Of a DNA stretch of 64,000 nucleotides, positions 1-64,000 are shown piece by piece. The translations under genes were made by a program, and so were the position numbers. The notes beneath the pieces are model-generated. The model was not told where the DNA came from. It saw only the letters and a program-made list of their open reading frames with translations, and made no database searches. The DNA lies in the NCBI RefSeq assembly GCF_022378355.1, contig NZ_JAKMAJ010000007.1:186001-250000 (forward strand), written 5' to 3'. Every line of letters starts with the position of its first letter. Positions within the stretch are counted from its first letter, which is position 1. Source of the DNA: Brenneria bubanii (GTDB lineage Bacteria > Pseudomonadota > Gammaproteobacteria > Enterobacterales > Enterobacteriaceae).

Positions 1-605
1 AAGCATTGCAATGGCATCTGTTGGACTCCGGGGCGATCTATCGCGTCCTGGCTCTGGCTGCCTTACACCATCAGGTGGATATTCAATCGGAAGAAGCGCT
101 GGTTCCGCTGGCCTCCCATCTGGACGTGCGATTTATTTCTGGCGGCGGGCAGTTGGAAGTGATCTTGGAAGGTGAGGACGTCAGCAACGAGATCCGCACC
201 GAAGACGTTGGCAACACCGCCTCGCAGGCGGCGGCTTTCCCCCGTGTTCGTGAAGCATTATTGCGGCGGCAGCGCGCGTTTCGTGAAGCTCCGGGACTGA
301 TTGCCGACGGTCGCGACATGGGAACAGTGGTGTTTCCCGACGCGCCGGTAAAGATTTTCCTCGACGCCAGCGCAGAAGAGCGCGCGCGGCGACGTATGCT
401 ACAGTTGCAAGAGAAAGGGTTTAGTGTTAACTTTGAACGCCTTTTGTCTGAGATAAGAGAACGCGATACTCGCGATCGCAATCGACCCGTTGCACCGCTA
501 GTGCCGGCAGCAGATGCTCTGGTGCTGGATTCAACGGAAATGACAATTGATGAAGTGATTGCTCGAGCGCTGGCGTATTCCCGCAAAGTGCTCGCTCAGT
601 TATAG
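1..605 (+). CDS. cmk: Cytidylate kinase, 5'-truncated by window edge
   Basis: Cytidylate kinase phosphorylates CMP and dCMP with ATP in the cytoplasm, feeding CTP and dCTP synthesis. About 200 residues are visible, from the Leu-Gln-Trp-His-Leu-Leu-Asp-Ser-Gly stretch to a TAG stop. This matches E. coli Cmk almost residue for residue. The roughly 28 N-terminal residues, including the P-loop, lie outside the window. The first complete codon is at position 3, and the TTG at 6 is an internal Leu, not a start. Visible family marks are the DSGAIYR segment, the [11 protein letters not shown] segment and the lid-region arginines near ERDTRDRNR. rpsA follows 114 bases downstream on the same strand, as in E. 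coli. Identity is certain; only the 5' end is missing. Confidence 0.97.
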
Positions 606-719
606 ATATAACAATGAATTTTTACCTCTCTGTAAGGATGAACAGCGGGGCATGTTAAACAACCCCATCGAGCAGGATGCCAGATGGACGTTAAATTAAA
701 GACTCCTAAGATTATCAAC
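606..719 (+). promoter_or_regulatory. rpsA leader, probable S1 autogenous control region
   Basis: This is the untranslated stretch between cmk and rpsA. It carries a GGGG...CCCC hairpin (647-650 with 663-666) and has no Shine-Dalgarno at the usual distance from the rpsA ATG at 720; the nearest bases are ATTATCAAC. In E. coli the rpsA initiation region is likewise folded, lacks a proper Shine-Dalgarno and is the target of S1 autorepression. The layout here fits that, but the regulation itself is inferred from homology. Confidence 0.55.
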
Positions 720-2390
720 ATGACAGAATCTTTTGCTCAACTCTTTGAAGAATCCCTGAAAGAAATCGAAACCCGTCCTGGTTCCATCGTTCGTGGTGTT
801 GTTGTTGCTATTGATAAAGATGTTGTACTGGTTGACGCCGGTTTGAAATCTGAATCAGCCATTCCGGTAGAGCAATTTAAAAATGCCCAGGGCGAACTGG
901 AAATTCAGGTTGGCGATGAAGTAGACGTAGCTCTGGACGCTGTTGAAGATGGCTTCGGTGAAACTCTGCTGTCTCGTGAAAAAGCTAAACGTCATGAAGC
1001 ATGGCTGATGCTTGAAAAAGCTTACGAAGAAGCTGCGACTGTTACCGGCGTTATCAACGGTAAGGTCAAAGGCGGTTTCACTGTTGAGCTGAACGGCATT
1101 CGTGCGTTCCTGCCAGGTTCACTGGTAGACGTTCGTCCGGTTCGTGATACGCTGCATCTGGAAGGCAAAGAGCTTGAGTTCAAAGTGATCAAGCTGGATC
1201 AGAAACGCAACAACGTTGTTGTTTCTCGCCGTGCGGTTATCGAATCTGAAAACAGCGCTGAACGCGATCAACTGTTGGAAAACCTACAGGAAGGCATGGA
1301 AGTCAAAGGTATCGTCAAGAACCTTACTGACTACGGTGCATTCGTTGATCTGGGTGGCGTTGACGGCCTGCTGCATATCACTGATATGGCTTGGAAACGT
1401 GTTAAACATCCGAGCGAAATCGTCAATGTGGGCGACGAAATCACTGTTAAAGTGCTGAAGTTCGACCGCGAACGTACTCGTGTTTCTCTGGGCCTGAAAC
1501 AACTGGGCGAAGATCCATGGGTTGCTATCGCTAAACGTTATCCGGAAAGCACTCGTCTGACTGGTCGTGTAACCAACCTGACTGACTACGGCTGCTTCGT
1601 TGAAATCGAAGAAGGCGTTGAAGGTCTGGTACACGTATCCGAAATGGATTGGACCAACAAAAACATCCACCCGTCCAAAGTTGTCAACGTTGGCGACGTA
1701 GTGGAAGTTATGGTTCTGGATATCGACGAAGAACGTCGTCGTATCTCCCTGGGTCTGAAACAATGCAAAGCCAACCCGTGGCAGCAATTCGCTGAAACCC
1801 ACAACAAGGGCGACCGCGTTGAAGGTAAGATCAAATCCATCACTGATTTCGGTATCTTCATCGGTCTGGATGGCGGCATCGACGGTCTGGTTCACCTGTC
1901 CGACATCTCCTGGAACGTTGCAGGCGAAGAAGCGGTTCGCGAATACAAGAAGGGCGATGAAATCGCCGCTGTTGTATTGCAGGTTGATGCAGAACGTGAA
2001 CGTATCTCCCTAGGCGTGAAGCAACTGGCTGAAGACCCGTTCAATAACTACCTGTCTCTTAACAAGAAAGGTGCTATTGTTACTGGTAAAGTTACAGCTG
2101 TTGACGCCAAAGGTGCTACAGTTGAATTAGCAGACGGTGTTGAAGGTTATCTGCGCGCTTCTGAAGCTTCTCGTGACCGCATTGAAGATGCAACGCTGGT
2201 ATTGAACGTTGGCGACAGCGTTGAAGCGAAATATACCGGTGTTGATCGTAAAAACCGCGTTGTCAGCCTGTCCGTTCGTGCCAAGGACGAAGCAGACGAG
2301 AAAGATGCTATCGCGACTGTTAACAAACAGGAAGACGGCAACTTCTCTAACGCTATGGCTGAAGCTTTCAAAGCAGCGAAAGGCGAGTAA
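720..2390 (+). CDS. rpsA: 30S ribosomal protein S1
   Basis: S1 is the large RNA-binding protein of the small ribosomal subunit that helps dock and unfold mRNA during initiation. The product has 556 residues against 557 in E. coli. It contains six consecutive S1 (OB-fold) repeats at about 20-90, 105-170, 190-260, 277-347, 364-434 and 450-520, with signatures such as [19 protein letters not shown] and [10 protein letters not shown]. The ATG at 720 gives the family N-terminus [15 protein letters not shown]. An in-frame ATG at 684 would add 12 residues absent from E. coli S1. Codon use favours highly expressed codons, as expected. It lies between cmk and ihfB as in E. coli. Confidence 0.98.
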
Positions 2391-2398
2391 TAACGGTG

Positions 2399-2427
2399 GA
2401 GTGGGCAACGCAGGTTGCTCACTCTTT
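2399..2427 (+). terminator. Hairpin between rpsA and ihfB
   Basis: An 11-bp stem (2399-2409 with 2414-2424, one G-T pair) with a GCAG loop is followed by TTTAAA. It starts 8 bases after the rpsA stop. The short T stretch suggests a partial terminator that lets some transcription reach ihfB. Confidence 0.6.
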
Positions 2428-2481
2428 AAACGGTAGTAAGTTATCGTGGTTGTTTACCTAATCCACGTACTTGGAGGAACC

Positions 2482-2766
2482 ATGACCAAGTCTGAACTTA
2501 TTGAAAGACTTGCTGGACAGCAATCTCATATCCCGGCCAAAGCGGTCGAGGATGCAGTGAAAGAGATGCTCGAGCAGATGGCCACAACACTGGCTGAAGG
2601 TGATCGCATTGAGATCCGTGGGTTCGGCAGTTTTTCACTTCACTACCGTGCACCACGCGTTGGCCGTAATCCGAAAACGGGTGAAAAAGTCGAGTTGGAA
2701 GGCAAGTATGTCCCTCACTTCAAACCGGGTAAGGAATTGCGCGACCGCGCCAATATCTACGGTTAA
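2482..2766 (+). CDS. ihfB: Integration host factor subunit beta
   Basis: IHF-beta pairs with IHF-alpha to bind and sharply bend DNA in replication, recombination and transcription. The 94 residues equal the E. coli length. The HU/IHF fold is plain: N-terminal [10 protein letters not shown] helix, the GFGSF segment, and the DNA-intercalating beta-arm with RNPKTGEKV, where Pro is the wedge residue. The ATG at 2482 has a GGAGG eight bases before it; a longer frame from 2446 adds nothing conserved. It follows rpsA with a hairpin between them and is closed by a strong terminator. In E. coli the next gene is comEC; here about 23 kb separates the two. Confidence 0.98.
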
Positions 2767-2798
2767 TACTGTAGTTTTGCCTGCAAGATGATGTACAG

Positions 2799-2827
2799 AA
2801 TGGCGCCTGAAAGGGCGCCATTTTTTT
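2799..2827 (+). terminator. Rho-independent terminator of ihfB
   Basis: A 9-bp GC-rich stem (AATGGCGCC with GGCGCCATT) is followed directly by seven T. It lies 33 bases after the ihfB stop. It separates ihfB from the minus-strand cluster that ends at 2923. Confidence 0.9.
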
Positions 2828-2922
2828 ATGCTCGTAATCCGTCAGGCAGCCATAAGCCTGCTGGAAAAGGTTTCCGACTATCTGCGGAGCGTGATTCGCG
2901 CAAGTTTTGAACACGATGGCGA

Positions 2923-3570
2923 TCAACGGGGGGGCGGCGCGCCCAACCATTCGACAGCAAACATCCCCGCGGCGCTAACGGCGTCGATGGCCACGCATCC
3001 TATCTCGTTTCTGATGCGTGGCGCTAGGGCGATGGTCGACAGGCCCGTGCAGGAAAACGCGATCACTTTCGCGCCGCCGCGGTAGAGCCGCCGAGCACAG
3101 GCAAATGCGCTTTCTCTACCTTCCGACGTGAGCAAATCGGTTGTTTGCGCCACGCCGTCCGGACGCGCATAGGCAACATCCTCTCCCAGTATGCGGCGAA
3201 ACGGCGCCGGTGCCCGATCGCCGATACCCATAACCGCAACGGGCAGCCTGAGATTGGCGGCGATCCGGGCGCAAGCGCTGCCCGCGCTGATCACCGGTAT
3301 GGCGACGGCGCGGCGAAGCTGCGCCAAACCGGGATCGGCGGCACAACTAAGAAATATTGCCTGACATCCTTGCTGTTGATAAGACTGGCCGAGCGCAATA
3401 ATCTTGGGAATAGCGATGTTTTCGCTGTCGCGGTCGAAAATGCCATGGTCTTGATCGGCAATGCAGCGACTAACAGACTGTAAACCATATTCCTGCCGCA
3501 ACAGGCGTCCATGTTCGTCGAGCAGAGACCGATCCGAGGTAGTGAGTACACGAATAATGCCGAGCGTCAT
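2923..3570 (-). CDS. Asp/Glu/hydantoin racemase family protein
   Basis: This 215-residue protein belongs to the aspartate/glutamate/hydantoin racemase superfamily, cofactor-independent enzymes that invert a stereocentre with two cysteines. Both expected cysteines are present in context: Cys76 in LSCAADPG and Cys174 in FSCTGLS. The start at 3570 (MTLGIIRVLT) is preceded by a GGAGG about six bases away; an in-frame ATG at 3636 would add 22 unconserved residues. It is the last gene of the minus-strand cluster, 41 bases after peptidase E. The C-terminus ends in Ala-Pro-Pro-Pro-Arg, coded partly by a run of seven C, where a frameshift could alter the tail. The substrate is unknown; an aspartyl or hydantoin-like compound would fit the neighbours. 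Confidence 0.8.
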   Translation of the reverse strand: MTLGIIRVLTTSDRSLLDEHGRLLRQEYGLQSVSRCIADQDHGIFDRDSENIAIPKIIALGQSYQQQGCQAIFLSCAADPGLAQLRRAVAIPVISAGSACARIAANLRLPVAVMGIGDRAPAPFRRILGEDVAYARPDGVAQTTDLLTSEGRESAFACARRLYRGGAKVIAFSCTGLSTIALAPRIRNEIGCVAIDAVSAAGMFAVEWLGAPPPR

Positions 3571-3611
3571 GAGCGTCCTCCAGGGAGCGTGGTGAGATTC
3601 TTTCTCTGAAT

Positions 3612-4307
3612 TTATGTCAACCGTATCTCGCCGCAATCCAGTGTTGTCGGCGGCTGTTGTGCCTTAAACAGCGTCGCCGGATAGGGGCCGTCCAGGCGGA
3701 CATGTTCGCCGTCAACCGTCAGCCAGTCGCCTTCAGGCATGCCGACGATAGTGATATCGGGTTGAGCCGTTAACAGTTCAGCTAACCGCTGGTTGCGGGT
3801 TTCGCCCTGATGTCCATCGGGAAGTCGATTGGTATAATGCGGGTTGATCTGAAAATCGATCAAATTCAGCGCTTCGAAGCCCTGCGGATCGATGATGGGC
3901 ATATCATTGGTGGTGCAAATTGTCGGGCAGGCAAGATTGGCGCCTGCGCTCCAGCCGATATAGGCCGCGCCCTGTTGAACGCGCTGGCGGATAGCAGTCA
4001 GCAACCCGCGCTCTCGGCAGCACTTCAGTAGATTGAAGGTATTGCCGCCGCCGACGATGATGATATCGGCATTGAGTACGGCCTGTCGCGGATCTACCGC
4101 AGTATGAACCGAGGTAATCGCGATATCGATAGCGGATAATGCCCGTCGCACTTTTTCCGTGTAATCATCCCAGCTTATTGTCACGCCGGCAAAAGGAATA
4201 AAGAGTGCGTTCTTACGCGTCTTGGCCAGGCAGCGAATTGCATCCTGCGCATGTTCCAGATAGCCTTTGCCCGGCAGACTTGAATTGCTAAGCAGTAATA
4301 GTTCCAT
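3612..4307 (-). CDS. pepE: Peptidase E (alpha-aspartyl dipeptidase)
   Basis: Peptidase E is a cytoplasmic serine peptidase (family S51) that hydrolyses dipeptides with N-terminal aspartate. The protein has 231 residues against 229 in E. coli and is closely similar throughout. The known catalytic triad is intact: Ser120 in GWSAGAN, His157 in INPHYTN and Glu192 in MPEGDW; Asp135 is also conserved. The N-terminus [20 protein letters not shown] matches the family, and the ATG has AGGAAA upstream. It sits 19 bases downstream of the AroM-family gene in a six-gene minus-strand cluster with an OPT transporter. That suggests the system handles aspartyl peptides. The enzyme identity is firm; its role in the cluster is inferred. 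Confidence 0.93.
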
Positions 4308-4326
4308 TCAACTTTTCCTGTCGTGA

Positions 4327-5001
4327 TTAAATTAGCCCGGCGACAAGGCGGGCGATTAATGCGTTGGAAAGCAGAACCGGCAAGCCGGTAGCCTCAATGA
4401 CCTGTTGCCGGTGCCATTCGGTATATCCCATACAGTCCATAATGATGACGTCCGCCTGCTGCGCTTTTAAGGAAAGCGCAGCCTGAAGCAATTCATCGCG
4501 GCTTCCGTCATAAGGCGATACCGCCGCGTAAACGGGCGGGCGTTGCACATGGCGCCATTTTTTACCTTCGCTGGCTATCTGTTTTTCCAACGGCACGAGA
4601 ATGCCGGCCTGGCGCTGGTCGATAAGCGTGGCGGCGACAGGCGGCACCAGCCTGTCTGGTTCAATCAGCCATGCCTGCCGGCAAGAAAGACCATGAAACT
4701 CGCCGGTACAAAGCAATATGATCAGCGAGCAGCCCTGTTGTTCCAGCTGGTTCAACTTTTGTTGAACCGCCTGATGTACGGCCGTTTTGCCTAGGATAAC
4801 GGCGCTGCCGTCCAGCAACCTGCTGGTCAACACCGCGTCATCCGGCCGTGGTGCGAATTGCCGGTCAATGGCGGCTTTATCTAAAACGTCCAGCACCCCG
4901 GCGTGAATACACCGGGTCCCAACCGGCAGAAGCGACTCCAGTATCGGCGTAATATCGGCGCGAGGAGCCTGACCGATAGTCAGTGTACCGAGCAGCGGCA
5001 T
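4327..5001 (-). CDS. AroM-family protein with two racemase-like Cys motifs
   Basis: This 224-residue protein aligns over its length with E. coli AroM (225 residues), a protein without proven function despite its name. Shared landmarks are the N-terminal TIG motif, the segment around EP.R..PP, and DCMG near the C-terminus followed by VLLSN.LIARL. Unlike E. coli AroM, which as I recall has Ser at the first position, this one has a cysteine in each of two motifs: Cys98 in LLCTGEF and Cys190 in MDCMGYT. The spacing resembles the two catalytic cysteines of Asp/Glu racemases. The start at 5001 has AGGAGG at ideal distance; the ATG at 5007 is too close to it. It lies 13 bases after the DUF1177 gene. 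It is probably an enzyme of the cluster, not part of aromatic biosynthesis. Confidence 0.8.
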   Translation of the reverse strand: MPLLGTLTIGQAPRADITPILESLLPVGTRCIHAGVLDVLDKAAIDRQFAPRPDDAVLTSRLLDGSAVILGKTAVHQAVQQKLNQLEQQGCSLIILLCTGEFHGLSCRQAWLIEPDRLVPPVAATLIDQRQAGILVPLEKQIASEGKKWRHVQRPPVYAAVSPYDGSRDELLQAALSLKAQQADVIIMDCMGYTEWHRQQVIEATGLPVLLSNALIARLVAGLI

Positions 5002-5014
5002 AGTCATCTCCTCC

Positions 5015-5944
5015 TCATTGGCGTTTTTGCAAGTGAGCCAGCGAACCATAAAGTTCGATCAAATGATCATATTCGGCCTGTTCGAAGAACTGGCAGGTAT
5101 TGCGGGTATATTCTTTGGCGACTTCCACCACGAATTTTGCCGTCGCCGCGATATCGATCTCATGGCTGGCGCCGGTTCCGCAACCCGGTACGGCGCTTTC
5201 GGTGGTGATGGCGACGCCAACCACCGGCGCGTCGGTGGCAATCGAGGGCTGGAGAATACTGTTCAGGTGGTATACGCCGTTGCCATAGGGCGTAATATCC
5301 TGAGTCGTGATGGGGAAGGTCACCGGCGCTCTGCCGCTGGTCATTTCCATGATGCGCAGTAAATCATCGGAGAGGCGCAGAATGTATCCCTGCTTTACCG
5401 TCGGTGAAATAGCGTACCCCTTATGGTTGATGATGCGATTGCCTTTAGTGGTGTCAATGGACAATACCGCATCCATTTCAGGCATCACTTCCTGTTCGTT
5501 CATGTCTTCGGTGTCCACCGGCGAGTCCATGAAGTCGACCGGTTCGTGTGGCCGGGTCGGCGCATCCGGGCAGATGTGCGTTGTGATGATCACATCGCCC
5601 GGCAGCGTATCGCCCTGAGCTTGCATGTGAGCCAGTTTCAATGCCGCCGCAACGGCCGCAACGGCGCCGTCGCCATCCGAAACCAGACCGATACGCTCAG
5701 GGCGAGCGCCGATGCCGCCTAAACGACCGACGATGCCGATGGTACGGGACTGACCGCCTTTGCGTTTGCCGCTGCTGCCGGGAATGATGATTTTTACGAA
5801 ATCCGTTTTCCCCTTATCGCCTTTGAATTCGGTGACGCTGACCTCAACGTCAGCGTAGGCGGAAAGCAGTTCGACGACGGTTTTTCCGCTGGCGGCGGCG
5901 CTATCAAGGGCTTCGAATGCTTGTAAAGTTTGTTGAAGACTCAT
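5015..5944 (-). CDS. DUF1177 family protein
   Basis: This 309-residue protein is full length for DUF1177, a family with no established function. There is no signal peptide or membrane segment, so it is probably cytoplasmic. Two regions catch the eye. One is GLVSDGDGAVAAVAAALKLA (about 86-105) followed by LPGDVIITTHICPDAP, which looks like the Asp-Gly-x-Gly helix and following strand of M20/M28-type metallopeptidases. The other is a C-terminal His-Glu at 261-262 before a long helix. Conserved-looking Asp and His residues (90, 92, 123, 127, 133, 164, 261) could bind metal. This is inference from pattern only. The ATG at 5944 has a purine-rich GAGAGAG upstream. It is located between an OPT transporter and the AroM-family gene. 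Confidence 0.8.
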   Translation of the reverse strand: MSLQQTLQAFEALDSAAASGKTVVELLSAYADVEVSVTEFKGDKGKTDFVKIIIPGSSGKRKGGQSRTIGIVGRLGGIGARPERIGLVSDGDGAVAAVAAALKLAHMQAQGDTLPGDVIITTHICPDAPTRPHEPVDFMDSPVDTEDMNEQEVMPEMDAVLSIDTTKGNRIINHKGYAISPTVKQGYILRLSDDLLRIMEMTSGRAPVTFPITTQDITPYGNGVYHLNSILQPSIATDAPVVGVAITTESAVPGCGTGASHEIDIAATAKFVVEVAKEYTRNTCQFFEQAEYDHLIELYGSLAHLQKRQ

Positions 5945-5979
5945 CTCGTTCTCTCTCTCTAATAGGTGTTTGCCCGTTA

Positions 5980-6090
5980 TCTTTCAAGTCGCAGGCGCTT
6001 GCTGCCCTTATTCACCCCGGCCATTTACTTGAGTAACGCCAGGGATTCGCTCGGTTGCCGGCTTCCTGCAGCTCGATATGTATCGGGTAC
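5980..6090. repeat. Imperfect palindromic intergenic repeat
   Basis: A roughly 110-base element sits in the 171-base gap between the OPT transporter and DUF1177 genes. Its terminal arms, TCAAGTCGCAGG (5984-5995) and CCTGCAGCTCGA (6065-6076), are inverted repeats matching at 9 of 12 positions. The interior has a second inverted pair, TTACTTGAGTAA (6026-6037). From memory it resembles a non-coding palindromic repeat scattered in Pectobacterium, Serratia and Yersinia genomes. Transcribed within the cluster mRNA, it would fold into a long hairpin. Confidence 0.7.
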
Positions 6091-6115
6091 ATTCAGGAAT
6101 GTCGTGGTATTGCCG

Positions 6116-7753
6116 TTATTTCCCACTGATTTTGCTGGAAAATATGGAACTGAAGAAATTGAATATCGCATCGCCGGCGATCAGGCCAGCGGCAAAAACC
6201 TCCATCCGATTCCGCATTTTTTCTCCACCGATCTTGATAATCATTAACCGCAGCGCAATCCCCAGCAATACCGCCCAGCCGGCCAACGGATTGGCGATCA
6301 GCAGGCCGGTAGCCAGCAGAACGCCTAATTGGCGTTTGGATCCGCCCAGCCATTGAATCAAGGCGCCGGGTATCGCCCAGATCACCAGCGATTTGGCGAT
6401 GTCCATAGAAACGCCGGCCTGGATGGTCGCGACATACACTTTGGCGACCGGTGGAACCAAATTATTCTGGAAGTAGCTCTGATAGGAGAAATACACCACC
6501 GGAATGGCGATAACAAAAGCGACCAGTGCGGCAAACAGCTGCTGACGACGGCCCTCCAATTCAAAGGCAGCATCCACGCCATTGTCGCGCAGGATAAAAC
6601 CGGCTTTCAGGTCATAGCCCATATCGGCGAAGGCCGGGCCGGTGGCGACGGAAAAAGAGCACAGCACGGCGAGTCCCAATAAGGGAAAACCGATCATCAT
6701 GCCGATGATCAGGGTGATCAGCGCGACGGCAAATGCCGGGAACCAGCCGGAGTGCATCGCAGCCAGTCCGACAATCAGCTCATGAATAAAGGCGGCAAAA
6801 GCGGCATAGACGATAAACGCCACCAGCATGCCCACCGACATTTCGCTGTACAGTCCGGTACCCGCCGCAATCAGCATCGCAAGCACGATATAGCCAATCG
6901 CCCCCATGCGGATCGCGCGCAGAATGTGCTGGCGGTCATCGTTAGCGGCTTTCAGCGATTCGGCCGACAGTGAAGCCTGCGCGTCTTTTCGACCGCGAAT
7001 AAGCACGACAACCTGAAAAAGCGCCACAATACCCGCGCCGATCATCATACCGTGGGGGATATAGTTCTTATTAATATCAATGCCCAAGATAGGCAGGCTG
7101 TAGCCACGCAACAGTAAGCCGAGACCAAACATCGTCAGCGCCCAGATATTGCCGATAAAGGCCGTACCCAGCGCCGACATGGGTAATTTAAACCAGGAAC
7201 CGATGGCGCCGATAGCCAGTCCGGCGCTGAGGATGGCGGCCTGACTGCCTCCCTGATCGCCGGCCTTGATCGACTCTGCCGCCGCCACGCCCGGCGGCCA
7301 GGTGCCGCTCGCCGGGAATACCGACGTATTGAACATGCGGTAAAGCAGGTACGCATCCAGCAGCATGGCCAGCGCGACGCCAATGAACACCGGCAGCACC
7401 AGATCAGGTCGGCCAAATAACCACATTACGCTGATTGGCAGCAGCAGGCTGTTGGCCGCGCCAAACGTCGCGGACGAGATAGCCGTCTGCGCCAGATTTT
7501 GCACGTGAACCGAGCGGAAACGGCGTAACAACTGCAGGGGAATACGGGCAATGATCATGGCGATCAATGCGCCGATAATCGACGTGTTCGGGGTAACCCC
7601 CAGCGTGGTCAATAGCTGGATGCCAATGACCGCGCCAAACAGGCTCAAGACCACGAGAAACACCAGCGTCAGTGGATTAAAACTGCGATGGTGCCGCTCT
7701 TTTGGTTTCTCCGGATGATTTTCCGTCTGGTTTAGGGATGAATGATCGGACAT
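6116..7753 (-). CDS. OPT/YSL family transporter
   Basis: This 545-residue polytopic inner-membrane protein is of the oligopeptide transporter (OPT/YSL) superfamily, proton-coupled importers of small peptides or metal chelates. After a hydrophilic N-terminus of about 25 residues come many hydrophobic segments, starting FNPLTLVFLVVLSLFGAVIG and including a conserved-looking FPASGTWPPGVAAAESIKAGD segment split by the family's Gly-Ala-rich helices. The length fits bacterial OPT proteins. The ATG at 7753 has AGGAG nine bases upstream. It lies 49 bases downstream of the IclR-type regulator and 171 bases upstream of DUF1177. It is the only transporter in the cluster, so it probably imports the compound the other enzymes act on. 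The substrate cannot be read from sequence. Confidence 0.85.
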   Translation of the reverse strand: MSDHSSLNQTENHPEKPKERHHRSFNPLTLVFLVVLSLFGAVIGIQLLTTLGVTPNTSIIGALIAMIIARIPLQLLRRFRSVHVQNLAQTAISSATFGAANSLLLPISVMWLFGRPDLVLPVFIGVALAMLLDAYLLYRMFNTSVFPASGTWPPGVAAAESIKAGDQGGSQAAILSAGLAIGAIGSWFKLPMSALGTAFIGNIWALTMFGLGLLLRGYSLPILGIDINKNYIPHGMMIGAGIVALFQVVVLIRGRKDAQASLSAESLKAANDDRQHILRAIRMGAIGYIVLAMLIAAGTGLYSEMSVGMLVAFIVYAAFAAFIHELIVGLAAMHSGWFPAFAVALITLIIGMMIGFPLLGLAVLCSFSVATGPAFADMGYDLKAGFILRDNGVDAAFELEGRRQQLFAALVAFVIAIPVVYFSYQSYFQNNLVPPVAKVYVATIQAGVSMDIAKSLVIWAIPGALIQWLGGSKRQLGVLLATGLLIANPLAGWAVLLGIALRLMIIKIGGEKMRNRMEVFAAGLIAGDAIFNFFSSIFSSKISGK

Positions 7754-7802
7754 GAAACACCACTCCTGAATTGAGATAACTTACTTGGTTTTTTATAACG
7801 GC

Positions 7803-8567
7803 TTACTCTAACCAGTAGCGGTCGCCATATTTTTTGCCGATCGGCATGGCCGAGTCGGTTAATTGCTGGGCTAAATTCTGTATTTCCTGTTCACTCGCCA
7901 TGCTGGCCGGGAATGTCAGGCAAAATGCAATGGCTTCGCCGCTTTGCGGATTTTTCACCGAACAACTGATAGAGGCGGTGCCGGAGACCGCTTCGTTAAT
8001 TGCGGAAGACCAGCGCTGTTGCTTCACCGTCTGCAGCTGTTCCTGAAGACGTTCGAAAGGGAGCTGCCTTTTACCTTCCGCCGGCAGCGTTTGGTCAAAA
8101 TAGACCTGTAGTTGCTGGGTGCTATAGCGAGAGAGCAGCGAACGTCCGGTGGATGTCGCCCATGAAGGGGAGCGGGTGCCAGGATGGGTAATAACCTGCA
8201 ACGCATGGCGGCCGGGAATCACTCGCAAGACCAGAATGTCAGGACCATCCAATACCGAAAGGTAGCCGGTATGGCCGGTAGAATGGCATAACGCGCGCAG
8301 CGCCTGTTCGATATCGTCGGTAAGAGACGAAGTGCGGTGGGCCAGATAGGCCACTTCCAACAGCATCAAGGCCGGACCATAAGTGGCGCTGTGTGAATCT
8401 TTGCTCAAAAAACCGGTTTCACAGAGCTGCTTCAGTACCCGCGAGGTGGTGCTTTTAGGCAACTGTAGATGTGTAATCACATCACCGGCGGTAATGCCGC
8501 GTTTGAGTTGACTCATCAAGTTCAGAATCGCGGCGGTAGTATTTAATATGCTCATATCAAGTCTCAT
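7803..8567 (-). CDS. IclR-family transcriptional regulator
   Basis: This 254-residue protein has the IclR layout. The N-terminal winged helix-turn-helix spans about 10-65, with recognition region LPKSTTSRVLKQLCETGFL. The C-terminal effector-binding domain is about 80-250. IclR proteins usually control adjacent catabolic genes and their own gene in response to a small ligand. It is the first gene of the minus-strand cluster, directly followed by the OPT transporter, so it probably regulates the whole set. The start at 8567 is used here; ATG at 8555 is nearly as good and neither has a strong Shine-Dalgarno. A GGAAC-CGA-GTTCC palindrome lies six bases upstream of the first ATG. Confidence 0.87.
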   Translation of the reverse strand: MRLDMSILNTTAAILNLMSQLKRGITAGDVITHLQLPKSTTSRVLKQLCETGFLSKDSHSATYGPALMLLEVAYLAHRTSSLTDDIEQALRALCHSTGHTGYLSVLDGPDILVLRVIPGRHALQVITHPGTRSPSWATSTGRSLLSRYSTQQLQVYFDQTLPAEGKRQLPFERLQEQLQTVKQQRWSSAINEAVSGTASISCSVKNPQSGEAIAFCLTFPASMASEQEIQNLAQQLTDSAMPIGKKYGDRYWLE

Positions 8568-8572
8568 AAAAT

Positions 8573-8585
8573 GGAACCGAGTTCC
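8573..8585 (-). promoter_or_regulatory. Candidate IclR-type operator
   Basis: GGAAC-CGA-GTTCC is a 5-bp perfect inverted repeat with a 3-base centre in an A/T-rich flank. It sits immediately upstream of the IclR-family start codon. IclR-family operators are commonly short palindromes of GGAA/TTCC character, so autoregulation and control of the cluster is a fair guess. I did not find a second copy before the transporter gene. Confidence 0.45.
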
Positions 8586-8818
8586 TTTTTATAGAACTAA
8601 GCATATTTTATGCCACGATTTAAGAGTGCGTTTTTATTGATTGATTTTTAATTAAAATGTGTATTTTTTAGTTAACGTGAATGCAATGAATAATCAGAAA
8701 ACAGGGTGGGCAGGGCGATCCAACATGGTGCAAAGCACTATTTTGGATGATTGCCTGCGCCATTGTGGCGCGAGCAAATATGAAAAGGGTGAAGAGGAGC
8801 CGACGGTAGGGATGAATG

Positions 8819-8844
8819 CGGGCACTCTGCAGACAGAATGCCCG
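8819..8844 (-). terminator. Hairpin downstream of the his operon
   Basis: CGGGCA (8819-8824) pairs with TGCCCG (8839-8844), with an inner CTG/CAG pair. It starts 8 bases past the hisI stop. There is no T-run on either side, so termination is uncertain. The rest of 8586-8818 holds only the upstream region of the IclR gene and no convincing ORF. Confidence 0.4.
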
Positions 8845-8852
8845 TAAGAGGG

Positions 8853-9475
8853 TTATTGATGCCGCTCGCGCAGGCGATTAATGATGGTCGCCAGCGATAA
8901 ATCCTGATCCTGCAATAACACCAGCAGATGGTACATCAGGTCGGCCGCTTCGTTGGTCAGCTCTTCACGGTCATGCACGGTCGCCGCCAGAGCGGTTTCC
9001 AGCCCTTCCTCACCGACTTTTTGTGCAATACGTTTCGTACCGCTGGCATACAACCGCGCGGTATAGGAACTGGCCGGATCGGCGCTTTTACGTTCAGCCA
9101 GCAGTTGTTCCAGCTCATACAGGAACAGCCATTCGCTGGCCGCGGGAGAAAAGCAACTATTGTTGCCCAGGTGGCAGGTCGGCCCGATGGGATTAGCTAA
9201 AATAAGCAGGGTATCGTTATCGCAATCCGGCGTAATAGACGCGACATTCAGGAAGTTGCCGGAGGTTTCGCCCTTGGTCCATAAACGCTGTTTGGTGCGT
9301 GAAAAAAACGTCACCTTGCCACTGTCTTCGGTCGCTTTCAGCGCGTCCTGATTCATATAGCCCAACATCAGAACTTCGCCGGAAACGGCATGTTGTACAA
9401 CAACAGGCATCAGTCCGTCAGTCTTTTTCCAGTCCAGTTGGTTTCTTTGTTCGTCGTTTAAAATACGCTGTTCGC

Positions 9476-9482
<7 letters not shown>
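8853..9482 (-). CDS. hisI: Bifunctional phosphoribosyl-AMP cyclohydrolase / phosphoribosyl-ATP pyrophosphatase
   Basis: HisI(E) carries out the second and third steps of histidine synthesis. The 209 residues comprise an N-terminal cyclohydrolase domain (about 1-120) and a C-terminal pyrophosphohydrolase domain (about 120-209). The metal-binding PDCDND and the [10 protein letters not shown] cysteines are in the first; the [10 protein letters not shown] segment with its acidic residues is in the second. It starts at GTG 9482 with GGAG upstream, overlapping the hisF end by 7 bases; E. coli HisI is six residues shorter at the N-terminus. It is the last gene of the operon. Confidence 0.96.
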
Positions 9483-10977
<1,495 letters not shown>

Positions 10978-11568
10978 TTACATCTCCAGAAAGTTTTTCA
11001 GCAACTGCGCGCCGGCTGCGCCAGACCGCTCGGGATGAAACTGTACGCCGAAGAAATTGTCTTTTTCCACCGCGGCGGTGAAGGCTTCGCCATAGTTTGC
11101 CTGCGCGATGGTATTCGCACAGACCGGCATCGCGTAGCTGTGAACAAAGTAGAAGTAGGCGTCGTCTTCAATGTCGCGAAACAGGCGATGTCCGGCCTGC
11201 GGCACCACCTGATTCCAACCCATGTGCGGCAGCGGCAAGCCGATGTCCTGCATCAGTTTTACCGGCGCATCGACAATACCCAACGTAGGGATGCCGCCAT
11301 TTTCATCGCTGGCGGTTCCCAGCAACTGCATCCCGAGACAGATCCCCAGAACCGGCTGAGTGCAGGCTTTGATCAAATCGATCAGGTCGCGTTCGGTCAA
11401 CTGATTCATCGCCGCTTGCGCCGTGCCTACGCCGGGTAAAAACAGCTTATCCGCGTGCAGCACCACGTCGGCTTCCCGACTGACGATCGGCTGATAGCCT
11501 AACCGCTGTACGGCATAGTTGACGGAGGAGAGATTGGCGCAGCCGGTATCCAGAATGACAACCTTCAT
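10978..11568 (-). CDS. hisH: Imidazole glycerol phosphate synthase glutaminase subunit
   Basis: HisH is the class I glutamine amidotransferase that hydrolyses glutamine and channels ammonia to HisF. The product has 196 residues. The nucleophile is Cys77 in GICLGMQ, and the catalytic His/Glu pair lies in VQFHPERS near the C-terminus. Start and preceding hisB stop share one base (TAATG), a classic coupled arrangement. The N-terminus [16 protein letters not shown] is family-typical. Confidence 0.97.
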
Positions 11569-12635
11569 TACAGCACTCCTTTTGAACTCGGCAGCGTGTC
11601 GCCCTCAACCTTGATCGCCTGACGCAATGCCCGACCAAAGACTTTAAACAGGCTTTCGACGCGATGGTGGTCGTTACGGCCTTTGGTTTTGAGATGTAAG
11701 GTACAGCCCATGGCATAGGAGAGCGAACGGAAGAAGTGCTCAACCATTTCAGTGCTCAGGTCGCCCACGCGCTGGTAGTTGAACTCCGCCTTATATTCCA
11801 GATGCGGCCGGCCGGAAATGTCCAGCGCGCAGCGCGCCAGGCACTCGTCCATCGGCAGTACGAAGCCGAAACGACCGATGCCGCGTTTGTCGCCTAACGC
11901 CTTGCTGAGCGCCTCCCCCAACGCCAGCGCGGTATCTTCCACCGTGTGGTGATCGTCGATATAGAGGTCGCCTTTTACTTCGATGTTCATGCGAAAGCCG
12001 CCGTGGGTAGCGATCTGGTCCAGCATGTGATCGAAAAAGCCCACGCCGGTGCTGATCTTGCTGCCGCCTTCCTGATCCAGCCAGACGTTGACATCAATGG
12101 CGGTTTCACGCGTGACCCGGCTGACATGGGCGTGACGGTTGCGCTTCGTCAACTGGCCGGTGATGGCATCCCAGTTCATGCCCGTGCGCTGATAACGTAA
12201 GCCGGAAATACCCATGTTCTGAGCCAGTTGCAAATCCGTTTCCCGATCGCCGATCACATAGCTGTGTTCGAGATCGATAACGACGTCTTGCAGATATTCC
12301 GTCACCAGCGCCGTTTTCGGCTTACGGCAATCGCAGTTATCGTCCGGGAAGTGCGGGCAGATCAGCACTTTTTCAAAATGAATACCTTGAGACGTGAAAA
12401 TCTGCATCATGAGGTTATGCGGCGGCTCAAAGGTCTCCTGCGGGAAACTGGCGGTGCCCAGCCCGTCCTGATTGGTGATCATCACCAGCCGGAAACCCGC
12501 TTTTTGCAATGCCAGCAATGCGGGAACGACATTCGGCTCAAACTCCAGCTTATCCAGGCGATCAACCTGATAATCCTCGGGCGGTTCGGCAATCAATGTC
12601 CCGTCACGGTCGATAAAAAGATATTTGTGGCCCAC
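11568..12635 (-). CDS. hisB: Bifunctional histidinol-phosphatase / imidazoleglycerol-phosphate dehydratase
   Basis: HisB fuses a HAD-type histidinol-phosphate phosphatase (about 1-165) to IGP dehydratase (about 166-355), a gammaproteobacterial fusion. The phosphatase nucleophile Asp9 and acid Asp11 are in FIDRDGTL, and a zinc site is formed by Cys93, His95, Cys101 and Cys103. The dehydratase shows its two metal-binding histidine clusters, [13 protein letters not shown] with DDHHTVED, and NDHHRVES near the end. The length is full. It starts 15 bases after hisC ends. Confidence 0.98.
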
Positions 12636-12650
12636 ATCGGCTCCTTGGGT

Positions 12651-15043
<2,393 letters not shown>

Positions 15044-15048
15044 TGCTA

Positions 15049-15948
15049 TCACTCCATCATTTTTTCAATCGGCAATACCAAAATAGAACTGGCGCCGAGC
15101 GATTTCAGTTTTTCCATGGTTTCCCAGAACAGGGTTTCGCTGCTGACCATGTGCATGGCGACGCGGCTTTGATCGCCGGCCAGCGGCAGAATGGTCGGAC
15201 GTTCCGCGCCCGGCAGCAGGGCGACCACTTCATCCAGACGTTCGCTCGGCGCGTGCAACATAATGTATTTCGATTCACGTGCCTGTATCACGCCTTGCAT
15301 ACGGGTCAGTAATTTATCGATTAACTGCTGTTTGTCCGCCGACATTTCCCCGTCGCGCTGGATCAGGCAGGCTTTGGAGCGATAGATAACTTCGACTTCA
15401 CGCAGACCGTTGGCTTCCAGCGTCGCACCGGTTGAAACCAGGTCGCAAATCGCGTCGGCCAGACCGGCGCGCGGCGCGACCTCAACCGAACCATTCAGCA
15501 GGCAGGATTTGAAGTTAATGTCTTTTTTGTCGAGGTATTGTTTCAGCAGGTGAGGGTAGGAGGTGGCGATTCGTTTATCTCTCAGGCATTCCGGTCCGGC
15601 GTATTCTTCATCCAGCGGCACCGCCATTGATAAACGGCAACCGCCAAAGTCGAGACGGCGCAGGGTAAAGTAGCGAGGGTCTTCGCCTTGCGCCCGGCGG
15701 TTGAGCAGTTCTTCTTCCAGTACGTTTTCGCCGATGATGCCTAAATCAACCACGCCGTCCATTACCAGCCCCGGGATATCATCATCACGCACGCGCAGAA
15801 TATCGATAGGCATGTTCTCGGCAAAAGCGATGAGACGCTGCTGATGTAAGTTGATTTTAATACCACAGCGTGCCAGCAGTTCTCGTGAATCATCGCTCAG
15901 ACGACCTGACTTCTGCATTGCTATGCGTAAACGTTTTTTATCCAGCAT
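15049..15948 (-). CDS. hisG: ATP phosphoribosyltransferase
   Basis: HisG catalyses the first, feedback-controlled step of histidine synthesis, joining ATP and PRPP. The 299 residues are the same length as E. coli, the long hexameric form with a C-terminal ACT-like regulatory domain (about 225-299). The PRPP site appears as [14 protein letters not shown]. The ATG at 15948 follows GAGG. It is the first structural gene of the operon, 119 bases downstream of the attenuator hairpin, and its stop lies 5 bases before the hisD ATG. Confidence 0.98.
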
Positions 15949-16067
15949 GGAAACCTCATTAACCTGTCAAATTAAAAGCTATTTAAAAGTGGAGCCACAA
16001 AAACGGCGGGAACGTTTTTCATCTTGCAGTGCAACGGCTCCTGGGTGGCGGGCCGGAGCGCACGCCA

Positions 16068-16101
16068 TAAAAAAACCCTCGGAAGTCAATCTTCCGAGGG
16101 C
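16068..16101 (-). terminator. his operon attenuator
   Basis: Reading on the minus strand, CCCTCGGAAG pairs perfectly with CTTCCGAGGG around a five-base loop and is followed by seven T. This is a complete intrinsic terminator between the hisL stop and hisG. When ribosomes stall on the His codons of hisL, alternative pairing upstream (16103-16160) should prevent it forming, as in E. coli and Salmonella. Confidence 0.92.
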
Positions 16102-16161
16102 TCTCTTTTGTTCTGCGCCACTGGAAGATTAAATGTCTTCCAGCACCAATCGCCTGAAAGA

Positions 16162-16209
16162 CTAGTCAGGGTGATGGTGATGATGGTGGTTAAACAGAAC
16201 GCTTGTCAT
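16162..16209 (-). CDS. hisL: his operon leader peptide
   Basis: A 15-codon leader reads MTSVLFNHHHHHHPD and ends in TAG. It has six consecutive histidine codons (CAC CAT CAT CAC CAT CAC), against seven in E. coli HisL, and the same Pro-Asp end. It lies 60 bases upstream of the attenuator hairpin, the spacing needed for attenuation. Stalling at these codons under histidine shortage couples translation to transcription of hisG onward. Confidence 0.95.
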   Translation of the reverse strand: MTSVLFNHHHHHHPD

Positions 16210-16377
16210 AAAATATCTCTTGGTTGCATCAATTCATCAATTTGCTGACAAATAACCTAAACCATGTACGGGTATCAGCGCAACTCTTTTTTACATTCAG
16301 TAGGACGATTGGTCGGATAGTTTGTCACAGACTGTAGGTGTAAAATGTGTATCGCGCTGGATGTGGGAGAGCAAACG

Positions 16378-17205
16378 ATGAAAAAAGTGGCGATTATCGG
16401 TCTGGGCTGGTTAGGGATGCCGCTGGCATTGGCGTTAAACGGACAGGGTTATCGGGTGGTGGGCAGCAAAACCACGATAGACGGCGTTGAGGCGGCCCGC
16501 CTGAGCGGTATTGAATGCTATCCGCTTCGCCTCACGCCGGAACTGGAATGCGACGCGGACGAGTTAAATGCGCTGCTGCAGGTCGATGCGCTGGTGATTA
16601 CGCTGCCGGCAAGCCGCACTGCGCAAGGGGGCGAAAATTACGCGCTGGCGGTACAGGCGTTAGTGAATTCGGCGCGGATTTTCCATGTGCCAAGGATTAT
16701 CTTCACCAGCTCGACATCCGTCTATGGTGACGCCGTCGGCACCGTGCGGGAACATTCGCCGCTGCGACCCATAACGGTCGCCGGCAAGGTGCTGACGTCG
16801 GTTGAACAATGGTTACAGCATTTACCCGAGACTTCGGTGGATATTCTGCGTTTGGCGGGATTAGTGGGTATCGATCGGCATCCAGGCCGTTTTCTGGCGG
16901 GGAAGACCGGGCTGAGCGGCGCGACGCACGGTGTGAATCTGGTTCATCAGGAAGATGTGCTGGCGGCGATCCAGCTATTGTTAAAGCTGCCCAGCGGCGG
17001 ACATCTGTATAACCTGTGCGCGCCGCAGCACCCGGCCAAACAGGATTATTATTCCGTTCAGGCGCAAAGGTTGAACTTAACGCCGCCGCAGTTTGTGGCG
17101 GACAAAGATGAAACGGCAGGGCGCGTTGTTGATGGTCAGCGTATCTGTCGTGAACTGGGCTTTGATTATCAGTACCCGGATCCCAACACCATGCCGCTGG
17201 CGTAG
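16378..17205 (+). CDS. yeeZ: SDR-family NAD(P)-dependent protein YeeZ
   Basis: YeeZ is an NAD(P)-binding Rossmann-fold protein of the extended SDR/epimerase type with no proven reaction. From ATG 16378 it has 275 residues, close to E. coli YeeZ. The dinucleotide-binding motif GLGWLG is at residues 8-13, and SSTSVYGD contains the family's Ser and Tyr region. An upstream in-frame ATG at 16345 lacks conservation, while GGGAG precedes 16378. It is transcribed away from the his operon, its neighbour also in E. coli. Confidence 0.92.
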   Translation: MKKVAIIGLGWLGMPLALALNGQGYRVVGSKTTIDGVEAARLSGIECYPLRLTPELECDADELNALLQVDALVITLPASRTAQGGENYALAVQALVNSARIFHVPRIIFTSSTSVYGDAVGTVREHSPLRPITVAGKVLTSVEQWLQHLPETSVDILRLAGLVGIDRHPGRFLAGKTGLSGATHGVNLVHQEDVLAAIQLLLKLPSGGHLYNLCAPQHPAKQDYYSVQAQRLNLTPPQFVADKDETAGRVVDGQRICRELGFDYQYPDPNTMPLA

Positions 17206-17348
17206 CCGCGGCGAATCAGGCGGGATGGTGATGGTACAGACAACCAGAGCGATGAAGGAAATCGGCATGACATCCTCGCCTCTCCGGCATGGTCTTATCT
17301 GTATCTTCATGAATTCTTTTATTAAAATATATTTCTGATAGATCACCC

Positions 17349-17375
17349 TAAAATTGAGGGCGATGATGCCGATAT
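17349..17375 (+). promoter_or_regulatory. Sigma-28 (FliA) promoter of ycgR
   Basis: TAAAATTG, exactly 11 bases, then GCCGATAT. The flagellar sigma-28 consensus is TAAAGTTT-N11-GCCGATAA, so 6 of 8 and 7 of 8 positions match with the exact spacer. It lies about 155 bases before the ycgR start and on its strand. ycgR is a class 3 flagellar gene in E. coli, which supports the call. The rest of 17206-17530 holds a long hairpin and no gene. Confidence 0.75.
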
Positions 17376-17414
17376 CGACTTGAGGATTTATATCATGTGG
17401 TTTCGCCGGCACAA

Positions 17415-17465
17415 GGATATAAACCCGATAAACGAAAGGCTTGCTGCGGCTTTTATCGGGTATCC
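17415..17465 (+). other. Hairpin in the ycgR 5' leader
   Basis: CCCGATAAA (17424-17432) pairs perfectly with TTTATCGGG (17452-17460). An outer GGATA/TATCC pair (17415-17419 with 17461-17465) extends it across a four-base bulge. It lies between the sigma-28 promoter and ycgR. It has no T-run, so it is not an obvious terminator. Confidence 0.55.
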
Positions 17466-17530
17466 AGGGACGCCGATGATTTAAAAGATGACCGGAATAA
17501 ACCATTGGATAAATGGTGGAGATAACAGTT

Positions 17531-18277
17531 GTGGATGAGAACTTGAAAGAGCAGTTTGTAAAGCGTAACAAACTTGCTATCTGTGCAACGTTGCGTGAGT
17601 TAAAGAAAAATGACATAACCGTCATGGTTCATCATTCACGTGGTCAGTTCATCAGTAAAATTCTTGATGTATTACCCAACGACGATACTTTTATTTTTGA
17701 TCTCGGCGGCGTGGAGCAGGAAAGCAGCCGGGCAGCCTATGCCGGAAAGTTGGCCTTTATCGCAGAGCCGGCGGGGGCAAGGGTCGAGTTCAAAGCAGAG
17801 ATAACTCAACGGATTGATTTTCAGGGGTTGCCAGCGTTCAGCGCTCATATTCCCGAACAGCTTTACCTGATTCAACGCAGAACTTATTTTCGCATCAATA
17901 CGCCGTTCTGGCCGCCGCTGCGGTGCCGGGGAGAGTTGCCGGATGACAGTGATTTTCAATTTACGATTAAGGATCTCTCCCTCGGCGGCGTGAGCCTGTG
18001 CACCGATCGGGATATCCATGATTTATTAAGCCAGGGGGATCTCATCCGTGATGTCGAAATGGATCTTAATGATTACGGTAATTTCCGGTTGGATTTGCAG
18101 TTCGTCGGTCAGGCAACGATTAAAGACATAGACAGTAAAGGCGAAATAAAAATCACCCAGCGCCTGAGCTTCAAGTTTCCGTCGCTGTCCGCCGCTCAGG
18201 AGCGTGATCTGCAACAGGTTATTTTCGAGCTTGAAAGGCTGCAAATTGAGAAAAAGAAAAAGTTTCAGGATCTGTGA
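17531..18277 (+). CDS. ycgR: c-di-GMP-binding flagellar brake protein
   Basis: YcgR binds cyclic di-GMP through a PilZ domain and slows the flagellar motor by contacting stator and rotor proteins. The 248 residues contain an N-terminal YcgR domain (about 5-105) and a PilZ domain (about 112-230). The ligand motifs are present: RxxxR at 117-121 within QRRTYFR and DxSxxG at 148-153 (DLSLGG). The start GTG at 17531 follows GGAG and gives an N-terminus aligned with E. coli YcgR; an ATG at 17513 lacks a Shine-Dalgarno. A sigma-28 promoter lies upstream and a terminator follows. Placement beside yeeZ and plaP differs from E. coli. Confidence 0.93.
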   Translation: MDENLKEQFVKRNKLAICATLRELKKNDITVMVHHSRGQFISKILDVLPNDDTFIFDLGGVEQESSRAAYAGKLAFIAEPAGARVEFKAEITQRIDFQGLPAFSAHIPEQLYLIQRRTYFRINTPFWPPLRCRGELPDDSDFQFTIKDLSLGGVSLCTDRDIHDLLSQGDLIRDVEMDLNDYGNFRLDLQFVGQATIKDIDSKGEIKITQRLSFKFPSLSAAQERDLQQVIFELERLQIEKKKKFQDL

Positions 18278-18419
18278 TCCTCGCTCTTGATTGGCATCGC
18301 GACCATGACAAATCGACAATAAAACGTTAATTAACAATTTTATAAATAAAAAAGTATTATCCGCTTTCCCCAAAATCTTGTCAGGTGGAAGTGACTGGTG
18401 CAGAATACGCGCCTTGCAA

Positions 18420-18453
18420 AATAACCGACGTTAATCGCGTCGGTTATTTTTTT
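18420..18453 (+). terminator. Terminator of ycgR
   Basis: An 11-bp perfect stem, AATAACCGACG with CGTCGGTTATT, around a seven-base loop is followed by T residues. It lies 142 bases after the ycgR stop. Apart from this and the leader ORF at 18547, the 507-base gap up to plaP shows nothing recognisable. Confidence 0.85.
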
Positions 18454-18546
18454 GCATTTATGACCTTAACGAAGAGGCCGGATAACGATCCGGATAGATA
18501 ATAATTCAGCTTGTGTGTGCCAGTGAGCCACGGTGAGGAAAGTAAA

Positions 18547-18795
18547 ATGGGGCAATCAGTAAATCTCGTGCCGGTGCCCGCCGGCTTGTGCGGCAAAAGC
18601 ATTGATTATGGCGCGATAAATCGGCCGTCATTGCTGTCTGACGCTGTTTCAGTTAGCTTATCTCATCGTTATCCAGGCGCTGTTTGCCCGCATTACCCCT
18701 TGGCTATCTCTTCCCTATTCAGGTCTCGTCACGCCGTATTCATGGCTGGTGAGGCGCCTTCTATGGATAAAGAGGAGATTACCCATGTCGCTTGA
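18547..18795 (+). CDS. Candidate yoeI-like leader ORF overlapping plaP
   Basis: An ORF of 82 codons starts at ATG 18547, eight bases after a good GAGGAAA, and ends in TGA inside the first codons of plaP, sharing 11 bases with it. E. coli has the small protein gene yoeI in the same place; as I recall it begins Met-Gly-Gln and ends ...Asp-His-Val-Ala across the plaP start. Here the frame begins Met-Gly-Gln and ends Thr-His-Val-Ala. The middle is not recognisable and has ordinary, non-membrane composition. It may be a leader coupling translation to plaP, or chance. A shorter version from ATG 18742 would have 17 codons. Confidence 0.4.
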
Positions 18796-20149
18796 TACTC
18801 GCGGTTCATCCTCCACTCGTGTTCAGCTAAGCAAAAACCTCACATTGTGTCAGGTCGTTATGATGGGGCTGGCTTATTTGCAGCCGATGACGATTTTTGA
18901 CACCTTCGGCATTGTTTCCGGGCTAACCGACGGACATGTCGCCACCGCCTATGCTTTTGCGCTGGCCGGTATTCTATTTACCGCATTGAGCTACGGTAAA
19001 CTGGTTCGTCGTTTTCCATCCGCCGGTTCGGCGTATACTTACGCCCAAAAGGCCATCAATCCTCACGTTGGCTTTATGGTGGGATGGTCATCGCTGCTGG
19101 ATTACCTGTTCATGCCGATGATTAATATTCTGCTGGCAAAAATTTATCTCACCGCCATCTTCCCCGGCGTGCCTTCATGGATTTTTGTCGCGGCGCTGGT
19201 GGGTCTGATGACCCTGTTTAACCTGCGCGGCATCAAGGTCGTTGCCAATCTGAATTCAATCATTGTCGTGGTTCAGGTGGCGATCATGGTGGTGTTTCTG
19301 GGGTTGGTGATCCACGGGGTTTCGCAGGGAGAAGGCGAGGGGACGCTGGTGAGCGCCAAACCGTTCTGGTCCGAGCATGCGCATGTCGTGCCGATGATCA
19401 CCGGCGCTACGATACTCTGTTTTTCTTTCCTGGGTTTCGACGGCATCAGCTCGCTCTCGGAAGAGACGCAAGATGCGGGCCGGGTGATCCCGAAGGCGAT
19501 CTTTCTGACCGCATTGATCGGCGGGCTGATTTTTATCGTCGTCTCGTACTTCTTACAGCTCTATTTTCCGGATATCTCCCGCTTTAAAGAGCCGGAGGCG
19601 TCTCAGCCGGAAATCATGCTGTATGTCGCCGGAAAATTTTTCCAGTCGATTATTCTGGTTTTTTCCTGCGCGACCGTGCTGGCGTCGGGTATGGCCGCCC
19701 ATGCCGGCGTATCTCGTCTGATGTATGTTATGGGGCGTGACGGCGTTTTCCCCGAGCGTTTTTTCGGCTATATCCACCCCAAATGGCGTACCCCTTCGCT
19801 GAACGTTTTGCTGGTCGGCGTAATTGCGTTGTCCGCGGTGTCTTTTGAACTGGATACGGCAACCGCGCTGATCAACTTCGGCGCGCTGGTGGCGTTCACT
19901 TTTGTAAACCTGTCGGTGATTTCTCAGTTTTATATTCGTGAACGCCGCAACCGGACGCTGAAAGAGACGTTCAGCTACCTTATCTTGCCGGTACTGGGGG
20001 CATTAACCGTCGGCGCGCTGTGGGTCAATCTGGAAAAAAGCTCGATGACGCTGGGTCTGATTTGGGGCTCGATTGGCTTGCTTTATCTGGCATTCGTAAC
20101 GCGCAGTTTCCGTCAACCGGTGCCGCAGTGCAGTGAAGATCTGGTCTAA
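18785..20149 (+). CDS. plaP: Low-affinity putrescine importer PlaP
   Basis: PlaP (YeeF) is an inner-membrane amino acid-polyamine-organocation superfamily permease that imports putrescine in E. coli, where it affects surface motility. The 454 residues are closely similar to the 452-residue E. coli protein. About twelve hydrophobic segments follow a short hydrophilic N-terminus, and the first helix carries the family's [21 protein letters not shown] region. The ATG at 18785 has GAGGAG upstream; the frame extends to GTG 18749 without conservation. It is followed by a strong bidirectional hairpin and convergent sbcB. Confidence 0.93.
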
Positions 20150-20169
20150 GCCGCGCGAATCGCTAAAAT

Positions 20170-20199
20170 GCAAAGCGGAGAAACCGTTCTCCGCTTTGC
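20170..20199. terminator. Bidirectional hairpin between plaP and sbcB
   Basis: A perfect 13-bp stem, GCAAAGCGGAGAA with TTCTCCGCTTTGC, closes on a four-base loop. It lies 20 bases after plaP and 6 bases after the sbcB stop on the other strand. In the sbcB direction it is followed by ATTTTAG. Confidence 0.85.
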
Positions 20200-20205
20200 G
20201 AAATA

Positions 20206-21633
20206 TCAATTAACCAATTCCTGGGCATAGGCAAAAAGCGCTTTAAGAAGGTCGGTCTTTTGCTTATCGCCATCATAACGCTGATATAACGCATCCAGCT
20301 CCGCCATATAGGACTGCAGACGCTCGCCGGTAAAGATTTCCCGGCGGTGCTGCAGCCAGCGCTGCTGTTCGCCATCGTCCAGCGTGTTGGGGTAATTCCG
20401 GGCGCGATAGCGGAATAGCAACGGTTCAAGCCGATCGTCCGCATATTTTATATCCAACGCAGGAAGATGCTGCGGCGCGGTTTCCTGAATAATTTTCATC
20501 GCCATGCGATCGGCATCGCCAAAAAAGCCATCGTAGATGCGTAAATCGACGTCGCTGGAAGCGGTAAAGGCCGGCGATTCTGCAAACAGCGCCACTACTT
20601 TTTCTCTAATCTGACTGTTTTGCCGCAGCAGTTTTAGATTATCCAGACAATATTGACGATCGATACCCAGTCGCGCCGCGTCTTCGGGGCGCAGCGTGCT
20701 GGCCGGCGCAAGCACCGGGCATTTATTAATATGCACCAGCTTTATGGGTACGGCGCTTTGATCCTGCGTCAGTTGATCGCGACGGGTGTACAAACGCTCG
20801 CGTAATGAATCCGCATCCAGTTCCAGCAGGGGAGTCATATCGCCGGCCAGATCACACATGATAACGGCGTTACGATTATCCGGATGCCATGCCAGAGGCA
20901 CGATCCAACTGGTGTTGCCGCGCGCCGCGCCGAACATGCCGGAAACATGCACCAGTGGTTTCATTTGCGCGATATCAATCAGTGCGCTGACTTTATTTTT
21001 ATTGCGCAGTTGGAATAAATAATCAAAAAGTTTCGGCTGCGCCTGCTTCAGCAGCTTGGCCATGGCGATAGTGGCGTAAACGTCGGACATCGCGTCATGG
21101 GCATGCTCATGAGAAACGCCGTTGGCCTTCGTTAAATGCTCAAGCCGAAAACTGGGCAACCCCTGATCATTCTCCGGCCATTCGATGCCCTCGGGCCGCA
21201 GCGCATAGCAGGCGCGCATCGCATCCAGCAAATCCCAGCGAGAATTGCCGTTTTGCCAGCTATAGGCGTAAGGATCGTAGAAGTTACGATAAAAAATATT
21301 GCGGCTGACTTCATCATCGAAGCGGACATTGTTATAGCCCATGATGCAGGTGCCGGGAACGCTGAAGGCGTCATGAATCTGGCGGGCGAATTCAGCTTCA
21401 TTCACGCCTTTGGCTAGGGCTAACTGCGGCGTGATCCCGGTGATCATGACCGCTTCCGGTTCTGGCAGATAATCGTCCGTTGGTTTGCAATAAATGACCA
21501 GCGGATCGCCGATGATGTTGAAATCCATATCGGTGCGTACCCCGGCAAACTGCGCGGGCCGATCGCGGGCCGGATGCTTACCGAAAGTTTCGTAGTCATG
21601 AATAAAAAACGTGGGTTGTGTTTTCTCGGCCAT
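20206..21633 (-). CDS. sbcB: Exodeoxyribonuclease I
   Basis: ExoI degrades single-stranded DNA 3' to 5' and works in mismatch repair and recombination; loss suppresses recBC defects. From ATG 21633 the protein has 475 residues, the E. coli length. The DEDDh exonuclease domain (about 10-200) starts with HDYETFG and includes NNVRFDDEV and EHAHDAMSDVYAT. The SH3-like and helical ExoI C-terminal domains follow. The frame stays open upstream to 21780, but those 49 residues are not part of the family and no Shine-Dalgarno supports them. It is convergent with plaP. Confidence 0.96.
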   Translation of the reverse strand: MAEKTQPTFFIHDYETFGKHPARDRPAQFAGVRTDMDFNIIGDPLVIYCKPTDDYLPEPEAVMITGITPQLALAKGVNEAEFARQIHDAFSVPGTCIMGYNNVRFDDEVSRNIFYRNFYDPYAYSWQNGNSRWDLLDAMRACYALRPEGIEWPENDQGLPSFRLEHLTKANGVSHEHAHDAMSDVYATIAMAKLLKQAQPKLFDYLFQLRNKNKVSALIDIAQMKPLVHVSGMFGAARGNTSWIVPLAWHPDNRNAVIMCDLAGDMTPLLELDADSLRERLYTRRDQLTQDQSAVPIKLVHINKCPVLAPASTLRPEDAARLGIDRQYCLDNLKLLRQNSQIREKVVALFAESPAFTASSDVDLRIYDGFFGDADRMAMKIIQETAPQHLPALDIKYADDRLEPLLFRYRARNYPNTLDDGEQQRWLQHRREIFTGERLQSYMAELDALYQRYDGDKQKTDLLKALFAYAQELVN

Positions 21634-21811
21634 AGTCACATTGAGCTGAATGATGAGGTTAAGCGTCAGGTTCGGCTGAAACCGTTGGCAAAGGCTAAGG
21701 ATATCATTGAATTCGTTTTCTGTGGCGCTTTCCTGACGCGGGTCAAATTTCGCATGAGCATAATCGCTAGGCACGCGCATTATACTCGGTTACAATTATT
21801 TTTTTGTGAAT

Positions 21812-21830
21812 GCGAATGATAATTAGGCTC
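21812..21830 (+). promoter_or_regulatory. Fur box of the siderophore transporter operon
   Basis: The 19-mer contains AATGATAAT and matches the Fur consensus at 13 of 19 positions, including an unbroken run of nine. It sits 54 bases upstream of the binding-protein start, where Fur with iron would block transcription. The core promoter hexamers are not clear to me. Confidence 0.65.
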
Positions 21831-21883
21831 TTTATTGTCTTGGCGCTTAATGCCGGATGATAGCCCACCGGAGGAAAAAACTA

Positions 21884-22843
21884 ATGCAGGCGAACGTGGC
21901 TTTTGCGGTGAAAACGACATTGTTAGCGTCAATACTTGCGCTGTCTGGTTGCGATCAGGCGGTTTCCGCGACGGAAAGTGCTAAAACCATCCGTATTGAG
22001 CATGCGCAGGGCGTCACGCAGGTGCCTGTGCATCCCCAAAAGGTGATTGTTTTCGATCCGGCGATTTTAGACACCATGGATGCTTTGCAAATCGATATTG
22101 CCGGCGTGCCTCAGAGCAGTACGCATTTACCTGAGTATCTCGCTAAATATCGGGGCAGCGCATACCTCAACGCCGGAACCTTGTTTGAGCCTGATTATGA
22201 AGCGCTGAGCAGCGCGCAGCCTGATCTGATCATTGCCGGCGGACGGGCTACAGACGCCTATGCAAAGTTGAGCGGTATTGCGCCTACCATCTCGCTGAAT
22301 ATTGATTCTAAACAGTTTATGACCAGTTTTAGCCAGCGGGTAGAACAGCTGGGATTGATTTTCGGCAAAGAAGAGGAAGCCAGGAAACAGCTGGCGGAGT
22401 TTAAACAGCAGATTGCCCAGACTCGGGATAAATCCGCCAATGCCGGAACCGCGTTGGTGCTGATGGTGTCGGGCGGCAAAATGTCGGCTTACGGTCCGGG
22501 TTCCCGCTTCGGTTTTATTTTTGATGAACTGGGATTTAAACAGGCGGCGGAATTCCCTGACGCGGGCGCCGGACGGCACGGCAACGTCGTGACTTCCGAA
22601 TTTTTACTCAGCGCGAATCCTGAATGGCTGTTTGTGCTGGATCGCGATAGCGCAATCGGACGAACTGGCGCGGGCGGAGAATCAGCACGACAGGTACTTG
22701 ATAATCCGCTGGTTCATAAAACCAACGCCTGGCAGCACAATCATATCGTTTATCTGGATTCCACTTCGATTTATATTTCATCCGGCCTGCAAAGTTATAA
22801 AAAGCTCATTGCCGATGTAAATAACGCGTTGGATAAAAAGTAG
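21884..22843 (+). CDS. Siderophore ABC transporter substrate-binding lipoprotein
   Basis: This is a periplasmic binding protein of the class III (BtuF/FatB-like) iron-siderophore type, delivering a ferric chelate to the permease. The 319 residues start at ATG 21884 with a GGAGG eight bases upstream. A lipoprotein signal ends in LSGC with Cys23 as the lipid-bearing residue, so it is probably membrane-tethered. Two lobes follow, the first with PQKVIVFDPAILDTMDAL and the second with SGGKMSAYGPGSRFGFIFDELG, patterns typical of the FatB/CeuE/VctP/YclQ group that binds catecholate siderophores. It is the first gene of a four-gene operon. No outer-membrane receptor or synthesis gene is nearby. Confidence 0.87.
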   Translation: MQANVAFAVKTTLLASILALSGCDQAVSATESAKTIRIEHAQGVTQVPVHPQKVIVFDPAILDTMDALQIDIAGVPQSSTHLPEYLAKYRGSAYLNAGTLFEPDYEALSSAQPDLIIAGGRATDAYAKLSGIAPTISLNIDSKQFMTSFSQRVEQLGLIFGKEEEARKQLAEFKQQIAQTRDKSANAGTALVLMVSGGKMSAYGPGSRFGFIFDELGFKQAAEFPDAGAGRHGNVVTSEFLLSANPEWLFVLDRDSAIGRTGAGGESARQVLDNPLVHKTNAWQHNHIVYLDSTSIYISSGLQSYKKLIADVNNALDKK

Positions 22844-22864
22844 CGGCGATTGGTGGCGGGAACA

Positions 22865-23827
22865 ATGAAACCTCTCTATTTTGCGCTCGCCGTCCTTCTG
22901 CTGGCGGCGATGATCGTCGCCAGCCTGTTTCTGGGCGCTGGCAGAGTGAGCATTCAGGCCGTCTGGAGCGATCAATCCATGCGCGATATTTTCTTTATCA
23001 GCCGGGTGCCGCGTACGTTGGCGTTGCTTCTGGCTGGAAGCGCCATGAGCGTGTCGGGCTTAATCATGCAGCTGCTGACCCAAAATCGTTTTGTCGAACC
23101 GTCGCTGGCGGGGACCACCCAGTCGGCCGGGTTGGGTCTATTGGTCATGATGGTGCTGGCGCCGTCCTCTCCGGTGTTCGTCAAAATGATTGTCGCCAGC
23201 CTGTTTGCGATGGCAGGCACGCTACTGTTTATGCTGTTGCTGAGACGGATCGTGCTGAGATCCGCGCTGGTGGTGCCGCTGGTGGGCATCATGCTCGGCG
23301 CGGTCATCAGCGCGATCACCACGTTCGGCGCCATGTATTATGACCTGTTGCAAGCGCTTGGCAGTTGGGCATCGGGGGATTTTTCCGGTGTGTTGCAAGG
23401 GCGTTATGAACTGCTGTGGCTGGTCGGCTGCCTGACGCTGGTCGCCTGCTGGATCGCCGATCGTTTTACCGTTGTCGGCATGGGCCGTGAATTTTCGGTC
23501 AACGTCGGGCTTAATTATCGTCAGATTATGCTGATGGGGCTGGCGATTGTTGCGGTTGTCAGCGGCGTGGTGGTGGTGGTGATCGGGGCGCTGCCTTTCC
23601 TTGGTCTCATCGTACCTAATCTGGTCAGCCTGTTTTTGGGTGATAACCTGCGTAAAACCATTCCGTGGGTCTGCCTGCTGGGGGGCGGGTTGGTGTTGCT
23701 GTGCGACATCATTGGCCGGGTGATTCGCTACCCCTTCGAGATACCGGTCAGCGTCATTCTGGGGGGTATCGGGGCCATGGTTTTCCTTCTGCTGTTGTTA
23801 AGTAAAAAACGTCATGTCAGTCAATAA
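22865..23827 (+). CDS. Ferric-siderophore ABC transporter permease (first)
   Basis: This is a FecCD-family inner-membrane permease of 320 residues with about nine or ten hydrophobic segments. Landmarks are RVPRTLALLLAGSAMSVSG near residue 50 and the cytoplasmic coupling region GALPFLGLIVPNLVSLFLGD. The start at ATG 22865 lies 21 bases after the binding-protein gene; a TTG at 22850 is an alternative. Its end overlaps the next permease by 14 bases. Order and sequence resemble the YclN/VctD/CeuB type of catecholate transporter. It should form a heterodimer with the second permease. Confidence 0.88.
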   Translation: MKPLYFALAVLLLAAMIVASLFLGAGRVSIQAVWSDQSMRDIFFISRVPRTLALLLAGSAMSVSGLIMQLLTQNRFVEPSLAGTTQSAGLGLLVMMVLAPSSPVFVKMIVASLFAMAGTLLFMLLLRRIVLRSALVVPLVGIMLGAVISAITTFGAMYYDLLQALGSWASGDFSGVLQGRYELLWLVGCLTLVACWIADRFTVVGMGREFSVNVGLNYRQIMLMGLAIVAVVSGVVVVVIGALPFLGLIVPNLVSLFLGDNLRKTIPWVCLLGGGLVLLCDIIGRVIRYPFEIPVSVILGGIGAMVFLLLLLSKKRHVSQ

Positions 23828-24821
23828 AGTGAATTCGGCAACCTCCGTCATCACCCGCGCAAAGCCGCATCGGCTATCTTCCCGGCATCGTTTGCTGCTG
23901 CTGGGTATTTTATCGCTGGGCGTGATGGTGATATTTATGACCATCAATCTGGGCAGTAACCTGGGCTACATTCTCACGCATCGCGGCTTGATGCTTGTCA
24001 CCATGCTGCTGGTGGCGTTTGCCGCCAGTGCATCCACGGTCCTGTTTCAGACCGTCACCAATAACCGGATTCTGACGCCCTCGATTATGGGATTCGAAGC
24101 GCTGTTTATTCTGATTCAAAGCACATTGATTTTCGTTTTTGGCTCGCAGGGCATTCCCAATTTAGGCGTTCAGGGGAAATTTTTCCTTGAGGCGATACTC
24201 ATGGTGCTGTTCTCCGCCGTACTTTATCGCTGGTTATTCACCGGCAATCGCAACAATTTACATCTGGTTTTATTGGTCGGCATTATCTGCGGCACGCTGT
24301 TTCGCAGTATCGCCAGCCTGATGCAGCGCTTACTGGATCCCAGCGAGTTCGCAATTTTGCAGGGCAGAATGTTTGCTACTTTTACTCGCGCCGCGCCTGA
24401 ATTGATCGGGCTCTCGGTTGCGATCTCGCTAGTCGTCGGCGTGGTGATATGGCGCATGCGCTTTCAGTTCGATGCGTTGGCGCTCGGGCGTAATACGGCA
24501 ATTAATCTCGGGGTGGATTACAAGCGCAGCGTAACGGTTATTTTACTTTTAGTTTCCGTGCTGGTCGCGATATCGACGGCGCTGGTCGGCCCCTTGACTT
24601 TTCTGGGGTTCATGGTGGCCAATCTGGCGTATCTGATGGTCGGCTCCAGTCAACATCGCTTTTTGCTGCCTGCGGCGTTTTTGTTGGGCATCGTCGCGCT
24701 GGTCGGCGGACAGTTGGTGCTGGAACACCTGTTGAACATGTCCGGAGCATTGTCCGTGGTGATTGAATTTATCGGCGGTTCGCTGTTTATTTTGTTGTTG
24801 CTCAAGAAGGTTTCCCTGTGA
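23814..24821 (+). CDS. Ferric-siderophore ABC transporter permease (second)
   Basis: This is the second FecCD-family permease, 335 residues, hydrophobic from about residue 27 onward with repeated membrane segments. The coupling region reads STALVGPLTFLGFMVANLAYL. The N-terminal 25 residues are basic and cytoplasmic. The ATG lies inside the 3' end of the first permease gene, and the gene's own stop overlaps the ATPase GTG start, so all three are probably translationally coupled. It resembles the YclO/VctG/CeuC partner permeases. Confidence 0.88.
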   Translation: MSVNKVNSATSVITRAKPHRLSSRHRLLLLGILSLGVMVIFMTINLGSNLGYILTHRGLMLVTMLLVAFAASASTVLFQTVTNNRILTPSIMGFEALFILIQSTLIFVFGSQGIPNLGVQGKFFLEAILMVLFSAVLYRWLFTGNRNNLHLVLLVGIICGTLFRSIASLMQRLLDPSEFAILQGRMFATFTRAAPELIGLSVAISLVVGVVIWRMRFQFDALALGRNTAINLGVDYKRSVTVILLLVSVLVAISTALVGPLTFLGFMVANLAYLMVGSSQHRFLLPAAFLLGIVALVGGQLVLEHLLNMSGALSVVIEFIGGSLFILLLLKKVSL

Positions 24822-25576
24822 TTGAAATCGGCGATGTAACCAAAACGTACAATAATGTGGCGGTGCTGAAAGACGTCAGCGCCACCATACCGCGTGGGGG
24901 CGTGACCTCAATTATTGGCCCCAACGGCGCGGGGAAATCGACGCTTTTATCCATTATCAGCCGCTTATTAGCCGCCGATCGGGGGAGCGTCAGCGTCAAC
25001 GGCATGGATGTGACCACGACGCCCAGCGATAAGCTGGCGACCTGCCTGTCGGTACTGCGACAGGAGAACCAATTTACCAGCAGGCTGACCGTTGCCGATT
25101 TAGTGGGATTTGGCCGCTATCCCTATACCAAAGGCCGTTTAAATGCGGACGATCGGCAGCGCATCGAGGCCGCGATGGCATTTCTCGACCTGACCGAATT
25201 CCGCGAGCGCTTTTTGGATGAGCTATCGGGCGGTCAGCGGCAACGCGCCTACGTTGCGATGGTTTTGTGCCAGGATACGGAGTATGTACTGCTGGATGAA
25301 CCACTCAATAATCTGGATATGAAGCACGCAGTGACCATGATGAGGCAAATTCGCCGCGCTGCGGACGAGCTGAAAAAAACCATTGTGCTGGTTATCCACG
25401 ATATCAATTTCGCTTCCGCCTATTCCGACTACATTATTGCAATGCGTCAGGGACGAATCATCTATAACGGCACGCCGGAAGAGATCATGGTTTCCGCCGT
25501 GCTTGAAGATATTTTCGACACCGAGGTCGCTATAGAAAAGGTTCATAATCAGCGTATTGCCGTGTATTATCGATAA
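24818..25576 (+). CDS. Ferric-siderophore ABC transporter ATPase
   Basis: This is the cytoplasmic nucleotide-binding subunit powering siderophore import, 252 residues. Walker A GPNGAGKST is at 34-42, the Q-loop lies around RQENQF, the signature LSGGQ is at 136-140, Walker B VLLDEP has Asp160 and Glu161, and the switch histidine is in VIHDINFA. The start is GTG 24818, overlapping the permease stop (GTGA), with AAGAAGG upstream. It is the last gene of the operon; a 7-bp hairpin (25617-25635) without a T-run follows before tmaR. Confidence 0.92.
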   Translation: MIEIGDVTKTYNNVAVLKDVSATIPRGGVTSIIGPNGAGKSTLLSIISRLLAADRGSVSVNGMDVTTTPSDKLATCLSVLRQENQFTSRLTVADLVGFGRYPYTKGRLNADDRQRIEAAMAFLDLTEFRERFLDELSGGQRQRAYVAMVLCQDTEYVLLDEPLNNLDMKHAVTMMRQIRRAADELKKTIVLVIHDINFASAYSDYIIAMRQGRIIYNGTPEEIMVSAVLEDIFDTEVAIEKVHNQRIAVYYR

Positions 25577-25676
25577 TTAATGGATTCCGAATAAAACCAT
25601 CTTGTCGCAGATAGCTGCTAACCTGTATGGTTAGCGTATTATAAAATCTGTGTTTGACTTAAGTAAGGGTAGAAAA

Positions 25677-25994
25677 ATGGATAAGGACACTAAGCCTTGT
25701 TTCCAGGATGTTCTGGAGTTTGTTCGCATGTTCCGTCGTAAAAACAAATTACAGCGTGAAATCGTTGATAACGAAAAGAAAATTCGTGATAACCAGAAAC
25801 GTGTTTTATTGCTTGATAACCTGAGCGACTACATTAAGCCGGGTATGAGCATTGAAGATATTCAGGGCATCATCGCCAGCATGCGCAGCGATTATGAAGA
25901 TCGTGTCGATGATTACATCATTAAAAACGCCGATCTGTCGAAAGAGCGTCGTGAGCTGTCTAAGAAATTAAAGACCATGGGCGAAGTGAAATAA
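25677..25994 (+). CDS. tmaR: PTS regulator TmaR (pole-localised)
   Basis: TmaR (YeeX) forms clusters at the cell pole and sequesters enzyme I of the sugar phosphotransferase system in E. coli, controlled by phosphorylation of one tyrosine. The 105 residues are highly similar to E. coli TmaR (109), with a shorter C-terminus. The regulated tyrosine aligns with Tyr73 in [10 protein letters not shown]. The protein is rich in charged helix with coiled-coil character (about 18-50 and 80-105). The ATG at 25677 follows AGGG; the frame opens 27 bases earlier without conservation. It has its own terminator. Confidence 0.93.
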
Positions 25995-26025
25995 CCCGGA
26001 TAGTCAATATTGCTGTCATACCGTT

Positions 26026-26051
26026 AGGGATCGCGCAGGCGATCCCTTTTT
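26026..26051 (+). terminator. Terminator of tmaR
   Basis: AGGGATCGC pairs perfectly with GCGATCCCT around a GCAG loop, followed by T residues. It lies 31 bases after the tmaR stop. The 253 bases from here to comEC contain no recognisable gene, although the comEC frame is open throughout. Confidence 0.92.
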
Positions 26052-26304
26052 GTTTCTGCGCCTGGGCATTTCTCCTTTTTCGCACTTTCTCCCGCCATCG
26101 CACATTGCCCACCATCACCGGCTATCGGCAAAAGATGAGAGGCGTCCCGCACGTTTTTTGCCATTTATTGAAACCATTCATCCTTATTACGCCGCGCTTT
26201 CCACTAATTGTTTTTTGAGCAGCGCTGAAAGCGCTGATGTAGCAATATTTGGCATCCTGAGAACCGGAAGGCGCCGAACCGCCTTTCCCCCGCGTAACTG
26301 GACG

Positions 26305-28584
26305 ATGAGTAGAATATCCGCCACGACTGCTGCCGTTGCCGCCATGCTCGGTATTTTGCCGCTGTTGATCCTGCCGCAGATCCCGCCGATGATGGCGCTG
26401 TGGGGTGGCATGCCGCTGGCGGTGATGATGGCACTGAATACCCGATATGCGGCATTGCGCAACGTGGCGATAGTGTTATTCAGCTTTTGTTGGGCGGGAT
26501 TGAGCGCGCACACGCTGCTCAGGCAGATCGAACAGACGACTCGCCAACCGCTCTCAGCCATTGTCACCATGCATAGCATACGCTTTGCCGGCGTTGACGA
26601 GCCTCAGGCGATCATCAAGCTTGAAAGGATAAACCAGCGTTGGGTCTTTCCCCCGCTTTACGCCAGAGTGACGTTGTCACGTGATATGCGCGCCTGGTGC
26701 GGCGGACAACGCTGGCGAATCATCGCGAGTTTCCGGCCGGTGCACAGCCGTCTGAATCAAGGCGGATTTGACAGCCAGCGCTGGGCCGTCGCGCAGCGCC
26801 GGCCGCTGTCGGGACGAGTCACGTCAGCTGAGGTTATCGATTCATCCTGTGGTCTGCGCCAGGAGATGATCACGCATGCGCAGCAGCGGATAACGTCTTT
26901 GTCCTGGCACGCGATTCTGCTGGCGCTGGCGTTTGGCGAAATGAACATCGTCAGTCCTGAAACAAAAATCGTGCTCCAGAAAACCGGCACCATGCATCTG
27001 ATGGCCATCTCCGGTCTGCATATAGCCCTTGCCGCGCTCTTTGGCTGGGGAAGCGCGCGGGCAATCCAGTGTTTGTTGCCCGTTTACGCTATTGGCTATC
27101 GTTTCCCTTTATTTATCAGTTGGTTGACATCGTGGGCGTATGTGTGGCTCGCCGGGGGAAATCCACCGGCGATCAGAGCGGCGCTGGCGCTAAGCGTATG
27201 GACGCTGCTGAGAGCAAAAGGCTTGACCGGGTCGCCGTGGCAGGTTTGGTTATGGTGCATCGCCCTGATTTCGCTTTGCGATCCCCTCAGCGTTCTGTCC
27301 GACAGCTTCTGGCTGTCCTGTCTGGCCGTCGCGTCACTGATTTTCTGGTTTCAGTGGGCGCCGTTGCCGCCACGCTGTCGACGAAGCTTGTACTGGTGCT
27401 GGCTGCGTTGGCTGCATTTACAAACCGGGATGACGCTGTTGCTGATGCCGTTGCAACTGGGGATGTTTCATGGATTCAGCCTCACATCTTTGCCGGCAAA
27501 TCTGTGGGCGATACCCATCGTCTCGTTTGTGACCACGCCGCTGGTGCTGCTGGCGCTCCCCCTAATGTATATCGCCGAACTGGATTATGGGGTGTGGTGG
27601 CTGGCGGACCTGTCGTTAAAAAGCGTGTTTACGCCGCTGAAATATATGCAAAACGGGTGGCTTGACCTCCAGTCATCCCTGCTTTTAGGCAGCGTCGCCG
27701 GCTGGCTTTCCGTGGTGATATGGCGTTTTTCATGGTGGCGAAGCTATCCCGTCAGCATCTTTAGCCTTATCAGTTTGATCCTGGTTTTCAGAATGCCAAA
27801 CGATCCACCAAACTGGCGGGTCGATATGCTGGATGTCGGTCACGGATTGGCGGTGGTCATCGAGCGTAATGGCAAAGCCATGTTGTACGATAGCGGGAAT
27901 CGTTGGGACGGCGGCGACATGGCCACCAGGGAAATCCTGCCCTATCTGCGATGGCGCGGGTTAGCGCTGGAAAAAATCATTTTGAGCCACAGCCATATGG
28001 ATCATGCCGGCGGGCTGCCGGCATTGCGGGCCGCCTATCCTGATGCGGAAATTTTCAGCGCTTTTATACAAGCGGATCACCGGCCATGCCGGCAAGGGGT
28101 CCGGTGGCGCTGGCAGGGACTGACCTTCAGCGTACTATGGCCGGAACGCCAGGTAATCAGCGCTGAAAATAATGATTCTTGCGTGGTTCGTATCGATGAT
28201 GGCAAATATCGCGTGCTATTGACCGGCGATATCGAGTCCGGGACGGAGCAAAAGCTGGTTAAACGACAGAGAAATGCGCTGGCTGTAGATTTGTTACAAA
28301 TCCCCCATCATGGAAGCGGAACGTCCTCTTCGCCGCCGTTTATCCGCGCAGTCGACGCGGCGCGCATTCTGTCTTCCAACTCACGCTATAACCCATGGCG
28401 ACTGCCTGCCGCCAAGGTTGTGTCCCGCTATCGCCAATATGGTTATGAATGGCTGGATACGGCGACATCGGGACAACTGAGCGCGCGTTTTTTCAACGAT
28501 AGTTGGCGCGTAATTCGCTTCAGAGAGCAAATATCTCCCCGCTGGTATCATCGGTGGTTTGGCGTAAAGGGGGATAATGAGTAA
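26305..28584 (+). CDS. comEC: ComEC/Rec2 family DNA-uptake channel protein
   Basis: ComEC (YcaI in E. coli) forms the inner-membrane channel for single-stranded DNA in competence; its role in enterobacteria is poorly known. From ATG 26305 it has 759 residues, near the E. coli 754. It has an N-terminal membrane pair and OB-like region (about 1-200), a competence domain of many membrane helices (about 210-490), and a C-terminal metallo-beta-lactamase-like domain (about 515-750) with HxHxDH at 562-567. The frame is open to 26050, but the first shared segment begins [13 protein letters not shown]. No good Shine-Dalgarno is seen, so the start is the weak point. Its end overlaps a possible early msbA start. 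Confidence 0.92.
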
Positions 28585-28621
28585 AATAGACGGCTATTTC
28601 TTATTGGCTCAGGTTTATTGC

Positions 28622-30370
28622 ATGCTGAATGATAAAGATCTCTCCACCTGGCAGACGTTTCGTCGCCTATGGCCGATGATCTCTCCTTTTAAAACGGGGC
28701 TGGCTGTGGCCGCTGTCGCGCTGGTTGTTAATGCGGCTGGCGACACGTTAATGCTGTCTCTACTCAAGCCGCTACTCGATGAAGGGTTTGGCAAGACCGA
28801 TCGTTCCGTCCTGGTTTGGATGCCGTTCGTGGTTATCGGACTGATGCTGATGCGTGGTGTATCAGGCTTTGTATCAAGCTACTGCGTATCCTGGGTGTCC
28901 GGTAAAGTGGTGATGGCGATGCGTCGTCGTCTGTTTCAGCACATCATGGGAATGCCGGTGACCTTCTTTGACCAGCAATCCACCGGCACGCTGTTGTCCC
29001 GCATCACCTATGACTCCGAACAGGTCGCCGCATCGTCGTCGGGCGCCTTGATTACGGTGATTCGAGAAGGGGCGTCCATCATCGGCCTCTTCATCCTGAT
29101 GTTTTATTACAGTTGGCAGTTGTCGATCATTCTGCTCGTCATCGCGCCGATTGTCTCGGTGGCTATTCGCCTGGTCTCGAAACGTTTCCGTAATATCAGC
29201 AAAAATATGCAGGATACGATGGGACTGGTGACGACCAGCGCCGAACAGATGTTGAAAGGCCACAAAGAAGTGTTGATTTTCGGCGGTCAGGAAGTCGAAG
29301 CGCAGCGCTTTGACAAGGTCAGCAATCGTATGCGGCAACAGGGGATGAAGCTGGTATCGGCGTCGTCCATCTCCGATCCTGTCATTCAGTTGATTGCGTC
29401 ACTGGCGCTGGCTTTTGTTTTGTACGCCGCCAGCATTCCCAGCGTGATGGAAACCTTGACGGCGGGGACGATTACGGTCGTTTTCTCATCGATGATCGCG
29501 CTGATGCGGCCGTTAAAATCGCTGACTAACGTCAACGCCCAGTTTCAGCGAGGTATGGCCGCCTGCCAGACGCTGTTTGCCATACTGGATATGGAACAGG
29601 AAAAAGATACCGGCACCTTGGATCTTGGCCGCGCCAAGGGCGATCTGGAGTTCCGCAATGTCGATTTCGCCTACTCTGGCAGAGAGAACCTGGCGCTGAA
29701 AAATATCAGCCTGCATATTCCGCCAGGTAAAACCGTCGCGCTGGTCGGCCGCTCAGGGTCGGGTAAGTCTACGATTGCCAATTTGATTACCCGTTTTTAC
29801 GATATCCAATCTGGCGAGATCCTGCTCGATGGACACGATCTGCGGGAATATACCTTAGCCTCGCTGCGTAGTCAGGTTGCGCTGGTGTCGCAGAACGTGC
29901 ATCTGTTCAATGATACGATCGCCAATAACATTGCCTACGCCTGTCACGATCGCTATAGCCGTGAAGAAATCGAGCGCGCGGCCTACATGGCGCACGCAAT
30001 GGATTTCATCAGCAATATGGATAACGGTCTGGATACCATGATCGGCGAGAATGGCGTGCTGCTTTCTGGCGGCCAGCGCCAACGTATTGCCATTGCTCGT
30101 GCCTTGCTGCGCAACTGTCCTATTCTGGTGCTGGATGAGGCGACTTCGGCGCTGGATACCGAGTCAGAACGCGCCATTCAATCCGCGCTGGATGAACTGC
30201 AAAAAGATCGTACCGCGCTGGTGATCGCCCACCGTTTATCTACCATTGAAAAGGCGGATGAAATTTTGGTTGTTGAAGATGGCCGCATTATCGAACGCGG
30301 TGGTCATGCCGAATTGCTGGCGCATAACGGCGCTTATGCCCAGCTACATAAAATGCAGTTTGGCGAATGA
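28622..30370 (+). CDS. msbA: Lipid A export ATP-binding/permease MsbA
   Basis: MsbA is the essential homodimeric ABC flippase that moves core-lipid A across the inner membrane. The 582 residues equal the E. coli protein. Six transmembrane helices occupy about 20-320. The ATPase domain has Walker [10 protein letters not shown] at 376-384, signature LLSGGQRQR, Walker [13 protein letters not shown] and the switch histidine in IAHRLST. The ATG at 28622 gives the E. coli-like [18 protein letters not shown]; an ATG at 28577 behind GGGGGAT, overlapping the comEC stop, would add 15 residues and is a real alternative. lpxK follows with a four-base overlap. Confidence 0.97.
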
Positions 30371-31353
30371 TTGAGCGCATCTGGTCCGGGCGTTCGCCGC
30401 TTTATTGGCTGCTGATTCCCCTGTCGGCGTTATACGGGCTGGCCACTTTTGTGATTCGGCAATGCTACCGCCGCGGGTGGCGAAAAAGCTGGCGGGCGCC
30501 GATACCGGTGGTGGTGGTGGGAAACCTGACGGCCGGCGGCAATGGTAAAACCCCGGTCGTTATCTGGCTGGTGGAGCAGCTGCAGCGTAAAGGATACCGC
30601 GTGGGCGTGGTGTCGCGCGGCTATGGCGGTAAAGCCGAACGCTATCCGTTACTGGTTGACGACGGGATCACCACGGCGCAGGCCGGCGATGAACCCGTAT
30701 TGATTTATCAACGTACCGGCGCGCCGGTTGCCGTGGCGCCGGTACGTAGACAGGCCGTAGAGGCGTTGCTGGCGCGCTACCCGTTGGATATGGTGATAAC
30801 CGATGACGGATTGCAGCATTATGCGCTGGCGCGCGATATCGAACTGGTGGTAATTGACGGCAACCGGCGATTCGGCAATGGCTGGTGGCTGCCTGCTGGG
30901 CCGATGCGTGAGCGTGAAGGCCGGCTAGGCTCTGTGGATGCGGTTATCGTGAATGGCGGAACCGCGCGCAGCGGCGAGATCGCGATGCGCTTGACGACCG
31001 GCATGGCGATTAATCTGCACTCCGGCGAAACCTGTCCACTCCGGCGCTTGCAAAACGTCGTGGCGATGGCGGGTATCGGTTATCCTCAACGGTTTTTTAC
31101 TACGCTTCGTGATGCCGGCGTGACGGTTGCGCGTGAAGTGGCGTTTTCCGATCATCAGCGCTATCAGCTCGACCAACTGAAGCCACTGACCGCCGATGCA
31201 GAGCAGCCGCTGCTGATGACAGAAAAAGATGCGGTTAAATGTCGGGACTTCGCCCGTCGGAATTGGTGGTATCTGCCGGTAGATGCGGTATTGTCTGAAC
31301 CGCAGGCTTCACAATTGCTTAGTCGTCTAGAAGCGGTGTTGGTTAAGCATTAA
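30367..31353 (+). CDS. lpxK: Tetraacyldisaccharide 4'-kinase
   Basis: LpxK phosphorylates the 4' position of the lipid A precursor at the inner membrane. The 328 residues match the E. coli length. An N-terminal membrane-associated helix (about 11-33) precedes the P-loop AGGNGKTPV (56-64), and the metal/catalytic [15 protein letters not shown] segment follows. The ATG overlaps the msbA stop as ATGA, so the two lipid A genes are co-translated. In E. coli ycaQ lies next; here the following gene is ycaR after 117 bases. Confidence 0.97.
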
Positions 31354-31470
31354 CTCGGCAGACCGGGCGATCGGTATTTCTTATATGGCCGATAGATTTT
31401 GAGTTGCCGCCAATGGCGCGGCTTGAAAAATGGGGCGCTACCATTTTGTTAGCTTCTTGAGGGAGGACGC

Positions 31471-31653
31471 ATGGATCATCGTTTACTTGAAATTGTTGCA
31501 TGTCCTGTGTGTAACGGACGTTTGTATTTTAATAAAGAGAAACTGGAACTGATATGCAAGGTCGATGGGTTGGCCTATCCGGTGCGCGACGGCATTCCCG
31601 TTTTACTGGAGCATGAAGCGCGTAAATTAGGGGCTGACGAGATCACACAATGA
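31471..31653 (+). CDS. ycaR: Trm112/UPF0434 family small protein YcaR
   Basis: This is a 60-residue protein of the UPF0434/Trm112-like family, identical in length to E. coli YcaR. It is a small zinc-ribbon-like fold with Cys11 and Cys14 in ACPVCNG and Cys29 later; the molecular role in enterobacteria is not established. A strong GGGAGG precedes the ATG. The stop overlaps the kdsB start (ATGA), linking it to Kdo activation by operon position only. Confidence 0.92.
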
Positions 31654-32402
31654 ACTTCAACGTCATTATCCCCGCGCGTTTTGCTTCCAGCCGTTTGCCC
31701 GGCAAACCGCTGGCGGATATCAACGGCAAGCCGATGATTGTACATGTGATGGAGCGTGCGCAGGAGTCGGGCGCTCAACGCGTGATTGTGGCGACCGATC
31801 ATCCCGACGTGCAGTCAGCGGTGAGTCAGGCCGGCGGGGAAGTCTGTTTAACCCGCGCGGATCATCATTCCGGAACCGAACGGCTGGCTGAAGTTATAGA
31901 GCGCTATGGCTTTCCTGATGATGAAATCATTGTGAATGTTCAGGGCGACGAACCGTTAATTCCGCCGGTGATCGTTCGCCAGGTCGCTGAAAATTTATCG
32001 ACCTGCCGGGCGGGTATGGCGACGCTGGCGGTACCGATTGAAACCAGTGAAGAGGCGTTTAATCCTAACGCCGTTAAAGTGGTGACCGACGCCGAAGGCT
32101 ACGCGCTCTATTTTTCACGCGCGACGATCCCCTGGGAACGCGAGCGTTTTGCTCGCAGCAAAGAGACTATCGGCGATCATTTTTTACGCCATATCGGTAT
32201 CTATGCCTATCGCGCGGGCTTTATACGCCGTTACGTCAGTTGGACGCCCAGCCCGTTAGAGCAGATTGAATTGCTGGAGCAACTTCGGGTGTTATGGTAT
32301 GGAGAGAAAATTCACGTCGCCGTCGCAAAAGCGGTCCCCAGCGTCGGGGTGGATACGCCGGAAGATTTGGCTCGCGTGCGTGAGGTCATCGCCAAAGGGT
32401 GA
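31650..32402 (+). CDS. kdsB: 3-deoxy-manno-octulosonate cytidylyltransferase
   Basis: KdsB activates Kdo with CTP to CMP-Kdo for lipopolysaccharide inner core synthesis. The 250 residues have the nucleotidyltransferase N-terminus [18 protein letters not shown], the NVQGDEPLI metal-binding segment, and the [12 protein letters not shown] region. It overlaps ycaR by four bases. A 9-bp hairpin follows the stop at once. It fits functionally with msbA and lpxK just upstream. Confidence 0.97.
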
Positions 32403-32410
32403 TGTTTCCC

Positions 32411-32433
32411 GTTGGCGGCATTCGGCCGCCAAC
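32411..32433 (+). terminator. Hairpin after kdsB
   Basis: GTTGGCGGC pairs perfectly with GCCGCCAAC around a five-base loop, starting 8 bases after the kdsB stop. No T-run follows, so it may stabilise the 3' end of the mRNA more than terminate. Confidence 0.5.
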
Positions 32434-32613
32434 CCGCGCTATCCCTACCTGTTATTACTATCCTGGTTGATTATCTTCGCTATCTTCATATCGGGCGCTA
32501 CCGTCATTGTTTCTCTCGATCCGCCTTTCTTTGATCTGTATTGAAGAAATTACCCTTGGCTAATCGCATGATTGAGAGTTGAGCGATTCTGCTAAGCAGA
32601 GGTCAGGCTATTT

Positions 32614-33507
32614 ATGGAACAATTGAAAGCTGAATTAAGTACCGTGCTGGGGGAAAGCCTTAGCCGACTTGAGCGGGTAAGCGAGCAACCTTACGCGCAT
32701 TTGTATGCGTTATATGATAAAGAGGGCAACGCCATTCCCCTGTTGGCTAAAAGCTATGTCTGTCAGGGCGTGGCGCAGCAGGAGGCTTATAAACTTTCGA
32801 TGCTGTCGAGAGAAGGGGACGTGCGGCTCCCTACGGTATACGGCTTGGTGATCACGCAGCAATCGCCTTACAAAGAGCTGTTGCTGATAGAGCGGCTGCG
32901 CGGCGTTTCCGTCGAAGCGCCGACCCGCACCGCGCTGCGTTGGACATCGCTGATGGACCAGATCGTGGAAAGCGTATTGGCCTGGCACCGTATTGATAGT
33001 CATGGCTGCGTCGGTCCCGTCGACAGCACGCAGGAAAATGACTGGTTTAGCTGGTATCAACAGCGTCTGGAAGTGCTTTGGTCCACGTTGCTGCATATCA
33101 GCGCGCCGTTATTGACGCAGAAGGATCGCAGTCTGCTTTACCGTTCGCGCCAGTGTCTGCCTATACTCTTCGATGATTTCAACGATAGCTGCGTGCTGGT
33201 CCACGGTAATCTTTCTTTGCGCAGTATGCTGAAAGACTCGCACAGCGATCAGCTGTTGGCGATGATTAATCCCGGCGTGATGCTCTGGGCTCCCAGAGAG
33301 TATGAGCTGCTGCGGCTGTGTGAGGCCGGCATGCCGGAGCAACTGTTGTATCATTACCTCGGCAAAGCGCCCGTCGCTGAGTCATTTGTTTACCGTCGCT
33401 GGCTGTACGTCATCTGGGAAGCGGTTGCCCGTTACATCAATACCGGGCAGTTGGATAGGTTACTCTTCGATACCGCCTCCCGCGAGCTGTCTCCCTGGCT
33501 GGAATAA
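32614..33507 (+). CDS. ycbJ: YcbJ, phosphotransferase-fold protein of unknown function
   Basis: This 297-residue protein is collinear with E. coli YcbJ, same length and position. It looks like the aminoglycoside phosphotransferase/kinase-like fold: an N-lobe with LLAKSY and ELLLIERL, and a C-lobe with VLVHGNLSLRSML, where the usual catalytic Asp of the HGD motif is replaced by Asn. It may therefore be inactive or have a different role. No function is established. It lies tail to tail with elyC, 12 bases apart. Confidence 0.9.
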   Translation: MEQLKAELSTVLGESLSRLERVSEQPYAHLYALYDKEGNAIPLLAKSYVCQGVAQQEAYKLSMLSREGDVRLPTVYGLVITQQSPYKELLLIERLRGVSVEAPTRTALRWTSLMDQIVESVLAWHRIDSHGCVGPVDSTQENDWFSWYQQRLEVLWSTLLHISAPLLTQKDRSLLYRSRQCLPILFDDFNDSCVLVHGNLSLRSMLKDSHSDQLLAMINPGVMLWAPREYELLRLCEAGMPEQLLYHYLGKAPVAESFVYRRWLYVIWEAVARYINTGQLDRLLFDTASRELSPWLE

Positions 33508-33519
33508 AACACGACGCCT

Positions 33520-34308
33520 TTATTGAACCGGCGTATCCTGCGCTGGTTTGACGCCATTCAGCCGTTGCCAAATCATGCCCAATGTCTCGTACCATGCCCG
33601 TTCGCTGTGTGACAACCAATACGCCGATGGCAATATTTTTTCCCAGAGGTTGAGCGCAGTAGTGATAGCCATTTGGTTGGCTGGCGCCGGAATGGGGCGT
33701 AGCCCCTGAGCCTGAAAAAAACGGATGGCGCGGGGAAGATGGCTGGCCGATGTCACCAGCAAGAAGGGGCGCTCGCCGACCACCTTTGCCGTGCTGACGG
33801 CTTCTTCTGCCGTATCTCGGGGGGTATCAAGCGTCAGGATATCTTGTGCGGGGACCCCCAGACTTTCCGCCACCAACGCCGCTGTTTTGGCGGCGCTCAC
33901 GGGATTGCCCTGTGCCGCGGCGCCGGTAAAAATCATTTTGGCGCCCGGATTGGCTTGATAAAGCCGGATGCCTTCCGTTACGCGCGGCAGGCTGTTGCTG
34001 ATGAGGTTGGCGCTCGGCGCCCAATCCGGGTTATAGGTATAGCCGCCGCCCAACACGACAATGTAGTCTACCTTCGGCTGGCCTGGTTGCCAGGTCGGGT
34101 AGCGCGTTTCCAGGGGCGATAAAAGCCGATCGGATACCGGTTGAATACTGATCAGCGCCAGCGTCAGCCAACTGATGAGAATCAGCGTTTTTCCCCCGCG
34201 TTGCCAGCGGGTGAATCCTGCGCACAACAGACCGATGCCCATCAATAGTAAAATCATTGGCAGGGGCTGTAATAGGCCGCCGATAACTTTTTTAGCGATA
34301 AACAACAT
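33520..34308 (-). CDS. elyC: Envelope biogenesis factor ElyC
   Basis: ElyC (YcbC) is an inner-membrane protein needed for normal peptidoglycan synthesis at low temperature in E. coli. The 262 residues start at ATG 34308 behind GAAGGTC; E. coli has 259. Two N-terminal hydrophobic segments (about 8-28 and 37-55) anchor a periplasmic DUF218 domain (about 78-230) with DYIVVLGGGY, EGIRLYQANPGAKMIFTG and VTSASHLPRA. The frame opens 42 bases earlier without support. The divergent neighbour is cmoM, 294 bases away. Confidence 0.93.
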   Translation of the reverse strand: MLFIAKKVIGGLLQPLPMILLLMGIGLLCAGFTRWQRGGKTLILISWLTLALISIQPVSDRLLSPLETRYPTWQPGQPKVDYIVVLGGGYTYNPDWAPSANLISNSLPRVTEGIRLYQANPGAKMIFTGAAAQGNPVSAAKTAALVAESLGVPAQDILTLDTPRDTAEEAVSTAKVVGERPFLLVTSASHLPRAIRFFQAQGLRPIPAPANQMAITTALNLWEKILPSAYWLSHSERAWYETLGMIWQRLNGVKPAQDTPVQ

Positions 34309-34602
34309 AAAATGACCTTCAATTTGGGTGAAAAAACCGCATCCGGGCAAATATCATCGGGTAAGACGATTTATTCTAAGCCAGCCTGTGCCAAAATAGC
34401 AGTTTGACGAACGCCCGACGCGCGGGACGATGATTATGCTGTTGGTTTAAATATTGCAGAATCAGTGTGGCCGCGATCAGCGACTGCTCGTTAGGCGCGT
34501 TCCCGGGGAACGCGTAGCATAAGCCTTAACTGAAACAGTATCGCGCTGTGTTATCACGCGTTTTTATTAGCCATGACTATCATGATGCGGAAAACTTTAC
34601 CG

Positions 34603-35388
34603 ATGCAGGATCGCAATTTTAACGATATCGCTGAAAAGTTTGCCCAGAATATCTACGGTACGACGAAAGGTAAACTGAGGCAGGCGGTATTATGGCAGGA
34701 TCTCAGCGGTCTGTTGGCGCAGTTTCCCGATCGGCCCTTAAGGGTGCTGGACGCCGGCGGCGGAGAAGGCCACATGGCCTGCCGTTTGGCCGCTTTAGGA
34801 CATCAGGTATTGTTGTGCGATTTGTCAGATGAGATGATTCAGCGCGCCAGAAACGCGGCCGCCGCTCAAAATCTAAGCCATAACATGCGTTTTGTGCAAT
34901 GCGCCGCGCAGGATATTGCTCAGTATATGGAAAGGCCCGCCGATCTGATATTGTTCCACGCGGTGCTGGAATGGGTGGCTCAGCCTCGGCAGGTGCTTAA
35001 AGTATTGTATGATTGTCTGTCGCCGGACGGCGTTTTATCCCTGATGTTTTATAACCAGCATGGCCTGTTGATGCGCAACATGGTATTGGGGAATTTTGCC
35101 TATGTAGAGGCGGGCATGCCGAAGCGCAAACGGCGATCGCTCTCGCCCGATCACCCACTGGATCCGCAGCAGGTTTATGGCTGGCTTGATGAACTGGGTT
35201 TTTCCATCAGCGGTAAAACGGGAGTCCGGGTGTTTCATGACTATTTGCAGAATAAGCAGCAGCAAAGTGATAATTTTGCCGAAATTCTTGAGCTTGAACA
35301 GCGTTATTGCCGGCAGGAACCCTTTGTGAGTTTGGGGCGTTATATCCATGTCATGGCGCATAAAACCCATTTGAAGGATGCATTATGA
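34603..35388 (+). CDS. cmoM: tRNA 5-carboxymethoxyuridine methyltransferase
   Basis: CmoM (SmtA) methylates the cmo5U34 wobble base in certain tRNAs using S-adenosylmethionine. The 261 residues equal the E. coli protein. Motif [10 protein letters not shown] is at 48-56, and FHAVLEWV is the motif IV region. The ATG at 34603 gives the family N-terminus [19 protein letters not shown]; ATGs at 34573 and nearby add unconserved residues. It is the first gene of the cmoM-mukF-mukE-mukB operon, overlapping mukF by four bases. The upstream 222 bases hold a near-palindrome at 34496-34514 and no gene. Confidence 0.96.
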
Positions 35389-36710
35389 GTGATTTTTCCC
35401 AGACTGTACCCGAACTGGTCGCCTGGGCACGAAAAAACGATTTTTCCCTTTCACTTCCCACTGAGCGCCTGGCGTTTTTGCTGGCGATAGCGACACTCAA
35501 CGGTGAACGCATGGATGGTGAAATGAGCGAGGGCGAACTGATTGATGCCTTTCGCCATGTCAGTCAGGGATTTGATCAAACCAACGAAACCATACATGTG
35601 CGCGCCAATAATGCGATTAATGATTTGGTGCGCCAGCGATTGCTGCATCGCTTCATCAGCGAACTGGCGGACGGCAACGCCATCTACCGCCTGACGCCGC
35701 TGGGAATCGGCATTACCGATTACTATATTCGCCAGCGCGAGTTTTCGACGCTGCGCCTTTCCATGCAGCTCTCCATCGTGGCTCAGGAGCTGGGACGGGC
35801 GGCGGAGGCCGCCGAAGAGGGCGGTGATGAGTTTCACTGGCATCGCAATGTCTTTGCGCCGCTGAAATATTCCGTCGCGGAAATTTTCGACAGCATTGAT
35901 CTATCCCAACGGCTAATGGATGAACAGCAGCAGGGCGTTAAAGACGATATCGCGGCGCTGTTGAATCAGGACTGGCGCGCGGCGATCACCAGTTGTGAAC
36001 AACTGTTGACGGAAACCTCCGACACGCTGCGCGAATTGCAGGATACGCTTGAAGCCGCCGGCGATAAATTACAGGCCAGTCTGTTGAGCATTCAGGATGC
36101 CATCCTGAATAATTCGAACAACCTGGAGTTTGTTGACAAACTGGTATTTGATTTACAAAACAAACTCGACCGTATCGTCAGTTGGGGCCAGCAGACCATC
36201 GACCTGTGGATTGGCTACGATCGGCATGTGCACAAGTTCATCCGCACGGCAATTGATATGGATAAAAATCGGGTCTTCGCGCAGCGTCTGCGCCAGTCGG
36301 TGCAAAATTATTTCGATAATCCCTGGGCGTTAACCTTTGCCAATGCCGACCGTCTGCTGGACATGCGTGATGAGGAATTGGCGCTACGCAGTGATGAAGT
36401 TACCGGCGAATTGCCCGCGGAGCTGGAATATGAAGAGTTCAGCGAAATGCGCGAACAGTTGGCTGCGCTGGTGGAGCAGGCGTTGCACAAATACAAAGAA
36501 CAACAAATACCGCTTAATCTGGGCGATGTGATGCGTGAATACCTGACGCAGTATCCTCGCTCACGGCACTTTGATGTCGCTCGAATCGTGGTCGACCAGG
36601 CGGTTCGCCTGGGTGTGGCCGAATCAGATTTCACCGGATTGCCTGCGCTATGGCAGACAATCAATGATTACGGAGCCAAGGTACAGGCCCATGTCATCGA
36701 CAAATATTGA
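35385..36710 (+). CDS. mukF: Chromosome partition protein MukF (kleisin)
   Basis: MukF is the kleisin that bridges MukB heads and recruits MukE in the enterobacterial condensin. The 441 residues (E. coli 440) have an N-terminal winged-helix dimerisation region (about 1-120), a helical bundle (about 120-280), a linker, and a C-terminal winged helix (about 355-441) that binds a MukB head. The start overlaps the cmoM stop as ATGA and the end overlaps mukE by 20 bases. Confidence 0.97.
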
Positions 36711-37419
36711 ACAAATCATGCCAGCCAAGCTGGCGAAAGCGTTGTCGAACACGCTGTTCCCCGCACTGGACAGCCAGCTGCGCGCGGGTCGTCATATTGG
36801 CATCGAGGAACTGGAAAACCATGCCTTTTTAATGGACTTTCAGGAAGAAATGGAAGAATTCTACAGCCGTTACAACGTGGAGCTGATTCGGGCTCCGGAA
36901 GGCTTCTTCTACCTGCGGCCTCGCTCAACTACGCTGATTCCCCGCTCGGTGCTGTCCGAGCTGGACATGATGGTGGGCAAAATCCTCTGCTATCTGTATC
37001 TCAGTCCCGAGCGTCTGGCTCACGAGGGTATCTTCAGCCAGCAGGAGCTGTATGAAGAGTTGCTTGGCCTGGCGGATGAAAATAAATTGCTGAAGCTGGT
37101 GAACCAGCGTTCGACCGGTTCCGACCTTGATCGACAAAAGCTGCAGGAAAAAGTGCGAACCTCGCTTAACCGACTGCGTCGGTTGGGGATGCTTTACTTT
37201 ATGGGCAGCGATAACAGTAAGTTTCGTATTACCGAATCCGTGTTCCGCTTCGGCGCCGATGTGCGCAGCGGTGATGATGCCCGTGAAGCGCAACTGAGGA
37301 TGATTCGCGATGGTGAAGCGATGCCTGTCGAAAGCAGCCTATCGCTGAAAGACGAAAACGATGACAACGATCGTACAGACGATATCTCGTCAGAGAGTGC
37401 TGAGGATGAACAGGAATGA
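36691..37419 (+). CDS. mukE: Chromosome partition protein MukE
   Basis: MukE is the winged-helix (KITE) subunit that binds the MukF linker and modulates MukB ATPase. From ATG 36691 it has 242 residues; E. coli has 234, the difference being in the acidic C-terminal tail rich in Asp, Glu and Ser. The N-terminus [18 protein letters not shown] and core such as [19 protein letters not shown] are strongly conserved. It starts within mukF and ends over the mukB ATG. Confidence 0.97.
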
Positions 37420-40400
37420 TTGAACGCGGTAAATTTCGCTCGCTGACGCTGGTTAACTGGAATGGTTTTTTTGCCCGCACGTTTGATCTGGATGAGCTGG
37501 TGACCACGTTATCCGGCGGAAACGGGGCGGGTAAATCAACGACCATGGCGGCGTTTATTACGGCGCTGATCCCTGATCTGACCCTGTTGCACTTTCGCAA
37601 CACGACCGAGGCCGGCGCGACCAGCGGCTCACGCGACAAAGGTCTGCACGGCAAGCTGCGCGCGGGGGTGTGCTATTCAACGCTCGACGTGATTAATTCC
37701 CGGCATCAGCGCGTGCTGGTCGGCGTGCGGCTGCAGCAGGTGGCCGGCCGCGATCGTAAAGTGGACATTAAGCCTTTCACCATTCAAGGGTTGCCGACGG
37801 CGATGCAGCCGACACAGCTTTTAACGCAGGAAGTCGGCGAGCGTCAGGCGCGCGTGCTTTCTTTAGCGGAGTTGAAAGAGCGTGTCGAAGAGATGGAAGG
37901 CGTGCAGTTCAAACAGTTTAACTCCATCACTGATTACCATTCGCTGATGTTCGATTTGGGCATTGTTCCGCGTCGGCTACGTTCGGCCTCCGATCGCAGC
38001 AAGTTCTATCGACTGATCGAAGCATCGCTGTATGGCGGGATCTCCAGCGCGATTACCCGTTCTTTACGTGACTATTTATTGCCGGAAAACAGCGGAGTGC
38101 GCAAAGCTTTCCAGGATATGGAAGCGGCGCTGCGCGAAAACCGTATGACGCTGGAAGCGATTCGCGTTACCCAATCCGATCGCGATTTATTCAAGCATTT
38201 GATCTCAGAAGCGACGTCTTATGTCGCCGCAGACTATATGCGTCATGCCAACGAGCGTCGGATACATCTGGACAGTGCTTTGGAACTGCGTCGCGATCTG
38301 TTTGGCAGTCGTAAGCAATTGATCAACGAACAATATCGTCATGTGGAAATGGCGCGCGAACTGGAAGAGCAGAGCGGTGCGGAAGGCGATCTGGAGACCG
38401 ACTACCAGGCTGCCAACGATCACCTGAATCTGGTGCAAACGGCAATGCGTCAGCAGGAAAAAATCGGACGTTATAACGACGATTTGGAAGAGCTGAGCTA
38501 TCGGCTGGAAGAGCAGAATGAGGTGGTCGAGGAAGCGCGCGAGCAGCAGGCAGAGAACGAAGAGCGGGCCGACGCCGCCGAGCTGGAAGTGGACGAACTG
38601 AAAAGCCAGCTCGCCGATTATCAGCAGGCGCTCGACGTGCAGCAAACCCGCGCGATTCAATATCAACAGGCTCAGCAGGCGCTGGAGCGCGCGCGTACGT
38701 TATGCCAGTTGCCGACCCTGAGCGTGGACAACGTGGACGAATGGCTGGAAAGCTACCAGGCGAAGGAGCAGGAAAGCACCGAAGTTCTGTTGATGCTGGA
38801 ACAAAAACTGAGCGTGGCCGATGCGGCGCACGGTCAGTTTGAAGACGCTTACCAACTGGTGACGCGTATCGCCGGCGCGGTTGGCCGCAGCGAAGCCTGG
38901 CAGGTGGCCCGCGATCTGTTGCGCGACGGCTCATCACAGCGTTATCAGGCGGAGCGGGTACAGCCGCTGCGCATGCGATTATCAGAATTGGAACAGCGCC
39001 TGCGCGAGCAGCAGGATGCAGAACGGTTGTTTCAGGACTTCTGTAAGCGCAACGGACAGGAATACCAGCCGGAAGATCTCGAATCCCTTCAGCAGGAACT
39101 TGAAGCCCGAATCGACACGCTTTCAGTTCTGGTCGCAGAGGCCGGAGAGCGCCGTCTGGCGCTGCGCCAGGAGCTTGATCAGATTCAACAGCGTCTCCAG
39201 CAATTGACGGCCCGCGCCCCTGTTTGGCTGGCGGCGCAGGAAACGCTGACGCAGTTGAGTGAGCAAAGCGGCGCAACATTCGAAGACAGCCGTCAGGTGA
39301 CGGAGCACATGCAGCAACTGCTGGAGCTTGAGCGTGAAAAAACGGTTGAGCGCGATGAAATCGCCGCCCGCAAAAGGAGCATAGAAAAACAGATCGAGCG
39401 TCTGAGCCAGCCTGGCGGCTCTGAAGACCCCCGACTGAATGCTCTGGCCGAACGTTTCGGCGGCGTGCTGTTGTCAGAAATTTATGATGACGTGACGCTG
39501 GATGACGCCCCTTACTTCTCGGCGCTGTACGGCCCTTCCCGCCATGGGATTGTGGTGGCGGATCTCGCTCTGGTGCGGGAACAGCTGGCGGGTCTGGAAG
39601 ACTGTCCTGAAGATTTGTACCTGATTGAGGGCGATCCGCAGTCGTTTGACGACAGCGTATTTGCCGTCGAAGAGCTGGAACAAGCGGTGGTGGTGAAGGT
39701 CGCCGAGCGTCAGTGGCGTTATTCCCGCTTCCCCGATGTTCCGCTGTTCGGCCGCGCCGCACGGGAAATGCGCCTTGAAAGCCTGCGGGATGAGCGTGAA
39801 ACCCTCGCGGAGCAATACGCCACGCTGTCGTTTGATGTGCAGAAAACGCAACGCTTGCATCAATCCTTCAGCCGTTTCATCGGCACGCACCTGGCGGTGG
39901 CCTTTGATGACGATCCGGAAGCGGAAATGCGTACGCTGAATGGGCGTCGCGGAGAGCTTGAGCGGGCGATCGCCAATTTCGATAATGAAAATCAGCAGCA
40001 GCGTCAGCAATACGAACTGGCGAAAGAGAGTAGCGCGCAGCTAAACAAACTGCTTCCGCGCGTCAGCCTGTTATGTGATGACAGTCTGCAGGATCGGGTT
40101 GAGGATATTCGCGCCGAGCTGGATGAAACGGAAGAGTCAGTGCGCTTTATCCAACAGCATGGCGATACGCTGGCGAAACTGGAGCCGATGGTTTCAGTAT
40201 TGCAAAACGATCCTCAACAGCATGAACAACTGCAGGAAGATTATGCTCAGGCGCAGAACGCGCAGCGTCAGGCGAAACAGCAGGCGTTTGCGTTAACCGA
40301 GGTCGTACAACGCCGGGCGCACTTCAGCTACACCGATTCGGCAGGCATGCTGGGAGAAAACGCCGATCTCAACGACAAGCTGCGTCAGCGCCTGGAGCTG

Positions 40401-41855
40401 GCTGAGGCTGAACGGACGAGGGCGCGTGAACAGTTGCGCCGGCATCAGGCCCAACTTACCCAGTATAGTCAGGTTCAGGCATCGTTGAAGAGCGCCTACG
40501 ACGCAAAATGCGACATGTTGAAAGAACTGAAGCAGGAGCTTCAGGACATCGGCGTTCGCGCCGATGCGGATGCCGAAGCACGTGCCCGTCAGCGTCGCGA
40601 TGAATTACATTCCGCCTTAAGCAACAACCGCGCGCGCCGCAATCAGTTGGAAAAACAGATTACCTTCTGCGAAGCGGAAATGGATGGTTTGCAGAAAAAA
40701 TTACGCAAACTTGAGCGGGATTATCACCAGATGCGCGAACAGGTGGTGACGGCGAAAGCCGGCTGGTGCGCCGTTATGCGGTTGGTCAAAGACAATGGCG
40801 TCGAACGTCGCTTACATCGCCGTGAACTGGCCTATATGGATGGCGACGAGCTGCGGTCTATGTCGGATAAGGCGCTGGGCGCATTGCGTTTGGCCGTTGC
40901 CGATAACGAACATTTGCGGGACGTGCTGCGTCTTTCCGAAGACCCGAAACGGCCGGAGCGTAAAATCCAGTTTTATATCGCGGTATACCAACATCTGCGC
41001 GAGCGTATCCGTCAGGATATTATTCGCACCGACGATCCGGTCGAAGCCATCGAACAGATGGAAATTGAGCTGAATCGCCTGACTGAAGAGCTGACCGCGC
41101 GTGAACAAACGCTGGCCATCAGTTCACGCAGCGTGGCGAACATTATCCGCAAGACGATTCAGCGCGAGCAAAACCGTATTCGCATGCTAAACCAGGGATT
41201 GCAATCCGTAGCCTTTGGCCAGGTAAAAAGCGTTCGTCTGAACGTGAACGTGCGTGAAACGCATACAACATTGCTGAACGTGCTGTCTGAACAGCAGGAT
41301 GTTCATCAGGACCTGTTTAACAGTAATCGTTTGACCTTCTCCGAAGCGTTGGCGAAACTGTACCACCGTCTGAACCCTGAAATCGATCTGGGGCAGCGTA
41401 CGCCGCAAACCATCGGCGAAGAGCTGCTGGATTACCGCAATTACCTGGAAATGGAGGTCGAGGTTAACCGCGGCGCAGACGGCTGGCTGCGCGCGGAAAG
41501 CGGCGCCTTGTCGACCGGGGAAGCGATTGGTACCGGTATGTCGATTCTGGTTATGGTGGTGCAAAGCTGGGAAGAGGAGTCCAAGCGACTTCGGGGTAAA
41601 GATATTTCGCCTTGTCGCCTATTGTTCCTTGATGAAGCCGCCCGTCTGGATGCGAAATCCATTGCTACGCTGTTTGAACTGTGCGACCGCCTGGAAATGC
41701 AATTGATTATTGCGGCGCCGGAAAATATCAGCCCCGAAAAAGGCACAACGTACAAATTGGTTCGTAAGGTTTATCAGAATAACGAGCATGTTCATGTGGT
41801 CGGACTACGAGGTTTTGCGAGCGAGGCCGGTGAAATTAATCATCAGGCGTCCTAG
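37416..41855 (+). CDS. mukB: Chromosome partition protein MukB (SMC-like)
   Basis: MukB is the SMC-like ATPase of the enterobacterial condensin, compacting and segregating the chromosome with MukE, MukF and topoisomerase IV. The 1479 residues compare with 1486 in E. coli. Walker [11 protein letters not shown] ends at Thr42. Long coiled coils rich in Glu, Gln and Arg run about 240-650 and 800-1200 around a hinge (about 650-780). The C-terminal head has the signature [10 protein letters not shown] with Ser1366 and Walker [11 protein letters not shown] with Glu1407, positions matching E. coli. ATGA overlaps mukE. A strong terminator closes the operon. Confidence 0.98.
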
Positions 41856-41880
41856 TCGATATTAATCACCTCTTTATGTG

Positions 41881-41912
41881 TAAAGCCGCTTTTCTGAGCG
41901 GCTTTATTTTTT
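41881..41912 (+). terminator. Terminator of the muk operon
   Basis: AAAGCCGCT pairs perfectly with AGCGGCTTT around a six-base loop, followed by A and a run of T. It lies 26 bases after the mukB stop. Confidence 0.92.
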
Positions 41913-42330
41913 CTACGGTTTGGCCGTTATCGTCCGATAAATAATCATGGTCATCGCTAGCGGAAAATAAAATGTTGCAATAACCCCATGGGTATAGATA
42001 AAGGTCTTTTTATCTGCGTGGATATCAGATTCCGTTCTAAATAAAGCGAGTCGACAACAAACGGCTTAAAGCAACGAAAAAAGACGAGGTGGCATAGTGA
42101 GTAAAATAATCAAGCGACAATAGAGGAAAAAATATTTTTCTCTTTATATACTAGCAGAAAGGCGTGTTGCGTCATTCAGTCTGGCAAGAAAGTATTTAGT
42201 GCATATGAAAATATGACTATTCAGAAAAACAATCATTTTCTTTGCAATATTTGAAATGACGGTTTTATTTCTGCCATGAAAATGGCTGGTTGTGGAAGAC
42301 ATTGTAGTTAATGTGTACAGGGGATAATGG
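41913..42330. other. AT-rich intergenic region before ldtD
   Basis: This 418-base stretch is clearly richer in A and T than its neighbours and holds no plausible gene. A palindrome of AGAG and A/T runs lies at 42122-42143. It should contain the ldtD promoter, but no hexamer pair stands out. A GGGGAT lies just before the ldtD start. Confidence 0.5.
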
Positions 42331-44061
42331 ATGTTGTTATACAAACGAAAAACGCAGAGGCTACTATGGGGTGCTGGTTGTATTTGGGTTTGTAGCCTGT
42401 TTCCTTCGTTTTCAGTGCTGGCAACATCGCCCGAGATGTTATCTGGTCAATCTAAAAATGTAGGTTCTTTTTCCGTCGAAAGCGGCCGTACCGCGTTGCT
42501 GGCTGCGCTGCCCAAGGGCGTGACGCTTCACTATCTTTCCGAGTTGTCATCACTATACGCACAGCATCATATGCAGCCGATGTGGTCGGACAGTCAGGCT
42601 GCGCAGCAATTTCAACAGCAACTGGCTGAGCTGGCGATTTCCGGCGTACAACCACAGTTCACCGCGTGGGTCACCTTGCTTACCGATCCACAGATAAACG
42701 GCCTCGCACGCGATGCGGTCTTATCCGATGCGATGCTGGGCTATTTGCAGTTTGTCTCCGGCGTGGAAAGTAACGGTAATAACTGGCTGTATGGCAGTAC
42801 GGCTTACCGTCTGCAGTCACCGTCGGCCAGTGTTGTCAGCCAATGGCAACATGCGCTCAACGCTGGCGATAGCGCGGCCTATATTGCATCATTGGCGCCA
42901 CAACACTCCCAGTATGCCAAAATGCATCAGGCGCTGAAGAACGTGCTGACGGATAATCGCCCCTGGCCAAAATTAAATCTGCCGGAAAGCCTGCGGCCAG
43001 GGCAATCCAGCGAATCAATCCCCGTACTGCGCGACATTTTACAGCGTTCAGGGATGCTGGCGAATGACGGACCCGCCGAGCTGTTCAGCGACAATGGGGT
43101 ATCAACGTCACAGGATGTCCAGCAGACCAATGGCGCGCTGGTTGCGCCGGAAAATACCTATAGCGGCGAGTTGGTCGAAGCGGTAAAACGCTTCCAGCAT
43201 TGGCAGGGATTGGATAATGATGGGGTGATTGGCAAGCGAACGCGCGATTGGCTCAATGTGTCGCCGCAGGTTCGCGCCACCCTGTTGGCGCTGAATATCC
43301 AACGTTTACGCCTGCTGCCGGATAATGTTCATACGGGCATTATGGTTAATATTCCCAACTACTCTCTGGTTTATTATCAGGATGGCGCCGAGCGGCTGTC
43401 GTCTCGGGTTATTGTCGGCCAGCCACGTCGTAAAACGCCGCTAATGAGCAGCTCGCTTTATAATGTGGTGGTCAATCCGCCGTGGAACGTGCCGACGACG
43501 CTGACGCGTCAGGACATTATTCCCAAGGTGGTGCGTGATCCGGGCTACTTACAGCGCCATGGCTACACCGTACTCGCCGGCTGGAGTCAGGATGCGGAAG
43601 CGATCGATCCGATGATGATTGATTGGTCTACGGTAGCGCCGGATCGCTTCCCGTATCGCCTGCGTCAGGCGCCTGGCGTAAATAATTCGCTGGGGCGGTA
43701 TAAATTCAATATGCCTAATTCCGATGCGATCTATCTGCACGATACGCCGAACCATAATTTGTTCCAGCGTGATATTCGCGCCTTGAGCTCTGGCTGTGTG
43801 CGCGTCAATAAAGCTTCTGAGCTGGCTAACCTGTTATTACAGGATGCGGGCTGGAATAACGCGCGTATTTCTTCCACCCTGGAACAGGGCGATACCACTT
43901 ATGTTTCCATTAAGCATCGAATTCCGGTCAGCCTGTATTATTTAACGGCATGGGTAGCGGATGATGGTAAGCCTCAATTCCGAACAGATATTTACAATTA
44001 TGATGATACAGCGAGGTCAGGTACTCAGGTTCTGTCCAAAGCCGGGCTGTTATTGCTGTAA
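42331..44061 (+). CDS. ldtD: L,D-transpeptidase LdtD
   Basis: LdtD (YcbB) makes 3-3 cross-links in peptidoglycan and supports beta-lactam tolerance in E. coli. The 576 residues compare with 615; the shortfall is in the variable region before the binding domain. A basic N-terminus and hydrophobic segment (about 12-31) form a signal sequence. A peptidoglycan-binding domain (about 270-310, [19 protein letters not shown]) precedes the YkuD domain, with catalytic Cys489 in [12 protein letters not shown] and the conserved His in [12 protein letters not shown]. It acts in the periplasm. ycbK, a putative murein peptidase-like protein, follows after 325 bases. Confidence 0.95.
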
Positions 44062-44093
44062 ATATTGAAAATTCCGGGGATTTACAGAATCAA

Positions 44094-44142
44094 CCCATGG
44101 CCTGTTATCCGGGGGATCATTGCGTTCCCCCGACGCCATGGG
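44094..44142. repeat. Nested inverted repeat after ldtD
   Basis: CCCATGGC (44094-44101) pairs with GCCATGGG (44135-44142), enclosing a second perfect stem CGGGGGA (44110-44116) with TCCCCCG (44126-44132). It lies 32 bases after the ldtD stop and has no T-run. It could stabilise mRNA or act as a weak terminator. Confidence 0.55.
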
Positions 44143-44204
44143 GATAAAGCGGGTTGACTCACTTTTGATAGGCGGTTAAGGTGCAAGACAGTTCTTTTTT
44201 ATGC

Positions 44205-44300
44205 CCTTATACCCGTCATATTTCAAACTGCATGCGCACCAGCGGCGCCCAATCATCCTGATCTCCTATTTGCGTGGTCGGTAAGTGGGTGAGCTTCAGC
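44205..44300. repeat. Diverged copy of the palindromic repeat (left arm)
   Basis: The sequence TATACCCGTCATATTTCAAA followed by CTGCATGCGC looks like the left end of the same repeat family as at 5980-6090. The right arm is not recognisable. It occupies part of the 325-base gap between ldtD and ycbK, which otherwise shows no gene. Confidence 0.4.
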
Positions 44301-44386
44301 GGAAGATGCCTTTCGATAGGCGTCTTGTTGCATCGCGAATTATTTAAGGTATAGGTTCCGTTCTTTTAGTCAGGGTAACTCGTTAT

Positions 44387-44935
44387 ATGGAAGACATTGA
44401 TAATCATCGCCGTAAATGGCTTGCGCTAGGTGGTGCTGCTTTGGGTATTGCGCTGCTTCCCGGCCAGGCATTCGCGACCTTATCTACTCCTCGCCCGCGT
44501 ATTCTGACCCTTAATAATCTGAATACCGGAGAACGCATCAAGACCGAGTTTTTTGATGGTCGGCGTTATAATAAAGAAGAACTGTCGCGGCTGAATCACT
44601 TTTTCCGTGATTATCGTGCGAACAAAGTTAAAAATATCGATCCGCTACTTTTCGATCAACTCTACCGCTTACAGGTTATGCTGGGGACGAGCAAGCCGGT
44701 GCAGCTGATTTCTGGATATCGTGCGATTGATACCAACAATGAATTACGCGCTCATCGCAAAGGCGTTGCCAAGCAAAGTTACCATACCAAAGGGCAGGCG
44801 ATGGATTTTCATATCGAAGGCGTTCAGCTAGCCAACTTGCGTAAGGCGGCGGTAAAAATGCGCGCCGGCGGCGTCGGATATTATCCTCGCAGTAACTTTG
44901 TGCATATTGATACCGGTCCAGTGCGTACTTGGTAG
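44387..44935 (+). CDS. ycbK: YcbK, DUF882 / M15-like protein with Tat-type signal
   Basis: This 182-residue exported protein corresponds to E. coli YcbK. The N-terminus has a twin-arginine pattern, HRRKWLALGG, then a hydrophobic stretch ending at AFA (about 31), so Tat export to the periplasm is likely. The mature part is a peptidase M15/DUF882 domain with metal-site-like residues: His in SYHTKGQAMDFH and the C-terminal HIDTG. The family resembles D-Ala-D-Ala peptidases; the actual activity is not established. It follows ldtD, in keeping with a cell-wall role. Confidence 0.92.
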   Translation: MEDIDNHRRKWLALGGAALGIALLPGQAFATLSTPRPRILTLNNLNTGERIKTEFFDGRRYNKEELSRLNHFFRDYRANKVKNIDPLLFDQLYRLQVMLGTSKPVQLISGYRAIDTNNELRAHRKGVAKQSYHTKGQAMDFHIEGVQLANLRKAAVKMRAGGVGYYPRSNFVHIDTGPVRTW

Positions 44936-45003
44936 ATTTGTAGATTAATAGAGTATGTCATTATTCAGCTTGGACTGAATTGGCGTAGGTTATGTGGAGT
45001 GGT

Positions 45004-45639
45004 ATGAAGTATCAAATCGTCCCCGTTACGGCATTCAGCCAAAACTGCACGCTATTATGGTGCGAGAATACCAATGAAGCGGCAATCGTCGATCCCGGCG
45101 GTGAAGCGGAAAAAATAAAACAGGCCGTCGCTCAGGCCGGTATAAGCGTTAAGCAGATTTTGCTTACCCATGGTCATTTGGATCACGTGGGCGCCGCGGC
45201 TGAGTTGGCTGATTACTACCAGGTTCCGATTCTGGGTCCACAGATTGAAGATGCGTTCTGGCTGGACGGATTACCAGCGCAGAGCCGCATGTTTGGGTTG
45301 GGGGAGTGTAAGGCGTTTACGCCGACTCGGTGGTTAAAAGAAGGTGATAAGGTTCATATCGGCGACGTTACGCTAGCCGTGTTTCACTGCCCCGGCCATA
45401 CGCCCGGCCACATTGTGTTCTTTGATGCGACATCGCGTCTGGCGCAAGTGGGTGATGTGATTTTCAACGGTGGCGTAGGGCGTAGCGACTTCCCTCAAGG
45501 CGACCATCGGGCGCTGATCTCTTCGATTATCAACAAGCTATTGCCGTTGGGTGATGATGTCACCTTTATCCCGGGTCATGGACCTATATCGACCTTCGGA
45601 CAAGAGCGTAAAACCAATCCGTTTATTCGGGGCGCGTAG
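45004..45639 (+). CDS. gloC: Hydroxyacylglutathione hydrolase GloC
   Basis: GloC (YcbL) is a type II glyoxalase II of the metallo-beta-lactamase fold that hydrolyses S-lactoylglutathione. From ATG 45004 it has 211 residues, with GGAG just upstream; the frame from 44992 adds four residues. Metal ligands are seen in [11 protein letters not shown] (HxHxDH), [14 protein letters not shown] with Asp, and FIPGHGP. It is cytoplasmic. It lies 68 bases after ycbK and ends in a strong hairpin. Confidence 0.94.
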
Positions 45640-45668
45640 TCAGCAAGCTGCTCAGGTTTATGAGCCGC

Positions 45669-45718
45669 GGCCAGTCATATCGCAGGAAGTACCGGTATTC
45701 TGCGTCTGACTGGCCTTT
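45669..45718 (+). terminator. Hairpin terminator after gloC
   Basis: GGCCAGTCA (45669-45677) pairs with TGACTGGCC (45707-45715), and an inner CGCAG/CTGCG pair extends the stem to 14 bp across a small internal loop. TTT follows. It starts 30 bases after the gloC stop. Confidence 0.7.
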
Positions 45719-45969
45719 CCCAGGGCGGCCTTCATTTTCTTGACCGCGCTCAAACCATTCTTCCTTATTCCGCTTTAATCGAATCCGGCGATGTTTAAAC
45801 ACGCCCTGGAACGCATCGGCGTTTTTTCACGTCAGAACTGTCGACGTCATGGATATGTCAGGCTAGGCGGGGATAAAGCATCCTGTTTTAGCGCAATTTA
45901 ATCTTGCCAGAGCGCATTGAATAGCCGGATTGATTTTACACGCCGCTACGGAAGACATGCGCTTGAATA
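45719..45969. other. Intergenic region between gloC and aspC, no gene seen
   Basis: This is the middle of a 504-base gap between gloC and aspC. I checked both strands; open stretches are short, lack starts with ribosome sites and match nothing I know. The flanks hold a terminator on each side and a diverged palindromic repeat. Confidence 0.5.
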
Positions 45970-45997
45970 ATAAAGCCAGCACCGAGGCTGGCTTTAT
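45970..45997. terminator. Bidirectional hairpin downstream of aspC
   Basis: ATAAAGCCAGC pairs perfectly with GCTGGCTTTAT, 11 bp, around a six-base loop. It is placed to end aspC transcripts coming from the right, 147 bases past that stop. Confidence 0.65.
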
Positions 45998-46006
45998 ATT
46001 CTGCAT

Positions 46007-46108
46007 ATTTCAGCTTGTATGCGCGTCGACCGGCTCATTAATTCGACTCGCCAGTAAAGGGCCAACGCGTTGCGTTAAACGATAGCTTTTTATTCGGTAA
46101 GCTGAATT
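46007..46108. repeat. Possible diverged palindromic repeat
   Basis: Arms ATTTCAGCTT and AAGCTGAATT are inverted repeats (9 of 10) about 80 bases apart, with GTATGCGCGTC after the left arm and ATTATTTA at the right end. Both features recall the repeat at 5980-6090, but divergence is high. Confidence 0.35.
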
Positions 46109-46143
46109 ATTTATCGTGCGGAAAAATAACTTACATCAATGAG

Positions 46144-47334
46144 TCATAGCACGGCGACAATGGCTTCACACAGCGGAGCCATATTTTCCGGCGTCATTCC
46201 CGCGACGTTAATTCGTCCGGAGTTTACCGCATAAACGCCGAAATCGTCCCGTAAACGCAAAACCTGCTCTTTATTCAAACCACTGAAGGAGAACATGCCA
46301 TTCTGATTGATAATGAAGGAGAAGTCCTGTTTGGCGCCTTTCTCCTGGAGTGTGTTGACAAACAGCTGACGCATACGTTGAATACGTTCGCGCATTGCCG
46401 TCAACTCCTGCTCCCAGATGGCTCGCAGCGCATCATTGGACAAAATAGTGGCGACAACGGCGGCGCCGTGTGACGGCGGGTTAGAGTAGTTTGCGCGAAT
46501 GACCGATTTTACCTGGCTGAACACTTTATCCGCGGCGGATGCATCGGCGGCAACCAACGTACAGGCGCCCACGCGCTCGTTGTACAGACCGAAGTTTTTG
46601 GAGTAAGAGCTGCAAACGATCAGCTCTTGGTGTTTTTTCGCAAAGATACGCAGCCCTTGCGCATCCTCTTCCAGTCCTCGGGCAAAGCCCTGGTAGGCGA
46701 AATCAAACAACGGCAACCAGCCGTTGGCTACGGAAAGCTCAGCCAGCTGCGCCCACTGTTCCTCTGTAGGATCAATACCAGTAGGGTTATGGCAGCAGCC
46801 GTGGAACAGAACGACATCACCCGCCTGGGCTGATGCGAGGCTGCTTACTATGCCATCGAAGTCCAGTGAGTGGTTTGCGGCATCGTAGTAGCTATATTCA
46901 CAGACTTCCAGACCGGCGCCAGAAAAAATATTTTTATGGTTTGGCCAGCTTGGCGCGCTTACCCAGATACGCTGCGCGCTGGTTTGTTTAGCGAGAAAAT
47001 CGGCGGCGACACGCAAGCCACCGGTACCACCTGGCGTTTGCGCGGTGCGAGCACGCTTGTCGGCGATGATGCTGTTCTCTTTACCAAACAGAAGCTCTTG
47101 CGTGCATTGACCGAATGCCGGCAGGCCGTCAATGCTCAAATAGTTTTTGGTGACTTCGTTTTCCAGCAAAAATTGTTCTGCTTTTTTTACACTGGTCAAT
47201 ACCGGCGTTTTACCGGTTTCATCTTTATAAACACCAATTCCCAGATTGATTTTATTCAGACGTTCATCAGCGCGGAAGAGATCGGCCAGTCCAAGAATGG
47301 GATCGGCGGGTGCGGCAGAGATATTTTCAAACAT
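46144..47334 (-). CDS. aspC: Aspartate aminotransferase
   Basis: AspC interconverts aspartate and oxaloacetate with 2-oxoglutarate/glutamate, using PLP. The 396 residues match the E. coli length. The Schiff-base lysine is Lys246 in [14 protein letters not shown]; the cofactor-binding Asn and Asp are in [11 protein letters not shown] and LFDFAYQGF; the substrate-binding Arg is near the C-terminus in NSGRINVAG. The ATG at 47334 gives [16 protein letters not shown], the family start. It is downstream of ompF on the same strand, with a terminator between. Confidence 0.98.
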
Positions 47335-47561
47335 TGATTATGTTTTCCATAGCATGCGGTGGGGGTTAAGCACGAATTCCCAGATTACCGCCAGTAAAAG
47401 GCTTTGCCAACCGCCGGGCAAAAAATAAAGGGAAATAATTAGGCCATTATCCATGCGCAGCGGGATAACTCAGCGATGTTTGATGTCGGTAAAGTCAGAT
47501 CAACGAGGGCGTAACCGTGGCTCGCTGTTTACCAGCAACCTGAGAGCGAGTGCGATAAAGT

Positions 47562-47591
47562 AAAAAAGCAGCGCCGAAGCGCTGCTTTTTC
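47562..47591. terminator. Bidirectional terminator after ompF
   Basis: A perfect 12-bp stem, AAAAAGCAGCGC with GCGCTGCTTTTT, around a CGAA tetraloop gives T-runs in both directions. It lies 45 bases past the ompF stop. The remaining 227 bases up to aspC hold its promoter region, with nothing else recognised. Confidence 0.92.
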
Positions 47592-47636
47592 TATGCAATA
47601 TTTAACGGTCAGACCGTTACAGAATGCACAATCAAA

Positions 47637-48722
47637 TTAGAACTGATATTTCACGCCAACGCCAACCACGTCATCGTCATGAGAAATGCCGTTTACGACA
47701 TACACATTGTCGCTGTCCAGCAGGTTGATTTTGTAATCAACGTAAGTGGAGAAGTTTTTGTTGAACGCGTAGGTTGCTGCGACGCTGACATATTTGTTCA
47801 GGTAGTCATCTGCACCGTTAGCGCTGGTATCCTGTTTGCCTTTACCCTGGACATAGGCCAGAGATGGAGTCAAACCGAAATCGAAGGTGTATTGCGCAAC
47901 GGCTTCAAAGATTTCAGTTTTATCCAGTGAAACGCTACCGTCGAAAGGTACGTTGGTATATTCACCGTAAGTCGCCGCCAGATAGATATTGTTAGCGTCA
48001 TATTTTACGCCGGCAGCCCAGGTTTCAGCTTTTTTGCCAGTACCCTGAGAAGCGGTATTTTGAGCAGCGGTACGCTGTACGGCAGAGTAGGAAGCGATTA
48101 CGCCCAGACCAAGATCGGATTCATAGCTCAGAGAGGTACCCCAGCCGTCGCCATTCGCTTTAGAGTAAGCATCAGAATGACCCTGGTTGGTATCGCCTTT
48201 ATCCTTGCTGATAGCCTGCAAGCCGAAATTCAGGCCGTCGACCAGACCGAAGAAATCACTGTTACGATAAGTCAGCAGGCCACTTTTACGACCGGTCTGA
48301 GTATCAGTATAGGACTGATCGCCACCCCAGGCAGGCAATACGTCGGTATAAGAAATACCATCATAACCAATAGCCTGATTACGGCCGTAATCCAGTGAAC
48401 CAGCATCAGCGAATTTCAAACCGGCGAAAGCGTAACGCGTTTTGGCGCTATTGCTGCCTTCGTTAGTATTAGCTGCAAATTCTACTTCGTAGCGGCCATA
48501 ACCGATCAGATCGCTATTGATCTGAGTTTCACCTTTGACGCCGATACGGGCACGGGTTTTATCGCCGTTGTTGCTAGAATCGTCAGAGAAAAAATGACGG
48601 CCTTCGGCACGACCATAAACATCCAGCTTGTTGCCATCTTTGTTATAAACTTCTGCTGCATTTGCTGCGCCAGCAGCTAACAGAGCTGGGATTACCACTG
48701 CAAGAATATTGCGCTTCATCAT
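47637..48722 (-). CDS. ompF: Outer-membrane porin, OmpF type
   Basis: This is a trimeric general porin of 361 residues. Signal peptide residues 1-22 (ending AGAANA) precede a mature protein beginning AEVYNKDGNKLDVYGR and ending in the Phe of GVKYQF, as outer-membrane barrels do. Constriction arginines equivalent to E. coli Arg42, Arg82 and Arg132 are present, and loop 3 keeps an Asp. However, the loop 3 motif PEFGG is PAWGG here, so the pore glutamate is lost, and the first-strand residues carry extra charge (GRAEGRHFF). The position between aspC and asnS matches E. coli ompF. A GAGGGTAA Shine-Dalgarno region like E. coli's precedes the ATG, so micF pairing is possible. Confidence 0.92.
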   Translation of the reverse strand: MMKRNILAVVIPALLAAGAANAAEVYNKDGNKLDVYGRAEGRHFFSDDSSNNGDKTRARIGVKGETQINSDLIGYGRYEVEFAANTNEGSNSAKTRYAFAGLKFADAGSLDYGRNQAIGYDGISYTDVLPAWGGDQSYTDTQTGRKSGLLTYRNSDFFGLVDGLNFGLQAISKDKGDTNQGHSDAYSKANGDGWGTSLSYESDLGLGVIASYSAVQRTAAQNTASQGTGKKAETWAAGVKYDANNIYLAATYGEYTNVPFDGSVSLDKTEIFEAVAQYTFDFGLTPSLAYVQGKGKQDTSANGADDYLNKYVSVAATYAFNKNFSTYVDYKINLLDSDNVYVVNGISHDDDVVGVGVKYQF

Positions 48723-48854
48723 TAATTACCCTCATTGGTGTTGTGTAGGACACCTGCCACTGCCATAAATAATTTCTTACGGAACTATTCCTGAAAGTTT
48801 GGTGTCTTCCTGTGTCTGAACGCAGTTTTCCATTCGCAGCCCGGTTAATCTACC

Positions 48855-48919
48855 CCGAAAATGATACTAACTTCGCAATCAGGTAACAAATGGAAAATAT
48901 GTATTTCAAAATGTAAAAT
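48855..48919 (-). promoter_or_regulatory. ompF promoter with OmpR-like sites
   Basis: On the minus strand, TTTTACATTTTGAAATACAT (upstream end at 48919) resembles E. coli OmpR box F1 (TTTACTTTTGGTTACATATT). ATTTTCCATTTGTTACC follows as a possible second half-site. A TATCAT at 48861-48866 is a candidate -10. This would leave a 5' leader of about 130 bases, close to E. coli. Confidence 0.55.
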
Positions 48920-48950
48920 CAAGGGAACTTTGTGAGAAATATCTAACTTT

Positions 48951-48980
48951 AAAAAAAAGAGCCGGAATTTTCGGCTCTTC
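48951..48980 (-). terminator. Terminator of asnS
   Basis: On the minus strand AAGAGCCG pairs with CGGCTCTT around a seven-base loop, followed by eight T. It lies 39 bases past the asnS stop. Confidence 0.88.
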
Positions 48981-49018
48981 TTTTCTACATATTTGTTTTA
49001 CTTATATTAAATTTTTAT

Positions 49019-50419
49019 TTAGAAGCTGGCGTTCCTTGGCGACCTTGGAAAAGCGATAACATCGCGCACGTTTTGTACACCGGTAACGTAGGCGACCAGA
49101 CGTTCAAATCCCAATCCAAAACCTGAATGAGGAACGGTGCCATAGCGCCGCAGATCGCGATACCACCAGTAGTCTTCCTTATTGAGTCCCATATCTTCTA
49201 GACGTTGATCAAGTGTGTCCAGCCGCTCTTCACGCTGAGAGCCCCCGATGATCTCACCAATGCCTGGCGCCAACACGTCCATGGCGGCGACGGTCTTGCC
49301 ATCGCTGTTCATGCGCATATAGAACGCCTTGATGTCTTTGGGATAGTTTTTAACCACAACCGGCGCGTTGAAATGTTTTTCCGCCAGATAACGCTCATGT
49401 TCGGATGAAAGATCGACCCCCCAGTAAACCGGATTTTCAAATGTCTGACCGCAATTCAGCAGAATGTCCACCGCTTCGGTGTAGTCAACCTGGGCAAAAT
49501 CAGAGTTGATAAAGTTTTCCAGCCGGCTAACCGCTTCTTTATCCACGCGCTGAGCAAAAAACGCCATATCATCGGCGCGTTCGTCAAGCGCGGCTTTAAA
49601 CACGTATTTCAACAGGCTTTCCGCCAATCCGGCTATATCATCCAGCGAGGCGAAAGCCACCTCCGGCTCGATCATCCAGAACTCAGCCAAGTGACGGCTG
49701 GTATTGGAATTCTCCGCACGGAAGGTCGGGCCGAAGGTATAAACCTTGGAAAGCGCGCAGGCATAGGTTTCGCCATTCAGCTGACCAGAAACCGTCAGGA
49801 AGGCTTCTTTGCCGAAGAAATCTTCGCTGAAGTCCACTTTCCCCTGCTCGGTTCGCGGCAAATTTTCCAGATCGAGCGTGGAGACTCTGAACATTTCACC
49901 GGCGCCTTCCGCATCAGACGCGGTGATCAGCGGTGTTGAAACCCAGAAGTAGCCATTTTCATTGAAGAAACGATGAATCGCCTGCGCCAGGGTATGACGC
50001 ACGCGGGCTACGGCGCCGATCAGGTTGGTACGCGGACGCAAATGCGCGACTTCGCGCAGATATTCGATGCTATGGCGTTTGGCCGCCATCGGATAGGTAT
50101 CGGGATCATCGACCCAGCCAACCACTTTTACCGCCGATGCCTGTAGTTCAAAACTTTGCCCCTCGCCCGGCGATGCAACCACTCTACCCGTGACTTCAAC
50201 AGAGCATCCGGTAGTCAGATGAAGAACATCATCCAGATAATTGGAGAGATTATTATTAACTACAGCCTGTAATGGATTAAAGCAGGAGCCGTCATAAACG
50301 GCAACAAAGGAGATACCGGCTTTAGAATCTCTCCGGGTACGTACCCAGCCGCGCACGGTGACTTCGCTGTCAACGGCGACACGGCCTTGCAGTACGTCGA
50401 CTACAGGCACTACGCTCAT
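49019..50419 (-). CDS. asnS: Asparaginyl-tRNA synthetase
   Basis: AsnS charges tRNA-Asn with asparagine. The 466 residues match the E. coli length. An N-terminal OB-fold anticodon-binding domain (about 17-100, [19 protein letters not shown]) precedes the class II catalytic core with motif 2 around [25 protein letters not shown] and motif 3 [15 protein letters not shown] near the end. All class IIb features are intact. Its order between ompF and pncB is as in E. coli. Confidence 0.98.
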
Positions 50420-50631
50420 AAAATTCTCTCTTCAATTAATAAGGTTTAAAAACGTCTCGGTCCCAATGGATTGCCGGCCGGCTATTGCGCCGTCGCTATA
50501 TCGCGTAATCAGCGAGCTCCGCCGGCGCTGAATAACGCCAGAATAGACCAGCGGCCGACTCATGTTCGCCAGCAACCTCAAATATCGGGATTTTGCTATG
50601 TTACTTGCCGTTAGGCAGGACACAAGCAGAA

Positions 50632-50669
50632 ATCGCCGGAATGTCATAAGTTTTATGCATTCCGGCGAT
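50632..50669 (-). terminator. Very stable hairpin after pncB
   Basis: ATCGCCGGAATG (50632-50643) pairs perfectly with CATTCCGGCGAT (50658-50669), and the stem continues as CATAA/TTATG beyond one bulged T, about 17 bp in all. It lies 42 bases past the pncB stop; no clear T-run follows. Confidence 0.65.
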
Positions 50670-50711
50670 AGTGGGTCAAAGATTAGACAGTCTGGTTAGG
50701 CTGAGCGACGC

Positions 50712-51917
50712 TCAACTGGCTTTTCGTACGCGCGGCAAATCAAAAGCTTTACGTAATTCAGAGACGAAAGCCTGATCCTGACAAATGGTTTTGCCTGGAC
50801 TATCGGAAAGCTTCGCCACCGGTTTCCCATTGCATTCGACTAACTTGATGACGATGTTCAACGGGTTAATGCCAGGAATATCACAGGTCAGACGCGTTCC
50901 TATGCCAAAGACCAGATTAATCCGCTGCCCGAAGTGGCGGTAGATATCGAGGGATTTTTCGAGATTTAAATTATCTGAAAACACCAGCGTCTTGCTTAAC
51001 GGGTCGATATCCAAACGCTGGTAATGAGCGATGGCTTTTTCCCCCCAATCGATGGGATCGCCGGAGTCATGACGCAGTCCCTGATAAGCATTGGCGAACG
51101 TATAATCAAAGTCGCGCAGGAAAGCATCCATCGTAATGCAATCCGTGAGCGCGATGCCCAACTGATCGGGATATTCATCCAGCCATACCTGTAAGGCGGC
51201 GCGTTGACTGCTGGCCAGTTCCTGACTGATTCGCTGGTGAGCCTGAAACCATTCATGAGCCTGGGTGCCGACGGGGGTCAATTGCAAACGGCGAGCCAGG
51301 TCGTAATTGCTGGTGCCGATTAAATAAGGGAACTCGGCCTGCAAGGTACTGACGATCGCCTGTTGCACCTGATGGGAGAAGCGACGCCGGGTGCCGAAAT
51401 CCATCAGCTTAAAATGACGGATATCGACATCCGTGCTGATAGTACGGAAGCGTTCAAGCATGTTATGCAGCCGATCAAGCGCCTGACTGAGGCCAATCTC
51501 AGGCGAACGATTGCGATGAACCACCTCGCTAATCACGGCGAGCAGAGGGACTTCCCATAAAATAACTTCGCGCCACGGCCCGGTAATGCGGATATCCAGC
51601 TTACCGTGATGATTTTTGATACTGACCTGCTGCGGATTAAAACGAAAGTCACGTAACCAATCGAGATAATCCTGCTTAAAGAACGGCAGGGATGAAAGAT
51701 AACTATATTCTTCGTCGCTCAGAGTCAGGAAACGCATAAACGCAACCTGCTCGGTTATCTCTTCAGCGTAGATTCCTAACAGTTCATCACTGCGACAGCG
51801 GAACTCAGCCGCTACATCGACATTATAATAATGATGATACACCGCCTGTTGCATATGCAGCTTATAGGCATCGGTATCAAGCAATGACGTTAGAATCGGG
51901 GAAGTGTGTAAAGTCAT
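50712..51917 (-). CDS. pncB: Nicotinate phosphoribosyltransferase
   Basis: PncB converts nicotinate and PRPP to nicotinate mononucleotide with ATP, salvaging NAD precursors. The 401 residues compare with 400 in E. coli. The family core [42 protein letters not shown] and [10 protein letters not shown] is intact. The start at 51917 ([20 protein letters not shown]) agrees with E. coli. It is divergent from pepN across 233 bases. No NadR box of the TGTTTA type was seen there. Confidence 0.97.
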
Positions 51918-52150
51918 AATGCGTTACAGCATCCTCGTTAGACGCATGTCCGTCGTCGGGACAATCGGCAAGGTTCGAACAGTATACCTTGCTTATGCAA
52001 ATAATACCTCATCACAACATATTGGGGCTCCCAACGCGAGATTCAAACGTGCTCTGATGTGATTATTATTCTCATTATTTTGTCGTGGTAACATTGACGT
52101 AACAGGCATAGACTGAGTTCCTGAAGCTTATGACGAGGTGAAAACTTTAT

Positions 52151-54766
52151 ATGAATCAACAGCCACAAGTGAAATATCGCCATGATTACCGTGCGCCGGA
52201 TTACACCATTACGGATATTGCGCTGAATTTCGACCTTCATGCGGACAACACCCAGGTAAAAGCCGTGAGCCGGGTGGTGCGGCGCGGCGAGCCGGGTGCG
52301 CCGCTGAAGCTGGACGGAGAAAACCTGAAGCTGGTGAGTCTCAATATTGATGGCTCGTCATGGCCCCATTACCAGGAACTGCATGACGGACTGATACTGA
52401 CGCAACTGCCCGCCGAGTTTACGCTGAGCATCGAAACGGAAATCAACCCGGCGGCCAATAGCGCGCTGGAAGGCTTGTACCAGTCGGGTGACGCGCTGTG
52501 TACGCAGTGTGAAGCGGAAGGCTTCCGCCACATCACCTATTATCTTGACCGCCCGGACGTATTGGCAAAATTCACGACCCGCATCACGGCGGATAAGTCG
52601 CGCTATCCCTATTTGCTGTCCAACGGCAACCGTATCGCTCAGGGCGATCTGGACAATGGGCGTCATTGGATTGAGTGGCAGGATCCTTTCCCGAAACCCT
52701 GTTATCTGTTTGCGCTGGTCGCCGGCGACTTTGATGTGCTACAGGATCGTTTTATCACGCGCTCCGGCCGGGACGTGGCGCTGGAGCTCTACGTCGACCG
52801 CGGCAATCTGGATCGCGCCGGGTGGGCGATGGCGTCGTTGAAAAATGCCATGAAATGGGATGAAACCCGTTTTGGACTGGAGTATGACCTCGACATTTAC
52901 ATGATTGTCGCGGTCGACTTTTTCAACATGGGGGCGATGGAAAACAAAGGGCTGAACGTATTCAACTCCAAATATGTGTTGGCGAAGGCAGAAACCGCCA
53001 CCGATAAGGACTACCTGAACATTGAAGCGGTAATCGGCCATGAATATTTTCACAACTGGACCGGTAACCGCGTGACCTGTCGGGATTGGTTCCAGCTCAG
53101 CCTCAAAGAGGGGCTGACGGTGTTCCGCGACCAGGAGTTCAGTTCAGATCTGGGATCGCGGCCGGTTAACCGTATTGATAACGTCAGGGTTATGCGCGGG
53201 GCGCAGTTTGCCGAGGACGCCAGCCCGATGTCGCACCCGATACGTCCCGATCAGGTAATAGAAATGAATAATTTCTATACGCTGACGGTGTATGAAAAAG
53301 GATCGGAAGTGATCCGCATGATGCATACCCTGCTAGGCGAGGAGAAATTCCAGGCCGGTATGCGTCTGTATTTTGAACGTCACGACGGTAGCGCAGCCAC
53401 CTGCGACGATTTTGTACAGGCGATGGAAGATGCCTCCGGCGTCGATCTGGCGTTGTTCCGCCGTTGGTATAGCCAGTCGGGAACGCCGGTGCTGACGGTG
53501 CGTGACGATTACGATGCGCAGTCCCAGCAATATAAATTGGTGGTCAGCCAAATGACGCCGATCGGCGCCGACAAGCAGGAGAAGCAACCGCTGCATATTC
53601 CGCTGGATGTCGAGCTGTACGATACGCTCGGGCAGGCGATTGCGCTGCAAAGAGACGGTGAAATGCTCTCTTCGGTTTTAAACGTCACCAAGGCGGAGCA
53701 AACCTTTGTTTTCGATCAGGTGCCTTGCCAACCGGTTCCTTCTTTATTACGTGAGTTCTCCGCGCCGGTAAAACTGAATTACGCCTGGAGCGATGAACAA
53801 CTGACGTTCCTGATGCGTCACGCCAGCAATGCGTTCTCTCGTTGGGATGCGGCACAGAGCCTGTTGGCGAACTACATTCGTCTCAATGTGGCGCGCTATC
53901 AGCAAAAGCAGTCGCTTTCGCTGCCGATGCATGTGGTGGATGCATTCCGCGCTATTTTGCTGGATGAACAGCTGGATCCCATGCTGGCATCGCAGATCCT
54001 GACGTTGCCGAGCGAAAATGAAATCGCCGAGTTATTCGAGATTATCGATCCCGAGGCCATTGCCGCCGTGCGAGACGGTCTGGTGCGAGCGATGGCGAAA
54101 GAGATGGCGGATGAGTGGCTGGCGGTTTATCGCGACAATCAGTTGCCGCAATACCGTATTGCGCATGAAGATATCGGCAAGCGCGCATTGCGTAATGTTT
54201 GCCTCTATTATCTGGCGTTTGGCGACCAGGCTCAGGCAGATAAGCTGGTGTCCGCCCAATACCGACAGGCTGATAACATGACCGATTCACTGGCGGCGTT
54301 GTCGAGCGCGGTAAGCGCGCAGCTACCGCGACGAGACGAACTGTTGAGCCATTTTGACGATCGCTGGCATCGGGATGGATTAGTGATGGATAAATGGTTT
54401 GCCTTACAGGCCACCAGCCCGGCCGCCGATGTGCTTGAACGTGTTCGCGCGCTTTTGCAGCATCGTTCGTTCAGTCTCAACAATCCCAATCGGTTACGTT
54501 CGCTGATTGGCGCGTTCAGCGCATCCAACCCGTCGGCGTTTCATGCCGAAGACGGCAGCGGCTACCGCTTCCTGACGGAGATGCTCACCGACCTCAATAC
54601 GCGCAATCCTCAGGTGGCCGCCCGCTTGATCGAGCCGTTGATTCGTTTAAAACGGTATGACGCCAGGCGTCAGGATTTGATGCGTCAGGCGCTGCAACAG
54701 TTAAAAACGCTGGATAATTTATCCGGCGATCTGTTTGAGAAAATCGGCAAAGCGTTACAGGACTAA
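52151..54766 (+). CDS. pepN: Aminopeptidase N
   Basis: PepN is the main cytoplasmic M1 zinc aminopeptidase, finishing peptide breakdown. The 871 residues compare with 870 in E. coli. The exopeptidase motif GAMEN begins at Gly261; zinc ligands are His297 and His301 in HEYFHNW and Glu320 in LKEGLTVF, at the same numbers as E. coli. The four-domain M1 layout is complete. A GAGGTG lies about 11 bases before the ATG. Confidence 0.98.
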   Translation: MNQQPQVKYRHDYRAPDYTITDIALNFDLHADNTQVKAVSRVVRRGEPGAPLKLDGENLKLVSLNIDGSSWPHYQELHDGLILTQLPAEFTLSIETEINPAANSALEGLYQSGDALCTQCEAEGFRHITYYLDRPDVLAKFTTRITADKSRYPYLLSNGNRIAQGDLDNGRHWIEWQDPFPKPCYLFALVAGDFDVLQDRFITRSGRDVALELYVDRGNLDRAGWAMASLKNAMKWDETRFGLEYDLDIYMIVAVDFFNMGAMENKGLNVFNSKYVLAKAETATDKDYLNIEAVIGHEYFHNWTGNRVTCRDWFQLSLKEGLTVFRDQEFSSDLGSRPVNRIDNVRVMRGAQFAEDASPMSHPIRPDQVIEMNNFYTLTVYEKGSEVIRMMHTLLGEEKFQAGMRLYFERHDGSAATCDDFVQAMEDASGVDLALFRRWYSQSGTPVLTVRDDYDAQSQQYKLVVSQMTPIGADKQEKQPLHIPLDVELYDTLGQAIALQRDGEMLSSVLNVTKAEQTFVFDQVPCQPVPSLLREFSAPVKLNYAWSDEQLTFLMRHASNAFSRWDAAQSLLANYIRLNVARYQQKQSLSLPMHVVDAFRAILLDEQLDPMLASQILTLPSENEIAELFEIIDPEAIAAVRDGLVRAMAKEMADEWLAVYRDNQLPQYRIAHEDIGKRALRNVCLYYLAFGDQAQADKLVSAQYRQADNMTDSLAALSSAVSAQLPRRDELLSHFDDRWHRDGLVMDKWFALQATSPAADVLERVRALLQHRSFSLNNPNRLRSLIGAFSASNPSAFHAEDGSGYRFLTEMLTDLNTRNPQVAARLIEPLIRLKRYDARRQDLMRQALQQLKTLDNLSGDLFEKIGKALQD

Positions 54767-54910
54767 CTCAGTATGCTGGCGGCATGTCTGCGTAAGCAGG
54801 CATGCCGATATTCAGACAATCGTTTTACTTTCCCGCCTGATGGAATTACCATCCTTGCCCAAAGAGTATTCTGACTTTATATATTTACGATTGGGATCTC
54901 AGGAGACGAT

Positions 54911-55921
54911 ATGTTCTATCCCGCTATCAGGAAAGCCTTATTTCAGTTCGATCCGGAACGCGCGCATGAACTGACTTTTCAACAATTACGACGTATTACC
55001 AACACCCCCTTTGAATTTCTCGTCCGCCAATCCGTTCCTACCAAGCCCGTCAACTGTATGGGGTTGTCATTTAAAAACCCGCTTGGCTTGGCCGCCGGTC
55101 TGGATAAAGATGGCGACTGCATTGATGCGCTGGGCGCTATGGGGTTCGGTTTCATTGAGGTGGGCACCGTCACGCCGCGTCCGCAACCGGGAAATGATAA
55201 GCCGAGATTGTTCCGTATTGTCGAAGCGGAAGGATTGATTAACCGGATGGGATTTAATAATCAGGGCGTCGATTATCTGGTCGAGAATGTAAAAAAATCA
55301 CGTTTTGGCGGCGTATTAGGGATCAATATCGGCAAGAATAAGGATACGCCGGTCGAACAGGGGAAAGAAGATTATCTGATCTGTATGGATAAGATCTATA
55401 GTCATGCGGGATATATCGCAATAAATATCTCCTCTCCCAATACCCCAGGATTGCGTAGTCTGCAATATGGCGACGCGCTGGACGATCTTTTACTGTCGAT
55501 AAAAAATAAACAAGCCGAATTAAATGCGAAATATCAGAAATATGTACCGGTCGCAGTAAAGATCGCGCCGGATCTTTCTGAGGAGGAATTGATCCAAATA
55601 GCGGATAGTTTAGTTCGCTATAATATTGACGGGGTCATCGCCACCAATACCACGCTCGACAGGAAACTGATCCAGGGGTTGAATCACTGTGGGCAGACCG
55701 GAGGATTAAGCGGTCGTCCCTTACAGCTACAAAGTACGGAAATTATCCGCCGTTTGTCTCAGGAATTAGCGGGGCGTTTGCCGATTATAGGGGTTGGCGG
55801 GATTGATTCCCTGATGGCCGCTCGTGAAAAAATCGATGCGGGCGCTACGCTGATTCAGATATATTCCGGCTTTATTTTTCGCGGACCAGGTTTGATTAAA
55901 GATATCGTTACACATATTTAG
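54911..55921 (+). CDS. pyrD: Dihydroorotate dehydrogenase (quinone)
   Basis: PyrD oxidises dihydroorotate to orotate, passing electrons to quinones at the inner membrane. It is the class 2 enzyme, 336 residues as in E. coli. The N-terminal helical extension (about 1-40) is the membrane-association part. The FMN barrel carries [24 protein letters not shown] with the catalytic Ser region, and VGGIDS near the end. AGGAG precedes the ATG. A strong palindrome follows the stop. Confidence 0.97.
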
Positions 55922-55971
55922 TTCTCAGGCTTATCCCGTAATAATGCAATACGCAGTAAAGCCGCGACGCA

Positions 55972-56014
55972 GCATATCCCAGGCGCTGACTTAAGTTAAG
56001 CGCCAGGGGTATGC
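55972..56014. terminator. Long palindromic hairpin after pyrD
   Basis: GCATATCCCAGGCGCTGACTT is almost the reverse complement of the following AAGTTAAGCGCCAGGGGTATGC; only three positions break the pairing, giving a stem near 20 bp. It starts 50 bases after the pyrD stop. No T-run follows. The rest of the 302-base gap to zapC shows no gene. Confidence 0.65.
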
Positions 56015-56223
56015 GAAAAGAGCCAATGCCGGGATGATGTGGGGAATGAAGGAGATATTGATTTATCTCAGGGGGTTTATTTATGCCTTCGGCTAGTCTA
56101 TATTTTATCCGTTTTCGCACATAATTTTATTAACACCTGACGGGTGTTTATTGCAGCTGATTTGCAATCAGTTATTTCCGATATTGGTGTGGTCGACGGT
56201 AAGAAAACCAAGGATAAAATAAC

Positions 56224-56793
56224 ATGAAATTAAAACCTGACGATAATTGGCGCTGGTATTTTGATACTGAACACGATCGGCTGATGCTGGATCTTGCCAA
56301 TGGCATGTTATTTCGTTCTCGCTTTCCGTCCAAAATGCTAACGCCGGACGCTTTCAATGAATGCGCATTCTGTGTTGAAGATGCAGCGCTGTTTTTTACC
56401 TACAGTGAAAAATGTCAGAGAATGGAATTGAGCCGGGATCTTCAGGGTGAATTAGTATTGAATGCGCTGGTAGCCTGTCGTTTTCTTAAACCACTGATGC
56501 CCAAAAGCTGGTATTTCGTACAACAGTCCGCGGAGAATGCAGTGGCGCCGCAAACGGGCGACATCGTTCAGGCACAATTAACCGGCAATCACGACACGGC
56601 GTATTTTTTGGTCGCGGAAGCGGGTGATAAAGCCAGCCTGTGTCTGCTGGCTCAGGAGCAACTTGAGATCAGCGCGAAAAGAATGCTGTTTGGGGATGCG
56701 ATAAAAATCATGCACGACCGATTATTACCGGCCGTCATCCGGGAAAGCGATAATCAAGGCGTATCTTCTTTTGACTATGCCAAGGTAGTGTAG
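56224..56793 (+). CDS. zapC: Cell division protein ZapC
   Basis: ZapC binds FtsZ and promotes bundling of protofilaments at the Z-ring. The 189 residues (E. coli 180) begin [20 protein letters not shown], strongly conserved, with [13 protein letters not shown] and [22 protein letters not shown]. The C-terminal tail after about residue 175 is longer than in E. coli. It is cytoplasmic and soluble. It is convergent with ycbX, 15 bases apart. Confidence 0.95.
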
Positions 56794-56808
56794 TGCCTTT
56801 ATACCTTG

Positions 56809-57912
56809 TTACTGCAGGCTGATATCGCTTTGTGGTATACAGCTACAGGCCAGTATTTCTCCATGATCGCCGATTGAATTTTTCTTTAGCGCGGAAACTT
56901 CACCGCTGATTAATGTCAGCTTGCAGCAGCCGCACACCCCGGCACGGCAGGAGTAAGGAATTTTAATTCCCTGCTGCTCCAACTGTTCCAGCAGGATCTG
57001 CTGATTATTTCCTTGCAGACTTTTTCCCTGATAGTTAATGATAAGCGATTGTTCGCTCTGCTGCGGCGCAGAAATGGTTTCATTTTCCTGGCCCGCGCCA
57101 TAAATTCTGGGTGGTTTGGTCGCCAGCACCTCCAGCGTATCGCCAACCCGAACAATGCCGCTGTTGCGGGCTATCAGGTTCTGACCAAAATCAACATCGC
57201 CGTTTTCCGCGGTACGGAAAGACTGTAATGTCGTCAGCGGTTCAGCCGTGGGATGTTTTCTGCCGCGTTCAATACTGACCGTCGTCAGTATGCAGCGGCT
57301 ACAGGGTTCAACCACATCAAAAATCACGTCGCCGATGCGAATGGTCTGCCAGCTATCCTCCGCAAATGCTTCCGCGCCCGCGACCGCCAGATTAGGACGG
57401 AACTGTTCCAGTTTGATGCCAGCCGGACAACGTTGACGGAGCATCTGAAAAGACGCTTCATTGATTAATAAAAAAGGGTAGCCGTCGGCAAAAGAGAGCG
57501 GGATTTCAGGGTGTTTTTTTACGCGCCGGGAAGGTTCATCGCCAACCCAACGCAGCTGTACCTGACGCTTGAAATATTTGCTCAGCCAAACATTGATAAC
57601 GTCGGGGGCGATTCGCGCAGTAAAGTGGTTGCCCCAGACTTCAGTCAGTTGCGGGGTAGTGATGAAATCGCTAAGCCGCACGCTGGCGGTTTGTCCGTCA
57701 GGCGCTGAAATAAACAGGCCGTCCGGCAGCAGCGCCGGGGTAAACAGCACCAGTTGCGGAAACTGGCGGGCGGTGATGAATGTGCCGTCAGTTTCCGTCA
57801 CCATAAAGATGCGATCGTATGCCAGACCGCTGGCAGACACCATGGCATGGGATAACTGTAATCCACGCATGGATTTTACCGGATGAATATAAAGCCGCGT
57901 TACGCCAATCAC
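56809..57912 (-). CDS. ycbX: MOSC-domain 6-N-hydroxylaminopurine resistance protein YcbX
   Basis: YcbX is a molybdenum-cofactor-dependent protein that detoxifies N-hydroxylated bases such as 6-N-hydroxylaminopurine. From GTG 57912 it has 367 residues (E. coli 369), with AAGGA seven bases upstream; the frame extends to GTG 57960 without conservation. It has a MOSC N-terminal beta-barrel domain (about 1-110), a MOSC domain (about 115-265) with the Moco cysteine likely in EPCSRC, and a C-terminal 2Fe-2S ferredoxin domain (about 285-367) with CRAGVCGCC and a later Cys in LACSC. It is divergent from rlmL. Confidence 0.94.
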
Positions 57913-57946
57913 TACCTGTTCCTTATTGAAGTAAAACGGCAACTTT

Positions 57947-57974
57947 ATGACAAGCGTCACGGATTAGCTATAAT
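57947..57974 (+). promoter_or_regulatory. Sigma-70 promoter of rlmL
   Basis: ATGACA, a 16-base spacer, then a perfect TATAAT ending 35 bases before the rlmL start. Both hexamers and the spacing fit sigma-70. It lies in the 97-base gap between divergent ycbX and rlmL. Confidence 0.75.
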
Positions 57975-58009
57975 GCGCCTCAATTTTCTTTATTGGTGAT
58001 ATCGACGAT

Positions 58010-60127
58010 ATGAATGCTCTGTTTGCCAGCACGGCCCGTGGTCTGGAAGAATTATTAAAAAGTGAGCTTGAAGCGCTGGGCGCTCAGGCCTGTGCCGTGG
58101 TGCAGGGCGGGGTGCATTTCCAGGGCGATAATCGCTTACTGTATCAAAGTCTGCTGTGGAGCCGACTGGCATCGCGTATTTTGCTGCCGCTTAATGAATT
58201 CAAGGTACACAGCGATCTGGATTTGTATCTGGGCGTGCAGGCGATTGACTGGTCGACGGTTTTCAGCGTGGATAAAACCTTTGCCGTGCACTTCACCGGC
58301 ACCAACGACGATATCCGCAACAGCCAATACGGCGCGTTAAAAGTAAAAGATGCAATAGTCGACAGCTTTAGTCGCAAGGTAGGACAGCGTCCCGATGTGG
58401 CTAAACAGCAGCCTGATATCCGCATCAATGTCTTTTTACAGCGCGATACCGCCAGCGTATCGTTGGATCTCAGCGGCGATGGTTTGCATCAGCGCGGTTA
58501 TCGCGACCTGGCCGGGCTGGCGCCGTTGAAAGAAAACCTGGCGGCGGCCATCGTACTGCGCTCCGGCTGGCAGCAGGGTACGCCGATGGTCGACCCCCTG
58601 TGCGGCTCCGGAACGCTGTTGATTGAAGCGGCGATGATTGCCGCCGATCGCGCCCCCGGCTTGCACCGCACACATTGGGGATTCAATGCCTGGCTCCAGC
58701 ATGATGTGGAATTATGGCGCGAAGTAACCACTGAAGCACAGCGACGGGCGCGTCAGGGATTACAGGATACGACCTCGCGTTTCTTTGGTTCGGATAACGA
58801 TCGCCGGGTGATAGACATTGCCCGCGCTAACGCGCGTCGCGCCGGGGTCGAACAGCTGATTACCTTTGGCGTAAAAGATGCCGCGCAGTTGCAGAATCCG
58901 CTACCGGAAGGGCCGAAAGGCACCGTCGTCAGCAACCCGCCGTACGGCGAGCGTCTGGACAGCGAGCCGGCGCTGATTGCGCTGCACAACATGCTCGGGC
59001 GAAAAATGAAAAGTGATTTCGGTGGCTGGCAGCTGTCGCTGTTCAGCGCGTCACCGGAATTGCTCAGCTGCTTGCAACTGCGCGCCGAGCGCCAGTTCAA
59101 GGCCAAGAACGGCCCTCTGGACTGCGTGCAGAAAAATTACCAATTGGCGGAGAATCAAGGGACCGGCGCAGGGCGGATTGCGGAGGATTTCGCCAACCGG
59201 CTGCGTAAGAACATGCGTAAACTGGATAAGTGGGCGCGCCAGCAGGGCATCGAATGCTACCGCCTGTATGATGCCGATCTGCCAGAATATAATGTGGCGG
59301 TCGATCGCTATGCCAGTTGGGTGGTGGTGCAGGAGTATGCGCCGCCTAAAACCATTGACGCGCAGAAATCGCGTCAGCGCCTGTTCGACGTCATCAACGC
59401 CACGCTGAGCGTGTTGGAACTGCCGTCAAATCGTCTGATTCTGAAAACGCGTGAACGTCAGAAAGGGAAAAGCCAATATGAAAAACTGGCGCAGAAAGGC
59501 GAATTTTTGCTGGTAGAAGAGTATAACGCCAGGTTGTGGGTCAATCTGACGGACTACCTGGACACCGGCTTATTCCTCGACCACCGCATTGCCCGCAAAA
59601 TGCTGGGCGAAATGAGCCAGGGCAAGGATTTTCTCAATTTGTTCGCCTATACCGGCACCGCCAGCGTACACGCCGGACTGGGCGGCGCGCGCAGCACCAC
59701 TACCGTGGATATGTCGCGCACCTATCTGGAATGGGCGGAAAAAAACCTGCGGGCCAACGGCCTGACCGGGCGCCAGCACCGTTTGATCCACGCGGACTGC
59801 CTGTCGTGGCTGCGCGATGCCAATGAACAGTTTGACGTGATTTTCATCGATCCCCCGACGTTCTCCAACTCCAAACGGATGGACGAGTCGTTTGATGTAC
59901 AGCGCGATCATCTGGCGCTGCTGAAGGATCTTAAACGTCTGCTGCGTCAAAACGGGACGATCATGTTTTCCAATAATAAGCGCGGATTCCAGATGGATTT
60001 AGCGGGGTTGACGGCGTTAGGCCTGACGGCGAAAGAGATCACCGCCCGCACTCAGTCACAGGATTTTGCTCGTAATCGTCAAATTCACAACTGCTGGCTG
60101 CTGCAACATGCCGGCGAGGAAAAGTAA
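58010..60127 (+). CDS. rlmL: Bifunctional 23S rRNA m2G2445/m7G2069 methyltransferase
   Basis: RlmL (RlmKL) is a fused methyltransferase that modifies G2445 and G2069 of 23S rRNA during 50S assembly. The 705 residues compare with 702 in E. coli. The N-terminal THUMP domain (about 45-155) is followed by the first methyltransferase, with NPPY at 309-312, and a second Rossmann methyltransferase after about 480, with [11 protein letters not shown] and [10 protein letters not shown] from Asp614. uup follows after five bases, so the two are co-transcribed. Confidence 0.97.
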
Positions 60128-60132
60128 CAACG

Positions 60133-62046
60133 ATGTCATTAATCAGCGTATCTGGCGCATGGCTGTCATTCAGCGATGCCCCATTGTTAGACAATACAGA
60201 ACTCCATATCGAAGAAAACGAACGCGTCTGTCTGGTTGGCCGTAATGGCGCGGGTAAGTCGACGCTGCTGAAAATACTGGCAAAAGAAATTCCGCTGGAT
60301 GACGGGCGGATTATCTATGAGCAGGATTTGATTGTTGCCCGCTTGCAACAGGATCCGCCGCGCGACGTTGCCGGAACCGTTTTTGATTTTGTCGCCGAAG
60401 GCGTTGCCGCCCAGGCCGGTTATCTGAAAGATTATCATGCGACGCTGCGGCTGGTTGAAACCGATCCCAGCGAAAGAAACATGAATCAGTTGGCCAAGCT
60501 GCAAGATATCCTTGAACATCAGGGGCTTTGGCAATTGGAGAGCCGTATTCACGAGGTACTGGAACAGTTAGGGCTGAAGGCCGACGCGGCGCTGGCTTCA
60601 CTGTCCGGCGGCTGGTTGCGTAAAGCGGCGCTGGGGCGCGCATTGGTCAGCTCCCCACGCGTGCTGCTGCTTGATGAACCGACCAACCACCTCGATATCG
60701 AAACCATCGACTGGCTGGAAACCTTTCTGAAAACCTTCCAGGGCAGCATTGTGTTCATTTCCCATGACCGTTCCTTTATCCGAAATATGGCGACCCGAAT
60801 TGTCGATCTGGATCGCGGCAAACTGGTGTCGTGGCCGGGAAATTACGACAAGTATCTGGAAGGAAAAGAAGAGGCGCTGCGGGTGGAGGATCTGCAAAAC
60901 GCCGAGTTCGATCGCAAACTGGCGCAGGAAGAGGTGTGGATCCGCCAGGGGATCAAGGCGCGCCGTACTCGTAATGAAGGCCGCGTTCGCGCATTAAAAA
61001 CGATGCGTCAGGAGCGTTCGCAACGTCGTGAAGTCATGGGCTCGGCGAAAATGCAGGTAGAAGAGGCGGCGCGCTCCGGAAAAATCGTCTTTGAACTGGA
61101 AGATGTTAATTATCAGGTCGATAATAAGGTGCTGACGCGTAATTTCTCTGCGCAGGTACAGCGCGGCGATAAAATTGCGCTGGTCGGGCCGAATGGCTGC
61201 GGTAAAACCACGCTGCTTAAACTGATGCTGAGCGAACTGACGCCAACCAGCGGTCGTATTCACTGCGGAACCAAGCTGGAGGTGGCTTACTTCGATCAGC
61301 ACCGGGCGGAGCTTGATCCTGAACGCACGGTGATGGATAACCTGGCGGAAGGGAAGCAGGAAGTGATGGTGAATGGTCGTCCTCGCCATGTGCTCGGTTA
61401 TTTACAGGACTTTCTGTTTCACCCCAAGCGGGCGATGACGCCGGTGAAAGCATTGTCCGGCGGGGAACGCAACCGCTTATTGTTGGCCCGTTTATTCCTG
61501 AAACCCAGCAACTTGCTGATCCTCGATGAACCGACCAACGATCTGGATGTAGAAACGCTGGAACTGCTGGAAGAGCTGATCGACAGTTATCAGGGGACGG
61601 TGTTGCTGGTAAGCCACGATCGTCAGTTTGTCGATAACTCGGTGACGGAATGTTGGATCTTTGAAGGCAACGGCGATATTTCGCGCTATGTCGGCGGTTA
61701 TTACGATGCGCAGAAGCAACGCGCGGAATCGACGCCTTTACGTACCGCCTCCGGGACGACGGCTTCGTCATCTTCCTCAGCGGATAACCGAACCGCACAG
61801 CCCGCTAAACGTCATTCGGGTAAACTGAGCTATAACCAGCAGCGCGAATTAGAGCAATTGCCGCTGCAAATAGAACAACTGGAACAACAGATAGATACGC
61901 TGCAAGCGCAAATGAACGATGCCGGTTTTTTCAGTCGTCCGCATGATGAAACGCAGCAGGTGCTGAGCGCATTGGCGGAAGCTGAAAAAATGCTGGAATC
62001 CTGTTTTGAACGATGGGAAATACTCGAAGCGCAAAAAAACGGTTAA
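60133..62046 (+). CDS. uup: ABC-F ATPase Uup
   Basis: Uup is a cytoplasmic ABC-F protein linked in E. coli to transposon excision, branched DNA intermediates and ribosome function. The 637 residues have two ATPase domains. The first has Walker A GRNGAGKST (36-44) and signature LSGGWLRKAALGRAL; the second has GPNGCGKTT and LSGGERNRLLLARL. A linker of about 80 residues lies between them. A C-terminal coiled coil (about 560-637), rich in Gln, Leu and Glu, is the DNA-binding part. Confidence 0.96.
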   Translation: MSLISVSGAWLSFSDAPLLDNTELHIEENERVCLVGRNGAGKSTLLKILAKEIPLDDGRIIYEQDLIVARLQQDPPRDVAGTVFDFVAEGVAAQAGYLKDYHATLRLVETDPSERNMNQLAKLQDILEHQGLWQLESRIHEVLEQLGLKADAALASLSGGWLRKAALGRALVSSPRVLLLDEPTNHLDIETIDWLETFLKTFQGSIVFISHDRSFIRNMATRIVDLDRGKLVSWPGNYDKYLEGKEEALRVEDLQNAEFDRKLAQEEVWIRQGIKARRTRNEGRVRALKTMRQERSQRREVMGSAKMQVEEAARSGKIVFELEDVNYQVDNKVLTRNFSAQVQRGDKIALVGPNGCGKTTLLKLMLSELTPTSGRIHCGTKLEVAYFDQHRAELDPERTVMDNLAEGKQEVMVNGRPRHVLGYLQDFLFHPKRAMTPVKALSGGERNRLLLARLFLKPSNLLILDEPTNDLDVETLELLEELIDSYQGTVLLVSHDRQFVDNSVTECWIFEGNGDISRYVGGYYDAQKQRAESTPLRTASGTTASSSSSADNRTAQPAKRHSGKLSYNQQRELEQLPLQIEQLEQQIDTLQAQMNDAGFFSRPHDETQQVLSALAEAEKMLESCFERWEILEAQKNG

Positions 62047-62111
62047 TTTTGCAACAAACGGCCTGATCATCGCGTCACGAAGCGGCGGCAGGCCAAAGGA
62101 GGCGGCTGGTA

Positions 62112-63395
62112 GTGTGTTCCCATGACCATCATCACCATCATCTTCATGATGATTATATGCTGTGCCCGCAGTGTGACTTGTTGGTCGAACTGCCGCAGTT
62201 GGCGCATGGCCAAAAAGCGGTTTGTCCGCGCTGTAAAACGGCACTGACCAGCAAACAGTCCGAACCCCGCAAACGGTCCGTTGGTTATGCATTCAGCGCT
62301 CTGTTCATGCTGCTGTTGGCGAATTTATTCCCGTTCGTGAACATGCGCGTTTCAGGGATGACCAGCGAAATTACGCTGGGTGAAATCCCTAAAGTGATGG
62401 TGGCGGATAATTATGCCAGCGTCGCGACGCTCTTTATGCTGTTTGTACAGTTGGTTCCCGCCTTTTGCATGGTGACGGTGATTGTGCTTTGTCTGCACGC
62501 TTCGTTGCCGTTGCCGCTGAAAAAAATCATGGCGAAGGTGCTGTTTCGACTGAAAAGCTGGGGAATGGCGGAGATTTTTCTGGCTGGTGTGCTGGTCAGC
62601 TTCGTCAAGCTGATGGCCTACGGCGACATTGGCATCGGCGGCAGCTTTACGCCCTTCGTGCTGTTCTGCGTGCTGCAGCTGCTGACGTTTCAAAGCCTGG
62701 ACCGCCGCTGGCTATGGAACGATATTGTGCCGCCGCCGGAGTTGCCGGCGATACCGCGCCCCGGCGTCAGCGGGCTGTCGCAGGGGCTGCGTTCTTGCTC
62801 ATGCTGTACCGCGATACTGCCTGCCGACCAGTTGATCTGTCCCCGCTGTCACCGTCATGGCCATGCACGCAGGAAGCATAGTCTACAGTGGACGATGGCG
62901 CTGCTGCTCACCTCGGTCATGCTTTACATACCTTCAAACCTGATGCCGATTATGATTACCGAGTCGCTGGGGAACCAGATGGGATCGACCATTATGTCCG
63001 GCGTCATCCTTTTGTGGGGCACCGGATCCTATCCGGTCGCCATGGTGATTTTCATTGCCAGTATAATGGTGCCGACGCTGAAAATGCTGGCATTGGGCTG
63101 GTTATGCTGGAGCGCCAACAGGAATGCAAAACAGGATCGTGAACGTCTGCACGTGGTTTATGAGATAGTCGAGTTTGTGGGGCGCTGGTCGATGATCGAT
63201 GTATTCGTGATAGCCGTATTGTCCGCGCTGGTGCGCGTTGGGCGGCTGATGAGCATTTATCCTGCGATTGGCGCGGTACTGTTTGCTTCCGTCGTTATTT
63301 TGACGATGTTTGCAGCAATGACATTTGATCCCCGATTACTGTGGGATCGCCGAGATGATGTTTTTCATAAGGAGTCCTCCGTTGACGAAAGATAA
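62112..63395 (+). CDS. pqiA: Paraquat-inducible protein A, inner-membrane component
   Basis: PqiA is the polytopic inner-membrane partner of the MCE protein PqiB in a lipid-transport system across the envelope, induced in E. coli by redox stress and stationary phase. The 427 residues start at GTG 62112 behind AAAGGAGG. There are two repeated halves, each opening with a zinc-ribbon-like cysteine set (CPQC/CPRC near 18-40 and CSCC/CPRC near 230-250) and followed by four hydrophobic segments. The N-terminus is unusually rich in histidine (five in a row). It overlaps pqiB by 14 bases. Confidence 0.96.
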   Translation: MCSHDHHHHHLHDDYMLCPQCDLLVELPQLAHGQKAVCPRCKTALTSKQSEPRKRSVGYAFSALFMLLLANLFPFVNMRVSGMTSEITLGEIPKVMVADNYASVATLFMLFVQLVPAFCMVTVIVLCLHASLPLPLKKIMAKVLFRLKSWGMAEIFLAGVLVSFVKLMAYGDIGIGGSFTPFVLFCVLQLLTFQSLDRRWLWNDIVPPPELPAIPRPGVSGLSQGLRSCSCCTAILPADQLICPRCHRHGHARRKHSLQWTMALLLTSVMLYIPSNLMPIMITESLGNQMGSTIMSGVILLWGTGSYPVAMVIFIASIMVPTLKMLALGWLCWSANRNAKQDRERLHVVYEIVEFVGRWSMIDVFVIAVLSALVRVGRLMSIYPAIGAVLFASVVILTMFAAMTFDPRLLWDRRDDVFHKESSVDER

Positions 63396-64000
63396 CCATA
63401 ACGTTGCGGAAGTAGAAACGATTAAACGCTGGTCGCCAGTCTGGATCGTTCCGATCGTGACGGTATTGATCGGCGCATGGATACTGTTTTATCACTTCAG
63501 TCATCTGGGGCCTCAGGTTACCCTGGTGACCAGCAATGCAGAAGGCATAGAGGCGGGGAAAACGACGATCAAAAGCCGCAGCGTGGACGTCGGCGTGGTC
63601 GAAAGCGTTGAATTAAGCGACGATCTCCATCGGGTGGAAATCAAGGCTCGGCTGCATGACGATATGGACAGGCTATTAAAAGAAGATTCAGCCTTCTGGG
63701 TGGTTAAACCACAGGTCGGCCGTTCAGGCATCTCCGGCTTGGGAACGCTGTTGTCTGGCGCCTATATCGAGCTTCAACCCGGCTCGCATAGTGAGGAAAA
63801 GAGAGAGTTTACTCTGCTCGATACCCCGCCGTTGGCCTCCCCGGATGCAAAAGGGATTCGTATCCGGCTTGATAGTGAACAGGCCGGACAGCTGAATGCC
63901 GGCGACCCGGTGTTGTTTCGCGGCTATCGGGTAGGGTCGGTTGAAGCCAGCGAGTTTGATCCCAAAGAACGGAAAATGCGCTATCAGCTGTTTGTTTCCG
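63382..64000 (+). CDS. pqiB: Intermembrane transport protein PqiB, 3'-truncated by window edge
   Basis: PqiB is an MCE-domain protein forming a periplasmic syringe-like tube for lipid movement between membranes. About 206 codons are visible. The likely start is TTG 63382, seven bases after AAGGAG and inside the pqiA end; no ATG is suitable. An N-terminal hydrophobic anchor (about 20-41, SPVWIVPIVTVLIGAWILF) precedes the first MCE domain with GKTTIKSRSVDVGVVESV and GISGLGTLLSGAYIELQPG, and the beginning of the second (GDPVLFRGYRVGSVE). It closely matches E. coli PqiB. The rest lies beyond the window. Confidence 0.95.
   Translation, partial: MTKDNHNVAEVETIKRWSPVWIVPIVTVLIGAWILFYHFSHLGPQVTLVTSNAEGIEAGKTTIKSRSVDVGVVESVELSDDLHRVEIKARLHDDMDRLLKEDSAFWVVKPQVGRSGISGLGTLLSGAYIELQPGSHSEEKREFTLLDTPPLASPDAKGIRIRLDSEQAGQLNAGDPVLFRGYRVGSVEASEFDPKERKMRYQLFVS

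Follow-up and report, generated by a model that had tools for sequence, protein, structure and literature searches.

A six-gene DUF1177-AroM cluster in Brenneria bubanii, a candidate system for the catabolism of small peptide-like compounds

A cluster of six genes, running from an IclR-family regulator to a hydantoin-racemase-like protein, was identified in a 64,000-nucleotide stretch of DNA from Brenneria bubanii, referred to here as the window (Table 1). The six open reading frames are co-directional, and each of the encoded proteins scores above the Pfam cut-off of its named family. The longest frames of the AroM and racemase genes place their starts too far out; judged from the sequence, the likeliest starts are 5001 and 3570, respectively. 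With the starts taken at these positions, the gaps in the order IclR, OPT, DUF1177, AroM, PepE and racemase are 49, 171, 13, 19 and 41 bp. Met5 of the IclR protein is a possible translation start. The open reading frames, Pfam matches and corrected starts bear out the preliminary description of six co-directional genes separated by 13-171 bp. The cluster end that it had placed at 8585 lies 18 bp past the IclR start, at the end of a palindrome.

Table 1. Positions of the six genes and the candidate operator in the window
Feature	Position	Strand	Basis
IclR-family regulator, first gene	7803..8567	-	Pfam PF09339 and PF01614 above cut-off
OPT/YSL-type oligopeptide transporter	6116..7753	-	Pfam PF03169, 97.9 bits (cut-off 25.8)
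DUF1177 protein, predicted metallo-exopeptidase fold	5015..5944	-	Pfam PF06675, 455 bits
AroM-family protein, Asp/Glu/hydantoin-racemase fold (predicted), two cysteines	4327..5001	-	Pfam PF07302, 260 bits
Dipeptidase PepE (peptidase family S51)	3612..4307	-	PF03575, 223 bits
Hydantoin-racemase-like protein, Asp/Glu racemase superfamily	2923..3570	-	PF01177, 63 bits (cut-off 31)
Palindrome GGAAC-CGA-GTTCC, candidate IclR operator	8573..8585	no strand	Conserved near IclR starts

PepE exceeds the cut-off of the NCBIfam PepE equivalog (326 bits against 156) and matches the aspartyl dipeptidase 1fy2, presumably peptidase E of Salmonella, over 226 of 231 residues (E 1.7e-85). The residues S120, D135 and H157, which we take to be the Ser-Asp-His triad, are alike in the Salmonella enzyme and are present in 24 of 24 aligned rows, the window included, in agreement with the complete triad that had been claimed. 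(For all residue counts of PepE, the racemase, AroM and DUF1177, rows outside set lengths or scores were excluded and the window was included.) The cluster PepE differs from Salmonella peptidase E in lying in an operon with DUF1177, AroM, OPT and racemase genes. The racemase-family protein is nearest to 2eq5, named as the hydantoin racemase of P. horikoshii (E 9.5e-49), and passes the PF01177 cut-off. Both of its cysteines, C76 and C174, were found as previously noted and are kept in 54/54 rows.

The likeness of this protein to a hydantoin racemase suggests an alternative in which a hydantoin- or allantoin-like ring is degraded, the racemases acting on hydantoins, DUF1177 opening the ring and the peptidase removing a side amide. 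DUF917, PucR and hydantoinase/oxoprolinase genes do occur in related clusters, but none of the six proteins matches the hydantoinase, DUF917 or carbamoylase families, the substrates of PepE are peptides, and the alternative importers and peptidases described below are of peptide types. This alternative is considered unlikely, although hydantoin or allantoin substrates are proposed for related clusters in excerpts of PMC11055893.

AroM is uncharacterised according to the same excerpts of PMC11055893. An AlphaFold2 model of the cluster protein (pLDDT 94.7) has its best PDB matches among arylmalonate decarboxylase, a putative Asp racemase, and hydantoin and allantoin racemases, and the sequence scores 22.4 bits against PF01177, below the cut-off of 31. 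Two cysteines that the preliminary description did not mention, C98 and C190, are invariant in 109/109 rows. By its modelled fold AroM is a second racemase-fold protein in the cluster; this predicted fold and both invariant cysteines are new here. The aroM gene of E. coli belongs to the same Pfam family and was considered as part of the same system, but was rejected since the proteins are only about 30% identical. A near-mode search of 5,426 E. coli genomes with the Klebsiella cluster described below gave no match.

The AlphaFold2 model of DUF1177 (pLDDT 84.9, pTM 0.89) is weak (pLDDT <50) at residues 77-82, 84-86 and 252-258. Among the 50 PDB matches listed, which are many copies of few proteins, 47 are named as M17/PepA or Streptomyces aminopeptidases, the latter presumably of the M28 class, and three only as 'a protease'. 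The best E-value among those listed is 1.9e-9, with TMq of 0.50-0.57 and identities of 10-15%. The residues D90, D92, D164, D216, H226 and E274 are invariant in 124/124 rows and H123 is present in 123. Comparison of the DUF1177 profile with M42 peptidases gave no significant match. DUF1177 is predicted from its model to have a zinc-exopeptidase fold of the M17/M28 type, and this resemblance of the model to zinc aminopeptidases is new here; no published function for DUF1177 was found in the open-licence literature, a paper listed in one search being on DUF1996, judged by its title and abstract.

The regulator contains HTH_IclR and IclR_C domains, matched no NCBIfam equivalog at its cut-off, and has the palindrome near its own start. 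In the window's own genome TGGAACNNNGTTCC occurs once, at 8573-8585. A perfect GGAACNNNGTTCC was found between -150 and +100 of the predicted IclR start at 33 of 51 loci, compared with two matches elsewhere in 1,001,265 bases of the same loci. Seventeen loci without a perfect palindrome were inspected; one mismatch was seen at three, two mismatches at four, and three or four mismatches at 10, no better than chance. Genome-wide in 10 genomes of the genus, the palindrome pattern gave 15 matches against 19 for a backwards control. The palindrome is a candidate operator of the IclR protein, proposed from its sequence and position. A search for inverted repeats of a set length found none in the OPT-DUF1177 gap or above IclR; the 5+5 palindrome is shorter than the length limit of this search. 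A promoter scan gave four sites against 4.1 expected, not above chance. Terminator-like sites numbered 17 against 6.7 expected.

DUF1177 is highly conserved and occurs in Bacteria and Archaea. Among 10 genomes of the genus, five (window counted) keep the six-gene order, as do one Klebsiella plasmid and one Sodalis plasmid. At 86 DUF1177 loci, AroM was found at 80, OPT at 71, IclR at 55, the racemase at 30 and PepE at 22, a family being counted anywhere in the locus (<=21 kb) on either strand. Importers and peptidases were also counted at 80 DUF1177 loci on the same strand, within 7 kb and at a minimum of 60 bits, each family being named through one representative and ABC importers through annotation. 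The importer was OPT at 66 loci, ABC at 10, both at one and neither at three; the peptidase was PepE at 20, M29 at 22, M20 at three and none at 35, and two peptidases never occurred together. These loci are the best 80 of 519 relatives, and the set is therefore skewed to close relatives. At other loci, PepE is replaced by an M29 or M20 peptidase, and OPT by an ABC importer of the dipeptide type.

Co-occurrence was also measured in 398 evenly drawn Bacillota genomes, the query genome included, of which 46 contained DUF1177, 45 AroM and 37 both (p ~1e-35). When weak AroM matches were dropped, 41 genomes were AroM-positive and 36 contained both (p 1.3e-36). The distance between DUF1177 and AroM, compared at one place per genome in 36 of the 37 co-positive genomes (G522, with a weak AroM match, was left out), was <=7 kb in 28. 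Eight of 42 Bacillota DUF1177 loci were without AroM, a same-strand importer, racemase, DUF917 or peptidase, with two of these eight contigs being <7 kb and several in the 42-locus set short. The 42 loci come from the 46 positives after removal of the query genome and of three others whose matches were broken or partial. The family models used for them derive from clusters at the first 86 loci, which favours relatives of those loci.

Clustering of the six genes exceeds chance. The search for a conserved DUF1177 neighbourhood, run as the preliminary description had proposed, showed that the families recur together across phyla. The joint system that it had suggested is upheld in this respect, but not as one fixed six-gene set: the core consists of DUF1177, AroM and an importer, and PepE and the racemase are optional. 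Several carriers are named as plant- or insect-associated bacteria, judged by names only. In one locus (L042), from a record with a Candidatus species name, AroM and PepE match one frame. A fusion was rejected, because the AroM match ends at residue 138 and the sequence beyond reads as unlike AroM; the gene is taken to be frame-broken.

OPT/YSL proteins in plants and fungi carry metal-peptide or nicotianamine-like chelates, and the transporter of the cluster gave no PDB chain by sequence at E <=0.1. The OPT protein could import a metal-peptide or nicotianamine-like chelator whose ligand is recycled by the enzymes. The known cargo and the carrier names (names only) agree with such a role, but other loci use a dipeptide-type ABC importer and no metal-handling family was noticed among the annotated neighbour clusters, annotation covering a minority of neighbours; chelate uptake appears very improbable. 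Another alternative is a general scavenging set, with no single specific substrate, for L/D dipeptide mixtures that arise from peptidoglycan or as proteins age. It would fit the varying peptidases and importers, and also the fact that DUF1177 lacks the other families in some of the sampled Bacillota genomes. It is nevertheless quite unlikely, as the cluster has its own IclR, a palindrome that is single in the genome and tight linkage, which suggest a defined inducer.

The cluster is, with somewhat better than even confidence, an inducible operon that scavenges a small peptide-like compound with 'wrong'-configuration or ring residues; an aspartyl dipeptide, as such or in cyclic (diketopiperazine) or epimerised form, is the most plausible candidate. 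Support comes from its module types (an importer of the peptide type, a peptidase, racemases), the recurrence of the families and the conserved candidate operator. OPT would take up the compound, and IclR would bind the palindrome and sense either the compound itself or a product of it. AroM and the second racemase may epimerise alpha-carbons via their paired cysteines, and DUF1177, as a metal-dependent hydrolase of exopeptidase fold, would open or trim an amide. PepE would split the resulting Asp-X dipeptide to amino acids. An aspartyl or cyclic dipeptide is a plausible substrate; the aspartyl substrate may hold for this subtype only, since PepE and the racemase are missing at most loci (present at 22/86 and 30/86, respectively).

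The nearest published arrangement, in excerpts of PMC11055893 (Nat Commun 2024), is that of AroM, hydantoin racemase, DUF917 and OPT near CDO-like genes. The non-CDPS CDO-like clusters described there share AroM, a PF01177 hydantoin racemase, OPT or peptide ABC importers and peptidases with the present cluster, whereas the six proteins here are without CDOA (nitroreductase), CDOB (PF19585) or DUF917. In some Bacillota clusters there are, in addition, a DUF917 protein akin to thiohydantoin desulfurase and a CDO-like pair (nitroreductase and PF19585); CDO-like genes were found at 3 of 80 DUF1177 loci. DUF917, the only DUF in the main text excerpted from PMC11055893, is common to the CDO-like clusters and the Bacillota versions of the DUF1177 cluster, and that source ties DUF917/CDO-like genes to cyclic dipeptides or hydantoin-like rings. 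Literature searches that paired peptidase E with AroM or OPT, or aspartyl dipeptidase with diketopiperazines, gave nothing useful, nor did one on genes of cyclic-dipeptide catabolism; no paper was found on thiohydantoin desulfurase. Excerpts of PMC3852281 report microbial hydrolysis, which would feed an Asp-X dipeptidase; the enzymes behind it are without assignment or name in that paper as excerpted. Paenibacillus chibensis DSM 329 is a strain that hydrolyses cyclo(L-Asp-L-Phe).

More tentatively, and with rather low probability, DUF1177 and AroM may define a family, so far without a name, of systems for the catabolism of dipeptides or cyclic dipeptides in bacteria and archaea. DUF1177 would be a new hydrolase, dependent on metal and either ring-opening or epimer-specific, acting with one or two cofactor-free epimerases. 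The family would supply genes for a bacterial breakdown of aspartyl diketopiperazines that has been known for long but lacks assigned genes. Taken together, fold, neighbours and palindrome provide a hypothesis on DUF1177 that can be tested and that names substrates. If true, it would provide genes for compounds that are hydrolysed by microbes without an assigned enzyme in the excerpts of PMC3852281, and a use for AroM.

A gene cluster of six frames on the - strand, encoding IclR, OPT, DUF1177, AroM, peptidase S51 (PepE) and Asp/Glu/hydantoin racemase family proteins, was identified in the window, and each product scores over its Pfam cut-off. With likely starts judged from sequence, the intergenic gaps are 49, 171, 13, 19 and 41 bp, which confirms the co-directional arrangement with gaps of 13 to 171 bp reported in the preliminary description. 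The cluster is flanked by ihfB and hisIE (both named by eye), and the window's own genome contains a single copy each of the S51, AroM and DUF1177 genes.

Coordinates of the cluster and associated features
Feature	Sequence	Position	Remark	Basis
Six-gene cluster	window	2923-8567	- strand	Pfam cut-offs
hisI-ihfB interval	window	2767-8852	variable site in Brenneria	
Palindrome GGAACNNNGTTCC	window	8573-8585	near IclR start	sequence match
AroM frame	L042, Candidatus Burkholderia verschuerenii	5149-6486	frame broken	

All six genes are present at the hisI-ihfB site in five of ten Brenneria genomes, the window's own included, and the six proteins were not found in the 13-14 kb examined in the other five. 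The hisI-ihfB spacing is approximately 80-112 bp in three of these cluster-free genomes, while other DNA is found at the site in one (about 3.8 kb) and in another (about 2.1 kb). By eye, two genes at this site in one genome look ankyrin-like and catalase-like, and a gene in another looks chemotaxis-receptor-like.

The full set, with its order kept, has also been annotated on two plasmids: pHS1 from Sodalis praecaptivus, and one from Klebsiella that is typed as conjugative and has transposase genes to either side of the set. Among 86 DUF1177 loci, 80 from species genomes (best 80 of 519 relatives) and six from plasmids, BLAST detected AroM anywhere in the locus in 80, OPT in 71, IclR in 55, racemase in 30 and PepE in 22. 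The recurrent co-occurrence of these families that the preliminary description proposed to check was thus observed. All six families occur together in 10 of the 86 loci, including L042, whose cluster seems to be decaying. Three main layouts were distinguished, with neighbour families named from one representative per cluster and ABC genes named from annotation. The first, IclR-OPT-DUF1177-AroM-PepE with or without the racemase, occurs in enterics, Burkholderiales and others, except that two loci (L029 and L036) have the order IclR-AroM-PepE-OPT-DUF1177. The second contains IclR-OPT-DUF1177-AroM only (Pantoea, Rouxiella, Rahnella, Yersinia and others). The third, in Bacillota, comprises PucR, racemase, OPT or a dipeptide-type ABC importer, often DUF917, DUF1177, AroM and an M29 aminopeptidase. 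An archaeal plasmid carries DUF917-DUF1177-AroM-aminopeptidase along with genes for a racemase and an ABC importer.

The importer in the 80 species-genome loci (best 80 of 519) is OPT in 66, ABC in 10, both in one and neither in three. The peptidase in the same best 80 of 519 is PepE in 20, M29 in 22, M20 in three and none in 35, and two never occur together; PepE was found solely outside and M29 solely inside Bacillota, so part of this mutual exclusion is explained by ancestry. On a quick DUF1177 tree, in which 35 of 120 inner branches are unresolved, the labels require 18 changes for the importer, 24 for the peptidase and 21 for the racemase, some of these changes being due to cut contigs. 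The simplest reading is that the substrate enters via peptide-type importers and that peptidases finish its breakdown.

Even sampling of genomes showed DUF1177 to be rare in the window's phylum (3/398 genomes, own genome counted) and in the class of locus L034 (1/369, the query genome itself only). It is commoner in Bacillota (46/398, query genome counted), where AroM occurs in 45 of the same 398 genomes and both in 37 (Fisher p 9.6e-36); the two lie within 7 kb in 28 of 36 co-positive genomes compared. Near DUF1177 in 42 Bacillota loci were AroM (26), racemase (23), DUF917 (18), PucR (18), M29 (16), OPT (14) and two or more ABC families (9). In eight of the 42 (two on contigs shorter than 7 kb), DUF1177 lacks AroM, a same-strand importer, racemase, DUF917 and peptidase, which counts against a strict operon. 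The proposed uptake and breakdown pathway is partly supported: the sets recur with peptide-type importers and peptidases. Loci L131, L136, L137, L138, L139, L142, L143 and L144 of the Bacillota sample, with DUF1177 but no AroM, racemase, DUF917, OPT or peptidase, fall into three distinct shared surroundings, and a stand-alone role for DUF1177 is possible there. In loci L145, L147 and L148, two ABC ATPase-like genes, a putative further transporter type, flank DUF1177, and the upstream genes k5, k14 and k15 are common to all three.

In 33 of the 51 loci with an IclR gene (90 loci looked at), the palindrome GGAACNNNGTTCC falls between -150 and +100 relative to the predicted start of IclR, as against two other matches in 1,001,265 bases of the same loci. 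Both of the latter, in L042 and L046, are located 201-235 bp upstream of that predicted start. The 33 loci span Gamma- and Betaproteobacteria; they are mutually related and thus do not represent 33 independent events. Among 17 examined loci without a perfect copy, three (including Brenneria genome G005) have one mismatch, four (including Klebsiella) have two, and ten (including Sodalis and Kosakonia) have three or four, no better than chance. The pattern TGGAACNNNGTTCC has a single occurrence in the whole own assembly, at the cluster's IclR start. Ten Brenneria genomes contain 15 matches, four at the cluster, versus 19 for the backwards pattern, indicating no genome-wide enrichment.

PepE matches the aspartyl dipeptidase 1fy2 across 226 of 231 residues, and S120, D135 and H157, the residues of the catalytic triad, are kept in 24/24 rows. 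The nearest match to the racemase is 2eq5, from Pyrococcus horikoshii, and C76 and C174 of the racemase are conserved in 54/54 rows; the full triad and both cysteines of the preliminary description are accordingly present. AroM keeps C98 and C190 in 109/109 rows. The top structural matches of its model (pLDDT 94.7) are arylmalonate decarboxylase and Asp, hydantoin and allantoin racemases, with some solute-binding proteins ranking lower, in agreement with a remark in PMC11055893 that AroM models resemble racemases. DUF1177 gave nothing significant by sequence against proteins of known structure (best E 0.042) and no significant hhalign match to M42 peptidases. Its model (pLDDT 84.9, pTM 0.89) matches zinc aminopeptidases structurally: among 50 matches listed, 47 bear the name of an M17/PepA or a Streptomyces aminopeptidase and three are called only "a protease", at 10-15% identity and TMq 0.50-0.57. 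D90, D92, D164, D216, H226 and E274 are invariant across 124 rows.

Links of the DUF1177 cluster to cyclic amides are indirect. The Bacillota-cluster DUF917 protein tested scores 294 bits against the 440-bit cut-off of thiohydantoin desulfurase, and is hence a relative rather than a member. A nitroreductase and PF19585 pair occurs in 3/80 DUF1177 loci (best 80 of 519). CDOA/CDOB-like genes lie close to the DUF1177 clusters of L071, L072 and L073 (Paenibacillus, Bacillus and Planomicrobium), Pfam names having been checked solely for the L071 nitroreductase and the L072 PF19585 protein. On Salipiger and Neorhizobium plasmids (L195 and L196), AroM occurs without annotated DUF1177 nearby; DUF917 and a hydantoinase are annotated next to it in Salipiger, with ABC genes near, and a hydantoinase beside it in Neorhizobium, with peptide-type ABC genes nearby.

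As the preliminary description had held, no account of the six-gene pathway as a whole was found in open-licence literature. The cluster products would take up, epimerise and hydrolyse a small peptide-like compound. The best guess for the PepE-bearing subtype is an aspartyl dipeptide, or a cyclic or epimerised form, because PepE is an aspartyl dipeptidase. The six genes are a recurrent, partly mobile, putative catabolic system in which known families surround one uncharacterised family, DUF1177.
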